Below, one piece after another: positions 1 to 64,000 of a stretch of 64,000 nucleotides of DNA. The stretch is taken from positions 1-64,000 of the forward strand of contig NZ_JALJRB010000016.1 in assembly GCF_022968795.1 (NCBI RefSeq), written 5' to 3'. The translations under genes were made by a program, and so were the position numbers. Position 1 is the first letter of the stretch. Each line of letters begins with the position of its first letter. The DNA is from Desulfatitalea alkaliphila (GTDB lineage: Bacteria > Desulfobacterota > Desulfobacteria > Desulfobacterales > Desulfosarcinaceae). The notes beneath the pieces were generated by a model. That model ran no database searches. It saw nothing but the letters and a program-made list of their open reading frames with translations, and was not told where the DNA came from.

Positions 1-16
1 TTAAACTTTCCATTCT

Positions 17-45
17 TTGACCTGATTGAGGATTTGGTCTATACA
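17..45 (+). promoter_or_regulatory. Candidate sigma-70 promoter for the cell-wall operon
   Basis: TTGACC at 17-22 and TATACA at 40-45 are separated by exactly 17 bases, a good match to the housekeeping promoter consensus. Transcription would start near 52, leaving a leader of about 100 bases before the ATG at 152. It is the only promoter-like element seen ahead of the three-gene cluster. This is a sequence match only. Confidence 0.5.
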
Positions 46-151
46 CATATGAATTCTTGCCGTCCGGCCCTTGTTGCTGGCACCATTTTTCGTGGCGCCA
101 AAGGGGCGATGGAACAGTAGTGAACTCGAAACGGTTGGACCTTCCGCTGCA

Positions 152-1057
152 ATGATGCCCTGGTACGCGCCCACATCCATCACAGCCTGGCTGCGCCGCT
201 TGCTCTCGCCGCGTCCCTTGCTGTTGGGATTGCTCGTGGTGGGATTGATGACGACCGAGTTGCGTTTGGACTGGCTCGAGCGGATGGCCGGGTACTATTT
301 GGCCACCACCAATCCCCAGCGTCCGCGCTACGGCGCCATCTGGGACCAAGGGCGTCAAGCCGATCAGGCCCGTCAAGCCCTGGCGCAGTTCGCCAATCAG
401 CGGCAAAACCTGCAACGCGAGGCGCGTCAGGCCGGTTCCCTGGCCGAAGTGGTGGCCACCATCGCCGAGGACACGGGGGCCATGATTTCCGCCGATCATT
501 TTGCCGACCTTTACCTGAAGTTGCCGCCGGTGCTGTCCCAGGAGATTCTTTCGCCCTTCACCCTGCTGGCCTACAACGCGGAGGGGCAGTGGCAGCGCAC
601 CTTTCTGGAACGGCAGGACGGCGCGTTGACCATCTATTTGTTGGACGCCCAGAACCAGGTGCTGCACCGACTCAATGTGGGCCCTTTGCTGTTGGGGCAC
701 ATCGAGCGGGGTGAGGTGGCCATTCAGACCGGCCTGGACCAATTGTTGGACTTCTCCCTGCACATCTATCCGGCGGACCGCTTTTTCAAGACCCTCAACA
801 CCTTGCCCGAACAGGTCCAGCAGCGGATCATTTCACACCCCCGGGACTTGCTGGGCGTCAGCGGCCGCATTCGCCGTGTCGCCATCTCCTCGGGCGCTTA
901 CGGCGATGCCGTCGATCTGGGATTCGAGGTGGAGGGGCTGGACGGCCCCCGGGTGATTTTGATGCAGGGGGTGCGCGAGGATGTGCGCCGCTTGCAGCAG
1001 ATGCTGGAGGCCCCCTCCGACGCTTCCCGGCGCTGGACGGAGGGAGGGCGACCATGA
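152..1057 (+). CDS. Membrane-anchored protein of unknown function, upstream of a class A PBP
   Basis: I do not recognise the family. The 301-residue product has one hydrophobic segment near residues 20-36 preceded by arginines, so it is probably anchored in the inner membrane with the rest in the periplasm. The remainder is a mixed helical/beta domain without catalytic motifs or cysteines. The ATG pair at 152/155 is chosen because the longer reading from a TTG at 71 adds residues unlike a signal anchor; no strong ribosome binding site decides between them. Its stop overlaps the start of the PBP gene by four bases (ATGA), implying translational coupling and a role in peptidoglycan synthesis or its control. 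That role is inference from context. Confidence 0.7.
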   Translation: MMPWYAPTSITAWLRRLLSPRPLLLGLLVVGLMTTELRLDWLERMAGYYLATTNPQRPRYGAIWDQGRQADQARQALAQFANQRQNLQREARQAGSLAEVVATIAEDTGAMISADHFADLYLKLPPVLSQEILSPFTLLAYNAEGQWQRTFLERQDGALTIYLLDAQNQVLHRLNVGPLLLGHIERGEVAIQTGLDQLLDFSLHIYPADRFFKTLNTLPEQVQQRIISHPRDLLGVSGRIRRVAISSGAYGDAVDLGFEVEGLDGPRVILMQGVREDVRRLQQMLEAPSDASRRWTEGGRP

Positions 1058-3033
1058 TGGGGCGAATGGTGATGCTTTTGCGCGGCGCGGCGGGGGTGGC
1101 GGCCTTTTTCGTGGCCGCTGCCGCCTGCTTGGTGTTGGTCCTGGTGGTGCTCTTTTTCGTTACTGTGCGCGACCTGCCCAGCGTGCCCGAACCGCTGCGG
1201 CGCATCATCGAGACCCCGCCGACCGAGATTTACGCCGCCAACGGGCAACGTGTGCTGCAGATTGGCGGCCGGGACTATGTGCCCCTGGAGCAGGTGTCCA
1301 TCGCCTTCCTGCAAGCCATATTGGCCACCGAGGACCATCGCTTTTGGGATCACCACGGCATGGACAAGCTGCGCACCCTCAAGGCGTTGGGGATCACCCT
1401 TTTCACCGGCCGCACCCAGGGGGCTTCCACCATCACCCAGCAGTTGGCCAAGAACCTCTTTTTCAGCTTCGAACAGACCTACAACCGCAAGTTCAAGGAG
1501 CTGTTGGTCAGTTTGCAGATCGAATCCCAGTTTTCCAAGGCGGAGACTCTCGAAGCCTATGTGAACCAGATCTATTTCGGACCGCGCGCCCAGGGGGTGG
1601 CCGCGGCGGCCAGTCAATTCTTCGGCAAGAACGCGGCCCAGCTGGACCTGGCCGAAGCGGCCCTGCTGGCGGGGTTGCCCCAATCGCCCTCGCGTTACAA
1701 TCCGCTGCGCCACCCGGAAAGGGCCAAGCGCCGTCAGAAAGTGGTGCTGGCCCGCCTGGTGGCCGTGGGCGCCATCACGCCGGCCGAGGCGGCCGAGGCG
1801 GCCGAGGCGCCCCTCACCTTTCGCCGCCAGGCCGATGACGGGCCGGTGGGCGGCTATTTTGTCGACTATGTGCTCAAGCAGCTGGAGGAGCGCTACGGCG
1901 CCGATGTGGTGTACCACGGGGGGCTGAAGGTGACCACCACACTGGACACCCAACTGCAACGCAATGCCGAGGCGTCGGTGGTGCGCGGCCTGGAGGATCT
2001 GGACAAGATCATGGCCGCGTCCGAACCAGGAGCGGCGAACGGCAACAGTGGCCGGGCACAGGGCGCATTGGTGGCCGTGCAGGTCAACTCCGGCGCCATC
2101 AAAGCCATGGTGGGGGGCCGCCGTTACGCTGAAAGCGAATTCAACCGGGCCGTGGAGAGCAACCGCATGCCCGGTTCGGCCTTCAAGCCGTTTTTGTACT
2201 ATACCGCGCTGGATCGTTTGGGGCTTTCGCCGGCCTCGCCGATGGTGGACCAGCCGGTGCGCATTCCCGTGGCCGGCGCGCCGGATTGGCGTCCCCGCAA
2301 TTTCCGGCGGGATTACCAGGGGCCAGTGATTCTCAAAAAGGCGTTCACCGAATCCATCAACAGTGTCGCCGCCCAACTGGTGGCCGCGACGGGACCCGAA
2401 CCGGTGATTGCCACGGCACGGCGCTGCGGCATTGAAAGCCCATTGGCGTCGGTCTATTCCGTGGCGCTGGGCACTTCCGGCGTCAGCCCTTTGGAGATGG
2501 CGTCGGCCTATGCCACCTTCGCCAGCGAAGGCATCCGCTATGCCCCTTTTGCCGTCTGGCGCGTGGAAGACGCTTTCGGCCAGGTGCTGGAAGAACACAT
2601 CGTCAGCGGTTCGGCGGCACTGGAAAGTCGGCTGGTCTATCAGGTGGTCGATATGATGCAAGGGGTGCTCAATGAGGGCACGGGCACCATCGTGCGCAGG
2701 CTCGGTTTCGACAAGCCGGCCGCCGGCAAAACCGGGACCACCAACGATTACCGCGATGCCTGGTTTGCCGGTTTCACGCCCACCCTGGCCGCGGCCGTCT
2801 GGGTGGGCCATGATCGCGGGGAAGGGCTCAAAGACGCCCACGGCGTGGGGATTACCGGCGGCCGGGCCGCCGCGCCCATCTGGGCCCATTTCATGATCAA
2901 GGCCACGGAAGGGGAGCCGCCCCGGCCCTTTTTGCATCCGGCCGGCATACGGCTCCAGGCGGTGGACCCCGCCACCGGCGAAGCGGTGCCCGAGGATCGG
3001 CCCGGCGCGGTGTGGGTGGCCGTCAAGGAGTAA
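1054..3033 (+). CDS. Class A penicillin-binding protein (PBP1A-type transglycosylase/transpeptidase)
   Basis: A bifunctional peptidoglycan synthase of 659 residues, normal to slightly short for the family. Residues about 10-38 form the membrane anchor. The glycosyltransferase (GT51) domain follows, with the EDHRFWDH motif (catalytic Glu93) and the GASTITQQLAKN motif. The transpeptidase domain carries the three penicillin-binding motifs: S375-x-x-K378 (SAFK), S434-I-N436 and K559-T-G-T562. All key residues are present, so the enzyme should be active in the periplasm, polymerising lipid II and cross-linking stem peptides. It overlaps the preceding gene by four bases and is followed by a SPOR-domain gene, an arrangement that fits a septal or envelope-growth operon. 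Confidence 0.95.
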   Translation: MMGRMVMLLRGAAGVAAFFVAAAACLVLVLVVLFFVTVRDLPSVPEPLRRIIETPPTEIYAANGQRVLQIGGRDYVPLEQVSIAFLQAILATEDHRFWDHHGMDKLRTLKALGITLFTGRTQGASTITQQLAKNLFFSFEQTYNRKFKELLVSLQIESQFSKAETLEAYVNQIYFGPRAQGVAAAASQFFGKNAAQLDLAEAALLAGLPQSPSRYNPLRHPERAKRRQKVVLARLVAVGAITPAEAAEAAEAPLTFRRQADDGPVGGYFVDYVLKQLEERYGADVVYHGGLKVTTTLDTQLQRNAEASVVRGLEDLDKIMAASEPGAANGNSGRAQGALVAVQVNSGAIKAMVGGRRYAESEFNRAVESNRMPGSAFKPFLYYTALDRLGLSPASPMVDQPVRIPVAGAPDWRPRNFRRDYQGPVILKKAFTESINSVAAQLVAATGPEPVIATARRCGIESPLASVYSVALGTSGVSPLEMASAYATFASEGIRYAPFAVWRVEDAFGQVLEEHIVSGSAALESRLVYQVVDMMQGVLNEGTGTIVRRLGFDKPAAGKTGTTNDYRDAWFAGFTPTLAAAVWVGHDRGEGLKDAHGVGITGGRAAAPIWAHFMIKATEGEPPRPFLHPAGIRLQAVDPATGEAVPEDRPGAVWVAVKE

Positions 3034-3065
3034 CAGAACCGTTTGGGAGAGGGTGTGCAACCGTT

Positions 3066-4502
3066 TTGAATGGGATCTTGCGCCATCTGTCCGTGCGATT
3101 GTGGATGACCCTGCTGTTGGGCGGGCCGTTGCTGCTGGTTTTGATGCCCCTGTGGCAGCGGGCTGTCGGTATGGCGTGGCTCGCGCTGCCGGTGACGGGG
3201 GTGCTGGCCGGCTGTTTCGCGCTGATCGGCTGGGCCATGAACCGGCGCGGTGCGGCCCTGATCGAGCGGTTGATGGCCGAGGCGGCGGTTTGGGAGCGGG
3301 CCGGCATGGCCGAGCAGGCCGAGGAGGTGTTCGAGCGGGTTCGGGCGGCCTTCGACAGTTTCTGGCTCTCGCCGTTGCGCCGCCGGGCCATGGCGCGGCG
3401 CATCACCCGCCGCCTGGCCCGTTTCCATTTATCGCGTTCCGAGCCAGGGGAATTCGGCTGCCGGATGGTGGCCACCTATTTGCGACTGCACCCGACGGAT
3501 GCGGCGGTGGCCGCGGGTTGGCTGGAACAGGTGCGCCGCATGGACGAACCCGGTCCTGAGGTGCACGCCCTGGCCGAGCGTATCGGCGCCGCCTTGCCCG
3601 ATGTCCCGACAGTGCAACGGGATTTGATGGCCTTTTATCTGTCCGCTGAACGTTCGGACTACGAGGCACTGCAAACTTACCGCCGTGTGTGGCGCCGGGG
3701 GGATCCGATCCCCGACGCATGGGTGGTGAACCTTGCACGCCTGCTGCGCAACGAACACCACATCAACGATTGGGCCCTGCAGGTGTACCTCAAAGGGTAC
3801 GCCCTGGGAGACCAACCTTGCCTGGAAGGCATTGCGGCCGGCCATTCCCTGTTGCGCCCCCATGTGGACAACCAGGCCGATCTGGCCGCCGCCCGCGAGG
3901 CGCTCGTGGATCTGGACGCTCCGCAACAGGAAGCCTTGCTGGCGCGCTTTCGCCCCCGTGCGCCGGAGGCCCCGGGCGCGGTTCCCGTGGACCAGCCGCC
4001 CCCCACCGCCCGAGGGAGAGGGCCGTTGGTGGTCGTGGCGACCGCCGGCAAGACCCTGGCGGCATTCGTGACGGATGTCGGACGGCGGGTGCGTCCCCTG
4101 GCGCGGGCAATGGCCCTGCGCCGGGCCGTCGGCGTGGCCGTGTTGGTGGCGGTGCTCGGCGTGGCCGCCGCCTTGGGATGGCATTGGGCGGGGACACGGG
4201 AGGCGCCTGCCCCACCGCCGCCCGAACCGGTTGCAGAGGTCGAACCGCCGCCCCCGGTGACCGATCCATTCACCATTCAGGTGGCCGCCTATCTGCGACC
4301 CGAGGATGCCCAACGCTACGTGGATCGGCTAAAACAGCAGAACATCGATGCCTTCTCGACCAAGGCCGTCAGCGTCAGCCGTACTTGGTACCAGGTCAAG
4401 GTGTCCCACTTCGCCACCCGCGACCAGGCGCGCCGCTACGGCGAGCAGCTCAAGACCAAAGGGTTGATCGACGATTTTTATGTCGCCAATTATCAACCGT
4501 GA
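3066..4502 (+). CDS. SPOR-domain membrane protein
   Basis: About 478 residues. Two hydrophobic segments lie near the N terminus (roughly residues 14-30 and 40-58), followed by a long helical, Arg-rich region resembling degenerate TPR-like repeats. A third membrane segment lies near residues 352-375, then a Pro-rich spacer (PPPPEP type). The C-terminal 78 residues are a SPOR domain (FTIQVAAYLRPEDAQRYVDR onward) that in known proteins binds denuded septal glycan strands. The start is uncertain: TTG 3066 is preceded by a GGGAGAGGG-type ribosome binding site, while GTG 3012 would overlap the PBP gene and ATG 3105 would cut the first membrane segment. Likely co-transcribed with the PBP gene; a cell-division or wall-remodelling role is inferred. 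Confidence 0.8.
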   Translation: MNGILRHLSVRLWMTLLLGGPLLLVLMPLWQRAVGMAWLALPVTGVLAGCFALIGWAMNRRGAALIERLMAEAAVWERAGMAEQAEEVFERVRAAFDSFWLSPLRRRAMARRITRRLARFHLSRSEPGEFGCRMVATYLRLHPTDAAVAAGWLEQVRRMDEPGPEVHALAERIGAALPDVPTVQRDLMAFYLSAERSDYEALQTYRRVWRRGDPIPDAWVVNLARLLRNEHHINDWALQVYLKGYALGDQPCLEGIAAGHSLLRPHVDNQADLAAAREALVDLDAPQQEALLARFRPRAPEAPGAVPVDQPPPTARGRGPLVVVATAGKTLAAFVTDVGRRVRPLARAMALRRAVGVAVLVAVLGVAAALGWHWAGTREAPAPPPPEPVAEVEPPPPVTDPFTIQVAAYLRPEDAQRYVDRLKQQNIDAFSTKAVSVSRTWYQVKVSHFATRDQARRYGEQLKTKGLIDDFYVANYQP

Positions 4503-4554
4503 CATTTGTAGTGGATATACCCAAAACGAAGTTGCCTGAAGAAAGGGAGGACCA

Positions 4555-5058
4555 ATGAAAGAGAAGACCCGCAAGAATGTGTACGATGCGTTCATCGGCG
4601 AGGCCAAGGCCTATTTTCGATTGCTGGCGTTTGCCGAGAAGGCCGAAGAGGAGGAGGTGCCCCAGATCGCCCTGCTGTTTCGTGCCGTGGCCGAGGCCGA
4701 GCGGGTGCATGCGACCCGCCATATGAATCTGGCGAAAGAGTTGATCGTGAAGGACACCGACACCAACCTGGAAAAATCGTTTCAGAGCGAGAAAATGGTC
4801 AGCGAGACGGCTTATCCTGAATTCATCAAGGATGCCGAGGAGGAAGGCGAAACCGCCGCCGCAACGACCTTCAGTCATGCGCGGGACGCCGAATCCTACC
4901 ATGCCAAACTCTATGAACGGGCGATCTACGACGTAATCAAGGACAAGGTGAGCACTTATCACGTGTGCCAGGTGTGCGGCTATGTGGTCAGTAAGAAGGC
5001 GCCGGAAAAGTGCCCCGTGTGCGGTGCGCCCAAGGAGAAGTTCAAGACCGTGGAGTAG
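4555..5058 (+). CDS. rbr: Rubrerythrin
   Basis: A 167-residue cytoplasmic non-haem iron peroxidase that reduces hydrogen peroxide in anaerobes. The N-terminal ferritin-like four-helix domain supplies the diiron ligands (Glu-rich helices including FIGEAKAYFRL and AEAERVHATRH). The C terminus is a rubredoxin-like FeS4 site: C138-x2-C141 and C153-x2-C156. The length is close to the short rubrerythrins of this group. A strong ribosome binding site (AAAGGGAGG) precedes the ATG. It stands alone between the SPOR gene and a convergent TPR gene whose stop codon begins at the very next base. Confidence 0.95.
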   Translation: MKEKTRKNVYDAFIGEAKAYFRLLAFAEKAEEEEVPQIALLFRAVAEAERVHATRHMNLAKELIVKDTDTNLEKSFQSEKMVSETAYPEFIKDAEEEGETAAATTFSHARDAESYHAKLYERAIYDVIKDKVSTYHVCQVCGYVVSKKAPEKCPVCGAPKEKFKTVE

Positions 5059-6255
5059 TCAGAAAGCCCCGGAGAACCCCATGTATTGGTCGAACTTGGG
5101 GTTCATCGCATTGCCGTCGGCATCGACCCCCTTGAAGGCGAACACCAGGCGGGATGGATCGAGGGTGCCGTCGCCGGTGGCGTTTTGCCGGATGGTGAAG
5201 CGCACCGTGGCGGTCTGCTCCTGTTCATTGTAAATGACGGTCAGGGGCATGGCCGGCGGGTTGACTTCGGTCTCCGGTAACCGCAGGCCGTTGTTGTAAT
5301 CGCGCCCCGGCCCGTTACCGGAAGAGCGCTCGATGGACCAGTTGACCACGTTTTCCACCGATGTGCGGTCCATCTCCTTGCTGAACTGGAAGATCATGTT
5401 GAAGGTGTGGCTGCTGTCGGCGGAGGCCAAGTACTCGTTCATGCCGGCCACCTTGGTCTTGGGCTGCATGTAATAGGGAAAGGAGCTGTTGGAGTAGGCG
5501 AACATCATCTTGGGCTTGGTCATTTTGTTGATGTAGTTGCCCAAGGTCTCGGCCAGGCCGCGGTCCTTGCGTTCCAAAAAACTTTTGATCTCCTCGGCCT
5601 GGCGCATGTCGCCGTTGTCCGCGTGCAGGTAGCCGATTTCGACGTAGGCGGCGTTGAACTCCCGGTTGCGTTGGATGGCCCGTTCGAACTGGGTGATGGC
5701 TTCGGCGTACTGTTTTTGGGCGCCCAAGGCCTGCCCCAGGCCGAAATAGCCATTGGGGCTTCGGGAGTCCATCTTGATCACTCGTTTGAACTGATCGGCA
5801 GCATCGCTTTGACGGTCGGCTTTTAAATAGGCCTGGCCCAGGGCGAAACGGTTGTTGGGATCGTCATAGATGCGCACCGCCGCTTCGTAGGCCTCGATGG
5901 CCTCGCCGATGCGCTCCTCGGCATAATAGATGTTGCCCAGGGCGACCTGCAAATCGTCCCGGTCGCGATGGATCTTGAGCCCTTCCTTGTAGGTGTCGAT
6001 GGCCTTGTCGGTCTGTTCCAGTTTTTGGTAGGACATGGCCAGGTACTTGGTGGCGTCCACCGAATATTCCGAGTTGGGGTCGAGGCCGATAGCCCGCTTG
6101 AACTCCTTGGCCGCCCCCTTGAAATCCTTGTTCTGATACTTGTCGATACCGGCACCCAGCGCCTGTTGGGACAAGGTGGTCAATTGGTGGGACTGGTCCG
6201 CCAAGGCGGAAAACAGCGCCTCACCCCACATATTGATGTTGTCGATGTACATCAT
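5059..6255 (-). CDS. TPR-repeat protein with a C-terminal Ig-like domain
   Basis: 398 residues without a signal peptide. Residues about 30-215 are five or so tetratricopeptide repeats (for example YQNKDFKGAAKEFKRAIGLDP and YFGLGQALGAQKQYAEAI), a protein-interaction scaffold. Residues about 230-398 resemble a bacterial Ig-like (SbsA-type) fold (FQFSKEMDRTSVENVVNWSI). I cannot name the function. The start at 6255 (ATGATG) follows AAGGGGG on the minus strand. Convergent with rubrerythrin, the stops being adjacent with no space for a separate terminator. No clear operon partner. Confidence 0.8.
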   Translation of the reverse strand: MMYIDNINMWGEALFSALADQSHQLTTLSQQALGAGIDKYQNKDFKGAAKEFKRAIGLDPNSEYSVDATKYLAMSYQKLEQTDKAIDTYKEGLKIHRDRDDLQVALGNIYYAEERIGEAIEAYEAAVRIYDDPNNRFALGQAYLKADRQSDAADQFKRVIKMDSRSPNGYFGLGQALGAQKQYAEAITQFERAIQRNREFNAAYVEIGYLHADNGDMRQAEEIKSFLERKDRGLAETLGNYINKMTKPKMMFAYSNSSFPYYMQPKTKVAGMNEYLASADSSHTFNMIFQFSKEMDRTSVENVVNWSIERSSGNGPGRDYNNGLRLPETEVNPPAMPLTVIYNEQEQTATVRFTIRQNATGDGTLDPSRLVFAFKGVDADGNAMNPKFDQYMGFSGAF

Positions 6256-6654
6256 GTCGCCCCCTTGCCGTGCTTGCCTGCCGGCGCGGCGTTTCGCGCG
6301 CCACCGCCCTGATGGATCGGCTCAACTTTTATATCGGCGGTCGGGGGCGGGACTTTAGGGCGCGCGCAAAAATAACCTCCCCTTTTATCGACCCCAAATC
6401 CGGGCGCCTAAAATACGGTGTCATTTTTTCGCGAAACCTTTTGCGGTTGGCCGCTGCGGATCGGTCGCTGCAATGCCATTCCGTGCGTCGATCTTTGACA
6501 GCGGTATTGATCAATCCCATGTTTTAGATGAACGCGGTAGCACTGCGCACGACCACTCATCCAAGCCCCTCCCGAGAGGGCGAACCGAGGTTGCGCGCCG
6601 CTGCCGTGGGTTTAATCAATCGGGCCCCGCCGCGGCGGGGCCGGGAGGTGGTTT
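6256..6654. other. Intergenic region with a palindrome at the usp ribosome binding site
   Basis: A divergent intergenic region of about 400 bases between the TPR and universal stress protein genes. No small gene with a ribosome binding site is evident. A TTGACA lies at 6495-6500 but without a well-spaced -10. A perfect 20-base palindrome, GGCCCCGCCGCGGCGGGGCC, occupies 6623-6642 and ends directly beside the GGGAGG ribosome binding site (about 6643-6648) of the gene at 6655. The transcript could fold there and affect translation. Confidence 0.5.
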
Positions 6655-7128
6655 ATGGAGATCAAAACCATTCTTTGGCCGACCGACTTGTCGGCCAATT
6701 CGCTCGAGGCCGGGACCCACGTGGTGTCCCTGGCCCGCAAATACAATGCCGAAGTGGTGCTCATGTACGTGGCGGTGGATCTGTGCGCCTTTTTTCCGGC
6801 CTACGGCAGCTACCCGTCCGTGGAGCACTTGAACAATTTCAGGGATTGGGAGATCGAAAAGGCCCGCAAAAAGCTTGAACGGATTTGCAGGGAGGAACTC
6901 AAGGCCTGTCCGTTTCTCAAGCTGCGTCTGGTGATGGGTGAACCGGTGGACCAGATTCTGAAGATGGCCGATACGGTGCAGGCGGAGCTGTTGGTGTTGA
7001 GCAGCCGCGGGCAGGGCGGCGACGGAGCGGATTTGGGCCGTATCGCCCGGGAGGTGCTGCGCCGCAGTCCGGTGCCGGTGCATGTGGTCAAACACCGGGA
7101 GCGGACGGCGGCGGAGGCGCCGGCCTGA
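6655..7128 (+). CDS. Universal stress protein (UspA family)
   Basis: 157 residues, a single Usp domain. The N terminus (IKTILWPTDLSANSLEAGTHVVSLARKY) is the usual first strand and helix. The C terminus ends in the family's PVPVHVVKH strand. The nucleotide-binding G-x2-G-x9-G(S/T) motif is only partly kept (SSRGQGGDGADLGRIA), so ATP binding is uncertain. Usp proteins are cytoplasmic dimers induced by stress or starvation. The start follows GGGAGG. A convergent transporter gene ends 13 bases downstream. Confidence 0.9.
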   Translation: MEIKTILWPTDLSANSLEAGTHVVSLARKYNAEVVLMYVAVDLCAFFPAYGSYPSVEHLNNFRDWEIEKARKKLERICREELKACPFLKLRLVMGEPVDQILKMADTVQAELLVLSSRGQGGDGADLGRIAREVLRRSPVPVHVVKHRERTAAEAPA

Positions 7129-7141
7129 GCCGGCGCTTTGT

Positions 7142-9490
7142 TCAATATGGTGGCCATAGAACGGGCAACAGCGCGACGGAGACCGCCATGACCACCAGGG
7201 TCAAGGGCAGGCCCACCTTGACGTAGTCCATGAACCGATACCCGCCCGGCCCCATGACCAAAAGGTGGGCCGGATGGGAGAGGGGGCTGGCGTAGCTGGC
7301 CGAAGCGGCCATGGCCACGGTCATCATCAACAGGTGGGGTGAGATGCCGAGGCTTGCGGCGGCATTCAAGGCGATGGGCGCCATGAGCACCACCAGGGCG
7401 GCGGTGGGCACCACCTGGGTGCAGATGACCGTTACGCCGAACAGGGCCGCCACCACCCAACGGGGGCCGAGATCACCCACCGTGGCCAGCAGGACGGCGG
7501 CACCCATCTCTGCGGCGCCGGAGTTCTGGATGGCCTCTCCCAGGGGCAGCATGGCGGCGATGAGAAACACCACCCGCCATTCGATGGCCCGGTAAGCCTC
7601 TTCCATGCTCAAGCAGCCGAACAGCACCATCAAGGTGGCGCCGCTGAGTCCGGCGATGGCGATGGGCACGAACCCCAGAATGGCGCTGAGCAAGACCGCC
7701 AGCATGATGGCGGTGGCGATGTGGGCTTTTTCCAGGCGTGGCGCGCGCGCGGCGGCTGCATCGAGAATGATGAAATTGCGATCGCGGGCCACGGCTTCCA
7801 GATTGCTGCGCGGGCCGTACACCAGCAAGGCGTCGCCGAACTGCAGCGGCATGTATTGCAGCCCGGTGCGATAGGCCCTGCCCTTGCGCCAGATGGCCAG
7901 CACGCTGATGCCGTAATGGTCCCGGAACAGCAGGTCGGCCAAGGTGCGCCCCACCAGGGTGCAGCGGGGGGAGAGCAGCACTTCGGTAACGCCGATCTGT
8001 TGGGATTCCAGTTCGGCCATCAGACTGGAGGACTGCGCTTCGATGGTCAGGTCCTGCAAGCCTTCCAACACTTCCAGATCGCGGGGCGATCCCTGCAACA
8101 CAAGGAGGTCACCGGGTTGAATGGTTTCGCTGGGCGAAGGCATCCAAAGCAGTGTTTCACTCCGCACAATGGCCACCACCGTCAGTCCGAAGGCGTCTCC
8201 CAGGCGACTTTCCACCAGGTTGCGATCGGACAGCACCGATCCCTCCGGCACACGCACGGGCAGGAGGCGGCTGCGTTCGCCGGCCAGTGGATCGGTCTCC
8301 GCCGCGGTCGGAAAGTGCAGTTCGTCGAAGAGATGCGCTTGCTTCAGCGATTCCAGGGCTTCTTGTTGTCCCTCCAACACCAATCGATCCCCCTGGGCCA
8401 GCTTGCGCCGCCGCAAATCCCGTACCCGGGCGCCCGCCGCATCCCGCAACGCCAGAACATGGACCTGATGGCGCCGCCGAAGCTCGCTTTGCTCCAGGGT
8501 TTTGCCCAGCAAGGGCGATCCCTCGGTCACCCGGCCTTCGGCCACGCGCAGGCGGTGGGTGACCAGTGGGTCGATGGTCGACATGGGCGCCACCTGTAAA
8601 TGCTGGCTGCCATGGAACCGTTGCAGGTGGTCCGGGCGGCCGTGGACCACGAGGGTGTCGCCGGCTTGCAGGACGTCGCCGGGGCGCGGGGCGAGCATCA
8701 ACGTTTCCTTGCGCTGCAAAGCCACCACCGTCAAGTAGAGGGCCGATCCGAGGCGGCTTTCGGCCAAAGTACGGCCATCCAACGGGGAGTCGGCCGGGAT
8801 GCGGGTGGTGAAGATGTGGGTGGCCAGTTGATAGGTGGCATCCACCCCGGCGTGGGGGTCGGTGCTGGTCGCGGCGCTTTGCCGCGGCAGCAGATGGCGT
8901 CCCAGGAGGACCACGAAAAGGATGCCGGCGGCCACGATGGCCGCCGTCATGGGCGTGAACTCAAATATGGTGAAGGGCCGCAGACCGGCTTCGCGCAAGG
9001 CGTCGGTGACCAGAATGTTGGGCGGGGTTGAAATCCCGGTGAAAGGACCACCCAGCAGACAGCCCAACGCCAGGGGCATCAGAAGGCGCCCGGGCGGTCG
9101 TCCACTGCGCCGGGCCAGCTCCATGGTGGGCGGCAACAGGATGGCGGCCACCGTGACGGTGTTGATCAAGGCCGATAACAGGCCGGCGGCCGTCATCAGG
9201 GCCACCACCAACAAGGCTTCGCTGCTTTTGGCGAAACGCTGCAACGGTTGGCCCAGCCGGTGGGCGATACCGGTGCGGGTCAAACCCGCAGAAAGAATGA
9301 ACATGGCCCAGACGGTGACCACCGCCGGGCTGCTGAATCCCGCCAGCGCTTCCCGCGGCGTGACCAAGCCCGTCAAGGCCAAGGCCGATAGCACCATCAG
9401 GCCCACCAGATCCACCCGCAACCAGCCACCGACGAACAGCACGAAGGCGATTGCCACGATCACCAGCAACAAGAGGATGTCGAACGTCAA
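7142..9490 (-). CDS. SLC13/DASS-family anion transporter with four RCK_C domains
   Basis: 782 residues, an inner-membrane sodium- or proton-coupled transporter of the divalent anion (sulfate, dicarboxylate, possibly other anions) family. The membrane half-domains are at residues about 1-190 and 575-782 (motifs FSSPAVVTVWAMFILSAG and FTGISTPPNILVTDALR). They flank four successive TrkA-C/RCK_C-type cytosolic domains at about 200-575, each with a GDxLVV(H/L)G-like signature. Translation appears to start at TTG 9490, since GAGGAG lies seven bases upstream and no ATG is near. The MarR gene ends 20 bases upstream on the same strand, so the two probably form an operon. Substrate cannot be told from sequence; sulfate is attractive for a sulfate reducer. 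Confidence 0.88.
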   Translation of the reverse strand: MTFDILLLLVIVAIAFVLFVGGWLRVDLVGLMVLSALALTGLVTPREALAGFSSPAVVTVWAMFILSAGLTRTGIAHRLGQPLQRFAKSSEALLVVALMTAAGLLSALINTVTVAAILLPPTMELARRSGRPPGRLLMPLALGCLLGGPFTGISTPPNILVTDALREAGLRPFTIFEFTPMTAAIVAAGILFVVLLGRHLLPRQSAATSTDPHAGVDATYQLATHIFTTRIPADSPLDGRTLAESRLGSALYLTVVALQRKETLMLAPRPGDVLQAGDTLVVHGRPDHLQRFHGSQHLQVAPMSTIDPLVTHRLRVAEGRVTEGSPLLGKTLEQSELRRRHQVHVLALRDAAGARVRDLRRRKLAQGDRLVLEGQQEALESLKQAHLFDELHFPTAAETDPLAGERSRLLPVRVPEGSVLSDRNLVESRLGDAFGLTVVAIVRSETLLWMPSPSETIQPGDLLVLQGSPRDLEVLEGLQDLTIEAQSSSLMAELESQQIGVTEVLLSPRCTLVGRTLADLLFRDHYGISVLAIWRKGRAYRTGLQYMPLQFGDALLVYGPRSNLEAVARDRNFIILDAAAARAPRLEKAHIATAIMLAVLLSAILGFVPIAIAGLSGATLMVLFGCLSMEEAYRAIEWRVVFLIAAMLPLGEAIQNSGAAEMGAAVLLATVGDLGPRWVVAALFGVTVICTQVVPTAALVVLMAPIALNAAASLGISPHLLMMTVAMAASASYASPLSHPAHLLVMGPGGYRFMDYVKVGLPLTLVVMAVSVALLPVLWPPY

Positions 9491-9510
9491 TGCGGGCTCC
9501 TCTAATCTTT

Positions 9511-10026
9511 TTAAAAGGTGCTGTTCGCCTTGGCATCGAAGAGCGGCGCCGCTTCAATCTGCTCGGCGGACATCAGGTGCACGACCCGTTTCAGTGCAGC
9601 CAGAATCATCAGCTGTTCCCATTGCTCCAGTTTGGCGAAGCGCTCGATGAAGGCCTCTTGCAGCGGGGGGGGTGCACTGTCCAGAATCTGATCACAGTCC
9701 GGGGTGGTGGTGATCATGATGCGGCGTTTGTCCCGGGTGTCGCGGCTTTTGGTCACCAGGCCCATCTTTTCCAGGCGATTGAGCACTTCGGTGACCGTTG
9801 CTTGGCTGACACTGATGAGTCGCGCCAACTCGCTGACCGATATCTCCGCGTGCCGGGCGATTTCGTTGAGCAGGATCAGCTGGGGGCCGGTCAAGCCATA
9901 GCGGCGTTGCAGATCCCGGGAGTGCAAAGAGATGGCCTGTGTGATTTTGCGCAAACTGGCCAACATCTCACGGTGCATTTGCGGTTGCGTGTCGGTTCGG
10001 TTTTCTGAGGTCAGTAACGGTGGCAT
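9511..10026 (-). CDS. MarR-family transcriptional regulator
   Basis: 171 residues with the winged helix-turn-helix core ISVSELARLISVSQATVTEVLNRL followed by the wing TKSRDTRDKRRIMI, typical of MarR dimers that bind palindromic operators and respond to small ligands. ATG 10026 is preferred because GGAGTCAAGG lies just upstream; earlier in-frame starts at 10041 (ATG) and 10068 (TTG) lack a ribosome binding site. It sits directly upstream of the SLC13 transporter gene, which it probably co-expresses with and controls. Confidence 0.9.
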   Translation of the reverse strand: MPPLLTSENRTDTQPQMHREMLASLRKITQAISLHSRDLQRRYGLTGPQLILLNEIARHAEISVSELARLISVSQATVTEVLNRLEKMGLVTKSRDTRDKRRIMITTTPDCDQILDSAPPPLQEAFIERFAKLEQWEQLMILAALKRVVHLMSAEQIEAAPLFDAKANSTF

Positions 10027-10289
10027 CTGCCTTGACTCCATCTCAATTGAATTCTTGGTCCGCTGCAAGGGCTGCTGAAAGGCCTATTATCAAAGAATAC
10101 CAACAACACCAACGGGACTTTTGTGCATTATCGAAAACCGTTTTGCGGCGGACGCCAAATGCATGTGCACACGAAAGAAAAATAGACGATTCATTTTATG
10201 ATATGTATGTATGGCTTTATAATCAAAAAATCCAATTAAATTTTTTATCATAAAAATATAGGCAGTTAAATTGTAATCGCAATGATTGC

Positions 10290-10318
10290 TTGACAGAAAT
10301 GACTTAAAATTGTATAGA
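10290..10318 (+). promoter_or_regulatory. Sigma-70-type promoter of the corrinoid methyltransferase operon
   Basis: TTGACA (10290-10295) is a perfect -35 box, followed after 17 bases by TATAGA (10313-10318). It lies in an AT-rich stretch (about 10,160-10,330) that contrasts with the GC-rich neighbourhood. The predicted start is near 10,325, giving a leader of about 190 bases before the first gene. Confidence 0.65.
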
Positions 10319-10324
10319 ATTCTA

Positions 10325-10518
10325 TGTTTCGGGGACGATGAAAAAAGAGCGGTCGTACTTCGCTCATGCCGCAAGCTCCCATGTACCATCCAACCCACCG
10401 GCGGCCCGGGGCTGTGACGGTCCCTTCTTGTACCGACTGCAAAGACCATCATGGAGTGACGGTGAGGACCAGCGGCAGCCGTCGGTGACGCCCCCCCGAG
10501 ACCGAGGCTTTAAACGTT
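10325..10518 (+). promoter_or_regulatory. Long structured leader of the methyltransferase operon
   Basis: About 190 transcribed bases precede the first ATG, with local complementarity (for example GGTC near 10,418 with GACC near 10,446, and GTGACGGT-type segments that recur further on). I do not see the conserved boxes of cobalamin, SAM, SAH or THF riboswitches, so this is only a candidate cis-regulatory RNA. Its position ahead of a B12-dependent pathway is the reason to list it. Confidence 0.25.
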
Positions 10519-11220
10519 ATGATGCAACGACAAATTCTGGAATCCTCTTTGGACAACGGCAAGTTGCTGCGTTCCTTGGGTGCCCGCCGCGGCCAGGGCA
10601 AGGTTTCGGCCGGAATGCAACGGCGCATCGACAGATGGCGGCGGCGTTTGCCTGATCTGATTCAACCGAAACTGGTGAACTGCATGGTGCCGCTGCGATC
10701 GGCGCAGAAAGGGCGTCTGTATCTGGCCGACGGCGGCGTTTTCAAAGGCCCGAAACTGGCGCGCACCCTGCGCGATGCGGACACGGTCTGTTGTTTCGTG
10801 GCGACCATCGGTGCCGATCTCGAGGCGGAAGTACAGCGCTGCATGGCGCGCAATCGCTTCGCCGATGCCTACGTCTTGGACACCTTGGGATCCCTGGCGG
10901 TGGAGTCCCTGGTGGAACGCTTCCATTTGGCCCACGAAGAGCAAATGCGGGCCCGGGGCAGGGGCGTGACCCTGCGCTTCAGCCCCGGTTACTGCGATTG
11001 GCCGGTACTCGAACAAGTTTCGTTGTTCGACCGCTTCGGCCAAGAACGGCCGGCCGGGATTCGGTTGACGGAAACGTGCCTGATGAGCCCTCGCAAATCC
11101 ATTTCCGGCGTATTCGGTATCGTGCCCCACGGTGTGGACGGCAGTGTCGCCGATTACAATCCCTGCCGCTTCTGCACCCAACGCAATTGCAAAGCACGCC
11201 GTGCGCCGGCCGGCAACTGA
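10519..11220 (+). CDS. MetH activation-domain-like protein of a corrinoid methyl-transfer operon
   Basis: 233 residues related to the C-terminal activation domain of cobalamin-dependent methionine synthase. The segment LRFSPGYCDWPVLEQVSLFD and then GIRLTETCLMSPRKSISGV match the SAM-binding motifs of that fold (RPAPGYP... and GIRLTESFAMWPAASVSG in MetH). The C terminus adds a CRFCTQRNC motif that could bind metal. Stand-alone homologues are known beside MttB-type methyltransferase genes. A role in reductive reactivation of Co(II)-corrinoid is plausible but unproven. First gene of the operon; a 62-base gap separates it from the first MttB paralogue. Confidence 0.8.
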   Translation: MMQRQILESSLDNGKLLRSLGARRGQGKVSAGMQRRIDRWRRRLPDLIQPKLVNCMVPLRSAQKGRLYLADGGVFKGPKLARTLRDADTVCCFVATIGADLEAEVQRCMARNRFADAYVLDTLGSLAVESLVERFHLAHEEQMRARGRGVTLRFSPGYCDWPVLEQVSLFDRFGQERPAGIRLTETCLMSPRKSISGVFGIVPHGVDGSVADYNPCRFCTQRNCKARRAPAGN

Positions 11221-11282
11221 CGTTGATCCGACGGTCCGAGCATTAAATTGCCACCCCAATCCAAAACCAGGAGATATGACTG

Positions 11283-12740
11283 ATGCGAAGCGGTCTGAAT
11301 GGCGGCGCTTACAAGCCCCTGACCCCCGAGGCAATCGAAAGAATTCACGAAACCACAATGACCGTCTTTTCCGAGGTGGGCGTGCAGGTCAACCATGAAG
11401 AGGCCATGACCCTTTTCCGCAAGGCCGGTGCCCGGGTCGATGACCACAGCCGGGTCGTTCGATTCCCGCGGGAGATGGTGATGGAGCTGGTGGCACAGGC
11501 GCCCGCCGAGGTGACCCTTTGCGGCCGCGACCCGGACGGACACCTGGACTGCACCATCGGCGACACCCGGGTCTACCTGGGTACCGGCGGCACGGCCCTC
11601 AATGTGCAGGAACCGGGCAGTGACATGGCGCGATCCTCCCAACTCAAGGACATCGTGGACATGGCGCGCACGGTGGACGCCCTGGAGAACATCCATTTTT
11701 ACATGCTCAATGTCTTTCCCCACGACGTGGAAAAGGACGACATCGATGTCAACCGGTTCGGCGCGGCCCTCAATCGCACCCGGAAACACATCATGGGCGG
11801 CGTTTACACCACCGAGGGCATCCGACGGGTGATCCGGATGGCGTCGCTGATCGCCGGTTCGGAGGAGGCGTTGCGTCAGAGGCCCTTCATATCCATGGTG
11901 GCCTGCATCATCAGTCCATTCAAACTGGATGAAGATTACGGCCGCCTGGCCCTGGAGGTGGCCCGTCACGGAATTCCACTGGTAGTGCCGGCCGAACCGC
12001 TGTGCGGCGCGACATCGCCCATCACCCTGGCCGGTAACCTTGTGGTGTGTTGCGTGGACACCCTGACCGGCGTGATGCTCTCCCAGTTGGCGCGGCCGGG
12101 CACGCCGGTGCTGTTCGGCAGCGTCGCCTCGATCACCGATTTACGGGACATGAAATATTTGGCCGGGGCGGTGGAGATGGGATTGATCAACGCCGGCGCC
12201 AGCCAGATGGCCCAGTTTTACCAACTGCCCATTTATGCCACCGCCGGCATGACCGACGCCAAGGTCAACGATGCCCAGGCGGGCTATGAATCGGCCCTGA
12301 CCAGCCTGATGGTGGCCCTGGCCGGGGGAAATTGGATCCATGACGCGGCCGGGTTCATCGAATTTTGCATGACCGCCTCCTTCGACAAACTGGTGATCGA
12401 CAACGAAATCCTGGGCATGGTGATGCGTGCCGTGGAGGGGATTCGGGTGGATGACGAAACCTTGGCCCTGGATACCATCAAGGCCGTGGGTCCGGGGGGC
12501 CACTTTCTGTCATCGCGGCACACCCGGCGCAACATGCGCTACGAGTTGTACCAGCCCCAGCTCAGCGACCGGGACAACCGCCCGGTGTGGGAGGCCGCCG
12601 GCGCCGCCGACGCCCAACAGCGGGCCACGGCCCGCGCGCGACAAATTCTGGAGGCACCGTTGCAATCCTATTTACCCGAAGCGGTGCGCCGTCAAATCTT
12701 GGAGGAGATTCCGGGTATCCAGCCTTTCCTGATGGAATAG
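11283..12740 (+). CDS. Non-pyrrolysine MttB-family corrinoid methyltransferase, paralogue 1
   Basis: 485 residues, a trimethylamine methyltransferase (MttB) superfamily TIM barrel. Members take a methyl group from a quaternary or tertiary amine such as glycine betaine, proline betaine or carnitine and pass it to a partner corrinoid protein in the cytoplasm. The reading frame is open throughout with no amber codon, so it belongs to the non-pyrrolysine (MtgB-like) branch. AGGAGAT precedes the ATG. The substrate cannot be deduced; the MtgA-like and MtgC-like partners nearby support methyl transfer to tetrahydrofolate, feeding the Wood-Ljungdahl pathway. Confidence 0.88.
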   Translation: MRSGLNGGAYKPLTPEAIERIHETTMTVFSEVGVQVNHEEAMTLFRKAGARVDDHSRVVRFPREMVMELVAQAPAEVTLCGRDPDGHLDCTIGDTRVYLGTGGTALNVQEPGSDMARSSQLKDIVDMARTVDALENIHFYMLNVFPHDVEKDDIDVNRFGAALNRTRKHIMGGVYTTEGIRRVIRMASLIAGSEEALRQRPFISMVACIISPFKLDEDYGRLALEVARHGIPLVVPAEPLCGATSPITLAGNLVVCCVDTLTGVMLSQLARPGTPVLFGSVASITDLRDMKYLAGAVEMGLINAGASQMAQFYQLPIYATAGMTDAKVNDAQAGYESALTSLMVALAGGNWIHDAAGFIEFCMTASFDKLVIDNEILGMVMRAVEGIRVDDETLALDTIKAVGPGGHFLSSRHTRRNMRYELYQPQLSDRDNRPVWEAAGAADAQQRATARARQILEAPLQSYLPEAVRRQILEEIPGIQPFLME

Positions 12741-12772
12741 GCCGCCGACCGTCGGCGACCTGTTTGGACCGA

Positions 12773-12866
12773 CCCGTAGGGGCACGGCACGCCGTGCCCG
12801 ATCAGGCCCGGTCCCATTAACCCGTAGGGGCACGGCACGCCGTGCCCAATCAGGCCCAATCCCATT
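12773..12866. repeat. Two tandem 48-bp copies of a palindromic (REP-like) repeat
   Basis: Units at 12773-12820 and 12821-12866 each begin CCCGTAG and contain the near-palindrome GGGCACGGCACGCCGTGCCC followed by (A/G)ATCAGGCCC and a CCCATT end. A third, solitary palindrome of the same kind is at 22897-22916. They sit between the first MttB gene and the MtgA-like gene, close to the ribosome binding site of the latter (AAAGGAG at 12868-12874), and in RNA would form two strong hairpins within the operon transcript. Confidence 0.85.
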
Positions 12867-12885
12867 TAAAGGAGTCCTACCCGTC

Positions 12886-13683
12886 ATGATCATTATCGGT
12901 GAGAAGATCAACGCCACCCGAAAGGCGGTCAAGCCCATGATCCTGGAGCGCCGGGAGACGGAATTGATCGAACTGGCCCAAAACCAGGCGGATGCGGGGG
13001 CTGCCTATATCGACATCAACGTGGGGACCGGCACCGGTGGCCGGGAAGACGAGGTCGAAGCCATCCGCTGGGCCGTGACCACGGTCAAGGCGGCCGTGGC
13101 CAAACCCATCTGTGTGGACAGCGCCGATGCTCGCGTGTTGGCGGCGGGTCTGGCGGCCTGCGACGGCCATGACGCCATGATTAACTCGGTCAAGGCCGAT
13201 CCGGACTATTTGGCCGAGGTGTTGCCCATTGCCGCCCGCCATGACGTTCCGGTGATCTGCCTGGCCATGGACCTGGAGGGGATCCCCAAGGATGTGGCCG
13301 GCCGTCTGGCGGCCTGCCAAACCATTGCCGATGCGGCCGGCGCCCACGGGGTGCCCGAAGCCCATCTTTACTTCGATCCGCTGGTGCTGCCCATCGCCGC
13401 CGACGCCACCCAGGCCAAGGTGACCCTGGACACGTTGGCGGCCGTCAAGGACCGCTTTCCGGCGGCCAAGACGGTCATGGGGCTTTCCAATGTTTCCTAT
13501 GGCCTGCCGGCCCGTGCCCAGCTCAACGCCGCCTTTCTGGCCATGGCTCTGTATGCCGGGCTGGATGCCGCCATCATGGATCCCATGGATTCAACCATGC
13601 GCGCGGCGGCCTTGACCGGCACGGCCCTGATGGGTCGCGACCGCCATTTTCGTAAATATTCGCGTGCTTTTCGCAACGCATAA
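12886..13683 (+). CDS. Methyltetrahydrofolate:corrinoid methyltransferase (MtgA/MtrH-like, pterin-binding)
   Basis: 265 residues, a single DHPS-like pterin-binding TIM barrel. It opens with IIIGEKINATRKAV, as in AcsE, MetH and MtgA, and has the GLSNVSYGLP motif at residues 199-208. The enzyme should move the methyl group from the corrinoid protein to tetrahydrofolate (or the reverse) in the cytoplasm. Length is normal for AcsE/MtgA. AAAGGAG lies twelve bases upstream of the ATG. Placed between two MttB paralogues and upstream of the corrinoid carrier, it completes a demethylation route into the C1 pathway. Confidence 0.9.
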   Translation: MIIIGEKINATRKAVKPMILERRETELIELAQNQADAGAAYIDINVGTGTGGREDEVEAIRWAVTTVKAAVAKPICVDSADARVLAAGLAACDGHDAMINSVKADPDYLAEVLPIAARHDVPVICLAMDLEGIPKDVAGRLAACQTIADAAGAHGVPEAHLYFDPLVLPIAADATQAKVTLDTLAAVKDRFPAAKTVMGLSNVSYGLPARAQLNAAFLAMALYAGLDAAIMDPMDSTMRAAALTGTALMGRDRHFRKYSRAFRNA

Positions 13684-13700
13684 CCACAAAGGAGTTGCCA

Positions 13701-15242
13701 GTGGGACTTGCCTTTCGTGACGGTACCATCGTCAAACCCTACGAACGTCTGGACAAGGAGGAGATCATCCGGCTGCACAAGGCCTCCCTGGCCATCTTGG
13801 ACAGCCCGGGCATCTGGTGTTACAACGAGCGCGCCGCCAAGCTGATGGGCGCTGCGGGCGCCAAAGTGAGCGAGGCCGTCGAATTCGGCCAGACCCTCTG
13901 GCGCATCCGGTTGCCGGCCGGTTTGGTGGAAGAGTGTGTCGCCATGGCCCCGTCGCAGGTGGTGCTGGGCGCCCGCAAGCCGGAAAACCGTCTGCTGCTG
14001 GACGCCGGCACGCCGCGCATCTATTTCGGTTCCGGTTCGGAAACCAATGTCTGGTTGGAAACCGAGATGCAATCGTTCACCAGCGCCGACGGCGGTGAGA
14101 CGGTCCAAATCCCCCGTTTCCAGAAGCGGCGCGGCAGTGCGGCCCTGTTGTGCCGGGCGGCCCATTTGGGCGAACAGCTTGAACACCTGGATTTCTTCAT
14201 CCGGCCGGTGAATGTGCAGGACGAAGGGGTGACCGAAGACAACCACGACGTCAACAAGTTCTTCGCTAGCCTCAACAACATCACCAAGCACGTGCAGGCC
14301 GGCCTGACGCGCACCGACCGCCTGGCCGACCTGGTGCGCATGGGCGAAATCATCACCGGCGGGCCGCAGGCATTGCGGGAGAATCCCATTTTTTCCTTCA
14401 TCGCCTGTGTGTTCAAAAGCCCTTTGCAACTGGTGCAGGACACCGCCGACAAGGTGTTCGCCATCGTGGAGGCGGGGCTGCCCATTGTGATCAGCTCTTC
14501 TCCCCAGGGCGGCAGTTCGGCCCCGATCCAGGAGGCCGGCATGGTGGCCCAGATCAACGCCGAGATTCTGGCCGGCGTCACCTTCACCCAGCTCATCCGT
14601 CAGGGGGCGCCGGTTCTCTACGGCAGCGTTCCGGTGCGCGCCCGCATGGACGACTTGCACGATCTGTACGGCTGCCCGGAATTCAACCAGTACAACATCG
14701 ACTGCGCCCAGCTGGCCCGCCATTACGAGATTCCCTGCTACTCCACCGCCGGCGTGGGCGATGCCAAGGTGCCGGGCATGCAGGCCATGTTCGAAAAGCT
14801 GTTCACCCACCTCTACATGGCCATGAGCGGCGCCCAGTACATCCATTACGCCTTCGGTCTGCTGGACCGCACCAACACCTTCTGCCCGGTGCAGGCGGTG
14901 ATCGACGACGAACAGATCGGCAAGGTCAAACACTGCCTGCGGGCGCCCAAGGTGGGCGAAGCGGAGGCGCAGGACGCCGTGGCCATGGTGGAAAAGGTGA
15001 TGGGCACCAGCCACCGTCTGTTCGCCCGCCATGCCCGCAAAGCGATTCACAGCGGCGACGTGTCCGACCCCTACCGTTTCGAAGCCAAGGGAATGGAGGA
15101 CGAAGTGATCGCCCGCGCCTTGGACCGACTGGCCGAGATCGAAGCACTGCCGCCCGTCCATCTGCCGGCGGCGACGGTGGACCGCATCTTCGAAGAGGTG
15201 CCGGGTCTGCTGCCCCAACTGCGTGTGTCACAGGACGCGTGA
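13701..15242 (+). CDS. Non-pyrrolysine MttB-family corrinoid methyltransferase, paralogue 2
   Basis: 513 residues, same MttB superfamily as the gene at 11283 but clearly divergent from it, so probably with a different methylamine or betaine substrate. No in-frame amber codon. The start is taken as GTG 13701 because AAAGGAG sits six bases before it; the upstream TTG 13695 overlaps the end of that site. The C terminus (FEEVPGLLPQL) parallels the LEEIPGIQPFL end of paralogue 1, a shared family tail. Ends 50 bases before the corrinoid protein gene. Confidence 0.88.
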   Translation: MGLAFRDGTIVKPYERLDKEEIIRLHKASLAILDSPGIWCYNERAAKLMGAAGAKVSEAVEFGQTLWRIRLPAGLVEECVAMAPSQVVLGARKPENRLLLDAGTPRIYFGSGSETNVWLETEMQSFTSADGGETVQIPRFQKRRGSAALLCRAAHLGEQLEHLDFFIRPVNVQDEGVTEDNHDVNKFFASLNNITKHVQAGLTRTDRLADLVRMGEIITGGPQALRENPIFSFIACVFKSPLQLVQDTADKVFAIVEAGLPIVISSSPQGGSSAPIQEAGMVAQINAEILAGVTFTQLIRQGAPVLYGSVPVRARMDDLHDLYGCPEFNQYNIDCAQLARHYEIPCYSTAGVGDAKVPGMQAMFEKLFTHLYMAMSGAQYIHYAFGLLDRTNTFCPVQAVIDDEQIGKVKHCLRAPKVGEAEAQDAVAMVEKVMGTSHRLFARHARKAIHSGDVSDPYRFEAKGMEDEVIARALDRLAEIEALPPVHLPAATVDRIFEEVPGLLPQLRVSQDA

Positions 15243-15292
15243 TTGCGACCCAACCAATAAAATCCGATCCAATTTATAAAAGGAGTGCACCG

Positions 15293-15976
15293 ATGAATCA
15301 AACAGAGCTGATCGAAAAAATCAATTTCAACATTATTCAAGGGCGCATGACCGCCGAGGACGAAGGCTTCGACGAAGGACTGGAAGGCCAACCGGCGGTG
15401 ACCGAGTTGATCGAGCAGGCCGTCGAAGCGGGCATCGACGCCAAGATCATCGTGCTCGACGGGCTGACCGGCGCCATGGAGACCGTGGGCGCCAAATTCG
15501 ACAAGGGGGAGTACCTGATTCCGGACATGTTGGCCTCGGCCGAGTGCGTGGGGGCGGCCATGGACATCCTGGCGCCGTTGTTGGCCGACGCCGGCGTGGA
15601 GAGCAAGGGCAAGTTCGTCCTGGCCACGGTGGCCGGGGATCTGCATGACATCGGCAAGAACATCGTGGCCATCATGCTCAAGGGGGCCGGGTTCGAGGTG
15701 CTGGACCTGGGCAACGACGTTACCACCGGCCGCATCGTGGAGGCCGTCAAGGCCAACAACGCTCAATTTCTGGGCCTTTCGGCCCTGCTGACCACCACCA
15801 TGCGGGAGATGGGCGTGGTGATCAAAGCCCTGGAAGAGTCCGGCCTGCGCGACCAAGTGCGGGTCTTGATCGGCGGTGCCCCCACCTCTGAGGCCTTTGC
15901 CGCAGAGATCGGCGCCGATGCGCACTGCCGGGACGCTTTTCATGCCATCGACCTTTTACGCCAGATGGCAGCATAG
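15293..15976 (+). CDS. Corrinoid-binding methyl carrier protein (MtgC/MttC type)
   Basis: 227 residues with an N-terminal helical cap domain (about 1-90) and a Rossmann-like B12-binding domain. The cobalt-ligating motif DLHDIGKN is present with His118, followed by the SAL motif and the IGGAP loop that hold the nucleotide tail. It shuttles methyl groups between the MttB enzymes and the MtgA-like protein. ATG 15293 is preferred over a longer reading from 15239 since AAAAGGAG lies just before it. It is the only corrinoid carrier in the cluster, so both MttB paralogues probably share it. Confidence 0.93.
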   Translation: MNQTELIEKINFNIIQGRMTAEDEGFDEGLEGQPAVTELIEQAVEAGIDAKIIVLDGLTGAMETVGAKFDKGEYLIPDMLASAECVGAAMDILAPLLADAGVESKGKFVLATVAGDLHDIGKNIVAIMLKGAGFEVLDLGNDVTTGRIVEAVKANNAQFLGLSALLTTTMREMGVVIKALEESGLRDQVRVLIGGAPTSEAFAAEIGADAHCRDAFHAIDLLRQMAA

Positions 15977-15986
15977 GCGGTATCCC

Positions 15987-17246
15987 ATGGCTGAAAAAAC
16001 CGCATACACCCAAGCCGCCGTGAGCGGCAAATACGACAAGTCATCGGGCCTGCTGGGCAAATACGACAACGTGCGTCGCTTCTGGGAGGACCAGCTGACC
16101 GGCATCTTTTTGCGACCGTCGCTCAACGATCTGGTGCAGCGCAAAAGCGAACGCATGGAGCGGCTGCGCATTCTGGACATCGGCTGCGGCAACGGCGACG
16201 GCTACGATCTGATCATGGACGTCAACAGCAAGGATGCCGGCATTTTCGAGTACATCACCGCCGCCATCACCGACGACCGGCTCCAGACCTACGTGGGCCT
16301 GGACATCAACGAAGAACTGCTGCAACAGGCCCAGGCCGGCTATGGCCAAAACCCCAAAGTGCAATTCGTGCAGGCCGATCTTTCCAACGGACTGCCCGAT
16401 GCGACACTGGAAGCGCCGCCCTTCGATCTTTACTTTTCCTCCTACGGTACCTTCTCCCACTTCGACACGGAGCAGACCGTGCGCCTCATGGCCGATGTGT
16501 GCCGCCATGCCTCCGACGGCGCGTTGTTCGTGGGCGATTGGCTGGGCCGCTACGCCTACGAGTGGCAGGATCTGTGGCACCATCCCGTCGACCAGGAGTA
16601 TTGGATGAACTACCGTATCTCCTACATCTATCCCGAGGCGGAGCGGGATCGGCACGACGTGGCGACTTTCCCCCTGCGGTTGTTGTGCGCCGACGAGATC
16701 CTGAGCATGGCGCAAGCCGCCGGCAAGGCGGCCGGTTGCACCCTGCGGCCGGTCAAGCTTTTCGACCGTTCGGTGCTCATCGGGCGCCACATGGACACGG
16801 GCGACTACAATCGCCATTGTCCCAAAATGCGCTATGCCGTCAACTCCCTGTTCGAAGGCTACACCCGTACCGACCTGGAGAGCGTGCGCGTGAACTATGT
16901 GCCGCGGCCGGGCTTCGACGCCCTGAACCATCACTTTGAAATGTTCTTCATGGCGGTAAACACCCTGGTGGACTACACCATCGCCTTGCTGGCCCATCAC
17001 GACCCGGGCCAAGGGGTGGTCGGCAATGTGCCGGAGATTCAACCCTACTATCCCGAACCGCTCAAGGAGACCATGCAGGCCATGCGGCGGGTGATCGAGG
17101 GGGTGGGGTGGCTGCAATGGGGCGATGTGCGCGCCAATGTGATCGAGCCCCATCTGGGCTACTGTCTGCGCAAGTTGGAGATGGAACTGCAGCAGGGCAT
17201 GGGCACCGGTCACAGCCTCTGCGGTATTTTCGAGATTAAGAAGTAG
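15987..17246 (+). CDS. Class I SAM-dependent methyltransferase of unknown substrate
   Basis: 419 residues, starting 10 bases after the corrinoid gene (ATG 15987; a longer frame reading overlaps that gene and is unlikely). The SAM-binding motif I is LDIGCGNGDGYDLI, motif II VGLDINEELL and motif III QADLSNGLPD. The C-terminal 200 residues form a long extension with no match I recognise (SLFEGYTRTDLESVRVNYVP and onward). It is the last gene of the operon. It could methylate a metabolite of the betaine pathway or modify a protein, but nothing in the sequence fixes this. The downstream microprotein gene at 17581 is 335 bases away. Confidence 0.8.
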   Translation: MAEKTAYTQAAVSGKYDKSSGLLGKYDNVRRFWEDQLTGIFLRPSLNDLVQRKSERMERLRILDIGCGNGDGYDLIMDVNSKDAGIFEYITAAITDDRLQTYVGLDINEELLQQAQAGYGQNPKVQFVQADLSNGLPDATLEAPPFDLYFSSYGTFSHFDTEQTVRLMADVCRHASDGALFVGDWLGRYAYEWQDLWHHPVDQEYWMNYRISYIYPEAERDRHDVATFPLRLLCADEILSMAQAAGKAAGCTLRPVKLFDRSVLIGRHMDTGDYNRHCPKMRYAVNSLFEGYTRTDLESVRVNYVPRPGFDALNHHFEMFFMAVNTLVDYTIALLAHHDPGQGVVGNVPEIQPYYPEPLKETMQAMRRVIEGVGWLQWGDVRANVIEPHLGYCLRKLEMELQQGMGTGHSLCGIFEIKK

Positions 17247-17471
17247 TTCTGCGTCAACCGGCCTGCATCTTTTGCCATGACGATTCCATGGAAGGCACAC
17301 GGGGCAACGAAAAGGCAATTGCCGTTTCCGTAACCTTGTGTGTCTTCCTCGGGGCCACCCCTCCCCCGCGGCACCTCCCCTCTTGCTCCCCTTGACAAAC
17401 ATGTGAGCCGTAGAAAGCTTATACCTTTAAAGCAGCCCGAGGTCGTGCTCCGGATTCCGCCACGGGATATT

Positions 17472-17545
17472 CACCGGTTCGCCGGTGGCACCGCGGTGTT
17501 TTTTCCTTCTTCGGGGGTTGCGGCGCAAAGGTTGCCTTTGTGCCG
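17472..17545 (+). promoter_or_regulatory. Hairpin-rich leader: terminator/attenuator-like element and stem-loop
   Basis: Two adjacent inverted repeats (CACCGG-TTCG-CCGGTG at 17472-17487 and CACCGCGGTG at 17489-17498) are followed by six T residues (17499-17504), as in an intrinsic terminator. A second stem, CGGCGCAAAGG/CCTTTGTGCCG with a TTG loop, lies at 17521-17545, 35 bases before the microprotein ATG. The first may end the methyltransferase transcript or act as an attenuator. A TTGACA at 17392 has no well-spaced -10. Confidence 0.5.
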
Positions 17546-17580
17546 TTTCGCGGGGTGCACGCAGGTGAAAGGAGTCTGTC

Positions 17581-17742
17581 ATGAGTGATCAAGAGGACCG
17601 TTCGATCAGTTGCGAAATGGATACATCGGATGGGGAATCCCAATCCGATTTGACTTGTTGTTATACCATGGATGCGTCGGGCGATGCCCAGCCCCTCGAT
17701 GCCGCGGCGGCGGATGACTGTTGTTGCTGTTGCTGCTGTTAG
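17581..17742 (+). CDS. 53-residue acidic microprotein ending in seven consecutive cysteines
   Basis: A short reading frame from ATG 17581 to TAG 17740-17742, with a textbook ribosome binding site (AAAGGAG at 17568-17574, six bases upstream). The peptide has thirteen Asp/Glu against one Arg, so it is strongly acidic. Cysteines occur at 11, 26 and 27, and then as an uninterrupted run of seven at residues 47-53, the very C terminus (TGT TGT TGC TGT TGC TGC TGT). Mixed TGT/TGC use argues against a simple slippage repeat. There is no signal peptide. Such a tail could bind soft metals, be lipidated or disulfide-linked, or be a modified-peptide core. No maturation enzyme is adjacent; neighbours are a SAM methyltransferase and superoxide dismutase. 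Function unknown. Confidence 0.75.
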   Translation: MSDQEDRSISCEMDTSDGESQSDLTCCYTMDASGDAQPLDAAAADDCCCCCCC

Positions 17743-17770
17743 AAGGGCGCGGCGCCGGCTTCGATCAATC

Positions 17771-17864
17771 CGTTCCCGCTCGGTCGTTGTCGCTTTGCCG
17801 GTTCCATCCCAACGAGCAGCGGCACGGCGGGCGGGAACGTTAAGGGCTCATGATCGCGAGCCCT
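17771..17864 (+). promoter_or_regulatory. Structured leader of the superoxide dismutase gene
   Basis: CGTTCCCGC at 17771-17779 pairs with GCGGGAACG at 17831-17839, enclosing an inner stem (CGTTG with CAACG). A second hairpin, AGGGCTC (17843-17849) with GAGCCCT (17858-17864), ends directly before the AAGGGAGG ribosome binding site of the gene at 17880. The region could be a translational switch or a transcript-stabilising element; no known riboswitch is recognised. Confidence 0.4.
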
Positions 17865-17879
17865 AAGGGAGGTTCGACC

Positions 17880-18485
17880 ATGAAACATACATTACCGTCC
17901 TTACCCTATGCCTATGATGCATTGGAACCCTACATAGACACCCGTACCATGGAGATTCATCACACCAAGCACCACCAGACCTATGTCGACAAACTCAATG
18001 CGGCTCTGGAAGGTCACGAGGCGCTGCACGGGTCGCCGGTCGAGCAGTTGGTGCGCAACCTCAACGAGGTGCCCGAGGCCATTCGCACCGCGGTGCGCAA
18101 CCACGGCGGCGGCCATGCCAATCACAGTTTTTTCTGGTCCCTGCTCAAAAAGGAAGTGGCGGCGGCGGGTCCGGCGGTGGAGGCCATCAAAGGGCGCTTC
18201 GGCAGTTTCGAGAAGTTCAAGGAGGATTTCTCCAGCGCCGCGGCGTTGCTCTTCGGCAGCGGTTGGGCCTGGTTGGTGGTGAATCGCGGGCAGTTGGAGA
18301 TCATCACCACGCCCAATCAGGACAGCCCTTTGACCCAGGGCAAATCCCCCATCATCGGTCTCGACGTGTGGGAGCACGCCTACTATCTGCGGTACCAGAA
18401 CCGTCGTCCCGAGTACATCAGTGCCTTTTTCAATGTCATTGACTGGGAGCGGGTCAATACCCACTACAAGGCGTCCGTTTCCTGA
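17880..18485 (+). CDS. Superoxide dismutase, Fe/Mn family
   Basis: 201 residues, converting superoxide to oxygen and peroxide. Metal ligands are intact: His27 (MEIHHTKHH), His82 ([11 protein letters not shown]), Asp162 and His166 ([10 protein letters not shown]). The GGGHANHS and GSGWAWLVV sequences resemble manganese-type or cambialistic enzymes more than the classical iron type, but metal use cannot be decided by eye. No signal peptide, so cytoplasmic. ATG 17880 is favoured by AAGGGAGG just upstream; an in-frame ATG at 17850 lies in the hairpin loop. Downstream of the polycysteine microprotein gene, possibly co-transcribed. Confidence 0.95.
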
Positions 18486-19817
<1,332 letters not shown>

Positions 19818-19961
19818 CGACCATCGGAAACGGCCCTTCTGCGGGCCATCGCCGGGTTCGTGCGTGTTTGAAATCATCGACGTGGCTGCCAAGGGCACGG
19901 CATGCCTGCTGCGCAGGACGGCTACGCTGTCGATTTCAAAATCGCGGCGGCTTGCCGTCCC

Positions 19962-20777
19962 TCAGCGGCTGTGTGCAGCAGCGGTGCGGCTTTGTGAATC
20001 TCCGTCTTCGGTGGACACCAGTTCGCCGATGAAGTGGCCGATGACCACCTTGCTTCGAATGCGTACCGGTATGCGCCGGTCATCGGCGGTCAGCCACAGC
20101 TCGAGCCGCGCATCGTCGCTCTCCTTGAAAACGCCGCCGATGTGGCGCATTTCCGGTTCCACGCGGTAGGTGTCGAAGCTGCGCCCGTCCTGCAGGGTGA
20201 TGGTTTCCCGTTCCCGAATGGTCAAGCGGCCGATCACATTTTTCTTGCCGTCCGTGACCGGCCGTTGGACCTCTTCGCCGGGGGTGAGGGGGGTGGTGCG
20301 GGTGAAGTAAAAGGCCGACAAGGGATCGAAGCTGCCCTCCTGCAAGCTGATGGGGGGCTTCTTTTCGCCGAAATTGGAGTAGTGGGCCTCGCCGGCAGCC
20401 CAGTCGAAGCGCACGATTTCGTCCCGCCGGTGGCTCCCTTCGTGCTGTTTCTTGGTGAAATGGAGCGAGCGGGTCATGTCCAGATCGGCATAGGCGTCGA
20501 GGCGATCACGCACTTTGTAGAACAGGTCGATGAAGCGGTTGGACTGCACCGTCATGACAAAATGGTAGGCCGCTTCACCATTGATGGTGGTCAACGGCAT
20601 CACCTCCAGGGAGGCCGTTCCGGCGGGAACGTTCTCCCAACGCAAGACATAAGTCAGCTTTTCTCCAGGTTCAAAAGGCATATCGCTCGTGTGACCCCAT
20701 ACGCTTGTGTGAAAGGCGCCCAGCAGAAGAAAGAGCGCCACTATTGATCTTGCAAAGAGAGGTACGGGCCGATGCAT
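19962..20777 (-). CDS. DUF3108-domain exported protein
   Basis: 271 residues. A signal peptide (residues about 1-27, VPLFARSIVALFLLLGAFHTSVWG) precedes a DUF3108 beta-rich domain beginning FEPGEKLTYVLRWENVPAGTASLEV. Proteins of this family are periplasmic or outer-membrane associated in Proteobacteria and have no settled function. The start at 20777 is supported by GGAGGG on the minus strand; an in-frame ATG at 20825 also has a GGAGGAG site and would lengthen the signal region. Monocistronic as far as can be seen. Confidence 0.85.
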   Translation of the reverse strand: MHRPVPLFARSIVALFLLLGAFHTSVWGHTSDMPFEPGEKLTYVLRWENVPAGTASLEVMPLTTINGEAAYHFVMTVQSNRFIDLFYKVRDRLDAYADLDMTRSLHFTKKQHEGSHRRDEIVRFDWAAGEAHYSNFGEKKPPISLQEGSFDPLSAFYFTRTTPLTPGEEVQRPVTDGKKNVIGRLTIRERETITLQDGRSFDTYRVEPEMRHIGGVFKESDDARLELWLTADDRRIPVRIRSKVVIGHFIGELVSTEDGDSQSRTAAAHSR

Positions 20778-20940
20778 GTTGCCCTCCATTCGTGTTGCGG
20801 TCCGATCCTTTTCAAAAACCTTCATATCATGTTCTCCTCCATTGCCCAAGGGACGCCGGAATTTGTCTGTTCAGACGATCCGGCAGCGTGTTCGGTTTAC
20901 AGCACGGCGGTCTTTTGCCTCCGGCAGCACAACGCGGCCC

Positions 20941-21066
20941 AACACATCCCCAAGACAATCCACCAACAATCCATCCATCCACTCCCCACCCACCCACTCA
21001 CTCATTCACCCATAAATATCCAATAGATAGAATACCTTAACTTAAAACTTAAAACTTAAAACTGCC
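20941..21066 (-). repeat. Composite low-complexity repeat related to the element at 22742
   Basis: Reading on the minus strand, three to four TTTTAAG-type units (21036-21066) lead into an AAGGTATTCTATC-like segment and then a run of GGGTGGGTG-type units (about 20970-21010). The same order, (TTAAG)n then AAGGAATTCTGTCGATT then (GGTTGGGT)n, appears on the plus strand at 22742-22830. The two copies are inverted and bracket the TPR lipoprotein and hydrolase genes. Confidence 0.7.
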
Positions 21067-21146
21067 CGCCAGGACCTAAAACCGCCCGCCAGGGCGGGCG
21101 GCGGCATCGTTTGCTCTCGATGTCCGGTTGGTGTATCTTGTGCTTC

Positions 21147-21848
21147 ATGAAACAGCGTCCTTGCAATCGTTGGTGCGGCCGCAAGGCCTTTCAGCTCGGT
21201 GTCGCGGGCTTCGTTGTGTGGGGCTTGCTGGCTGTCGGTTGTGCCACGCCGCGTCCGGATGGGGACGCGGTTGCCTGGCGATGTGATACGGCGGCCGATA
21301 CGGCGGTGGCGCGCGGTGATTGGCAGGCGGCCCTGGAGGGGCATCTCGCGCTGTTGCGACAATCGCCCGATAACTGCCTTGCCCTTTACCATTTGGGATA
21401 CATCAGGGGTCATCTGGGGGATAGGGCACTGGAGACCGCCGCCTACGAGCAGGCCGTGGCCTGCGGATACGATCAGGACGACCGCCTCTTTTTCAATCTG
21501 GGCATGGCCTATGGCGCCCTGGGTGACCTGGAGCGGGCGGGCAGGGCCATGGAGAGAGCGGTGGCGTTAGACCCGGAAAACGGGGATAATCATTTCGGCC
21601 TGGCCCTGGTGGCGGCGTCGGCCGGGCATTCCGAAAAGGCCGAACAAGCCTTGCGGAGAGCCATCACCGTTGCACCGACCCATCTGGAAGCCCGCCTGGA
21701 GCTGGTGCAACTTATCCTGGACCAGGGTCGCTGGGGCGAAGCGCGGACCCATCTGGCGGCCGTGCGTGCCATGGATCCCGGCAACGGCGAGGCAAGGCGC
21801 CTGCAACAGATCCTGGAATCCCTGCAGGCCGGCCAATATTCACGCTGA
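21147..21848 (+). CDS. TPR-repeat lipoprotein
   Basis: 233 residues. A lipoprotein signal with lipobox LLAVGC (Cys32) is followed by tetratricopeptide repeats from about residue 55 to the C terminus (DNCLALYHLGYIRGHLGDRALETA and PENGDNHFGLALVAASAGHSEKAE). Probably an outer-membrane-anchored scaffold or assembly factor. ATG 21147 is preferred to the more upstream ATG 21111, which would add residues ahead of the signal. The ribosome binding site is weak. It is followed 50 bases later by an alpha/beta hydrolase gene, and the pair is bracketed by inverted copies of a repeat. Confidence 0.85.
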   Translation: MKQRPCNRWCGRKAFQLGVAGFVVWGLLAVGCATPRPDGDAVAWRCDTAADTAVARGDWQAALEGHLALLRQSPDNCLALYHLGYIRGHLGDRALETAAYEQAVACGYDQDDRLFFNLGMAYGALGDLERAGRAMERAVALDPENGDNHFGLALVAASAGHSEKAEQALRRAITVAPTHLEARLELVQLILDQGRWGEARTHLAAVRAMDPGNGEARRLQQILESLQAGQYSR

Positions 21849-21898
21849 TACCGCCGGTCGACCGCTACCCTTTGTTCAACGATTCAGGAGTTCGCACC

Positions 21899-22762
21899 AT
21901 GGATTTTGAGCCGCCGCCGATGCGCACCGTCACCTGCAACAATGTCGATATCCCCTATCTGGCCTATGATGGCGACGGCCCGCCGGTGGTTTTGTTGCAT
22001 GCCACCGGTTTTTTGCCTTGGCTCTGGCATCCCGTCGCCGCCCTGCTGGCGCCTGCCCATCGGGTCATCGCCCCTTTTTTCGGCAACCATCGTCCATCCG
22101 ATCCGCGCAACGGCGGCCTCGATTGGCTGCAACTGGCTCGTGACCTGGAGCGGTTGTGCACTGCCCTGCAGGTGCAGGATCCCGTCTTGGTGGGCCACTC
22201 CATGGGGGGTACCGTCAGCATTCTGGCCCACGTGACACTCGGCGTGGCGGTGCGCCACATGGTATTGATCGAGCCCATTTTCCTGCCTGCGGAAATCTAC
22301 CGCATGAAAATAACGGTGGAGGAACATCCCTTGGCCGCCAAGGCAATGCGGCGGCGCAATTCATGGCCTGATCGGGAAGCAGTGCGCGCCGATTTCATGG
22401 CAAAGCCCTTTTTCCGCAACTGGGACCCTGCTGTTTTCGAACTTTACATCACCTTCGGTATTCGCAACGATCCGGCGGGCGGCGTGCGGTTGACCTGCCC
22501 ACCGGAGCAGGAAGCGGCCCTGTTCATGGGTGGCGGACACCATGACCCGTGGCCCTTGTTGCCGGCGGTGCAATGCCCGACCCTGGTGATGGAGGGGGAG
22601 GACAGCGAGAACCGGCCCTGGATCGATTTGACCCATGCCGCAAACTTGATTCCCCGAGGCCGGCACATCATGTTATCGGGTGCGGGGCATTTGATTCCCA
22701 TGGAACGACCGGGGGAAGTGGGGAGGGCCCTGGCGGGCCCGGTTTTAAGTGTTAAGTGTTAA
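21899..22762 (+). CDS. Alpha/beta-fold hydrolase
   Basis: 287 residues with a full alpha/beta-hydrolase core: HATGFLPWLW oxyanion-hole region, nucleophile Ser101 in GHSMGG and the late histidine in SGAGHLIPME. The acidic residue is probably in the MEGEDSENRP segment. Substrate unknown; no signal peptide. AGGAG precedes ATG 21899. The last six residues (VLSVKC) and the stop codon are encoded by the TTAAGTG repeat that starts at 22742, so the native C terminus has apparently been overwritten by repeat DNA, though the loss is only a few residues beyond the catalytic histidine helix. Confidence 0.88.
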   Translation: MDFEPPPMRTVTCNNVDIPYLAYDGDGPPVVLLHATGFLPWLWHPVAALLAPAHRVIAPFFGNHRPSDPRNGGLDWLQLARDLERLCTALQVQDPVLVGHSMGGTVSILAHVTLGVAVRHMVLIEPIFLPAEIYRMKITVEEHPLAAKAMRRRNSWPDREAVRADFMAKPFFRNWDPAVFELYITFGIRNDPAGGVRLTCPPEQEAALFMGGGHHDPWPLLPAVQCPTLVMEGEDSENRPWIDLTHAANLIPRGRHIMLSGAGHLIPMERPGEVGRALAGPVLSVKC

Positions 22763-23078
22763 GTGTTAAGTTGAAGGAATTCTGTCGATTAGAGATGGTT
22801 GGGTGGTTGGGTGGTTGGGTGGTTGGGGACGGGTTTTTGGGTTTTGTTGGGTTTTTTGCGTTTGTTGGGTTGCCGGGTCGGCCACACCCCCCGTAGGGGC
22901 ACGGCATGCCGTGCCCGGGTGGTCCCGAGTGGTCCGCTCGGGTACGGCATGCTGTTTCCCTGCGACACCGGTGGTCATAACAATTGGGACATACAAAGGA
23001 TCTGATAATAGGATGCGCTGACGAAGGAAGCGCATCGTTTCAATAACTTAAAACTCTTAACACTTAACACTTAAAACT
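22742..23078. mobile_element. MITE-like element with 31-33-bp terminal inverted repeats
   Basis: The left end (22742-22772) reads GTTTTAAGTGTTAAGTGTTA and continues with TTAAG units. The right end (about 23046-23078) is its reverse complement with a two-base length difference. The 270 bases between have no open frame of interest but contain a GGTTGGGT minisatellite (22797-22830), a T/G-rich run and a perfect palindrome GGGCACGGCATGCCGTGCCC (22897-22916). Size, inverted ends and lack of coding capacity resemble a non-autonomous element. No target duplication was identified and no transposase is present in the window. Confidence 0.5.
22897..22916. repeat. Solitary palindromic repeat of the 12773 family
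   Basis: A perfect 20-base palindrome preceded by CCCCGTAG, the same start as the tandem units at 12773 and 12821 except for a central AT in place of AC. This shows the family is dispersed in the genome. Confidence 0.8.
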
Positions 23079-23099
23079 GCCCTCGGAGTGATCGGTGCC

Positions 23100-23129
23100 T
23101 TGAAAAAGGGATGTTGCATGTATTATATT
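23100..23129 (+). promoter_or_regulatory. Candidate promoter for the DUF1992-ddl operon
   Basis: TTGAAA at 23100-23105 and TATATT at 23124-23129 with 18 bases between, in an AT-rich patch just after the MITE-like element. The next gene starts about 180 bases downstream. The intervening sequence shows one inverted repeat (GCCGATTCT near 23200 with AGAATCGGC near 23260) but no gene. Confidence 0.4.
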
Positions 23130-23311
23130 ATGAAACTTTTTTGAATGGTGCCGCGTCTGTAATTGGTGCCGCACAGTCTAATCGAACTGTTTGTCGGGGC
23201 GCCGATTCTCGTTGAACAAGGTGTTACGCCAGACGAGGTCGGGCACGGGGACAATCCGCGGCAGAATCGGCGGGTGAGGGGCAGGCGGCTGCCCCGGGGA
23301 TGGGAAGCGCA

Positions 23312-23710
23312 ATGTTGACCGGGTTTGAAAAAATCGTGGAAGAGCGCATCCGACAGGCCCAATCCCGGGGTGCTTTCGCAAACCTGGAAGGTGCCGGCAA
23401 GCCACTGAACTTGCAGGATGATCGCCATATTCCCGAAGATTTGCGGCTACCTTACAAAATCCTCAAAAACGCCGATTGCCTGCCACCGGAAATCGAGTTG
23501 AAAAAAGAGATTCACCGCACCGAGGATCTGCTGGCGCACTTGCCCGACACCGCTGATCGTTACAGCTTGCTCAAAAAACTCAATTTCCTGATCATGAAAG
23601 TCAACGCCTTGCGCCAAGGCAGTGTGCGGTTCGACATCCCCCAGCAATACATGGCGGGGGTGTCGGATCGTCTGGCGTCCAAGGGGAAACCCGATACGCA
23701 ATGCAAATGA
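23312..23710 (+). CDS. DUF1992 (DnaJ-homologue C28-like) protein
   Basis: 132 residues. The N-terminal FEKIVEERIRQAQSRGAFANLEGAGKPL is the hallmark of DUF1992, the conserved domain shared with eukaryotic DNAJC28 but lacking a J domain; the rest is helical. Function is unknown. ATG 23312 follows GGGAAG; ATG 23300 is in frame but has no spaced ribosome binding site. Its TGA overlaps the ATG of the next gene (23707), so the two are translationally coupled and head the ddl operon. Confidence 0.85.
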   Translation: MLTGFEKIVEERIRQAQSRGAFANLEGAGKPLNLQDDRHIPEDLRLPYKILKNADCLPPEIELKKEIHRTEDLLAHLPDTADRYSLLKKLNFLIMKVNALRQGSVRFDIPQQYMAGVSDRLASKGKPDTQCK

Positions 23711-24198
23711 AATCTAAAGAACCTGGCGAAAGCCTTTTCAAAGGTGTTTTGCTGGCCCACCTGATCCTGGTGCTGCACTTTGTTTTACTTGCCGTGCTGG
23801 TGGTGGTGGTGTTTTTTTTCGGCTGGCTGGTAACGCACCTGTTCTGGATTATTGGTGGTCTCTTTTTGTTGATTTCCCTATCCGCCTATCTTTTCTACCG
23901 GCGCTTGCGCCGGGAGGGGCGCTCGCTGCGGGAGGCGATGCACTCACCGCTGTTTGCCGGCCGTTCGGTGGAGATCCATCTGTTGGGCGGCATGGCGTCC
24001 CTGCGCGTGGGGCCGCCCACTCATACCCGAACCATTGCGCAACACGGCGATCCGGACGCGCCGCCGGCCCTGGAAGACCCGGAGGTGATGCGCATACGCG
24101 AAATTGCCGTTCTGGCCGATCTGCTCGACAAGGAGTTGATCAGTCCGGAGGAGTTCGACGCGGCCAAACAGAAGATTCTGGGAAGGGGAGCCCCATGA
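23707..24198 (+). CDS. Two-helix membrane protein with a SHOCT-like C terminus
   Basis: 163 residues. Two adjacent hydrophobic segments at about residues 15-60 (HLILVLHFVLLAVLVVVVFFFGW and LFWIIGGLFLLISLSAYLFY) are followed by a basic stretch. The C terminus (EIAVLADLLDKELISPEEFDAAKQKILG) fits the short SHOCT oligomerisation motif. The start at ATG 23707 overlaps the stop of the upstream gene (ATGA); ATG 23701 is possible. Its own stop overlaps the ddl start in the same way. Function unknown. Confidence 0.75.
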   Translation: MKSKEPGESLFKGVLLAHLILVLHFVLLAVLVVVVFFFGWLVTHLFWIIGGLFLLISLSAYLFYRRLRREGRSLREAMHSPLFAGRSVEIHLLGGMASLRVGPPTHTRTIAQHGDPDAPPALEDPEVMRIREIAVLADLLDKELISPEEFDAAKQKILGRGAP

Positions 24199-25133
24199 AA
24201 AAGACCATCGCCCTATTGTGCGGCGGGATATCGTCGGAAAGGGAAGTATCGCTCAAAAGCGGCCAACAGGTGCTGCAAAGCCTAGATCCGGACCAATACA
24301 CCGTACGGCGTTACGATCCGCGGGACGATCTGCCCCGGCTGGTTGCCGACGCCCCTCTGCTGGACGCCGCCTTGATTCTGCTCCACGGCCCTTATGGAGA
24401 GGACGGCACGATCCAGGGATTGCTCGAGTTGCTGGATATTCCCTACCAAGGCGCCGGGGTGCTCGGCAGCGCCCTGGCCATGAACAAGCTGGCCACCAAG
24501 CAGCTCTATGAAAAATGGAGCATCCCCACGCCGCCCTATGTGGCGGTGCGCCGTCGGGATCCTTTGGCGGCCGAGGCGTGGGTGGCGCAGCTGGGGCTGC
24601 CCCTGGTGGTCAAGCCGGTCAGTGGGGGATCGAGCATCGGCATGACCATAGTGCGCGCCGTCGATCAATTGGCCACGGCCGTGGAGAAAGCCTTTGAGCA
24701 TGACCACGCCGTATTGGTCGAGCAGTATATCCAGGGGACCGAAATCACCGGTGCCGTATTGGGCAACGATAATCCTGAAGCCTTGCCCTTGATCGAGATC
24801 ATCCCCGATCCGCGTTGTGAATTTTTCAACTTCGAAGCCAAATACACCGCCGGTGTCACCCGCGAAATCTGTCCGGCCCCCTTGGCGCCGGACCTGGCCG
24901 AAAAGGCCCAAGGATGGGCCTGCGCGGCCCACAGGGCCTTGTTTTGCAAAGGCTACAGCCGTACCGACATGATCCTCAAGGGCGACGCCATATATGTGTT
25001 GGAAACCAACACCATCCCTGGTATGACGCCCACCAGTCTGTTTCCCCAGGCGGCGCAGGCCGCGGGTATTTCATTTCCGCAACTGCTGGACCGCTTGATC
25101 GAACTGGGCATCGAAGCTCACCGCCAACGTTGA
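24195..25133 (+). CDS. ddl: D-alanine--D-alanine ligase
   Basis: 312 residues, cytoplasmic ATP-grasp ligase that makes D-Ala-D-Ala for peptidoglycan. The N-terminal domain has LLCGGISSEREVSLKSG, the central domain PLVVKPVSGGSSIGM (ATP-binding loop) and the C terminus DMILKGDAIYVLETNTIPGMTPTSLFPQ with the metal-binding Glu/Asn residues. Normal length. The ATG overlaps the stop of the SHOCT gene by four bases. The next gene, another ATP-grasp protein, begins six bases after the stop. Confidence 0.96.
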   Translation: MKKTIALLCGGISSEREVSLKSGQQVLQSLDPDQYTVRRYDPRDDLPRLVADAPLLDAALILLHGPYGEDGTIQGLLELLDIPYQGAGVLGSALAMNKLATKQLYEKWSIPTPPYVAVRRRDPLAAEAWVAQLGLPLVVKPVSGGSSIGMTIVRAVDQLATAVEKAFEHDHAVLVEQYIQGTEITGAVLGNDNPEALPLIEIIPDPRCEFFNFEAKYTAGVTREICPAPLAPDLAEKAQGWACAAHRALFCKGYSRTDMILKGDAIYVLETNTIPGMTPTSLFPQAAQAAGISFPQLLDRLIELGIEAHRQR

Positions 25134-25139
25134 ACCGCC

Positions 25140-25901
25140 ATGCGCATTGACGGGTACACCCAATTGATGGAGGCCTATCACCAACTGGCACCGGGGGACC
25201 TCTTTGTCGGGCAGATTCCGGCTTCGCCGCTGAAGGCGGTTCTTCTGACCGACCTGGCCTGCCGGGGGGTTCGCCTGCTGCCGTCGGCCGTCGCCCAGAC
25301 CCTCCATGGCAACAAATGCGCCCAAGCTTTTCTCCTGGCCCCCTGGATGGTCCCCCACACCCGGGTGATGACGCGCCGCAAAGCCTTGCTGGATCTGTTG
25401 GGCGAATTTGAGCGTCGGGGCATCGCCGCGGCCGTGACCAAGCACGACCACCTGCACTGCGGCCACGGGGTGCGCAAATGGGACGACCTGGAGATGCTAT
25501 ACAACTGTATGAGCCTGGACGAGGGGCGTTTCCCGTTCGTAGTGCAGCCCTATTGCGAAGTGACCGTCGATGTGCGGGTCGTGCTGGTCGGCGAATATGT
25601 GGAGGCCTATGCACGGTGCAACCCGCAGGGCTTCCGCAAAAACCTGGCCGCCGGCGGCCACAGTCGGCATCATGTCTTGACGGCGGATCAGGAGGAGATG
25701 TGCCGCCGGGTGATGGACAGGGCCCAAATGCCCTATGCCCACATGGACCTGATGGTCCTGGGGGATGGGACGGTCTATTTGTCCGAGATCAGTCTCTATG
25801 GCGGCGTCCGCGGCGCCCGGGTGACCCAGGCCGAGCTGGAGCGAATGAAACGAAGTCGACTGGCGGAGCTGGCCGGATCGATCTATGTCGACGAGGGGTG
25901 A
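25140..25901 (+). CDS. Short RimK-like ATP-grasp protein
   Basis: 253 residues with the ATP-grasp core: FVVQPYCEVTVDVRVVLVGE, then EAYARCNPQGFRKNLAAGG (the RimK-like R...RxNxxxGG loop) and MPYAHMDLMVLGDGTVYLSEI (metal ligands). The N-terminal domain is short compared with RimK or GshB. The family joins a carboxylate to an amine using ATP; the substrate cannot be deduced. It begins six bases after ddl, so a role in wall precursor or peptide modification is possible. The last gene of the operon. Confidence 0.75.
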   Translation: MRIDGYTQLMEAYHQLAPGDLFVGQIPASPLKAVLLTDLACRGVRLLPSAVAQTLHGNKCAQAFLLAPWMVPHTRVMTRRKALLDLLGEFERRGIAAAVTKHDHLHCGHGVRKWDDLEMLYNCMSLDEGRFPFVVQPYCEVTVDVRVVLVGEYVEAYARCNPQGFRKNLAAGGHSRHHVLTADQEEMCRRVMDRAQMPYAHMDLMVLGDGTVYLSEISLYGGVRGARVTQAELERMKRSRLAELAGSIYVDEG

Positions 25902-25986
25902 CGCCGGCCGCGGGTTGCGCTGCCCTTGTGGTTACTGCATAATCTCTTGTCTGATTTAAAAACTGTTTCCGATAGGGAGGATGTCC

Positions 25987-27756
25987 ATGAGAGTATTGGT
26001 GGTCGGCGGCGGAGGCCGCGAGCACGCGCTGGTTTGGAAAATCAAGCAAAGCCCGTTGGTAAAAAAGATCTACGCCGCACCCGGCAATGCCGGCATTGCC
26101 GAACTGGCGGAGTGTGTGTCCATCGACGCCGAAGCCGTGGACCAGTTGCTCGCCTTTGCCCGCAGCGAAAAGATCGATCTGACGGTGGTGGGGCCCGAGG
26201 GACCCTTGGCCGCCGGCATCGTGGACCGTTTCGAAGCGGCGGGCTTGCGTATTTTCGGCGCCAGCCGGGCCGCCGCGGCCATCGAAGCCAGCAAATCCTT
26301 TGCCAAACAGATGATGAACAAGTACGGCGTGTCCACCGCACGGGGCGAGGTGTTCGGCAGTATTAAAAAAGCCGAGGCTTATGTAAAGAAGGTGGGGGCG
26401 CCGGTTGTGGTCAAGGCCGACGGTCTGGCCGCCGGCAAGGGCGTGATCGTCTGCGACACCGTGGTCAAGGCCGTGGCCGCTCTCAAACAGATCCTGGTGG
26501 AAAAAGCCTTCGGCGATGCCGGGCGGCAAGTGGTGGTCGAAGAGTGCTTGACAGGGGAGGAGGCCTCTTTTCTGGCCTTCACCGATGGCAGTACGGTGTT
26601 GCCCTTGCCCACCTCCCAGGACCATAAACCGGCGCTGGACAACGACCAGGGGCCCAACACCGGCGGCATGGGCGCCTACTCGCCGGCCCCGGTGGTGGAT
26701 CGCCATCTGCACGCGCGCATTATGAAGGAGGTCATGGAACCCATCGTGCGGGGTATGGCCGCCGAAGGACATCCTTACAAAGGCGTGCTGTACGCCGGTT
26801 TGATGATCGACCGCGACCGTATCCGGGTATTGGAGTTCAACGGCCGCTTCGGCGATCCCGAGGCCCAACCGCTGCTGATGCGTCTGAAAAGCGATCTGGT
26901 GCCCATCATGCAAGCCACCATCGACGGCCGCCTGGACCAGTGCCGCCTGGAGATCGATCCACGGGCGGCTGTCTGCGTGGTGATGGCCGCCGGCGGTTAT
27001 CCCGGCAAGTATGAAAAGGGGGAAGTCATCCCGGGCCTGGACAAGGTTCGTCGCATGAAGGAGGTGATGGTTTTTCACGCCGGCACCGCCGTCAAGGAGA
27101 AGGAGGTGGTCACCGCCGGGGGCCGTGTGCTTGGCGTCACCGCCTTGGGCGACACGGTGGCCGCCGCCATCGACAAGGCCTACCAGGCGGTGAACAAGAT
27201 CAGCTGGCAAAAAGTCCATTTCCGCAAGGACATCGGCCAAAAGGCCTTGGAAAGGCTGCGCGTCAAACCCCGGGTGAGCATCCTCATGGGCAGTGATTCG
27301 GATCTGCCGGTGATGGAGGCCACCGTCGCCATTCTCAAAAAGTTCGGCGTGCCTTTTGAAATGACCGTCGCCTCGGCCCACCGCACCCCTGAGCGTGCCG
27401 GTCGAATCGCCGCCACCGCCCGGGAGCGGGGCATCCAGGTGATGATCGCCGCCGCCGGGCAAGCCGCCCACCTGGCCGGCGCCATCGCCGCCCAGACCAC
27501 ATTGCCGGTCATCGGCGTGCCCATCGATTCTTCGAGCCTGCAGGGGCTGGACGCGTTGCTTTCCACCGTGCAGATGCCGCCGGGGATTCCCGTGGCCACC
27601 GTGGCCATCGGCAAGCCGGGGGCCACCAACGCCGGATTGCTGGCCGTTCAGATTCTCTCCGTGGCGGACAAGACTCTGGCCGACCTGTTGGCGGACTACA
27701 AGCAGGAGATGGCCGAAGGCGTGGCGCGCAAGGCCAAAAAGCTTGAAGAAAATTAA
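25987..27756 (+). CDS. purD: PurD-PurE fusion: GAR synthetase plus N5-CAIR mutase
   Basis: 589 residues combining two steps of de novo purine synthesis. Residues about 1-420 are PurD (phosphoribosylamine-glycine ligase): VLVVGGGGREHALVWKI at the N terminus, the ATP-grasp region VVVKADGLAAGKGV and GRFGDPEAQPLL. From about residue 430 is PurE: VSILMGSDSDLPVMEATVAI, the catalytic ASAHRTPERAG and AAAGQAAHLAGAIAA. ATG 25987 is chosen because the GGGAGG site ends at 25980, leaving six bases; the ATG at 25981 would have none. In most bacteria these are separate genes. The Sua5-type gene begins eight bases after the stop. Confidence 0.95.
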   Translation: MRVLVVGGGGREHALVWKIKQSPLVKKIYAAPGNAGIAELAECVSIDAEAVDQLLAFARSEKIDLTVVGPEGPLAAGIVDRFEAAGLRIFGASRAAAAIEASKSFAKQMMNKYGVSTARGEVFGSIKKAEAYVKKVGAPVVVKADGLAAGKGVIVCDTVVKAVAALKQILVEKAFGDAGRQVVVEECLTGEEASFLAFTDGSTVLPLPTSQDHKPALDNDQGPNTGGMGAYSPAPVVDRHLHARIMKEVMEPIVRGMAAEGHPYKGVLYAGLMIDRDRIRVLEFNGRFGDPEAQPLLMRLKSDLVPIMQATIDGRLDQCRLEIDPRAAVCVVMAAGGYPGKYEKGEVIPGLDKVRRMKEVMVFHAGTAVKEKEVVTAGGRVLGVTALGDTVAAAIDKAYQAVNKISWQKVHFRKDIGQKALERLRVKPRVSILMGSDSDLPVMEATVAILKKFGVPFEMTVASAHRTPERAGRIAATARERGIQVMIAAAGQAAHLAGAIAAQTTLPVIGVPIDSSSLQGLDALLSTVQMPPGIPVATVAIGKPGATNAGLLAVQILSVADKTLADLLADYKQEMAEGVARKAKKLEEN

Positions 27757-27763
27757 TAAGACA

Positions 27764-28390
27764 ATGGTGGTGGACCCGCTCCATCCGGAAACGGCACTGA
27801 TCCAGCAGGCGGCGGCCCTCATTCGGCAAGGCGGGGTGGTGGTATTTCCCACCCTGGGACTTTACGGATTGGGGGTCGATCCGTTCAATGCCCAAGCCGT
27901 GGCCCGCATCTTCGCCCTCAAAAGGCGCGATGCATCCAAGCCGCTGCTGGTGCTGCTGGCGCACCCGGCCATGACGGCCCGCGTCGCCCGCCCGGCCACC
28001 CCCATGGCACGTCGCCTGATGGATCATTTCTGGCCGGGCCGCGTCACCTTCGTCCTGGCGGCGCGGCCCGATCTGTCCGACAATTTGACTGCCGGCAGCG
28101 GCAAAATCGGGGTGCGCCAAGCGGCCCACCCCGTGGCCGCCGCACTGGCCCAAGCGGTCGGCGGCCTGATCGTTGGCACCAGTGCCAATATCTCCGGCGC
28201 TGCCGCCTGCGCCGCCGTAGCCGATCTGGATCCGGCCGTGCTGGCGGCCGTCGATGGGGTGTTGGATGCGGGTCTATTGACCGGTGCGCCTTCCACTGTT
28301 GTGGATGTGACGGGATCGGCGCCGGTCATTCTGCGGCAGGGGGCGGTGCCGGCAGAGCAGATATTGACATGGAACGACCGATTCGTTTGA
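27764..28390 (+). CDS. Sua5/YciO/YrdC-type threonylcarbamoyl-AMP synthase
   Basis: 208 residues with the YrdC fold: GGVVVFPTLGLYGLGVDPF (substrate site), FALKRRDASKPLLVLL, and VGTSANISG near the end. The family makes threonylcarbamoyl-AMP for the t6A37 modification of ANN-reading tRNAs. TLGLYGLG replaces the more usual TETVYGLG, so YciO-like or divergent activity is possible. ATG 27764 is used; a TTG at 27743 would overlap purDE. No strong ribosome binding site. Downstream lies a tRNA-Leu gene. Confidence 0.85.
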   Translation: MVVDPLHPETALIQQAAALIRQGGVVVFPTLGLYGLGVDPFNAQAVARIFALKRRDASKPLLVLLAHPAMTARVARPATPMARRLMDHFWPGRVTFVLAARPDLSDNLTAGSGKIGVRQAAHPVAAALAQAVGGLIVGTSANISGAAACAAVADLDPAVLAAVDGVLDAGLLTGAPSTVVDVTGSAPVILRQGAVPAEQILTWNDRFV

Positions 28391-28438
28391 TTCGAATGCC
28401 ACGGTCGGAAGGGAATCGGCCCAGGCGCAATTCCCGTA

Positions 28439-28467
28439 TTGACAAAGGGGTTCGTCTTTTTTATAAA
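28439..28467 (+). promoter_or_regulatory. tRNA-Leu promoter
   Basis: TTGACA (28439-28444) and TATAAA (28462-28467) with the optimal 17-base spacer. Transcription would start at about 28474, five bases before the mature tRNA, as is usual for stable RNA genes. Confidence 0.8.
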
Positions 28468-28478
28468 TGCGCTTTCAT

Positions 28479-28565
28479 GCCGGAGTGGTGAAATAGGTAA
28501 ACGCAGCGGACTCAAAATCCGCCGGGCGCAAGCCCTTGAGAGTTCGATTCTCTCCTCCGGCACCA
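28479..28565 (+). tRNA. tRNA-Leu (anticodon CAA)
   Basis: 87 bases including an encoded CCA end. Acceptor stem GCCGGAG pairs with CTCCGGC, the anticodon stem GCGGA/TCCGC holds the loop CTCAAAA with anticodon CAA (reads TTG), the T arm contains GTTCGATTC, and the long variable arm is typical of class II tRNA-Leu. Confidence 0.97.
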
Positions 28566-28567
28566 TA

Positions 28568-28616
28568 AAAACAAGCGCAGGGGGCACCTGACTCAGGTAC
28601 CCCCTGCGCTTGTTTT
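28568..28616 (+). terminator. Strong bidirectional terminator hairpin after tRNA-Leu
   Basis: A nearly perfect inverted repeat: a 17-bp stem beginning AAAACAAGCGCAGGGGG, one C/A mismatch, five more pairs (ACCTG/CAGGT) and a three-base loop, ending in TTTT. The A-rich 5' side and T-rich 3' side allow termination on both strands, fitting the convergent GAF-protein gene at 28679-31018. Confidence 0.85.
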
Positions 28617-28678
28617 CGAGATGCCGCATCACGTAATTGCGCGCTCGTAAACGCCCGCCGGCTTCCTCTCTCGAATGC

Positions 28679-31018
28679 CTAAGAGAATTCTCGTGTCAAG
28701 GTCGGAGAATCCATACAAATTTTCACCCGCAAGGCTCTGAGACCCTGTACCCCGGGCAGATCATCCAAAGTGAAGTTCTCCATTTCATTGGAAAGGTGAC
28801 CTTTGGCTTGTAGGAATTGGATATGTTTGCGCAAATCGCGCAGTTCCTGGAGCCGGGAGTAGACGACGGCGATGTGCTCAGGCTGGGTCAGCCGCTCCCG
28901 CCCGCCATTCAAGGTCGCTTTGTCCAAACGGGATCTGATAATCTCGTAGCGGACATCATAGGCGCCATCCACATCGAACCTTTTTTCATCGTAGCGGAAT
29001 CTTACAGACAGTGGTGTGGGATTGTAATAAATCAAGTGGCAGGTTTCCAGAGGAACGGCAAGGCTTGGCTTGACCTGCTGGGTATGCCATGCCATGCCAC
29101 ACGCCAGCATCAGTTGCCAAAGTGCTAGGTTCTGCAGGTGAAAGGGGTTGAAGCGGCCATCCTCTCGCAGGGCCGCCCCAAGGTAGATGATGTAGTCCAA
29201 TCCATCTGTTTGACGTTTCTCGAAGTAGTGCGGGAAAGAATGCTGGGCTTTGGCCTCTTCATCATCCAAATAAGCCGAAAGACGCTTATTGAGCATCGCG
29301 ATACTATCTTCGTATTCCTTGCGCTTGCGGTATACAAAGCCGCGCCGGGGATCGACAGGTTGCCAGTAGGATTCGACGGATAGGGCCACAGTTGTTCCCA
29401 TCCGACCCAGTTCTTCAAAGGCGGGTTCCACTTCCTTTCGCAAAAACGCAATGATTTCTGTTTCCGTTCCAGCTTGCAGGGATTGCTCCAGGCCCTCCAT
29501 GCGCTGTTCGATGCGATGCTGCAGTTCCATTACCAACGGCCACGGATGGATTTTGTATGCATGCTGGACAACAGAGAGTGCAAGGGACAGTTGCTCCAAT
29601 AGGTCTGCCTGAATGCTTGCCGTACGGGCGTCGGCCGAGCCGCGTATGTCCGTTTGTCCGTACAGGGGCATTACATCCTTGAAGATGATCGGTTCCATTT
29701 CGGCCTTTTCGTTCGTCTGTAAACATTCCAACTGGCGAAATGCTGCTTTGCGGAACCGCCACTCCACGGATGGATGCAGAGCGGTGCACTTTTTCTTGAT
29801 GATGGTTTGCACGATGTTGTTGATGTCATCTACACCGCGTCTTACGGCCATGGAAAGCATCGGCACCAAAGGTTTGATCAGCACTTTGTCCATTGCGCTG
29901 AACGCATCGGGTTGGGGCGACATCACATAAAAAGTGCCGATGATCTGTCCCTGATAATGCAGAGGGGCGATCAGTACTGCGCGTATGCCGCTGTCCAGCA
30001 GTTCCTTTTCGGCCTCGCACAGCCGCTTTTCGTTTGCCAAGTTCGGTACAATTAAAAGAGCGTTATTGGCTACAGCCCGCAGCCAAATCGAGTCTTTGAG
30101 TTCCTCCAGGGAGACATGGTTGGAATTTCTGAAGATGCAGTTGGCGGAACTGAGATCATTGTGGCGCACCACCCATACCTGATTGCCCTGCAGAGCGCCA
30201 ATGCCTGCTTTCAAATCCGGTTTTCCGAACAAGATTTGCAGGCGATCCTGCAGGCGCTTAAAACCTTCCGTGCAGAACATCGTTTCCTGTTCAATCAGGT
30301 CGCGGGCCAAGTCCAGGAAAACTTCGGATTCGGTTACGTCAACGGCACGCACAAGCGTAAAACCGTGAAAAATAAATTCTTGCGGCGGAATAAGTTTGGC
30401 GAGCATATCCGGATCATCGATATGGTCCAGAATGCGTCTGCGTTCTTTTTGTGTAAGGGGCTTGGGTTTGCCAACGGTTTTGATTTCCAAAAATTGCCAG
30501 TCGGGCAAGATCCTGAAATAACGTGCCAATCGGGTCTCAGGATCCAAAGCAGCTCGCACTACCGGTGTATTGCGCCCGTGCGATATCCCGTAAACCTTGT
30601 CCAGAATCAGCCAGAACGCCCGCTGTTGCAGAAACCTGTCGGTATCCAGCTCCGGTTGCTTGAGCTCTCCCTTGATTTGTCCTTCCTCGTTCATCACAAG
30701 ATGCTTGAAGGCGGGCGTATAATAAAAAGGCCTGTGATCTAATGGCGTCATCGCCCCGGCAATGACATTGTCCCAATCGGCTGCGGGAAAGGCGGCGGAC
30801 ATAAGGGATGCCACTGCCGTCTTTTCGGTTTCGATTGCCGCCGGATCCTCCAAAACACCACAGAGTGCCGGGTTTGCATTAATGGTTGCTTCAAGATCCT
30901 CGAAACATCGGGCCATGTCGGTGCTGCGGGGCACCACGCGATTTTTCCAGAATCGCAGCAAAGGGCCAAGGCTCAGCTCGGACTTGAAATTGTGGGGTGA
31001 CAATTTTTGTGAGTTCAT
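28679..31018 (-). CDS. Large GAF-domain protein of unknown function
   Basis: 779 residues, cytoplasmic, no membrane segments. A GAF-like domain is centred near residues 220-440 (SIWLRAVANNALLIVPNLANEKR, then IRAVLIAPLHYQGQIIGTFYV). It is followed by IIFKDVMPLYGQTDIRGSADARTASIQADLLEQL, a signature I associate with large GAF proteins annotated mainly in Bacteroidota. The C-terminal half is a helical and beta domain of unknown type. ATG 31018 follows GGAG eight bases upstream; the longer in-frame extension to 31246 lacks coding character. GAF domains bind small ligands such as cyclic nucleotides, but no output domain is recognised. It stands alone. Confidence 0.8.
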   Translation of the reverse strand: MNSQKLSPHNFKSELSLGPLLRFWKNRVVPRSTDMARCFEDLEATINANPALCGVLEDPAAIETEKTAVASLMSAAFPAADWDNVIAGAMTPLDHRPFYYTPAFKHLVMNEEGQIKGELKQPELDTDRFLQQRAFWLILDKVYGISHGRNTPVVRAALDPETRLARYFRILPDWQFLEIKTVGKPKPLTQKERRRILDHIDDPDMLAKLIPPQEFIFHGFTLVRAVDVTESEVFLDLARDLIEQETMFCTEGFKRLQDRLQILFGKPDLKAGIGALQGNQVWVVRHNDLSSANCIFRNSNHVSLEELKDSIWLRAVANNALLIVPNLANEKRLCEAEKELLDSGIRAVLIAPLHYQGQIIGTFYVMSPQPDAFSAMDKVLIKPLVPMLSMAVRRGVDDINNIVQTIIKKKCTALHPSVEWRFRKAAFRQLECLQTNEKAEMEPIIFKDVMPLYGQTDIRGSADARTASIQADLLEQLSLALSVVQHAYKIHPWPLVMELQHRIEQRMEGLEQSLQAGTETEIIAFLRKEVEPAFEELGRMGTTVALSVESYWQPVDPRRGFVYRKRKEYEDSIAMLNKRLSAYLDDEEAKAQHSFPHYFEKRQTDGLDYIIYLGAALREDGRFNPFHLQNLALWQLMLACGMAWHTQQVKPSLAVPLETCHLIYYNPTPLSVRFRYDEKRFDVDGAYDVRYEIIRSRLDKATLNGGRERLTQPEHIAVVYSRLQELRDLRKHIQFLQAKGHLSNEMENFTLDDLPGVQGLRALRVKICMDSPTLTREFS

Positions 31019-31097
31019 AGAAGACACTCCATTGAAGCGATACAAGGGCAACAGGCAAAAAAACCAAATTAAAGCCGCGCACGGCAAAACCACTCCT

Positions 31098-31670
31098 TTA
31101 ATGCCGTATGGACTTGCCCGCACTGAAAGCTCGGGCCAGGCGTCGGCCGATGCCGTAGTAGGCCTTCTCCTTTCCCGCGCTGTAAACAATGGGTTTGATT
31201 TTGCCGACATCCGGTTGGCCGTCGCCGGTGCAATCCGCGGAGACATGGGTTTCCATGATTTGCCCGACGATCAGGGCGTGGCTGCCCAGGTTCAATTCGT
31301 GCACCACCTTGCACTCCAGGTTCAGCGGGCATTGGGCGATCAGAGGGGCGGTTTTCAGATCGCCGTAAAAGAGGGTGAAACCGCAGGCGGCGATTTTGTC
31401 CTGTTTGGATCCGGAAACCATGCCGCAGTAGTCGGTCTCCCGGACTTGGTCTTCGCCGGGGACGTTGACGGAAAAGGCGCCGTTTTCCTTGATGCCGCGA
31501 AGGGTGTGGCGGTGGTGTTGCACCGCCACGGTGAGCATGGGCGGGTTGCTGTTGGCGATGCCGCTCCAGGCGGCCGTCATGAAATTGGGTGCGCCGGCCA
31601 CAAGGGTGCCGATCAGGAAGGCCGGCATGGGGTAAACAAGGGTCTGTGCACCGAGTTTGATTTTCTCCAT
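31098..31670 (-). CDS. Flavin reductase-like FMN-binding protein
   Basis: 190 residues of the flavin reductase-like (split beta-barrel) family. Typical elements are MPAFLIGTLVAGAPNFMTAAWSGIANSNPPMLTVAV near the start, GAFSVNVPGED and the central LECKVVHELNLGSHALIVGQI. Such proteins bind FMN and act as NAD(P)H:flavin reductases or electron carriers in anaerobes. ATG 31670 follows GAGG on the minus strand; the longer frame to 31733 is not supported. Upstream lies a palindrome-rich intergenic stretch. Confidence 0.9.
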   Translation of the reverse strand: MEKIKLGAQTLVYPMPAFLIGTLVAGAPNFMTAAWSGIANSNPPMLTVAVQHHRHTLRGIKENGAFSVNVPGEDQVRETDYCGMVSGSKQDKIAACGFTLFYGDLKTAPLIAQCPLNLECKVVHELNLGSHALIVGQIMETHVSADCTGDGQPDVGKIKPIVYSAGKEKAYYGIGRRLARAFSAGKSIRH

Positions 31671-31760
31671 TGGGAACCTCTTTCTCCCCGAAGGGTGCGG
31701 TGACTGGGTTGTCGTTTCAGTCGCATGGTACACGCGTCGCGATTAAAAGAAAAGGGGCCG

Positions 31761-31827
31761 GCACCGCGGTGCAGGGGAATTCGGGGTCGAATTAGGGGAA
31801 ACCCTAATTGACAGCGCCGGCGCTGTC
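31761..31827. repeat. Cluster of three perfect palindromes
   Basis: Three inverted repeats in 67 bases: GCACCGCGGTGC (31761-31772), ATTAGGG-GAAA-CCCTAAT with a GNRA tetraloop (31791-31808) and GACAGCGCCGGCGCTGTC (31810-31827). They lie in the 480-base divergent region between the flavin reductase and the GH74-GH9 gene. The rest of that region (31671-32152) shows no gene or clear promoter. Confidence 0.7.
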
Positions 31828-32152
31828 GGATAATCAACACTGTCAAATTCCAGCCACGCTGATCGGTTCCTTCTGCATGATTGGCTGTATTTTGTTGGGC
31901 TTCGTACTGCATTGAAAAATGGATGAAAGGCCCTGCATTGCGCTGCTTCGCGGCAGGCGATGGGAGCAGCCTTTGCGCACCCGGTGCCACGCTATCCGTC
32001 GCACAATTCTCTTTGTGCGCGCTGCAGGGCGATGGGAGGGACGGATGCTTTGTCCCGGCCCGCCCCTGACCCGTCATCATCTACGTCAAACAAGATGGAT
32101 CCGGCCAGGATCGTCTGTTCCATTTCAACCCATCACCGGGAAGAGAAAGATT

Positions 32153-35100
32153 ATGAAACAGCAGCGCTTCAATTGGATTTTCGCCATTGTCGCAACTTTG
32201 TTCCTTCTGTTGCTGGCATCCCAGTTGCTATTGGCCGCCAATGCAAGGGCGGCCTATGAATGGCGCAACGTGGCCATCGGCGGCGGCGGTTATGTGCCGG
32301 GTATCGTCTACAGCAAGGCCGAGCCCGGTCTGGCCTATGCACGTACCGATGTGGGCGGCGTGTATCGATGGGATGCGGCGGATCGTTCCTGGATACCGTT
32401 GACCGACAGCTTCGCCGACATGAACAATCTCGGCGTGACCGGCATCGCCCTGGATCCCAACGATGCCGACCGGGTTTACCTTTCCACCGGCCTATACACA
32501 CAGTCGTGGTGGGACAAGAACGGCGCCATCTACCGCTCTGTCGATCGCGGACAAACATGGGCCAAGACGGAGCTGCCCTTCAAATTGGGCGGCAACGATC
32601 CGGGCCGCGGAGACGGCCCGAAACTCCAGGTCGATCCCAACAACAGCCGGGTGCTGTATCTGGCCACCATCGCCAACGGGTTGTGGCGCAGTACCGACTA
32701 TGGCGAAACCTGGCGCAAGGTGGACGCCTTTCCGGGCACCAAGTGCACCTTCGTGGCCATCGACGGTCAATCGGGTACGTCGAGCGGTGTCAGTCGCGAG
32801 CTCTACGTGGGCACATACGACAATTTGCCGGATCGGTTGCAAGGGGGCATCTACAAGAGCGCTGACGGCGGTGCCACCTGGGCCCTGATCCCCGGCCAAC
32901 CCACCCGGCTCGCTCCCAAAGCCTACGAGCCGGCCGACGTGCCGTTGCCTCCCAATGCCCTACAGGCGGTCATCGGCGGTGATTTTGTTTACTTTGCGTT
33001 TGCCAACGGCCCTTCACCCCATGGCGACTACGTCATCGAGAACAACATCGTCAACGGCGCCGTGTTCCGCTACAACAAGGTGACCGGTGCGTGGACCGAC
33101 ATCACCCCCGCACTTGAAATGCAAGGCGGATACTGCGGGCTGGACATCCACCCCACTGATCCCCATACCGTCTTTGTGGCCTCCATATCCCGCTGGTGGC
33201 CCCGGGACGACATCCATTTCACCACCGACGGCGGGCAGACCTGGCAATCATTGATCCTCAACACCGAGATGTGGCCCTACACACCCGTGGCCACCTTCGA
33301 TCACAGCAGCGCGCCCTACACGGCGGACAAGGTGCCCCACTGGATGTCCGCGCTGGCCATCAACCCATTCAATCCCGATGAGGCCATGTTCGGCACCGGC
33401 TACGGGGTGTACACCACCGGCAACCTCGGCGATGCCTTTGCGGGCAAGGCCACCCATTGGGTGTTTGAAAACGACGGTTTGGAGGAAACGGTTCCCCAAG
33501 AGCTGATCAGTCCTCCCGGGGGGGCACCGCTGGTCAGCGCCCTCTTCGATGTCGATGGGTTCCGGCATGACGATTTGACCATTTCGCCCCTGGGCGGCGG
33601 CCACACCCCAAACGGCGGTTCCAGCGTCAGCATCGCTTTCGCCCAGAATGCGCCACACGCCATGGTACGGTCCCATAATGACGGCGACCGCTTCGGCTCC
33701 ATGTCATGGGACGGCGGCGACAACTGGTATTTCTTCTCCGCCCAACCCGGCGGTGCCCGCGGCGGCGGTCCCATCGCCATCTCGGCCGATGCCACCCGCA
33801 TCGTTTGGGCAGCGGAAGGCGCGGCGGTGTCCTACTCGGCCGACGGCGGCAGCTCCTGGTCCGTCAGTCAGGGTATTCCCGCCGGCTTGAAGCCGGTGGC
33901 GGATCGCAACATCGACAACACTTTTTACGCTTACGACAAGATCAATGGCCGGGTCTATCGCAGCACCAATGGCGGTGCGGGCTTCAGCGTCGCCGCATCG
34001 GGGCTGCCCACCCTCGGCACCTGGGATGACGGCGGCGTACTGGTTTCGGTTTTCGGCCATCCCGATCAGCTGTGGCTGGCATTGGGGTACAACGGCCTGT
34101 ATCGTTCGATGGACGGCGCGCAGTCGTTCCAGAAGGTGGTTGGTGTTGACAGAGCTTTCATCGTCACCGTGGGCAAGGCCGCAACCGGCGCGAACCATCC
34201 GACCCTTTTCATTCACGGCACCATCGGCGGCCTGGAAGGGCTGTACCGCTCCATCGACACCAGCTTCAGCTGGACGAAAATCAACGGCGCCGATCAGGAG
34301 TGGGGCCGTTACTACACCTGCATGACCGGCGATCCCGATCGTTTCGGTCGCGTCTATGTGGGTACCCAGGGGCGAGGCATTTTTTACGGCGATCCCACCG
34401 GATCGGGCGGCGGCGATGAACCCTCCGTGGTGCCGGTCAGCGGGGTCACCCTGACACCCACCGCTTTGACCCTGGACGTGAATGCAACGGGACTGTTGAT
34501 CGCCGCCGTTGCGCCGGTAAACGCCACCAACGGCAACGTCCACTGGAGCGTCGCCGATCGGGCGGTGGCCGGGGTGGATGCATCCGGCACCGTCACCGCA
34601 AACACCCCCGGAACCACATTGGTCATGGTTACGACGGCCGATGGCGGTTACACAGCCACCAGCACGATCACAGTGGTGCAACCTTCTTCCGGCGGTGATG
34701 ACGATCCGGAAGAACCGTCGGCGGGCACGGGTACCGTGCTGAGGGAGTATTGGACCGGGGTCGGCGGCATCGGGATTTCCTCGCTCACCGGCCATGCCGA
34801 TTATCCCGCCAACCCCACGGGCCGGGAAACCCTTACCGCCCTGGAAGGCCCGACCGATTGGGGGGATCGGTACGGAACGCGCATCCGGGGGTACCTGCAT
34901 CCGCCCCGAAGCGGCAGCTACACCTTCTGGCTGGCCGGCGACGGTGCCGGGCAGCTGCTTCTGAGCAGTGATGCCTCGCCGGAAAATGCTTCCATCATCG
35001 CCACGGTGCCGCTGCGGACCGACCCTCGACAGTGGGACCGCTACAGCTCCCAGCAGTCCGCTCCGGTGCAACTGGTCGCCGGTAAAAAGTACTACATCGA

Positions 35101-38100
35101 AGTGCTGCACAAGGAGGCGGTCGGCGGCGACCACATCGCCGTTGCCTGGCAAGGCCCCGGTATCGACCGACAGGTGATTGCGGGCGATTTCCTTTCACCC
35201 CCTACGAGCAGCGTCGATCCGGGTGACGGCCAGACGGGCGACGATCCGCATGAAGATCCGGAACCGGAGGACGGCTCCGGCGACGAGCCGCATGAAGATC
35301 CGCAACCGGGGGACGGCTCGGGCCACGAGCCGCCCGTTGACGATCCGCCGGGGGATACCCATGGCGATGACCCGCGCTTCAATTACGCCGAAGCCCTGCA
35401 AAAATCCCTCTACTTCTACGACGCCAACAAATCGGGACCCGGTATCACCGGCGGTCGCCTGGGTTGGCGGGGGGATTGTATGCTGTTGGACACCGCGGTG
35501 CCGCTCAATACCGAAATGACCAATATGAGTCGGTCCTTCATCGAAGCGCACCGCCACATCCTCGATCCGGACGGCAGCGGCACGGTGGATTTGAGCGGCG
35601 GATACCACGACGCCGGCGATCATGTGAAGTTCGGCCTGCCGCAAAGCTACTCCTCTTCCACTTTGGAGTGGGCGCTCTACGAATTCAAGGACGCCTTCGT
35701 CCAAATCGGTTCCTATGAGCACATGCTGGACATCCTGCGTTGGTTCTCTGACTATTACCTGCGCAGCACTTTCCGCAACAGTGCCGGCGAAGTGATCGCC
35801 TTCAACTACCAGGTGGGCGAAGGCAGCATCGACCACAATTGGTGGGGGCCGCCGGAGTTGGTGGACCATGACGAATTGCCCCGCCCCGCCTACTTCGCCA
35901 CCGCCGAAACACCGGGCAGCGATCAGGCCGCCGGCGCAGCCGCTTCGCTGGCCATTTCTTACCTGAATCGGCAGCAGGAAGACCCGGCCTACGCCGCCCG
36001 GTGTCTGGACACGGCGGTCGCGCTCTACGAATTTGCCGTGCAACATCGGGGCCTGGGCTATGACGGTGGATTTTACAACTCGTCCTATGACTACGACGAA
36101 TTGGCATGGGCGGCGGTTTGGCTGCACATCGCCACCGGACAGGACCGGTATATCGATGACATCGTGCGCAAGGACGGACAGGGCCTCCATACCGGATGGT
36201 TATCCCGCATCCTCAATTCCGCTTCGGACGATTGGCAGAACATCTGGGTGCACTGCTGGGATACCAAGTGGGGCGGGGTGTTCGCCAAGCTGGCACCCAT
36301 CACCAACAATCCGCAGCATTGGGAGATTTTCCGTTGGAACCTGGAGTATTGGTCCGGTGTGCCCCGGCAGAACAGTCACGATACCAACTTCCTGATGCAG
36401 ACCCCGGCCGGTTTCTCCTATCTCAACACCTGGGGGTCGGCGCGCTACAACGCCGCGGCGCAGTTTCAGGGGATGGTCTACAAGAAGTACGCAAGCGACG
36501 ACCGTTTCGATGCCTGGATGACCCGCCAGATCCAATACCTCATGGGTGACAACCCGTTGAACCGTTCCTATATCGTCGGTTACAGCGATCACTACGCCGA
36601 GCATCCGCATCATCGCGCGGCCCACGGATCCGCCACCAACAGTGTGTTCGATCCCCCCGAGCACAAACACGTTTTGTGGGGTGCGCTGGTCGGCGGTCCC
36701 GGGCCCCAAGACGAACACGTGGACGACACCAACGATTACATCTACAACGAGGTGGCCATTGATTATAACGCGGGTCTGGTGGGGGCGCTGGCAGGCCATT
36801 ACACCTACTTCGGTGAAGGCCATCAACCGCTGGCGGATTTTCCGCCGGACGACCCCGAGCTGGTGGAGTTCAAGGTCGAGGCCAAGATCGAGCAGGTCAA
36901 CGCCGAGCGTTCGCAGCTCACAATCCGGGTGACCAACGCATCGGCCTTTCCGCCGCGCAAGGAGATCCCCATTGCGGCGCAATACTTCTTCAATATTGCC
37001 GAATTGTTCGCCAGGGGACAGGACATCGGTGATGTCCGGTTCGAAGCCTACTACGACCAGAACGCCGTGCACGGCGCCTCCGTGCAGGTGGATGGCCCCG
37101 TCGCATGGGATGCGGCCAACGGTATATACTACATGGAATTTCGCTGGCCCGATGAAGGGTTCTACGGGACCCGTGAGTACCAGTTCGCCCTGATCGCCGG
37201 CCAGGATGCCACTTACACCGCCCATTGGAATCCAAACAACGACCACAGCTTCCAAGGCCTGGGCAGCACCTATGTGGAAACCCAAAATATACCACTGTTT
37301 GTGGACGGTGTGCACTATGCCGGTGTGTTTCCGGGCGAGGCAGTGGACCCCGTGGACCCCGTCGATCCGGTAGACCCAGTGGACCCGGTGGACCCGGTGG
37401 ATCCTGTGGATCCGGTAACGCCGCCGGTGGCGTGCACGGTCACCTACACCATCGCCAATCAGTGGAACACAGGCTTCACAGCCGTGGTGCAGATTGTAAA
37501 CCACACCCCCGCGCCTATCAACGGTTACACCTTGGATTGGGATTATGCGGCCGGGCAGCAGGTCAGCGGCTGTTGGAACGCCACCTTCAACCAGAGTGGG
37601 GCCACGGTCAGCGCGGCCAACCCGGCGGGCAACTGGAATGGCACCATCGGCGCCAACGGCGGTACCGTCGGCTTCGGTTTCCAGGGCACCTACAACGGCA
37701 CCGATAACCCGGTCCCGGGAGCGTTCCGGCTCAACGGGCAGCTGTGCGGCGGTGAACAGGCAGGGCCGGGACCCGGTCCCGACCCTGTCGATCCTGTAGA
37801 TCCAGTGGACCCTGTAGATCCGGTGGACCCGGCGGACCCTGTGGATCCCGCGGGTGCCTGTACCGTCAACTACACCGTTGCCAACCAATGGAACACCGGC
37901 TTCACCGCCGAAGTGCATGTGATCAACAACGGCGCCGAACCGGTTTCCGGTTACACCTTGACCTGGGATTTCACCGCCGGCCAGCAGACCACCAGCGGCT
38001 GGAACGCCACCATCGCCCAAAGCGGTGCCACGGTCAATGCGGCCAATCCGGCGGGCAACTGGAACGGCACCATTGGCGCCAACGGCGGTAGCGTCAGCTT

Positions 38101-38347
38101 CGGCTTGCAGGGCACCCACGGCGGGGCGAACCCCATGCCCGACCAGTTCCGGCTCAACGGTCGGTTGTGCACCCGCCAGGGCACCGTGCCCGACCCCGAC
38201 CCGGGGCAGCCCGATCCCGAGCTGCCCGAGCACGGGGCGTTGTTTCCGCCCGAACTGCGCGCGGCACTGGATGCCGGGCAGGCGCCGAACTTCACATATC
38301 ACCGTTTCCGGGCCCGGGCCGAAATCGCTTTGGCCAATGCGGATTAG
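32153..38347 (+). CDS. Multimodular GH74-Big2-PA14-GH9-CBM3-like-CBM2-CBM2 glycosidase
   Basis: 2,064 residues, secreted (signal peptide about 1-33, cleavage after NARA). In order: GH74 xyloglucanase/endoglucanase beta-propeller (about 34-750, YARTDVGGVYRW with likely catalytic Asp66); Big2-type Ig domain (760-846); PA14 carbohydrate-binding-type domain (860-1016); acidic Pro-rich linker; GH9 endoglucanase (1077-1557, SGGYHDAGDHVKF and DDTNDYIYNEVAIDYNAG with the catalytic acid Glu); CBM3-like module (1563-1729); eight VDP units; CBM2; seven (V/A)DP units; CBM2; a 55-residue tail. It should attack xyloglucan and cellulose outside the cell. ATG 32153 follows GGGAAGAGAAAG. No dockerin or anchor is visible. 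It is followed 118 bases later by a second multimodular enzyme, probably the same operon. Confidence 0.93.
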   Translation: MKQQRFNWIFAIVATLFLLLLASQLLLAANARAAYEWRNVAIGGGGYVPGIVYSKAEPGLAYARTDVGGVYRWDAADRSWIPLTDSFADMNNLGVTGIALDPNDADRVYLSTGLYTQSWWDKNGAIYRSVDRGQTWAKTELPFKLGGNDPGRGDGPKLQVDPNNSRVLYLATIANGLWRSTDYGETWRKVDAFPGTKCTFVAIDGQSGTSSGVSRELYVGTYDNLPDRLQGGIYKSADGGATWALIPGQPTRLAPKAYEPADVPLPPNALQAVIGGDFVYFAFANGPSPHGDYVIENNIVNGAVFRYNKVTGAWTDITPALEMQGGYCGLDIHPTDPHTVFVASISRWWPRDDIHFTTDGGQTWQSLILNTEMWPYTPVATFDHSSAPYTADKVPHWMSALAINPFNPDEAMFGTGYGVYTTGNLGDAFAGKATHWVFENDGLEETVPQELISPPGGAPLVSALFDVDGFRHDDLTISPLGGGHTPNGGSSVSIAFAQNAPHAMVRSHNDGDRFGSMSWDGGDNWYFFSAQPGGARGGGPIAISADATRIVWAAEGAAVSYSADGGSSWSVSQGIPAGLKPVADRNIDNTFYAYDKINGRVYRSTNGGAGFSVAASGLPTLGTWDDGGVLVSVFGHPDQLWLALGYNGLYRSMDGAQSFQKVVGVDRAFIVTVGKAATGANHPTLFIHGTIGGLEGLYRSIDTSFSWTKINGADQEWGRYYTCMTGDPDRFGRVYVGTQGRGIFYGDPTGSGGGDEPSVVPVSGVTLTPTALTLDVNATGLLIAAVAPVNATNGNVHWSVADRAVAGVDASGTVTANTPGTTLVMVTTADGGYTATSTITVVQPSSGGDDDPEEPSAGTGTVLREYWTGVGGIGISSLTGHADYPANPTGRETLTALEGPTDWGDRYGTRIRGYLHPPRSGSYTFWLAGDGAGQLLLSSDASPENASIIATVPLRTDPRQWDRYSSQQSAPVQLVAGKKYYIEVLHKEAVGGDHIAVAWQGPGIDRQVIAGDFLSPPTSSVDPGDGQTGDDPHEDPEPEDGSGDEPHEDPQPGDGSGHEPPVDDPPGDTHGDDPRFNYAEALQKSLYFYDANKSGPGITGGRLGWRGDCMLLDTAVPLNTEMTNMSRSFIEAHRHILDPDGSGTVDLSGGYHDAGDHVKFGLPQSYSSSTLEWALYEFKDAFVQIGSYEHMLDILRWFSDYYLRSTFRNSAGEVIAFNYQVGEGSIDHNWWGPPELVDHDELPRPAYFATAETPGSDQAAGAAASLAISYLNRQQEDPAYAARCLDTAVALYEFAVQHRGLGYDGGFYNSSYDYDELAWAAVWLHIATGQDRYIDDIVRKDGQGLHTGWLSRILNSASDDWQNIWVHCWDTKWGGVFAKLAPITNNPQHWEIFRWNLEYWSGVPRQNSHDTNFLMQTPAGFSYLNTWGSARYNAAAQFQGMVYKKYASDDRFDAWMTRQIQYLMGDNPLNRSYIVGYSDHYAEHPHHRAAHGSATNSVFDPPEHKHVLWGALVGGPGPQDEHVDDTNDYIYNEVAIDYNAGLVGALAGHYTYFGEGHQPLADFPPDDPELVEFKVEAKIEQVNAERSQLTIRVTNASAFPPRKEIPIAAQYFFNIAELFARGQDIGDVRFEAYYDQNAVHGASVQVDGPVAWDAANGIYYMEFRWPDEGFYGTREYQFALIAGQDATYTAHWNPNNDHSFQGLGSTYVETQNIPLFVDGVHYAGVFPGEAVDPVDPVDPVDPVDPVDPVDPVDPVTPPVACTVTYTIANQWNTGFTAVVQIVNHTPAPINGYTLDWDYAAGQQVSGCWNATFNQSGATVSAANPAGNWNGTIGANGGTVGFGFQGTYNGTDNPVPGAFRLNGQLCGGEQAGPGPGPDPVDPVDPVDPVDPVDPADPVDPAGACTVNYTVANQWNTGFTAEVHVINNGAEPVSGYTLTWDFTAGQQTTSGWNATIAQSGATVNAANPAGNWNGTIGANGGSVSFGLQGTHGGANPMPDQFRLNGRLCTRQGTVPDPDPGQPDPELPEHGALFPPELRAALDAGQAPNFTYHRFRARAEIALANAD
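37343..37414 (+). repeat. (Val-Asp-Pro)8 linker tract 1
   Basis: Eight 9-base units of GTG-GAY-CCN type between the CBM3-like and first CBM2 modules. Third-position changes vary among units, so this is an old or purified repeat rather than a fresh expansion. Confidence 0.9.
37787..37849 (+). repeat. (Val-Asp-Pro)7 linker tract 2, one unit ADP
   Basis: Seven 9-base units between the two CBM2 modules of the GH74-GH9 protein; the sixth encodes Ala-Asp-Pro. Confidence 0.9.
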
Positions 38348-38465
38348 GACCGGCTCTTTCCTTGAAGCGGCAAACACGCAAACGGAACAACCGAGTCCAC
38401 CACGATTTGTCGCGGCGGAATCGGTCTGTACGCTTTTATTCAACCTTTATTGAGGGAGAGGCAAG

Positions 38466-41400
38466 ATGAGAAGCAGACACAAACATTTTTCCCTACTGGT
38501 TTTGATCCTGCTGCTGGCGTTTATCGGCATGGTCGGTCAGGGATGCGATCCACGTGATGTCATTGGCGGCGGCGGCAGCACCGTAACACCGCCTGATCCG
38601 GCACCGACGCCGGACCCTGATCCTGGGGACACGGGTTCCCCCATCGGCTTTCATGTCGCCGACGGCCAACTGCTCGACGGTCACGGGGTGCCCTTTGTGA
38701 TGCGGGGGGTGAACCATCCCCATGTCTGGTACACGCACCGCACGCCCCAAGCGATTCAGGACATCGCTGCCATCGGCGCCAATGCGGTGCGGATGGTGCT
38801 GGGCAACGGCCATCAATGGGGCCCCACGCCGGCGGCGGAAGTGGCGGACCTCATTACCCGGCTCAAAGCCCCAAACATGATCGCCGTGCTGGAAGTGCAC
38901 GATGTGACCGGTTATCCGGAAAAGCAGGAAGCCGCGCCGCTGTCTACGGCGGTGGATTACTGGATCTCCATCGGCGACGTGCTCAAGGGGCAGGAAGATT
39001 TCGTGATCATCAACATCGGCAACGAGCCGCTGGGCAACAACGTGCCGCCGGCCACCTGGACGCAAATCCACATCGAAGCGATCCAGCGGCTGCGCAACGC
39101 CGGATTCACCCACACCCTTATGGTGGATGCGGCCAACTGGGGACAGGATTGGGAGCGGATCATGCTCGACAACGCCCCTGCCGTTTTTGCCGCCGATCCA
39201 CTGAAGAACATCGTGTTCAGTGTGCACATGTACGAAGTATATGGGCAGCGCAGCACCATCGACCATTACCTTTCCACCTTTGTCAACCAGCACCGGTTGC
39301 CGCTGGTGGTGGGAGAGTTCGGTGCCGACCATTTCGGTCAAGCGGTGGATGTGGCATCGATCCTTGAGCTGGCCGACCGCTACGGGGTCGGTTACCTGGG
39401 CTGGTCCTGGTCCGGCAACAGCGGCGGCGCCGAGTCGCTGGACATTACTTACGGTTTCAACGTCAACAGCCTTTCTCCCTGGGGTGACTTTTTGATCAAC
39501 AGCACCTACGGTATCCGCAACACCGCGCAGCCGGCGACGGTGTTCATGGGCGGTCCCGTGGATCCGGTGGATCCGGTGGACCCTGTAGATCCGGTGGACC
39601 CTGTGGACCCCGTGAACCCGGTGGACCCAGTGGATCCAGTGGATCCGGGCACGCCGACGGCGGCCTGCACGGTCAACTACACCATCGCCAGTCAGTGGAA
39701 CAACGGGTTTACGGCCGATGTGGAGATTGTCAACCACGCCGCGGCGCCCATCACGGGGTATACATTGACTTGGGATTTCGGTGCCGGTCAACGTGTGGCC
39801 GGTGGTTGGAATGCCACCTTCGGTCAAGAGGGCACCACTGTGAGCGTTGCCAATACAGGGGCCAACTGGAACGGCACCATCGGTGCAAACGATGGTGCGG
39901 TGCGTTTCGGTTTCCAGGGTACCTTTGATGGCGGCCGGAATCCGGTGCCCACGGTGTTTCGCCTCAACGGCCAGGTGTGCGGCGGAGCAGTGGACGACCC
40001 GGTGGTTCCCGTGGACCCGGTTGATCCGGTGGACCCGGTGGACCCGGTTGATCCGGTGGACCCGGTGGACCCCGTGGACCCGGTTGATCCGGGTACGCCC
40101 ACTGGTGCTTGCACAGTGGACTATGCCGTGGCCAACCAGTGGAACAGTGGGTTCACTGCCGATGTGACCGTCACCAACAATACGGCTGCGGTTATCGACG
40201 GCTGGACGCTGGCGTGGCACTTTGCCGACGGTCAGCAGATCACCGGTGGCTGGAATGCCAACGTGACCCAGGCGGGTGTCAATGTAACCGCCGGCAATCC
40301 GGCCGGCCATTGGAACGGCATCTTGCGGTCCAACGGCGGTAAGGCCACCTTCGGCTTTCAGGCCAACCATTCAGGCACCAACGCCACTCCCGTGCGGTTT
40401 ACCCTCAACGGCGTTGTTTGCAGCGACGGGCAAACCACGGACCCGGTGGATCCGGTAGACCCGGTAGACCCGGTAGACCCTGTGGACCCTGTGGACCCTG
40501 TGGACCCCGTGGACCCCGTCGATCCGGGCACCCGGGTGGACAACCCGTTCGTGGGCGCCGATGCCTATATCAATCCGGATTACGCGGATAAGGTCTACCA
40601 GCAAGCCAACGCCACCGGCGGTGCTTTGGGTGCAGCCATGGCGCGGGTGGCCGAGTATCCGACGGCGGTGTGGCTGGATCGCATCGCGGCCATCGCGGGT
40701 GCCGGCGGTGCCATGGGTCTGCGCGACCATCTGGACGAGGCGTTGGCGCAGCAAAAGGCCGGCCGTCCCGTGACCGTGCAAGTGGTGGTTTACAACTTGC
40801 CCAACCGGGACTGCGCGGCCCTGGCCTCCAACGGCGAGCTGCTGGTGGCCCAAAACGGCATGCAGCGGTACCCCACTGAGTACATCGATCCCATCGCGGC
40901 GATTCTGGCCGATCCCAAGTACCGCGACTTGCGCATCGTGGCGATCATCGAGCCCGATTCGCTGCCCAACCTGGTGACCAACCTGGACACGCCCATGTGC
41001 GCGGAAGCCAACGCCACGGGGGCCTACGTGCAGGGCATCCAGTACGCCATCGACAAGCTGCAGCCCATCGGCAACGTTTACATGTATCTGGACATCGCCC
41101 ATTCGGGCTGGTTGGGCTGGGACAGCAACTTCCAGCCGACCGTGCAGCAGTACGTGCAGATGCTGCGGGGCACCAACGCGGGGCTCAACAGCATCAGCGG
41201 TTTTATCACCAACACGGCCAACTACACCCCCACCACCGAAGTGTATCTGACCAACCCCGAGCTGCAGGTGGGCGGGCAACCGGTCAAGGCGGCCGATTTT
41301 TATGAGTGGAACCCCTACTTTGACGAATTGCGTTTCGCCCGGGCGCTGCGCACCGCCTTTGTCAACGCGGGCCTGCCGTCGAGCATCGGCATGCTGATCG

Positions 41401-42755
41401 ACACATCGCGCAACGGCTGGGGCGGCGAGGACCGTCCCGGCGGCGTGAGCGGTTCCAACAACCTGAACACCTACGTGGACCAAACCCGTGTGGACCGGCG
41501 TCCCCACCGCGGTGGCTGGTGCAACCAGGCCGGGGCGGGTATCGGGCTGCGTCCCCAGGCCAACCCGGCGCCGGGCATCGATGCCTACGTGTGGGTCAAA
41601 CCGCCGGGAGAGTCCGACGGAGTGGCCTCGGCCGGGGTGATCGATCCCAACGACCCGAACAAACGGTTCGACGCCATGTGCGATCCCTTCGCCCAAAACC
41701 GTTACAACAACGCATACGGCACCAATGCGCTGCCCAACGCACCGCATGCCGGACGCTGGTTCCCCGAGCAGTTCGAGATGCTGGTGCGCAACGCCTATCC
41801 GCCGCTCAGCGGCACGGTCATCCCGCCCGATCCCGATCCGGTGGATCCTGCAGGCGACACCTTTGTCGGCCGGCATGGGCAATTGCAGGTGGTCGGCAAT
41901 CAATTGGTCAATCAGTTCGGCGACCCTGTGCAACTCAAGGGGATGAGCACCCACTGGGTGGCGTGGTACCCAGAAGTGATCAACCGTCAGTCCATCGAGT
42001 GGTTGGTGCATAACAAGGGCATGACCCTTTTTCGGGTCGCCATGGGCGTGGAGCCCGAGGGGCACTACCTCGACGCGCCGGAGTTCAATAAGGCCAAGGT
42101 CATTGAAGCGGTGCAGGCCTGCATCGACCTGGGCATCTATGTGATCATCGATTGGCATGACCACAACGCCCACCAGCATTTGCCCCAAGCCCGGGCCTTT
42201 TTCGAGGAGATGGCCACCCGTTTCGGTTATACGCCCAATGTGCTTTACGAAATTTTCAACGAACCGGAACAAGTCAGTTGGAGCGGCGTGGTCAAGCCCT
42301 ATTCAGAGCAGGTCATATCCGCCATTCGCCGCATCGACCCGGACAACATCATCCTGGTGGCCACCCCCCAATGGTGTCAATTGCCCGAACAGGCGGCGGC
42401 TGATCCCATCGCGGCGGACAACATCATGTACACCCTTCACTTCTACGCCGCATCCCACGGCCAGTGGTTGCGGGACAGCGCCGATCGGGCCATGCAGCGC
42501 GGCATTGCCATTTTCGTCAGCGAATGGGGTGCTTCGGATTATACCGGCGGGCTCAACGGCAGCCTGGATCTCAATGCCGCCCGGCAGTGGATCGACTGGA
42601 TGAACGCCCGCAACATCAGTTGGGCCGCCTGGAACCTGGCCGACAAGGATGAGACCACCTCCATCCTGGTGCCCGGCGCCGATGCCTACGGCAACTGGAC
42701 CGATGACGACTTCAAGGGCCACGGACCGTTCGTGTTGCAGAACATGGCCCAATAG
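38466..42755 (+). CDS. Multimodular GH5-CBM2-CBM2-GH6-GH5 glycosidase
   Basis: 1,429 residues. The N terminus has a hydrophobic signal ending GMVGQGC, possibly a lipoprotein (Cys27) although the lipobox is imperfect. In order: GH5 resembling subfamily 8 beta-mannanases (about 59-362; catalytic Glu in NIGNEPLGN and VVGEFG); VDP linker; CBM2 (399-508); VDP linker; CBM2 (548-657); VDP linker; GH6 cellobiohydrolase/endoglucanase (694-1117; catalytic Asp in [29 protein letters not shown]); short linker; GH5 resembling subfamily 2 endoglucanases (1132-1429; YEIFNEP and VSEWG). All catalytic residues appear intact. GGGAGAGGC precedes ATG 38466. It joins mannanase, processive cellulase and endoglucanase activities in one chain; a terminator follows at 42782. 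Confidence 0.93.
39558..39647 (+). repeat. (Val-Asp-Pro)10 linker tract 3, one unit VNP
   Basis: Ten 9-base units between the first GH5 and first CBM2 of the second multimodular enzyme; the seventh encodes Val-Asn-Pro. Confidence 0.85.
40011..40091 (+). repeat. (Val-Asp-Pro)9 linker tract 4
   Basis: Nine 9-base units between the two CBM2 modules of the second multimodular enzyme. Confidence 0.9.
40446..40526 (+). repeat. (Val-Asp-Pro)9 linker tract 5
   Basis: Nine 9-base units between the second CBM2 and GH6, with consecutive identical units (GTAGACCCG and GTGGACCCT) that suggest local duplication. Confidence 0.9.
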
Positions 42756-42781
42756 CAGTTGACAATAAACGCAATAAAAAG

Positions 42782-42825
42782 CACCGGTCATCGCCCCAGG
42801 GCGATGGCCGGTGTTGTTTTGTTGA
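42782..42825 (+). terminator. Intrinsic terminator of the glycosidase operon
   Basis: A GC-rich stem, CACCGGTCATCGCC with GGGCGATGGCCGGTG around a short loop (42782-42813), followed by TTGTTTTGTT. It lies 27 bases after the stop of the second multimodular gene. Confidence 0.8.
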
Positions 42826-42975
42826 TTCGTTTTTTCGATTTGGTGTTGGATGGTATCAAGTCGCACGGTGCAAGGTGGCCGGTGCGTGTTGCCGGCAATT
42901 GTCCATGGCATTTGGGTGTTGGTTGCGGTATGTTATGGGCTTTGTCCTGGCAACCGGAAACCAAGGAAAGTCGTC

Positions 42976-44619
42976 ATGAAGATCGCCGTCATTCAAATCA
43001 ATCCGCTGATCAGCGATTTCAAGGGGCAATTCGAACGGATCGTCGACGCCTGCGGTCAGGCTGCGGCCGCCGGCGCCGATTTGGCTGTTTTTCCCGAGCT
43101 GGCCCTGTGCGGCTACCCGCCCAGGGATCTGCTGGAGCAGCAGATCTTCGTGGATGCCAATCAACGCTGTCTGGATCGGTTGGTGCAAACCGTGCGCGGC
43201 ATCGGGGTGGTTTGCGGCCTGGTGACCCGTAACACGAGCGAGGCGGGCAAACCCTTGTTCAACAGCGCAGTGCTGTTCGAAGAGGGCCGCGTTCTGCACC
43301 AGGTGCACAAACAACTGCTGCCCAGCTATGATGTGTTCGACGAACAGCGCTATTTCGAACCCGGTCCTTCCAGCCGCCCTGTGGCGTACAAAGGCCAGCG
43401 CATCGGCTTGACCATTTGCGAGGATGCCTGGAACGACAAGGACGTGTTTCGGCGCAGGCTCTACGCCCTGGATCCGGTGGAGCAGTTGGCCGCGGACGGC
43501 ATGGATTTGCTGATCAATATCGCCGCATCGCCCTTTGCGCGGGGCAAGCGGGCCTTTCGCGAAGGGCTGCTTGCCAAGATGGCCCGCAAACACAAGGTGC
43601 CGGTGGTGTTCGCCAACCAGGTGGGCGGCAACGATCACATCCTGTTCGACGGCGCCGGCGTGGTGTTCAGCCCCCAAGGCGAACCGATGGCGCGCTGCGC
43701 GGATTTCGAGGAAGACCGAGTAATATATGACACCGTCGAGGGGTGCGGGGAGATGCACGCCGTCACCACGCCGGATACCCGTGCCGTTTTTCGAGCCCTG
43801 GTCATGGGCACCCGGGACTACCTGCGCAAGTGCGGCATCGGCCGGGCGGTGGTGGGCTCCTCCGGGGGGATCGATTCGGCCCTGGTGGCCTGCGTCGCGG
43901 CCCGGGCCCTGGGGCCGGAGAACGTGGACACGGTCTTCATGCCGTCGCGCCACACTTCGCCGGACAATTACGAGGACACCCGCGCCCTGGCACGCAATTT
44001 GGGCATCGGCTACAGCGTCATTCCCATCGACGTACTCTACGAAGCCTTCGTCAAAGTGTTGCTGTCCGACGCCGACCGGGGTTCACCGACGGTCACCGAG
44101 CAGAACATTCAAGCCCGTGTGCGCGGCACCCTGCTCATGGGGATTTCCAACCGCGACGGCTGCCTGGTACTTTCCACCGGCAACAAAAGCGAATTGGCCG
44201 TGGGGTATTGCACCCTTTACGGGGATATGAACGGCGGCTTGGCGGTCATTTCCGATGTTTACAAGACGCTGGTGTACGACATTTGCCACATGCTCAACCA
44301 GGAGCAGGAGCTGATTCCCCGGCGCATTCTACAAAAGGCGCCGTCGGCCGAACTGCGCCCCGATCAGACCGATCAGGACGATTTGCCGCCCTATGGAGTG
44401 CTGGACGCTATTCTCGAAGGCTACATCGAACAGTTGCAATCCCTGGACGCGCTGGTGGCGGCCGGCCACGATCCGCGCACTGTGGCAGAGGTGATCGCGC
44501 TGGTGGAACGCAACGAATACAAGCGCCATCAAGCGGCGCCCTGCCTCAAGGTGACCGCCAAGGCCTTCGGCGAAGGCCGCCGGTACCCCGTGGCCAAGCG
44601 TTTCACCACCGTCGATTAA
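42976..44619 (+). CDS. nadE: Glutamine-dependent NAD+ synthetase
   Basis: 547 residues. The N-terminal nitrilase-like amidase domain (about 1-270; FPELALCGYPPRDLL, LTICEDAWNDKDVF with the catalytic Cys) releases ammonia from glutamine. The C-terminal synthetase domain (about 275-547; VVGSSGGIDSALVACVAARAL P-loop, LSTGNKSELAVGYCTLYGDMNGG) amidates deamido-NAD to NAD+. ATG 42976 follows AAGGAAAG; the longer frame reading is not supported. Its stop overlaps the stop of the convergent CBS gene by four bases. Confidence 0.96.
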   Translation: MKIAVIQINPLISDFKGQFERIVDACGQAAAAGADLAVFPELALCGYPPRDLLEQQIFVDANQRCLDRLVQTVRGIGVVCGLVTRNTSEAGKPLFNSAVLFEEGRVLHQVHKQLLPSYDVFDEQRYFEPGPSSRPVAYKGQRIGLTICEDAWNDKDVFRRRLYALDPVEQLAADGMDLLINIAASPFARGKRAFREGLLAKMARKHKVPVVFANQVGGNDHILFDGAGVVFSPQGEPMARCADFEEDRVIYDTVEGCGEMHAVTTPDTRAVFRALVMGTRDYLRKCGIGRAVVGSSGGIDSALVACVAARALGPENVDTVFMPSRHTSPDNYEDTRALARNLGIGYSVIPIDVLYEAFVKVLLSDADRGSPTVTEQNIQARVRGTLLMGISNRDGCLVLSTGNKSELAVGYCTLYGDMNGGLAVISDVYKTLVYDICHMLNQEQELIPRRILQKAPSAELRPDQTDQDDLPPYGVLDAILEGYIEQLQSLDALVAAGHDPRTVAEVIALVERNEYKRHQAAPCLKVTAKAFGEGRRYPVAKRFTTVD

Positions 44620-45104
44620 TCCGTTTTTTTGGAAACCGCTTTTTTACGATCCCAGCCCCAATTTTCATAATATTGCCAACTGGCAATAGAGTTGAGTTCG
44701 CGAATCCGGCGATCTTTTTCCAGCAAGCTGGCCCGCAGCACGTCACCGATGGAAAGCAGGCCGATGTAGTGGTCCGCCTTGCGGATCAGAATGTGGCGGA
44801 TGAACAGCCCCAGAAACATCTCCTCCAGGCGCACCACTTCGGTGTCATGGGCGGCGCTGTGCAGTTGGGTGGTCATGTGATCGCCGATGGGGGCGTGGCG
44901 AGGATCGAAGTCGGGTTGGGCCATGGCGCGCAGCAAATCCCGTTCGGTCCAGATGCCCAGCATTTCGCCCTGGTCTTCGACTAGAATGGCACCGATGTTG
45001 GCTTGGTTCATGCGTTGGATGGCCGCGGCGACGGTTTGATCCGGGGCGATGGTGATGATTTTAAAGGGTCGTTTATCGTTGAGAATGTCTTCGGCGGTTT
45101 TCAT
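44616..45104 (-). CDS. Protein with a pair of CBS domains
   Basis: 162 residues forming one Bateman module. CBS1 (about 5-65) includes VAAAIQRMNQANIGAILVEDQGEMLGIWTERDLLRAM and CBS2 (about 75-135) includes LEEMFLGLFIRHILIRKADHYIGLLSIGDVL. Such modules bind adenosyl ligands (AMP, ATP, SAM) and regulate partners. The C-terminal WQYYENWGWDRKKAVSKKTD is unlike known output domains. Convergent overlap with nadE. Function of the partner unknown. Confidence 0.9.
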   Translation of the reverse strand: MKTAEDILNDKRPFKIITIAPDQTVAAAIQRMNQANIGAILVEDQGEMLGIWTERDLLRAMAQPDFDPRHAPIGDHMTTQLHSAAHDTEVVRLEEMFLGLFIRHILIRKADHYIGLLSIGDVLRASLLEKDRRIRELNSIASWQYYENWGWDRKKAVSKKTD

Positions 45105-45474
45105 GGGACGCTCCTTCTTTGAGCGGTTGGCGGCGGCACCTGGTCACCCCCGATGTTCGGCGAGGGCGATCACAGGCGTTTGGGGAACACTATAACCATT
45201 TGTATCTGTATGTAAAACAAATCGTGTCGCAGATCGTGCGAAACCGGGTCCTTCTTCCAACCAGGGGGCTTGGCGTTATCATGGGGGGCCTCTTTTTTTT
45301 AACAATCCTCACAAACCGCTTGATTTTGAGCTGAAAGATGTTACACTGCCTTTCAATCAATCAAGGCCCGATCTTAATTGGCGGGCGGTTTCGCGCTTAA
45401 GGAAAGTCAGGCATATACGCAGTGACATCCTCAAGTCGGAAGCTTTGGGAACTTTATGAAAGGAGGATGTTACT
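45105..45474. promoter_or_regulatory. cspA-type upstream region with candidate promoter and long leader
   Basis: TTGATT (45320-45325) and TACACT (45342-45347) separated by 16 bases could drive the cold-shock gene, leaving a leader of about 120 bases, as is usual for cold-inducible csp mRNAs whose leaders fold as temperature sensors. A 71-codon frame at 45119-45334 has no ribosome binding site and is not called. Confidence 0.4.
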
Positions 45475-45678
45475 ATGCCAAGTGGAACAGTAAAGTGGTT
45501 TAACAGCAGCAAAGGCTACGGCTTCATCGAGCAGGAAGCCGGTGGTCCGGATGTTTTCGTCCATCATTCCGGTATCAATTCAACCGGTTTCAGGTCACTC
45601 AATGAAGGCGACCAGGTATCGTTCGATATCCAGCAAGGCCCCAAGGGCCCGTCGGCCGTCAACGTGACCATTCGTTAG
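45475..45678 (+). CDS. Cold-shock-domain protein (CspA family)
   Basis: 67 residues, a single OB-fold that binds single-stranded RNA or DNA and acts as an RNA chaperone. RNP1 (KGYGFIEQ) and RNP2 (VFVHHSGI) motifs are intact, preceded by [19 protein letters not shown] lies nine bases before the ATG. A strong terminator follows at 45699, so it is monocistronic. Confidence 0.97.
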
Positions 45679-45698
45679 TTTCGATTTCGAATGCGTCC

Positions 45699-45740
45699 AA
45701 GGGCATTTTCCCCGACCAGGGGAAGATGCCCTTTTTTTTT
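45699..45740 (+). terminator. Intrinsic terminator of the cold-shock gene
   Basis: A 15-bp stem (AAGGGCATTTTCCCC with GGGGAAGATGCCCTT, one wobble) around a five-base loop, followed by nine T residues. Confidence 0.93.
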
Positions 45741-45773
45741 GTTGGGCCACTGCGCCTTTTCGGGCACTCCGGT

Positions 45774-46757
45774 TCACTGCCGCGCCGGCCTTCGGGCCGG
45801 TCCCTGGTTTTGCCGGAAGGCCGGCGGGGCCCCCAACGCCTTGCCCTGCCAACTGTCCCTTTGTACCAGACGCGTCTGAATCCGTTGATACGTTTCAGGT
45901 TTGCGCAGGGCCCAACGGGGCGCCAGTAGTTCGCTGGGACGAGGATCGCCCGTAAGGCGTTGGATCACCATCCCGGACGGTAGCCGCTCCAACACATCAC
46001 AAACCAGGTCCACATAGGCCGATTGGCTCAAGGGTCGATAGTCGCCTGCTGCGTAAAGCGCGGCCATGGGGGTGCCTGCAACCACGTAAAGCAGGTGCAA
46101 CTTGATGCCGTCGATGGGCAAGCGGCCGACATAGTCCGCAGTGGCCAGCATGTCGGCGCGACCTTCTCCGGGCAGCCCCAGGATGATGTGGGCGCAAATC
46201 GAGATGCCGCGGCCGGCGGTGGTGCGGACCGCCCGCTCGAAGGTCGCAGCGTCATGCCCTCGGTGGATGCGGGCCAGGGTGGTATCGTGGGCCGATTGCA
46301 GGCCGTACTCGATCCACACCATGTGATGTTGCGCATACCCGGCCAGCAGGTTCAGCACTGCCTCATCCACGCAGTCGGGCCGCGTGCCCACCGCCAGCCC
46401 CACCACATCGGGAACCGCCAGCGCCTCGTCGTACATGGCTTGCAAACGGTCGATCGGGGCATAGGTGTTGGAAAAGGATTGGAAGTAAGCCAAATACCGG
46501 TGGGCTTTGAAGCGGCGCACCACGGCGGTTTTCGCGGCCAGCAATTGTTCCGAGATGGATAGGCCGCGGGCGTGGGCGCCGGTGCCGGAGCCGCGCGCAT
46601 TGCAGTAGATGCACCCTCCGCTGCCCTTGGTGCCGTCCCGGTTGGGGCAGGTCAAGCCGGCATCCACGCTCAATTTGTGCACCCGTTCGCCGAAACAGCG
46701 ACGGAAATAGGTGTTCAAATCGTAGTAACGCCGGGGAACGGGGTTGGATCGGGGCAT
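45774..46757 (-). CDS. TIGR01212-family radical SAM protein (YhcC-like)
   Basis: 327 residues. The N terminus YYDLNTYFRRCFGERVHKLSVDAG is typical of the family. The iron-sulfur cysteines are Cys37, Cys49 and Cys52 (CPNRDGTKGSGGCIYC), a spaced variant of CxxxCxxC. Further motifs are YLAYFQSFSNTYAP, GTRPDC and HIILGLPGE. Reaction unknown. It starts ten bases after the Cys-rich gene upstream on the same strand, so the pair forms an operon. Confidence 0.92.
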   Translation of the reverse strand: MPRSNPVPRRYYDLNTYFRRCFGERVHKLSVDAGLTCPNRDGTKGSGGCIYCNARGSGTGAHARGLSISEQLLAAKTAVVRRFKAHRYLAYFQSFSNTYAPIDRLQAMYDEALAVPDVVGLAVGTRPDCVDEAVLNLLAGYAQHHMVWIEYGLQSAHDTTLARIHRGHDAATFERAVRTTAGRGISICAHIILGLPGEGRADMLATADYVGRLPIDGIKLHLLYVVAGTPMAALYAAGDYRPLSQSAYVDLVCDVLERLPSGMVIQRLTGDPRPSELLAPRWALRKPETYQRIQTRLVQRDSWQGKALGAPPAFRQNQGPARRPARQ

Positions 46758-46767
46758 TGGCGGTGCC

Positions 46768-47631
46768 TTACCGTGTCTTCGCCTTCATGGCATTGGGTGA
46801 GGCGGTCGGTGCGTCCATCAGCGCCCGGGCCGCGGCCGTCAAGCGGTCTTGCAACAGCAGTTCCGCGTGCCGCAAATCGGCCGGCGTGTCGAAGGCGCAG
46901 ACCAGTTCGCGCAACATGGTATCCAGGGGCGACGGCGCAACCCCCAGGCCTCGATAGTCGATGGACGGTCGGCGGTGCGGCGGGTCGGAAAAGAAGTTGT
47001 GGCATGGCGTATCGTGCCCGCTGGGCCGAAAGGGCCAATCCAGCTTCAGGTCCAGCAGCTCCGTCAACCGCCGCCGCGCCTCCGGCCGGCCCATCGCCCG
47101 GGAGGGCTCCAGGAGGGTGCCTGTGCGCTGCTCTATCCATTGCAACATGGCCGCCACCAGATCGGCTTCGGTGACCACCATGCCGTACAAATACCAATCC
47201 TGCGCCACAAGGCGCAGCAACTGCTTGTAACGCGCCGGCAGCGTGCGGGTCGCCGGGCAGAAATAGCTGTGGCAGGCCAGGCCGCCATAAAAGCTCAATC
47301 CCCGCCAATCGATGCCGTTGTTGCCTTCGGCCAGCGGGTGGAGCAAACACCCCACCCTGCTGCGACGGGGACCGATCAGCCCGATGAAAGGGCAATGGTG
47401 AAAATCGGGAAAGGGGCGTTTGTCGCACTCCCGATCCTGCACCCTGTGTGAGAAATCATCCATGGCCGCCACGGTGCGCGGCAGTGTGGCAAATGTCTCG
47501 GTACGCCGGGTGAGCAAACGGTTCAGATTGGCCCTGGAGGGATCGGCCACATTGTAAAGACCGCAACAGGCGCCGCAGGAGACCGTCTCGTTCACCTGGC
47601 ACAGGTAGACGCCGCCGGGAACCGGTTCCAT
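46768..47631 (-). CDS. Cys-rich protein of unknown function (YkgJ-like N terminus)
   Basis: 287 residues. The N terminus YLCQVNETVSCGACCGLYN resembles the CxxxxxxCxxCC cluster of YkgJ/UPF0153 zinc or iron-sulfur proteins. More cysteines follow near HHCPFIG, VGCLLHP and CHSYFC, and near DTPCHNFF, enough for one or two metal sites. The C-terminal half is helical. ATG 47631 is preferred; a GTG at 47652 lacks a ribosome binding site. It immediately precedes a radical SAM gene, which suggests the two act together, perhaps as substrate or partner. Function not known. Confidence 0.65.
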   Translation of the reverse strand: MEPVPGGVYLCQVNETVSCGACCGLYNVADPSRANLNRLLTRRTETFATLPRTVAAMDDFSHRVQDRECDKRPFPDFHHCPFIGLIGPRRSRVGCLLHPLAEGNNGIDWRGLSFYGGLACHSYFCPATRTLPARYKQLLRLVAQDWYLYGMVVTEADLVAAMLQWIEQRTGTLLEPSRAMGRPEARRRLTELLDLKLDWPFRPSGHDTPCHNFFSDPPHRRPSIDYRGLGVAPSPLDTMLRELVCAFDTPADLRHAELLLQDRLTAAARALMDAPTASPNAMKAKTR

Positions 47632-47824
47632 CTGTGGCTGTCGCCCTTCCACGGGATGTGCCTGCCTTTGTCGTGGTTTTACGGTTGCCGTTGTCCAAGT
47701 GCCAAAGGCAAATTCCTAACACAGGCAAAGCGGCCTGTCACGTCGATTGCGGCGTATTCATGCGGCGTGCCGGGCGCCACACGACGGGTCCGGCATGCAC
47801 CACGCTGGGGGCTTGGCAGGGGCG

Positions 47825-48103
47825 TTACGCTTTTAATGCGGGAATATCACCGTGGGTCTTTTCGTATTCAGCCACGGCGGCGGCCAGTTGTTGCAGCAAC
47901 TGTTTGGCGTCCATGGGGCTGGCGATGGTGCGGATCCGCGGGCACCGGGCGATGTGGGCTTCCGTGCAGGCGTGGGGATCGTCGCCGAACACCTGAAATT
48001 GATCGAAGACGAACACATCGGCGTTGAAGCCCACCTTGAAATAGTTGACATATTTGCCTTCGATGGGTTCTTCGATGCCCGATGCTTTGCGCTTGCCCGC
48101 CAT
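47825..48103 (-). CDS. DUF3467-like small protein
   Basis: 92 residues. The core EGKYVNYFKVGFNADVFVFDQFQVF, then RIRTIASPMDAKQLLQQLAAAVAEYEKTHG, fits DUF3467: a YxNxxxVxxxxxEFVxDF strand pair followed by a helix ending YExxxG. ATG 48103 is supported by GAGGT on the minus strand; a longer frame exists to 48196. Function unknown. It lies in front of a sigma-54 activator gene; the 325-base gap (48104-48428) has no other gene. Confidence 0.7.
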   Translation of the reverse strand: MAGKRKASGIEEPIEGKYVNYFKVGFNADVFVFDQFQVFGDDPHACTEAHIARCPRIRTIASPMDAKQLLQQLAAAVAEYEKTHGDIPALKA

Positions 48104-48428
48104 GGTCACCTCGCTGCCCGGCCTAATGCATTGACGTTGTTTCAAGACCAGACAGCAAGGAGAATGCCATTGGCGCCAACGGTATGAAAAACGCAATATT
48201 TCAGTGGGTTGTTTTTTTTCAAGTGGATCTTCCGGCCGGGGGATGGCGGGGGTGTAACGCCTACCTGTAACGCTTGCCCGCTACCGATGTAACAACGGGT
48301 GTAACAATGTCACGCCATGAGGTGCGCGCACATGAAAGGCGCGATTGGGTCGGGCAGGGGCGATTGGCAGAGACCACCGGTTTGGCGCATGGATCATTGC
48401 GTTTTCGGCGTGCAACCCTTGCTGCGCG

Positions 48429-49361
48429 TCAGACGGGGGTCGGGGATATGTTGTAGCGTTTCATGGAGCGGTAGATTCGCATGCGGCTCCACTGGAGGCG
48501 ACGGGCCGCTTCGCTCTTGTTCCAACGGGTGCTTTGCAGGGCGGCCATCAGGCGTGATCTTTCATCATCGCCGTCGCCGAAGTGCAACCGTTTGGTGAAT
48601 GCCGGCGGCAAATCGACGAATTCGATCCGCTTGGTTTCGCATTGCAGAAAGCAGGCTTCGATCAGATTGTTCAACTCCCGCACATTGCCGGGCCAGTTGT
48701 ATTGCACCAAAGCCGCCAGCGCCTCGTTGGAGAACGCATGGATGTCGCGTGTCAGGCGCCGGTTGAGCCGGGTGATGGCCATATCCACAAGTTGGGGGAT
48801 GTCCTCTTTGCGTTCCCGCAGGGGCGGCAGATGGATATGGGCCACATTGAGCCGGTAGTAAAGATCGCGACGAAAGAGCCCTTCCGCCACGAGGGCTTCC
48901 GGGTCGCGATTGGTGGCGGCGATGATGCGCACGTCCAATTGAACGGCGCGCCTGGCGCCCAGGGGAAAAATGGTGTTGCTTTCTATGCTGCGCAAGATCT
49001 TGGCCTGGGCATGGGGGCTCATTTCGCCGATTTCGTCCAGAAAGAGGGTGCCGTGGGTCGCCAGGGCAAACTTGCCTTTCTGGGGCAGCAGTGCGCCGGT
49101 GAAGGCCCCTTTGCAATAGCCGAACAGCTCGCTTTCCACCAGGCTGTCCGGGATGGCCGCACAGTTGACACACACCATGGGCTGTGTGGATCGCGTACTG
49201 GCCGTATGGATGGTCTCGGCCACCAGCTCTTTGCCGGTACCGGTTTCGCCGGTGATCAGCACTGTGGAGCCGACGCCGGCCACCCGCATCAAGTAACGTT
49301 TGATCTGCCGCATCTCCTGGCCGCTGCCGACGATGCGCGCGTCTTGATCATGCGATGCCAT
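48429..49361 (-). CDS. Sigma-54-dependent transcriptional activator lacking a receiver domain
   Basis: 310 residues, an NtrC-family AAA+ protein. Residues about 10-240 hold the central domain: Walker A GETGTGKE, the sigma-54-contacting GAFTGA loop, Walker B LFLDEIGEM and the NWPGNVRELNN motif. The C terminus (about 260-310) is a Fis-type helix-turn-helix (WNKSEAARRLQWSRMRIYRSMKR). The N-terminal sensory domain is almost absent, as in PspF-like activators, so regulation must come from a partner. ATG 49361 is preferred over 49400. The divergent BASS transporter gene is a natural target candidate, but I found no clear -24/-12 promoter there. Confidence 0.92.
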   Translation of the reverse strand: MASHDQDARIVGSGQEMRQIKRYLMRVAGVGSTVLITGETGTGKELVAETIHTASTRSTQPMVCVNCAAIPDSLVESELFGYCKGAFTGALLPQKGKFALATHGTLFLDEIGEMSPHAQAKILRSIESNTIFPLGARRAVQLDVRIIAATNRDPEALVAEGLFRRDLYYRLNVAHIHLPPLRERKEDIPQLVDMAITRLNRRLTRDIHAFSNEALAALVQYNWPGNVRELNNLIEACFLQCETKRIEFVDLPPAFTKRLHFGDGDDERSRLMAALQSTRWNKSEAARRLQWSRMRIYRSMKRYNISPTPV

Positions 49362-49792
49362 CCGTTGCCGTCCTTTTCGGTGGAAGCAGCCGTCCGTCAC
49401 GAAGCACCCCCATTGCTGACAGGTTAAGGTGTTGTCTTCTTCGAATGTGACGCATGACGCAGTAGGGCCGGAACAAGATCATGCAGGGCAGGAGTGCGGA
49501 AAGACGATCCAAGTGCGGCACCATCGGGGCACGATCTATATTTTCAATAGCACATTGCTGCGGCAAGTCAAGCACTCAACCGGCCATGCGGAAGGCGCCG
49601 GACGGGTTGCCAGCCGCAAGGGCCCCGCCGTGCAGGCATGCCGGTCCTTCCGTCGCCCGCCGGGGCGAAATGGGATTGTGGCGATGGCACGGCGCCGTTT
49701 GACTTGCCCTGTTCATTGCGTTATGCGGTTATGCCTGACCGGGTGAGCGCACCGCCGCCCTTGTTCTTTCCCCTTACACTGGAAGGCCTACC
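49362..49792. other. Divergent intergenic region, no clear gene
   Basis: About 430 bases. A TTGACT (49699-49704) with TATGCG 17 bases on is a poor promoter candidate for the gene at 49793. I searched by eye for TGGCAC-N5-TTGC sites and saw none in either direction. No small gene with a ribosome binding site. Confidence 0.4.
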
Positions 49793-50731
49793 ATGATTGG
49801 TTTGATAACCCGATTGTTGCCGGTCTGGGCCGTGTTGCTCTCCGCCGTCGCCATTGCATGGCCCGACCGTTTCACGGCCCTGGGCGGGTGGATCGTGCCC
49901 CTGCTGGCAGGGGTGATGTTTTGCATGGGCATGACCTTGACTTGGGACGATTTCCGCTCGGTCTTTCGGCGGCCGGTGGATGTGGGGCTGGCCGCCTTGC
50001 TGCAATATACGGTGATGCCGCTGGCCGGTTGGGGCTTGGCCGTGGTGTTGGGACTGGAACCGGCCTTGATCGCCGGCATGGTACTCCTGGGCAGTACTTC
50101 AGGCGGCACGGCGAGCAATGTGATCACTTACCTGGCAAGGGGCAATGTGGCTTTGTCCATCACCTGTACCCTGGTGTCCACCCTGTTGGCGGTCGTCATG
50201 CTGCCCCTGCTGAGCTGGTTCTACTTGCGTCAGGTGGTGCCGGTGGACGTGCTCGGCATGGTGCGCAGCGTGGCCCAGATCGTGCTGCTGCCTGTGCTGC
50301 TGGGAACCGCCATCAACAGCGTGGCGGCGCGGCGGATAACGCCGATCAAACCCCTGCTGCCACTGCTGTCGGTGGTGGTGATCGTGTTGATTATCGCCGT
50401 TATCGCGGCCCTCAACGCGCAGCGGTTGCGCCAGGTGGGCGGTTGGTTGCTGCTGGCCGTGGTGCTGCACAACGGTTTCGGGTTGGCCATGGGGTACCTG
50501 CTGCCCCGCTTGCTGGGACGGGATGAGGTCACTTGCCGCACCCTGGCCATCGAGGTGGGCATGCAGAACTCCGGCTTGGCCGTTGCTCTGGCACTCAAAC
50601 ATTTCTCTCCCCTGGCCGCTCTTCCGGGTGCCATTTTCAGCGTGTGGCACAATATCAGCGGATCCATTGCGGCCGCCGTTTGGAGCCGCAACGCCGGTGC
50701 GTTGCCGGTGTCATCCGGCAAGGGCCGATGA
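49793..50731 (+). CDS. Bile acid:sodium symporter (BASS) family transporter
   Basis: 312 residues, about ten transmembrane segments across the whole length. Conserved BASS elements are GVMFCMGMTLTWDDFR, the crossover region GSTSGGTASNVITYLARGNVALSIT and the EVGMQNSGLAVALAL motif in the second half. Bacterial members import organic anions such as pyruvate, pantoate or 2-keto acids with sodium, so 'bile acid' is only the family name. GGAAGG precedes the ATG. Divergent from the sigma-54 activator. Confidence 0.92.
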   Translation: MIGLITRLLPVWAVLLSAVAIAWPDRFTALGGWIVPLLAGVMFCMGMTLTWDDFRSVFRRPVDVGLAALLQYTVMPLAGWGLAVVLGLEPALIAGMVLLGSTSGGTASNVITYLARGNVALSITCTLVSTLLAVVMLPLLSWFYLRQVVPVDVLGMVRSVAQIVLLPVLLGTAINSVAARRITPIKPLLPLLSVVVIVLIIAVIAALNAQRLRQVGGWLLLAVVLHNGFGLAMGYLLPRLLGRDEVTCRTLAIEVGMQNSGLAVALALKHFSPLAALPGAIFSVWHNISGSIAAAVWSRNAGALPVSSGKGR

Positions 50732-50852
50732 ACGGCCCGGATCGAAATTGGCTTTGCGCGGGGCGGCATTGGATGCCGGCAGCGACGACAACATCACCAT
50801 CGTTTTGATGGATGCACCGTCCGCTGCACGATGAGGAGCGCAGGTCACTGCC

Positions 50853-50892
50853 AGGGGTTGTTTCCATCCCGGCAGAGATGCAAACAACCCCT
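50853..50892. terminator. Candidate bidirectional terminator between BASS and fprA
   Basis: AGGGGTTGTTT (50853-50863) and AAACAACCCCT (50882-50892) form an 11-bp inverted repeat with an inner CATC/GATG pair. It sits in the convergent gap between two gene ends. The T-tract is part of the stem only. Confidence 0.5.
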
Positions 50893-50921
50893 TCGGCTGC
50901 AGTAAAATATCATGCGGGGCT

Positions 50922-52100
50922 TCAGGCGAAGCCGTTTTCCTTGTGTTTGGCTGCAATGGCGTCGGCCAGCCGGTCCAAGGCTTCGAAGGCTTGGACCGTG
51001 GGTTGGCCTTTGCACAGCACCGGATCGAGCACCTCCACTTTGAGATTGGGAATCATGCCGGCAAGGGTCTCCACAGTTTTGCCGCCCCAGCCGTAGGAGC
51101 CGATGATGGATAGAAAACGGGCTTTGGGCCGCAAGGCGTTGGCCAGGAAGGTGCCGTAGGCGGCCACCGGGTGGGGACCGGCCAGCACGGTGGGGGTGCC
51201 CACCACGATGGTACCGGCGTCCACCAGGCTGATGGCCAGTTTGCCGATATCGGTCACCACCAGGTCGTAGGCCTCGACCCGCACATCCCGGTCCGCAAGG
51301 GCGTCGATCAGGTGATCCACCATCTGCTGGGTGCTGCCGTGCATGGAGATGTAGGGCAGCACCACCAGATTGCGCGGCTGCGCCGAGACCCATTCCGCGT
51401 AGGCTTCCATGATCCACTCGGGCCGATCGTAGATCTGGCCGTGGCTGGGAGCGATGATCCGGATATCATAGGGCTTCAATTTTGCGATATTTTTCTCGAT
51501 GGTGCCGCGGAAGGGCATCATGATTTCGGCGAAGTAGCGCTTGGCGGCTTCATAGACCCGGCAGGTGTCGTTGACGTACAAATCGCTGGAGGCGATGTGG
51601 GAGCCGAAGAAGTCGCAGCTGAACAAAATTTGGTCTTCGGGCACATAGGTGACCATGGTTTCGGGCCAATGGACCCAAGGGGTGTGGATGAATTGGAGGG
51701 TTTTGTCTCCCAAGGAGAGGGTCTCGCCGTCGGTTACGGTGACGATGGCCGCTTCCGGGAGGTGCAGCAGGTCCATGAGCATCGCCTTGGCCTTGGGGCT
51801 GGTGATCACCTTGGCTTGCGGGAATCGTTCCAGCACCTGGCCGATAGCGCCGGAGTGGTCCTGCTCGGCGTGGTGCGAAACGATGTAGTCGATTTTGGGC
51901 TCCGCCGCGATACGTGCCAGCCACGGTTCGGCCAGGGGCGGATCCACGGTGTCCAGCAGAGCGGTTTTTTCACTGCCTTCGATCAGGTAGGCATTGTAGG
52001 TGGTGCCGTCGGGCAGCGGTATGAGGGAATCGAACAGGCGCCGGTTCCAATCCACGGCGCCGATCCAGTGAATGCGGTCTTTGATGGTGCGTTTGTGCAT
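50922..52100 (-). CDS. fprA: Flavodiiron protein (A-type flavoprotein, NO/O2 reductase)
   Basis: 392 residues, cytoplasmic. The metallo-beta-lactamase-like domain (about 1-250) has the diiron ligands in SHHAEQDHSG (HxExDH) and downstream CDFFGSH and SHGQIY. The flavodoxin domain (about 255-392) binds FMN (LPYISMHGSTQQMVDHL, GSYGWGGKTVE). It reduces oxygen to water or NO to N2O using electrons from rubredoxin, whose gene lies 15 bases upstream. Part of a run of stress genes on the minus strand with hcp. Confidence 0.95.
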   Translation of the reverse strand: MHKRTIKDRIHWIGAVDWNRRLFDSLIPLPDGTTYNAYLIEGSEKTALLDTVDPPLAEPWLARIAAEPKIDYIVSHHAEQDHSGAIGQVLERFPQAKVITSPKAKAMLMDLLHLPEAAIVTVTDGETLSLGDKTLQFIHTPWVHWPETMVTYVPEDQILFSCDFFGSHIASSDLYVNDTCRVYEAAKRYFAEIMMPFRGTIEKNIAKLKPYDIRIIAPSHGQIYDRPEWIMEAYAEWVSAQPRNLVVLPYISMHGSTQQMVDHLIDALADRDVRVEAYDLVVTDIGKLAISLVDAGTIVVGTPTVLAGPHPVAAYGTFLANALRPKARFLSIIGSYGWGGKTVETLAGMIPNLKVEVLDPVLCKGQPTVQAFEALDRLADAIAAKHKENGFA

Positions 52101-52115
52101 GATGCCACCTCCGTT

Positions 52116-52277
52116 TCAGGTCTCTTTTTCGAACTCTTCCTTGCCCACGCCGCAGACGGGGCACTCCCAGTCGTCCGGCAGATCCTCGAAGGCGGTGCCG
52201 GGGGCGATGCCGCCCTCCGGATCCCCTTCGGCGGGATCATAAATATAGTCGCAGGGGATACAACGCCATTGGTCCAT
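52116..52277 (-). CDS. Rubredoxin
   Basis: 53 residues, the usual length. The FeS4 cysteines are Cys6-x2-Cys9 ([12 protein letters not shown]) and Cys39-x2-Cys42 ([11 protein letters not shown]), with the conserved aromatic residues Tyr11, Tyr13 and Trp37. It carries electrons to the adjacent flavodiiron protein and probably to rubrerythrin. AAAGGAG lies nine bases before the ATG on the minus strand. It begins 82 bases after hcp ends. Confidence 0.95.
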
Positions 52278-52359
52278 GGTCGGCTCCTTTTCCAGAGAAA
52301 GATACAGGGGATGAGGTGCCGTCAGGCCGCCGCTCCGGGCGGCCTGACGGTGTGGTTGA

Positions 52360-54021
52360 TCAGCGGCCGGCCATCATGGCCGCGATGTCGTTTTCGACGG
52401 TGTCGATGGGTTTGATGTCGAACTTTTCCACCAGCACCTTGGCCACGCCGGGGGAGAGAAATCCCGGCAGGGTGGGGCCCAGGCGGATCCCCTTGACGCC
52501 CAAAGCGAGCAGGGCCAGCAACACCGCCACGGCCTTCTGTTCATACCAGGCGATGTCGTAGGAGATGGGCAGGTCGTTGATGTCGTCCAGGCCGAACACC
52601 TCCTTGAGCTTCAGGGCGATGACCGCCAGCGAGTAGGAGTCGTTGCACTGGCCGGCATCCAGCACCCGGGGAATGCCGCCGATGTCGCCCAACTGCAGCT
52701 TGTTGTAACGGTACTTGGCGCAGCCGGCAGTGAGAATGACCGTGTCCTCGGGCAGCTTTTCAGCCACCTCGGTGTAATAGGCGCGGGTCTTCTGGCGGCC
52801 GTCGCAGCCGGCCATCACCACGAAGCGCTTGATGGCTCCCGATTTGACCGCATCGACCACTTTGTCGGCCAGGGCCAGCACCTGGTTGTGGGCGAAACCA
52901 CCCACGATGGCGCCGCTTTCCAGTTCCGTCGGCGGCGGGCACTGTTTGGCTTGGGCGATCAAGGCCGAAAAGTCCTTGCTGCCGCCGGCCGGCCGGTTCG
53001 GGATGTGGGTCGCCCCGACATAGCCGACCACGTTGGTGGTGTAGAGCCGGTCCAGGTAGGTATTGTCCTTGCGCAGCGGCACCAGGCAGTTGGTGGTGAG
53101 CAGAAGGGGGCCGTTGAAGGCTTCGAACTCCTTGTTCTGGTGCCACCAGGAGCCGCCGTAGTTGCCCACGAAATGGTTGTACTTCTTGAAGGCGGGATAG
53201 TAGTTGGCCGGCAGCATTTCACCGTGGGTGTAGACATCCACCCCGGTGCCCTCGGTTTGTTGCAGCAGCTCCTCCATGTCCTTCAGATCGTGGCCGGAAA
53301 TCAATATGCCGGGGTTGGCGCCGACACCGATGTTCACTTCGGAGATTTCGGGATGGCCGTAGGTGGTGGTGTTGGCCTCGTCCAGCAGGGCCATGGTGGC
53401 AACGGCGGTCTCGCCGGCTTTCATCACCAGTCCCACCATCTCGTCGGCACTCAGGTCGCGGGTGGTGGAGGCCAGGGCGGTGTGCATGAATGCGTTGATT
53501 TCCGGTTTGCGGAACCCGAGAATGGCGGCGTGGTCGGCATAGGCGGCGATGCCCTTCAGCCCGATGGTCAGCATCTCCCGCAGAGAGCGCACATCCTCGT
53601 TCCCGGTGGCCAGGATGCCCACCGCCTTGGCTTTTTCGGCAAAGGTGTCGGCTGCACCGTTCCAGGTGGCGGCATCGGGCAGGGCGCCATCGAAATCGCG
53701 GCCGTTTTTGGCCTTGTAGGTTTCGAGGAATTTGGCGCGGATGCGGTCGCGGCGGCGCAACCCTTCCTGGATCGCTTCGCTGAAGCGCGCATCGTCCCAG
53801 GCGGCGTTGGTGATGGTGGCGAACAGGCTTTCGACGATGAAGTCGTCGTTGTCGCGATCCGCGGCGCCCATCTGATCGAGTTGTTCACCGTACACGGCGA
53901 TGCCCTTGAGCACGAAAATCAGCAGGTCTTGAAGGTTGGCGGTCTCTTCGGGTTTACCGCACATGCCTTTGACGGTGCAGCCGGTGTTTTTGGCGGTTTC
54001 CTGGCATTGAAAGCAGAACAT
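52360..54021 (-). CDS. hcp: Hybrid cluster protein (hydroxylamine reductase)
   Basis: 553 residues. N-terminal [4Fe-4S] ligands are Cys3, Cys6, Cys15 and Cys21 ([21 protein letters not shown]), the short-spaced form of strict anaerobes. The hybrid-cluster region includes [40 protein letters not shown] and GQCNDSYS. The protein detoxifies NO and hydroxylamine and may S-nitrosylate others. It lies between DUF1858 and rubredoxin genes on the same strand, consistent with co-regulation by the Crp/Fnr protein at the head of the cluster. Confidence 0.97.
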
Positions 54022-54080
54022 GGTTTAACTCCTTCCTTGGTTGTTATCCACGGGAGCACACTCCCGCAGGGCGGCGGCAT

Positions 54081-54317
54081 TCATCGGTTCCCCCTTTCGG
54101 CATCGCGTGGCGGCTCTTTTTCGCCCTTGATCGCGGCTTCCAGTGCCTCCAGGAAGGCCTCCAGGGGATACCCGTGTATGCGGGCGACATCCGCCAGGGT
54201 GTGGAACGCTTCGGTGGGGCACCCCACGCACAACATTCGGCGCTCGATGAAAAAGGCCAGGGCGCCGGAATGGCGGCGCAGGGTCTCTTGAACGGTCATG
54301 TCGCCGTCAAGTGCCAT
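54081..54317 (-). CDS. DUF1858-domain small protein
   Basis: 78 residues. MTVQETLRRHSGALAFFIERRMLCVGC, then EAFHTLADVARIHGYPLEAFLEALE, is a complete DUF1858 domain with its CxxC, a domain often found beside Hcp and other iron-sulfur redox enzymes. ATG 54317 has AGAGAGG eight bases upstream; ATG 54344 shares a base with the stop of the upstream DHOD-like gene (TGATG) and is an alternative. It probably assists Hcp, but this is inference. Confidence 0.85.
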   Translation of the reverse strand: MALDGDMTVQETLRRHSGALAFFIERRMLCVGCPTEAFHTLADVARIHGYPLEAFLEALEAAIKGEKEPPRDAERGNR

Positions 54318-54343
54318 CTGGAACACCTCTCTTGTTTGCCGCA

Positions 54344-55369
54344 TCAGAGCGTGACGTTTTTCTTGCCGCCGAAGTAGCGCATGAACTGGGCCCGTTCGTA
54401 AATGGCCGGGTCGGTGCTGCGCTCCTGGCTCAGTTTGCCTTGGAAATCGCCCAGCCGCTGGTAGCGTTTGCCGGCCATCCACTGTTCCAGGCCGGTGTTC
54501 ATCTCCTGCAAGTAAGCGGCACCGTTTTTGTAGAGCGTGGAGGCCACCTGCACGGCCGCCGCGCCGGCCAGCAGTTGCTTGATTACGCCGCTAACGTCGT
54601 GGACGCCGGTAGAGGCAGCCAGGTCGCAATCCACCTTGTTGGCCATCACGGCCACCCAGCGCAGGGAGAGGGCCAGCTCCGACGGGGTGCTGAAGACGAA
54701 AGAGGGTTTCACCTCCAGTTTGTCCAGGTCGAAGTCGGGACTGAAAAAACGGTTGAACAGCACGATCCCCTTGATGCCGGTTTTGGACAGGCGCTGGATC
54801 ATGGGGCCCAGGTCGGTGAAGTAGGGGCTGATTTTGAGCGCCACGGGGATGGAGACCGCCCGGGTCACCTTCTCGGCGATTTCGAAATAGAGCGCTTCTT
54901 TCTGTGCTCCCGTGTGCTTGAAGTCCGTGGGCGGGAAGAACATGTTCAGCTCCAGGGCGTCGGCTCCCGCTTTTTGCAGGTTGACCGCGTAGGAGAGCCA
55001 CTCCACGGAGTGGAAAAAGCAGTTGATGCTGGCCATCACCGGGATGGAGACCGCCTTTTTGCACGCCTCCAGCAGTTGAATGTACTTGTTGAGGTTCTCT
55101 TCCCGGATCACGTAGTCGTAGTACGCAATGGGGCTTCGTTGGCCCTGGTAGTCGAAATATTCCGGATCGCCGTAAGTCTCCTTGGCGGTTTTGATGAAGT
55201 CGGCGTACTCGTTCATCACCTCCTCTTCGAAGATCGATTTGAGCACCACGGCTCCTGCGCCGTTGGCCTCCAGGGTTTTGACCTTCTCCACCGAGCCGGT
55301 CATGCCCGAACTGCCGGCGATGATGGGGCTCTTCAATGTCAGTCCGAGGTATGAGGTGCTCAGATCCAT
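54344..55369 (-). CDS. Dihydroorotate dehydrogenase-like flavoprotein
   Basis: 341 residues, an FMN-binding TIM barrel of the DHOD family (MDLSTSYLGLTLKSPIIAGSSGMTGSVEKV, SIPVMASINCFF, ELNMFFPPTD, TGVHDVSGVIKQLLAGAAAVQVAST). It differs from PyrD in being linked to hcp and stress genes, so it is probably not for pyrimidine synthesis. A redox partner role with Hcp is suggested by context. AAAGGAG precedes ATG 55369. Confidence 0.85.
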   Translation of the reverse strand: MDLSTSYLGLTLKSPIIAGSSGMTGSVEKVKTLEANGAGAVVLKSIFEEEVMNEYADFIKTAKETYGDPEYFDYQGQRSPIAYYDYVIREENLNKYIQLLEACKKAVSIPVMASINCFFHSVEWLSYAVNLQKAGADALELNMFFPPTDFKHTGAQKEALYFEIAEKVTRAVSIPVALKISPYFTDLGPMIQRLSKTGIKGIVLFNRFFSPDFDLDKLEVKPSFVFSTPSELALSLRWVAVMANKVDCDLAASTGVHDVSGVIKQLLAGAAAVQVASTLYKNGAAYLQEMNTGLEQWMAGKRYQRLGDFQGKLSQERSTDPAIYERAQFMRYFGGKKNVTL

Positions 55370-55481
55370 GGGGTGCGCTCCTTTCGTTGGTTTGTCCTTG
55401 ATCGCGGGCCACCGTTTTGATCGCCAGCCTACCCGGTGTCGGTCACCGTGTCTTTGCGCCGGCGCAAACAGGCGGCCGGTT

Positions 55482-56171
55482 TTATGGCGTTTCGCTGAAC
55501 AGCACCAGGGCATGGGGGTCGGCGATCACGATGCGTTCCCGGCCGGACCGGATCCAGCCCTTTTTTTCCCAGCCGCTGAGGGTGCGGCTGGCGGTGTATA
55601 GGGTCGTACCGCTGTAGTCGGCCAGCTCCTGGCGGCTCAGGGGCAGATCGATGGTTACGCCGCCGGTGGTGTGGCGGCCGGCGTGCTGCATGATGCGCAG
55701 CAGGGCCCGGGCGATGCGCCGCTCCACTTGCTCGGTGCGCAGCTCGAGGTAGCGTGTCTGGATCTCTTCCAGGCGATCCAGGGCCATGCGCAGCAGATTG
55801 CGCGCCAGGCGCGGGTGGCGGTCGAGCAGATGTTCCAGGGCGGCCTTGTCCCAGGCGGCCGTGCGGGTGTCCGCCACGGCGCGGGCGGTAAGGGGGTAGG
55901 TGCGGTCCTTGAACAACGCCAGGGCGGCGGTGGTTTCCCCCGGGCCGACATAACGAATGAGGGCCTCCTTGCCTTGTTCGTGCAGTTGGCTCAGCTTGAG
56001 CCGTCCCTCGATGACCATGAAGCAGCGCCGGGCCGGGTCGCCCTGGCGGAAAAGGGTTTGGCCCGCCGGGCACCGCATCATGCGGGCGCATTGCAGGATG
56101 GCATCGATATCGTGTTGCGCGATGTCCGCAAACAGGGGAGACGGTAAGGTGGCGGCAGCTACCGGGGCCAT
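55482..56171 (-). CDS. Crp/Fnr-family regulator at the head of the hcp cluster
   Basis: 229 residues. The cyclic-nucleotide-type sensor barrel is at about 10-125 (PAGQTLFRQGDPARRCFMVIEGRLKLSQ), the dimer helix at about 130-160 and the Crp-type winged helix at 175-225 (LSRQELADYSGTTLYTASRTLSGWEKKGWI). There is no Fnr-type N-terminal cysteine cluster. Its place suggests an HcpR-like NO-responsive regulator of the downstream genes; I could not find a convincing TTGAC-N-GTCAA operator. A TTGACA (56271-56276, minus) may belong to its promoter. Confidence 0.88.
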   Translation of the reverse strand: MAPVAAATLPSPLFADIAQHDIDAILQCARMMRCPAGQTLFRQGDPARRCFMVIEGRLKLSQLHEQGKEALIRYVGPGETTAALALFKDRTYPLTARAVADTRTAAWDKAALEHLLDRHPRLARNLLRMALDRLEEIQTRYLELRTEQVERRIARALLRIMQHAGRHTTGGVTIDLPLSRQELADYSGTTLYTASRTLSGWEKKGWIRSGRERIVIADPHALVLFSETP

Positions 56172-56365
56172 GTTGCGCCTTTGCTGAGGGTGGGCGGGGT
56201 GCCCCGGCCGGCCAGGTGCCGTTTGGGGGCGTGTTTGTCTATGCTCTATTTGAGCTGTCTGCCGTCAGGTTGTCAAGAGAGGGATTCAGGCGGGCGGACG
56301 GTCCGGTGCCGTAGCCGGCGCGATGATCGAGGTGCCATGGCGCGGCGGGCCGGAATTCGGAAAGG

Positions 56366-56400
56366 CGGCGGCGCCTTGCCCGTGAGGCAAGGCGCCGCCG
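56366..56400 (-). terminator. Hairpin downstream of glpV
   Basis: A perfect 15-bp stem (CGGCGGCGCCTTGCC and its complement) with a CGTGA loop, 46 bases beyond the glpV stop. The following minus-strand sequence is only partly T-rich, so termination efficiency is uncertain. Confidence 0.6.
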
Positions 56401-56445
56401 GATTTGTTGCGGGTCATCACCAAGCCCGGCTAAATAGGTTGATGG

Positions 56446-58179
56446 CTATTTGGCACGACCTTCGCGCCAGGCCTGGATCAGCTTGTCGTAGTCCACGGTT
56501 TCGCCCTTGGGCTTTTCGTTCTGCAGTTTGGGCTTGGGGGAGCCGGGCTGTTTGAACCAGTAGTCCGCATCCCGCTCGGGGTTCAGTTTGGGGCCGCATT
56601 CGCCTTGGGTCTTGGACCGGGCGATGCGCTCCATGACCCGATCCATCTCGTTGGCCAGGTTGTCCATGGCCGTGTCCACGGTCACTTCGCCGGAAACCGC
56701 CTCACCGATGTTTTGCCACCAGAGCTGGGCCAGTTTGGGATAGTCCGGCACGTTGACCCCGGTGGGGGTCCAGGCCACGCGGGCCGGGCTGCGGTAGAAC
56801 TCCACCAGGCCGCCCAGTTTGGGTGCCCGTTCGGTGAACGAGGCGTGGCGGATGTCACTGTCGCGGATGGGGGTCAGGCCCACATGGGCCTTTTTCAAAG
56901 AGGTGGTTTTGGCCACGCAGAACTGGGCGAAAAGCCAGGCGGCCTTGCGCCGTTCCAGGGGGGTGCTCTTCATGAAGGTCCACGAGCCGCAGTCCTGGTA
57001 GCCCAGTTTCATCCCTTCTTCCCAATAGGGGCCGTGGGGCGAGGGCGCCATGCGCCATTTGGGCGTGCCGTCTGCGTTGACCGTGGGGCCGGGTTCCACC
57101 ATGTTGGGTAGAAACGAGGTGTACCAGAAGATCTGCTGCGCCACGCTGCCGCCGGCCAGAAAGGGCAGGTAGGTGTAAAAGTCCATGCCCAGGCTGCCGG
57201 GCGGCGCGTATTTACGCAGCCACTCCATGTACTTACGCAAGGCGTACTTGGCGGCCGGACCGTTGGCCGCGCCGCCGCGCGCCACGGTGGCGCCCACCGG
57301 GACGCATCCTTCCATGCGGATGCCCCATTCATCAACGGGCAGGCCGTTGGGGATGCCCACATCGCCGGCGCCTGCCATGGAGAGCCAGGCGTCGGTGAAG
57401 CGCCATCCCAAATCGGGGGCTTTCTTGCCGTAGTCGTTGTGGCCGAAAATCGCCTTGCCGTCGATTTCGCGCACGTGTTCGCTGAAGAATTCGGCGATGT
57501 CCTCGTAGGCCGACCAGTTGACCGGTACCCCCAATTCATAGCCGTAGATCTCCTTGAACTGCTTCTTGAAATCCTCCCGGCTGAACCAGTCGTAACGGAA
57601 CCAATAGAGGTTGGCGAACTGCTGGTCGGGCAGCTGGTAGATTTTGCCGTCGGGTCCGGTGGTGAAGGATATGCCCATGAAGTCGTCGATGTCCAGTGTG
57701 GGCAGGGTCACGTCCTTTCCCTCGCCCTCCATGAAATCGGACAGGGGGACCACATAACCGTAGCGCGCATGGGTGCCGATCAGGTCGGAGTCGTTGATCC
57801 AGCCGTCGTAGATGTTTTGCCCCGACGCCCACTGGGTTTGCAGCTTTTCGATGACGTCCCCTTCCTGGATCAAGTCGAAGGAGATTTTGATGCCGGTGAT
57901 CTCCTCGAAGGCCTTGGCCAGCACCTTGGCTTCGTATTCGTGGGTCGGGATGGTTTCGGAAACCACCTTGATGTTCATGCCCTTGTAGGGCTTGGCGGCG
58001 TTGATGAACCACTCCATCTCCTTGAGTTGTTCCTCCTTGGTCAGGGTCGACGGCTGGAACTCCGTTTCGACCCACCGCTTGGCGGCCGCCATGTCCGCCG
58101 CGACCGGAGCGGCCGCCAGGGCGAGAATGAACGTCGCCGCAATGACGAGGGGCAGTGTCTTTTTCAATCGGACTCTCAT
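56446..58179 (-). CDS. glpV: Glycerol ABC transporter substrate-binding protein
   Basis: 577 residues, long for a binding protein but normal for GlpV. A Sec signal (LPLVIAATFILALAAAPVAA, about residues 9-28) directs it to the periplasm. The mature part begins DMAAAKRWVETEFQPSTLTKEEQLKEMEWF, a region found in GlpV, followed by a family-1 solute-binding fold. It should deliver glycerol to GlpPQ. GGAGG precedes ATG 58179. Last gene of the glpSTPQUV array, 202 bases after glpU. Confidence 0.9.
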   Translation of the reverse strand: MRVRLKKTLPLVIAATFILALAAAPVAADMAAAKRWVETEFQPSTLTKEEQLKEMEWFINAAKPYKGMNIKVVSETIPTHEYEAKVLAKAFEEITGIKISFDLIQEGDVIEKLQTQWASGQNIYDGWINDSDLIGTHARYGYVVPLSDFMEGEGKDVTLPTLDIDDFMGISFTTGPDGKIYQLPDQQFANLYWFRYDWFSREDFKKQFKEIYGYELGVPVNWSAYEDIAEFFSEHVREIDGKAIFGHNDYGKKAPDLGWRFTDAWLSMAGAGDVGIPNGLPVDEWGIRMEGCVPVGATVARGGAANGPAAKYALRKYMEWLRKYAPPGSLGMDFYTYLPFLAGGSVAQQIFWYTSFLPNMVEPGPTVNADGTPKWRMAPSPHGPYWEEGMKLGYQDCGSWTFMKSTPLERRKAAWLFAQFCVAKTTSLKKAHVGLTPIRDSDIRHASFTERAPKLGGLVEFYRSPARVAWTPTGVNVPDYPKLAQLWWQNIGEAVSGEVTVDTAMDNLANEMDRVMERIARSKTQGECGPKLNPERDADYWFKQPGSPKPKLQNEKPKGETVDYDKLIQAWREGRAK

Positions 58180-58381
58180 GGGGAACCTCCTTTGCGCCTT
58201 CAGGGGTGGGATGGGCATGACGGACGGGGTTCGCCGGCGTGAAGGCAGGGGCGTCGGGCGATTGTCGGCCGTCCGGATCGGGTGGCAGTGCCGGGAGCTG
58301 ACGCACCGGCGGCTGTTTTCCTCCTTGGGCAAATGCATTGCATCGACTTGGTGGTGCATCGGGTGTTTTGGGCGGTGGCTG

Positions 58382-58660
58382 TCAACCCCACCGCATTACG
58401 GTGAAAACCCATACTGCCGATACAGGCAGTGCAATCCACAAATTCAAATCCGTGAAGCCGATCCAGACCAGATGAATGTAGGCGGTGCCCAGCAAACCGA
58501 CGAAAAAGCGCGTTCCCCGGGTGGTGGGGATTCTCAGAAAACCACGGCGTACCAGGGTGGGCGATACCAACTCCCAAACGAGCATACCCATGATCAGCAG
58601 AAAGATGACGATGAAAAAGATGGCCGTAGGGACCGTCCAGTACATCCACTCGAGACCCAT
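58382..58660 (-). CDS. glpU: GlpU-type small membrane protein (DUF2160)
   Basis: 92 residues with three hydrophobic segments (TVPTAIFFIVIFLLIMGMLVW, FFVGLLGTAYIHLVW, LWIALPVSAVWVFTVM). It matches the small DUF2160 protein between glpQ and glpV in rhizobial glycerol transport operons. Required role in the complex is unclear. The gene starts 12 bases after glpQ ends. Confidence 0.88.
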   Translation of the reverse strand: MGLEWMYWTVPTAIFFIVIFLLIMGMLVWELVSPTLVRRGFLRIPTTRGTRFFVGLLGTAYIHLVWIGFTDLNLWIALPVSAVWVFTVMRWG

Positions 58661-58672
58661 TTTAACGCCTCC

Positions 58673-59472
<800 letters not shown>

Positions 59473-59476
<4 letters not shown>

Positions 59477-60360
59477 GATATCTTTTCTCCTCTGCCGACG
59501 TTGAGCAGGGCCTGGTAAAAGATGAAACAGAACAACAGCACGATGAGAAAGTAGATCAGGGAGAAGGCGGCCGCCGGCCCCAAGTCGAACTGGCCGGTGG
59601 CCAGCTTGACCAGGTAGATGGACAGGAAGGTGGTGGTGTTGCCCGGCCCGCCGCCGGTCAGGGCAAAGGGTTCGGCGTAGATCAGGAAGCTGTCCATCCA
59701 GCGCAGCAGCACGGCGATGGTCAGCACGCCGCGCATTTTGGGCAGTTGGATGTAGCGAAACACCGCCCAGGCCGAGGCCCCGTCGATGCGGGCCGCCTGG
59801 TAGTAGGCTTCCGGTATGGCCCGCAACCCGGCATAACAAAGCAGGGCCACCAAGGGGGTCCAGTGCCACACCTCCATGGCCATCAGGGTGATCCAGGCGT
59901 ACAGGGGGCGGGCCGTGTGGTCGAAGGGCACTTGCAGCAAGTCGAGGCTGTTGATCCAAACGCCGAACAGGCCGATGTCGGGGCGGGTGAAGATGATCCA
60001 GATGGTGCCGATCACGTTCCAGGGGATCAGCAGCGGTATGGCCAGGGTCACCAGACTGGCCGACACGCCCCACCCCTTTTTGGGCATGGCCAGGGCGATG
60101 AGGATGCCCAGGGGAATTTCAATCAGCAGCACCAGTCCGGAAAAAATGAACTGCCGCCACAGGGCATCGTGCAGCCGTTTGTCGGTCAGCATCTCTTCGT
60201 ACCACTCGGTGCCCACGAAGACGGCGTTGCCCGGTCCGAAGATGTCCTGGATCGAATAGTTGACCACGGTCATCAACGGGATGATGGCGCTGAAGGCCAC
60301 CACTACGAAGACCGGCAGCACCAGATACCACGCCCGATTGTCTTCCCACTTTTCCATCAT
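59473..60360 (-). CDS. glpP: Glycerol ABC transporter permease
   Basis: 295 residues with six membrane segments and the coupling loop AIPEAYYQAARIDGASAWAVFRYIQLP. MalF-like partner of GlpQ. ATG 60360 overlaps the glpT stop (ATGA), so translation is coupled; a longer frame to 60399 is not supported. Confidence 0.92.
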
Positions 60361-61445
60361 CAGCCCACCAGCCTTTCGTCGGCGAACAGTCGGGTCCATT
60401 GGGGTGGAAAGCGCAGCCAGGCTTTTTCCCCAGGTACCGGGTGGGTCTCGGGAATCCGGGCCACCACCGTTTGACCGTCCAATGCCGTGGTGACGATCTT
60501 GGCGTCGCCCTGATCTTCGATGAGCCGGACCGCCACCGGTACGCCGCCGCTGACCTGCCGGCTGTGCACTTCCAGGTGCATGGGGCGGATGCCCAATTCC
60601 AGTTTGCCTCTGGCCCGGCGGCCTGCTTCGGCCGTTTCGGAATCCAGGGGAATGACGGCGCCGTTGACATGGGCCGTGTCGCCTTCCAGCCGGCAGGCGA
60701 GGAAGTTCATCCCGGGGCTGCCGATGAAGTAGCCGACGAATTTGTGTCTGGGTTGCTCGTAAAGCGCCTCGGGCGTGCCCACCTGGACCACTTCGCCTTC
60801 ATACATGACCACGATGGTGTCGGCGAAGGTCATGGCCTCCACCTGATCGTGGGTCACATAGACCATGGTGGTGCGGGACCGTTCGTGGATCTCCTTGAGT
60901 TTGCGGCGCAATTGCCATTTGAGGTGGGGGTCGATGACCGTCAGCGGCTCGTCGAACAAAATGGCGGCCACATCATCGCGCACCAGGCCCCGCCCCAGGG
61001 AGATTTTCTGCTTGGCGTCGGCGCTCAGGCCCGCCGCCTTTTTGTTGATCACGCCCGTCAGATCCAGCATGTCCGCCACCTCCTTGACCCGGTGGCGGAT
61101 CCGGTCGGGGGCGACGCCGCGGTTGCGCAGGGGAAAGGCCAGGTTTTCGGCCACGGTCATGGTGTCGTAAAGCACGGGGAACTGGAAGACCTGGGCGATG
61201 TTGCGCCGTTCCGGGGCCATGGCGGTCACATCCCGACCGTCGTAAAGGACTTTTCCCTGGCTCGGTACCAGCAAGCCCGAAATGATGTTGAGCATGGTGG
61301 TCTTGCCGCAACCGGATGGTCCCAACAGGGCGTAGGCCCCGCCGTCTTCCCAGGTGATGTGGATTCGCTTCAAGGCATAGTCTTGCAGCGACTGGGTGCG
61401 GGGAGCATAGCTGTGGGCCACCTCCTCCAGGTCGATCCGCGCCAT
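60360..61445 (-). CDS. glpT: Glycerol ABC transporter ATPase
   Basis: 361 residues. Walker A GPSGCGKTT, Walker B AAILFDEPLT and H-loop VTHDQVEAM are normal. The signature is LSADAKQKISLGRG rather than LSGGQ, a change seen in this GlpS/GlpT pair. The C-terminal TOBE-like domain binds the regulatory region. GAGGAG precedes the ATG. Together with GlpS it forms a heterodimeric motor. Confidence 0.92.
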   Translation of the reverse strand: MARIDLEEVAHSYAPRTQSLQDYALKRIHITWEDGGAYALLGPSGCGKTTMLNIISGLLVPSQGKVLYDGRDVTAMAPERRNIAQVFQFPVLYDTMTVAENLAFPLRNRGVAPDRIRHRVKEVADMLDLTGVINKKAAGLSADAKQKISLGRGLVRDDVAAILFDEPLTVIDPHLKWQLRRKLKEIHERSRTTMVYVTHDQVEAMTFADTIVVMYEGEVVQVGTPEALYEQPRHKFVGYFIGSPGMNFLACRLEGDTAHVNGAVIPLDSETAEAGRRARGKLELGIRPMHLEVHSRQVSGGVPVAVRLIEDQGDAKIVTTALDGQTVVARIPETHPVPGEKAWLRFPPQWTRLFADERLVG

Positions 61446-61475
61446 GGAAGCACTCTCCTCGGTTTCGCGGTGCCC

Positions 61476-62564
61476 TCAGACCCGGCAGGCTTCACCGGGG
61501 GCGGCTGCCAGACGGCCCGCCGCGTCGAACACGAAAAATTGGCAGGGGTTGACGTAGACCGGCACCTCCCGCCCGATTTTCAATTGCTGCACGCCATTGT
61601 GCTGGATGACCAGCCGGTGGCCGTCGTAGACCACATGAATGAATGTTTCCGACCCATTGATTTCACTCAGCTCCACTACGGCGCGCAACTGAATGTCGTC
61701 GGCGCCGGACGGTGCGATGCACAGATGGTTGCATCGCACGCCGAAGGTGTAGTCGCTCTCCGCCAGACCCTGCATATGCTGTTGCAACGGCATGTGAATG
61801 TCTTTGCCGAGATGCGCCCGTCCCTGGTGCACCTTGCCCGGCAGAAAGTTGATCGGCGGGTCGGAGAAAATCTCCGCCACCCGGGTGGTGGCCGGTCGGC
61901 GATAGACTTGGGCCGTGGGCCCGACTTGCAGCATGCGTCCTTCGTCCAGCACCACGATGTCCCCGCCGAGCATCAGCGCTTCGGCCGGTTCGGTGGTGGT
62001 GTAGACCACGATGGCATCCCGCTGCTGGAAAATCTGTTGCAGCTCGACCCGCAACTCTTCGCGCAGCTTGTAGTCCAGGTTGACCAGCGGCTCGTCGAGC
62101 AGCAGCAGTCGGCTCTCCTTGACCAGCGCCCTGGCGATGGCCGTGCGTTGCTGCTGGCCGCCGGACAGTTCCGAGGGCAGGCGGTCGAGCAGATTGTCGA
62201 TGTGCAGCATGGCCGCCGTGCGGCGCACCCTGGTGTCGATCTCCGTTTTGGGTATGCCGGCCAGCTTGAGGGGCGAGGCGATGTTGTCGTAGACGGTCAG
62301 GGAGGGGTAGTTGATGAACTGCTGGTACACCATGGCCACGCTGCGTTTGCGCACGGTCACTTTGGTGACGTCCCGGCCGTCTTCCAGCACACGACCGTGG
62401 GTCGGTTTGTCCAGACCCGCCATCAAACGCAGCAGGGAGGTTTTGCCGGCCAGGGTGCGGCCTAGGATGACGGTGCGCGAACCCGTGGCGAGTTCGAGCT
62501 GGATGTCCTTTAAATGGATTTCACGGCCGACGATTTTGTCGACCCCTTCAAGCAGCAGCCCCAT
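61476..62564 (-). CDS. glpS: Glycerol ABC transporter ATPase
   Basis: 362 residues. The Walker A is degenerate (GRTLAGKTS instead of GxxGxGKT), a feature I associate with GlpS, while the signature LSGGQQQRTAIARAL and Walker B LLLLDEPLVNLD are canonical and the H-loop is replaced by TTTEPAEALML. GlpS and GlpT may thus have one canonical and one altered site each. First gene of the transport operon; GGGGAG precedes the ATG. Confidence 0.92.
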   Translation of the reverse strand: MGLLLEGVDKIVGREIHLKDIQLELATGSRTVILGRTLAGKTSLLRLMAGLDKPTHGRVLEDGRDVTKVTVRKRSVAMVYQQFINYPSLTVYDNIASPLKLAGIPKTEIDTRVRRTAAMLHIDNLLDRLPSELSGGQQQRTAIARALVKESRLLLLDEPLVNLDYKLREELRVELQQIFQQRDAIVVYTTTEPAEALMLGGDIVVLDEGRMLQVGPTAQVYRRPATTRVAEIFSDPPINFLPGKVHQGRAHLGKDIHMPLQQHMQGLAESDYTFGVRCNHLCIAPSGADDIQLRAVVELSEINGSETFIHVVYDGHRLVIQHNGVQQLKIGREVPVYVNPCQFFVFDAAGRLAAAPGEACRV

Positions 62565-62803
62565 TGCCGGCTCCCCGATCCGATTCTACCGCAAGGCGGC
62601 ATTTCATCCCGTTCGTATCCGGTGGTGCGGGTGTGGTGGCACTTTTGCCGTAGTGCTTGGAAAGAATGGGCCGATGGTCCTGCGAAAAGGAAAACCACGC
62701 ATTTCGGATTTTGTTGATCCTGTCATCTGCTACCCGCTTGAAAGCGGAGCGTGGCGCTATGTCGATACTCGCCTTTTACGACGCCATCTTAAACCATGAT
62801 CAT
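62565..62803. other. Leader of the glpS operon
   Basis: About 230 bases between the predicted promoter (start near 62797, minus strand) and the glpS ATG. It contains no gene with a ribosome binding site on the plus strand and no recognised RNA motif. Confidence 0.4.
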
Positions 62804-62832
62804 TTTATATCAACCCCATTTCTGTTTCGCAA
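62804..62832 (-). promoter_or_regulatory. Predicted promoter of glpSTPQUV
   Basis: On the minus strand TTGCGA (62832-62827) and TATAAA (62809-62804) are separated by 17 bases. The -35 box lies inside the first operator copy, so a bound repressor would block RNA polymerase. Confidence 0.6.
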
Positions 62833-62860
62833 GTGAAAAATTGTCTTTCGAAGATGAAAA
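62825..62860. promoter_or_regulatory. Pair of TTTC-N6-GAAA operators, probable GlpR sites
   Basis: TTTCGCAAGTGAAAA (62825-62839) and TTTCGAAGATGAAAA (62846-62860) agree at 12 of 15 positions and start 21 bases apart, two helical turns, so two repressor dimers would sit on the same face. A related half-perfect site, TTTCAATAATGAAC, lies at 63823-63836 upstream of glpR. Confidence 0.6.
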
Positions 62861-62918
62861 TCAGGGTCAAGGTTGTATTGGCTGAATACCAATGCGCAGC
62901 GGCCGCTTTGGCCCACTG

Positions 62919-63764
62919 TCAGGCCACGATCAAGCGCACTTCGGCGGCGGTCATGATTTCCACCAGGCTGCCGGGCGGCTGTCGGTCGGTGAAGAGGGTG
63001 TGGATTTCGGCGATGCTGCCCAGACGCACCATGGCGTTGCGGCCGAACTTGGTGTGATCGGCCGCCAGAAAGACTTTGCGCGAATTGTCGATGATGGCGC
63101 GCGCCGCGCGCACTTCGCGGTAATCGAAGTCGAGCAGGGTGCCGTCCAGATCGATGCCGCTGATACCGATGATGCCGAAATCCACTTTGAACTGCTGGAT
63201 GAAGTCGATGGTGGCCTCGCCGATCAGGCCGCCGTCCCGGTGCCGCAACAGACCGCCGGCGACGATCAGTTCGAAATTTTCGTTGGCGGAAAGGATGTTG
63301 GCCACGTTCAGGTTGTTGGTGATGATCCGCAGCCGTTTGTGGTGCACCAAGGCCTGGGCGATGGCCTCGGTGGTGGTGCCGATGTTGATGAAGAGGGATG
63401 CATGGTCCGGGATCTGCTCGGCCACCCGTGCGGCGATCTGCCGCTTTTCTTGAAAGCAGATGATTTTGCGTTCCTTGTAGGCCACATTTTCCGTGCTCGA
63501 AGCGATGCCGGCACCGCCATGAAAGCGTTGGATCTCGCCCGCCTCGCTCAAGGCATTGATGTCCCGGCGAATGGTCTGGGGGGTGACCTGGAATTGGTTC
63601 GCCAGGCCTTCGATGGTCATGAAGCCGCTGGCTTGCACCAGTTGCTTGATGCGGGTGTGGCGTTCGTTGGGCGTCAGGCGGCCGGATCGTTGTGCAAGAT
63701 GGTCCGGCGTCCGGGCCGGCGCCTGATCGGGATCATGGGGAGGGGCATCGGTACGGTGGGTCAT
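62919..63764 (-). CDS. glpR: DeoR-family glycerol regulator
   Basis: 281 residues. The N-terminal winged helix is at about 30-85 (NERHTRIKQLVQASGFMTIEGLANQFQVTPQTIRRDINALSEAG). The DeoR sugar-phosphate sensor domain follows (LFINIGTTTEAIAQAL, ADHTKFGRNAM). In this family glycerol-3-phosphate releases the repressor. GGAGG precedes the ATG. Same strand as, and 350 bases upstream of, glpS. It likely regulates both itself and the transporter. Confidence 0.92.
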   Translation of the reverse strand: MTHRTDAPPHDPDQAPARTPDHLAQRSGRLTPNERHTRIKQLVQASGFMTIEGLANQFQVTPQTIRRDINALSEAGEIQRFHGGAGIASSTENVAYKERKIICFQEKRQIAARVAEQIPDHASLFINIGTTTEAIAQALVHHKRLRIITNNLNVANILSANENFELIVAGGLLRHRDGGLIGEATIDFIQQFKVDFGIIGISGIDLDGTLLDFDYREVRAARAIIDNSRKVFLAADHTKFGRNAMVRLGSIAEIHTLFTDRQPPGSLVEIMTAAEVRLIVA

Positions 63765-63822
63765 CGGGCCTCCGTTGGTTTGGCGAGACGATATTCGATG
63801 TGTAATATTATGAAAATAAAAC

Positions 63823-63836
63823 TTTCAATAATGAAC
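63823..63836. promoter_or_regulatory. Possible autoregulatory GlpR operator
   Basis: TTTC-AATAAT-GAAC matches the TTTC-N6-GAAA pattern in seven of eight arm positions. It lies about 60 bases upstream of the glpR ATG, next to a CATAAT-type -10 (minus strand, 63807-63812). Confidence 0.35.
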
Positions 63837-64000
63837 ATTTTCGAGGTGACAGTTGTGCATAAATTTGCTAAATATTCAATATGCGTTTGCATGTGGGTGC
63901 ATGTTCGCCAATGTCAAAGAAGTAACATCCGGACGGTTCATTCACAAGCATAAACCCCCGGCGCGGGCCCTTGGCGCAAATTGATCCTGAAAGAAGGGCG

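Follow-up and report, generated by a model that had tools for sequence, protein, structure and literature searches.

An unannotated family of acidic, cysteine-rich microproteins with a repeated link to aconitase in Desulfobacterales

Metallothioneins carry a CxC cysteine pattern, and BmtA and SmtA are bacterial examples. The microprotein family described here resembles them in its small size, in a cysteine content of about 9–19% across its 17 members and in having no evident hydrophobic core. It differs from this general kind of protein in its vicinal CCC and CC clusters, its acidity and the absence of a Pfam or NCBIfam match.

A second comparison is with short frames containing runs of Cys codons. 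Poly-Cys attenuators have been reported in mycobacteria (Canestrari 2020, cited in PMC9094748 and PMC13236596). To the extent that these sources describe them, the attenuator frames share with the present family a Cys-codon run and a short frame upstream of another gene, whereas here the 53-aa window frame is led by a Shine-Dalgarno site, the peptide body is conserved in the family and the downstream gene varies.

The third comparison is with small proteins with VDPCGC repeats (family f43; L048 in genome G122 and L103 in G071). They have a similar acidic N-terminus, CC(x)Y core, DPC motif and terminal CC, but contain repeated [YF]VDPCGC units and match the family weakly (E 0.001–0.003). The gene studied here lies in a window of 64,000 nucleotides from Desulfatitalea alkaliphila (contig NZ_JALJRB010000016.1, positions 1 to 64,000).

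The window gene and its family

The product of the frame is MSDQEDRSISCEMDTSDGESQSDLTCCYTMDASGDAQPLDAAAADDCCCCCCC, followed by a stop. The first-pass annotation had described a frame with an AAAGGAG site, an ATG and ten Cys, seven of them terminal, and all of these were found where it had placed them (Table 1). The protein contains 10 Cys, 13 D+E and one K+R, with a computed charge of about −12. The tail codons are TGT TGT TGC TGT TGC TGC TGT. A first-order Markov simulation of 100 windows of 64 kb produced no run of at least five TGY codons before a stop; the real window has one, seven codons long. Inspection by eye revealed no signal peptide or hydrophobic stretch in the microprotein, and no evidence was found for the lipidation anchor suggested earlier. 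The product is probably a small acidic, cytosolic protein. AlphaFold gave no confident fold for the window protein or for the more typical member L077 (mean pLDDT 53 and 55, low confidence), with a weak hairpin over the core in both.

Table 1. Features of the microprotein locus in the window
Feature	Position	Strand	Basis
Acidic Cys-rich microprotein gene, 53 aa	17581..17742	+	ORF translation and homologues
Shine-Dalgarno AAAGGAG	17568..17574	+	Sequence; 6 nt 5′ of the ATG
Family-core remnant, codons 11–28: C11; LTCCY replacing LCCCY	17611..17664	+	Alignments A2, A5
Expanded tail: seven Cys codons and stop	17719..17742	+	Sequence; last nine codons without nonsynonymous change relative to G004
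Putative 7-bp hairpin immediately 5′ of the SOD ribosome site	17843..17864	+	Fold prediction; missing from the folds predicted between the genes in G001 and G009
Fe/Mn superoxide dismutase (SOD), next gene downstream	17880..18485	+	PF00081, PF02777; NF008177 below cut-off

The tblastn search of 60 relatives (E 1 or less) matched 11 genomes, of which seven, the window included, proved to carry the family; a second tblastn query added G009 and G006. A nine-row profile matched 9 of the 11 genomes of the window's genus and gave no convincing match in the other 19 genomes of the same taxonomic family (one at E 0.08). Order-wide profile searching at E 0.01 matched 19 of 389 sampled genomes. With a 16-row profile, 22 of the 389 matched, 17 strongly (E 1.6e-13 or better) and five weakly (0.001–0.004). 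The strong homologues ranged from 1.6e-13, the value of the window, to 1.4e-22; the window value comes from profile A5, which includes the window as a row. Searched as a single sequence, the window protein reached E 2.2e-7 to G004 and 3.5e-5 to G002. The phylum sample yielded two matches in 395 genomes, the window and G039, both members of the window's order. The distribution is patchy and order-limited in the samples searched. Six strong members matched named records, including Desulfatitalea sp. BRH_c12 (G009) and the Olavius algarvensis Delta 3 symbiont (G139).

Since homologues exist, the window frame is settled as a gene, and its reality is secure. A chance ORF was ruled out by the homologues, the Markov simulations and the reading of Cys-run places across the order. 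No match was found in Pfam, NCBIfam, PHROG or PDB for the rows tested (for Pfam and NCBIfam, among them the window protein P0001 and the nine rows of A2), no solved structure was found for the family, and searches of one open literature library listed no paper with a title on this family. The earlier statement that no named family has this architecture thus agrees with the libraries searched, and the family is an unnamed, unannotated one, defined here as the CCCY-DPC acidic microprotein family. The viral_contigs and plasmids sets contained no relative of the microprotein, and a phage or plasmid origin was dropped.

In the consensus, an acidic N-terminal part and a single Cys lead into LCCCY-x(9)-DPC-x(2)-PV, with two to four Cys near the end. 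All 17 members are acidic (computed charge −3 to −13), and AAAGGAG also precedes 8 of the 16 strong members other than the window. All copies but those of the window and G004 keep LCCC intact (as MCCC in G230). DPC varies more; within the genus it is lost or changed also in G002, G005, G006, G008, G010 and G004. The Cys count is 7–10 in 16 of the 17 members and 6 in G001, with shifting positions. A run of at least two Cys within the last 13 residues occurs in 16 of the 17 (2–7 long, 7 in the window), most members having a run of 2–4 and G001 none. In the window protein the LCCC and DPC core is no longer intact: LTCCY takes the place of LCCCY, and the Cys of DPC is absent. Like its sister in G004, the window copy is a divergent member with a loose body, lost core Cys and a seven-Cys tail.

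The frame is open in all nine genus copies, and the Cys run stands at or next to the end in eight of them. The exception is the G001 copy (L028:9542-9751), in which the LCCCY...DPC core is kept and another C terminus replaces the Cys tail. In G008 and G010, tblastn reported one internal TGA after GCCC. Selenocysteine read-through there was rejected and the TGA taken as a stop, because the close G005 copy ends at the same place and continues differently. An Oxalobacteraceae match (L083) was also dismissed, as it comprised 21 matching residues in a short frame without the remainder.

Among the close copies of G010, G008 and G005, dN/dS was about 0.12, 0.11 and 0.09, well under one. Purifying selection acts on the family protein, as the first-pass annotation had supposed.

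A scan of the order for six TGY codons followed by TRR found 34 places in 33 of 389 genomes, and 27 of these were inspected, including all 19 with a true stop. Four of the 19 showed an ATG-led frame of at least 45 aa with a ribosome site, namely the window and G004 (53 aa each), G061 (58 aa) and G154 (48 aa). The remaining 15 had frames of 7–39 codons from stop to stop. The G061 frame (L156; L158:8314-8490) and the G154 frame (L157; L159:8685-8831) belong to other taxonomic families of the order. Like the family, both are acidic and SD-led, with one or more inner Cys and a terminal run of six Cys in G061 and seven in G154. They differ in their neighbours and in their scores against the family profile, which are not significant (2.3 and −8.1 bits). 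Their pairwise match to the window protein, with filters off, was mostly due to the Cys tail. When the surrounding 13 and 18 kb were searched by tblastn at 1e-3, no match appeared to any of ten neighbour proteins (aconitase, trpS, UspA, SOD, the second microprotein described below and others). Judged from these comparisons, the two frames are not clearly homologous to the family and may be distant kin or convergent.

Neighbouring genes and the aconitase link

ORFs around the 17 strong members were clustered into 29 recurrent clusters, and a Pfam scan covered 28 of them, seven without a match at the limits used. Because ORF calling was mechanical, some genes were masked by antisense ORFs, among them the SOD of the window, the aconitase of G005 and the UspA genes of G008 and G010.

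A PRK07229-type aconitase (PF00330/PF00694; NF005558 above cut-off) lies on the same strand within about 2.3 kb of the microprotein in 8 of the 17 members (G001, G002, G005, G006, G008, G009, G010 and G139). Within the genus, where aconitase was counted at 71% identity or more to the G009 protein, it was present in seven of seven genomes with an LCCC copy and in none of the four with a divergent or lacking copy (two each; p 0.003, a value that ignores shared ancestry). These four are the window genome G000 and G004, with divergent copies, and G003 and G007 (86% and 73% complete), with no copy; their closest homologues reach at most 33%.

Outside the genus, aconitase at 68% identity or more occurred in five of eight strong-member genomes and in 5 of 67 member-less genomes (p 0.0007, again ignoring shared ancestry and with the threshold set after the data had been seen). 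This comparison drew on 80 chosen genomes. Five with weak matches were left out (G249 has a 48% homologue), and the 67 were hand-picked and mostly 90% or more complete. The strong members with aconitase were G099, G162, G139, G310 and G184 (a fragment), and in G099, G162, G184 and G310 it lies on another contig than the microprotein. G039, G230 and G212 (79% complete) gave no aconitase match. The member-less genomes with aconitase were G057, G037, G110, G056 and G046, and no family copy was found within 1.5 kb of these five aconitase genes. The family shows a repeated same-strand linkage to PRK07229-type aconitase, joined in part by trpS, UspA or SOD (trpS as TIGR00233 above cut-off, UspA as PF00582). 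The trpS gene lies in the same stretch of about 2.2 kb next to the microprotein in G001, G006, G008, G010, G139 and G310.

The link to SOD is weaker than that to aconitase. The window SOD begins 137 nt 3′ of the microprotein on the same strand. Conservation of the gene upstream of sod, raised as a check in the first-pass annotation, was limited to 3 of the 17 strong members (the window, G001 and G009) and one remnant in G004. On the G004 contig the SOD is reduced to a 17-codon start (L023:907-960) 3′ of the microprotein, through deletion or misassembly; other contigs of G004 carry two further SOD matches, one of them where a contig ends. In G002, G005, G006, G008 and G010 the SOD genes are located away from the microprotein, and the window genome carries another two.

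A second, basic Cys-rich microprotein lies directly downstream in G002, G005, G006, G008 and G010. It has the pattern KKARxCC..CDxC..CY..C (L051 and relatives; G005:C7:272292-272462) and occurs in 14 of the 60 relatives, often without the acidic partner. In G037 it directly adjoins the same aconitase. It shares with the family its small size, Cys richness and, in five genus members, its location, but it is basic, has a CC...CDxC...CY arrangement (alignment A3) and shows no profile similarity (hhalign probability 1.4). The second microprotein is followed in five genus members by a 454-aa protein (L025:9927-11288; matches L024, L026, L027 and L030), which has no Pfam or NCBIfam match.

Two small genes, DJC28_CD and one without a name, occur together 3.6–6.6 kb downstream in the window, G004, G009 and G039. 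This shared pair indicates that the microprotein gene has kept the same site in members of two taxonomic families. Upstream of the microprotein, the window contains MttB-like methyltransferase, corrinoid protein and SAM methyltransferase genes (13695-17246), and these had no match among the ORFs called around the other 16 members. A GH43 arabinanase-like gene with a lipoprotein-like start, judged by eye, occupies 18726-19817 between the SOD and a DUF3108 gene.

Proposed role and competing explanations

The Cys number is roughly kept, the positions move and no sign of a stable fold was seen, so a thiolate buffer is a better fit than an enzyme. Because of the link to aconitase, our leading guess is iron, Fe-S or sulfide chemistry in the vicinity of that enzyme. 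We tentatively suggest that the thiolates of these small acidic proteins buffer iron, Fe-S or sulfane sulfur, ancestrally for aconitase, and that the window copy was kept beside SOD. The [4Fe-4S] cluster of aconitase is labile. Carried on an acidic chain with little structure, the Cys of the CCC cluster, of DPC and of the terminal run would bind iron, an Fe-S cluster, another soft metal or sulfane sulfur, and the bound metal or sulfur may be buffered or re-supplied near aconitase. In the window genome, which lacks this type of aconitase, the gene would have stayed beside SOD and its body drifted; concentrating the Cys into the seven-Cys tail may have made it a more general thiolate buffer. The first-pass annotation had read redox, metal or thiol chemistry from the neighbouring genes. 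A metal or thiol role is plausible. The SAM methyltransferase among these neighbours had no blastp match among the ORFs called around the other 16 members.

A more specific version, which we regard as rather doubtful, makes the protein a dedicated aconitase partner. The acidic thiolate peptide, in some species together with the basic Cys-rich microprotein, would keep or reload the labile iron or [4Fe-4S] cluster of a PRK07229-type aconitase when relatives of sulfate reducers meet oxygen stress. Once that aconitase had been lost, the peptide would have been freed to become a seven-Cys sponge next to SOD, and other families of the order may have arrived at the same end form.

The vicinal CCC and the terminal CC(C) are also what a redox or sulfur carrier might use, its Cys forming persulfides or disulfides and passing on sulfur or electrons instead of holding metal. 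SOD and UspA neighbours and the occurrence of relatives among Desulfobacterales records are in keeping with such a carrier. None of the 28 Pfam-scanned recurrent neighbour clusters is a sulfurtransferase, thioredoxin or desulfurase (seven have no match), however, and we consider this explanation unlikely.

The window and G004 copies could instead be decaying remnants whose tail grew by slippage of TGY trinucleotides. The core Cys are lost, the linked aconitase is absent, and the body pN of this pair is 0.35, against 0.10 and 0.13 for two neighbouring proteins. Synonymous sites are saturated between the two copies, and the body shows 36.5 nonsynonymous differences per 105.5 sites. The last nine codons, in contrast, show none at 24 sites and three synonymous differences (Fisher p 0.0002, with 36 of 106 used for the body). 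This indicates that the tail is held and the body loose; the window body is weakly constrained. The frame, ribosome site, length of 53 and tail are kept in both species, and the order has other acidic frames that end in such tails, which makes decay fairly improbable.

Still less probable, and disfavoured, is a poly-Cys leader in the window copy, in which a shortage of Cys-tRNA would stall ribosomes at the seven Cys codons and so alter SOD expression. The Cys codons abut the stop, SOD follows closely on the same strand, and a scan of the window stretches found no promoter- or terminator-like site, including between the two genes. A hairpin is predicted beside the window SOD ribosome site, and the fold predicted for G009 pairs the SOD ribosome site (whole fold z −0.02). 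Fold prediction for G001 and G009 did not give the hairpin of the window, though, and the intergenic fold z of G001 is −0.65. The first-pass annotation had mentioned structured leaders, but the window folds were not clearly beyond shuffles (z −1.56 for the upstream stretch; −1.69 and −1.85 for the downstream one, which was folded in two cuts). With these values and a single Rfam match far below the gathering score, a riboswitch or structured leader was rejected. The leader reading also sits poorly with the conserved peptide body, with the usual Cys run of just 2–4 and with the varied downstream gene (SOD, trpS, the second Cys-rich protein or others; SOD next in only three members and the remnant). 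The G004 tail persists beside the truncated SOD start, itself possibly a misassembly, and no SOD was found in the 13 and 18 kb around the C6 and C7 frames of G061 and G154.

The earlier proposal of a precursor of a ribosomally made, thiol-modified peptide (RiPP) can hardly be right: it has the Cys-rich tail and the upstream SAM methyltransferase gene of the window in its favour, but that methyltransferase is unmatched around the other 16 members and no known modifying enzyme is among the 28 scanned clusters (seven without any match), although the 454-aa protein of the five genus members may be one.

If the thiolate-buffer reading is true, this unannotated microprotein family would have a connection to a central Fe-S enzyme and, in some cases, to the defence of anaerobes against superoxide. 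Cluster protection in anaerobes is an open question that the family would touch. The LCCC body with aconitase, the divergent body without it and the further C6- and C7-tailed acidic frames would form a natural series for the role of the poly-Cys tail.
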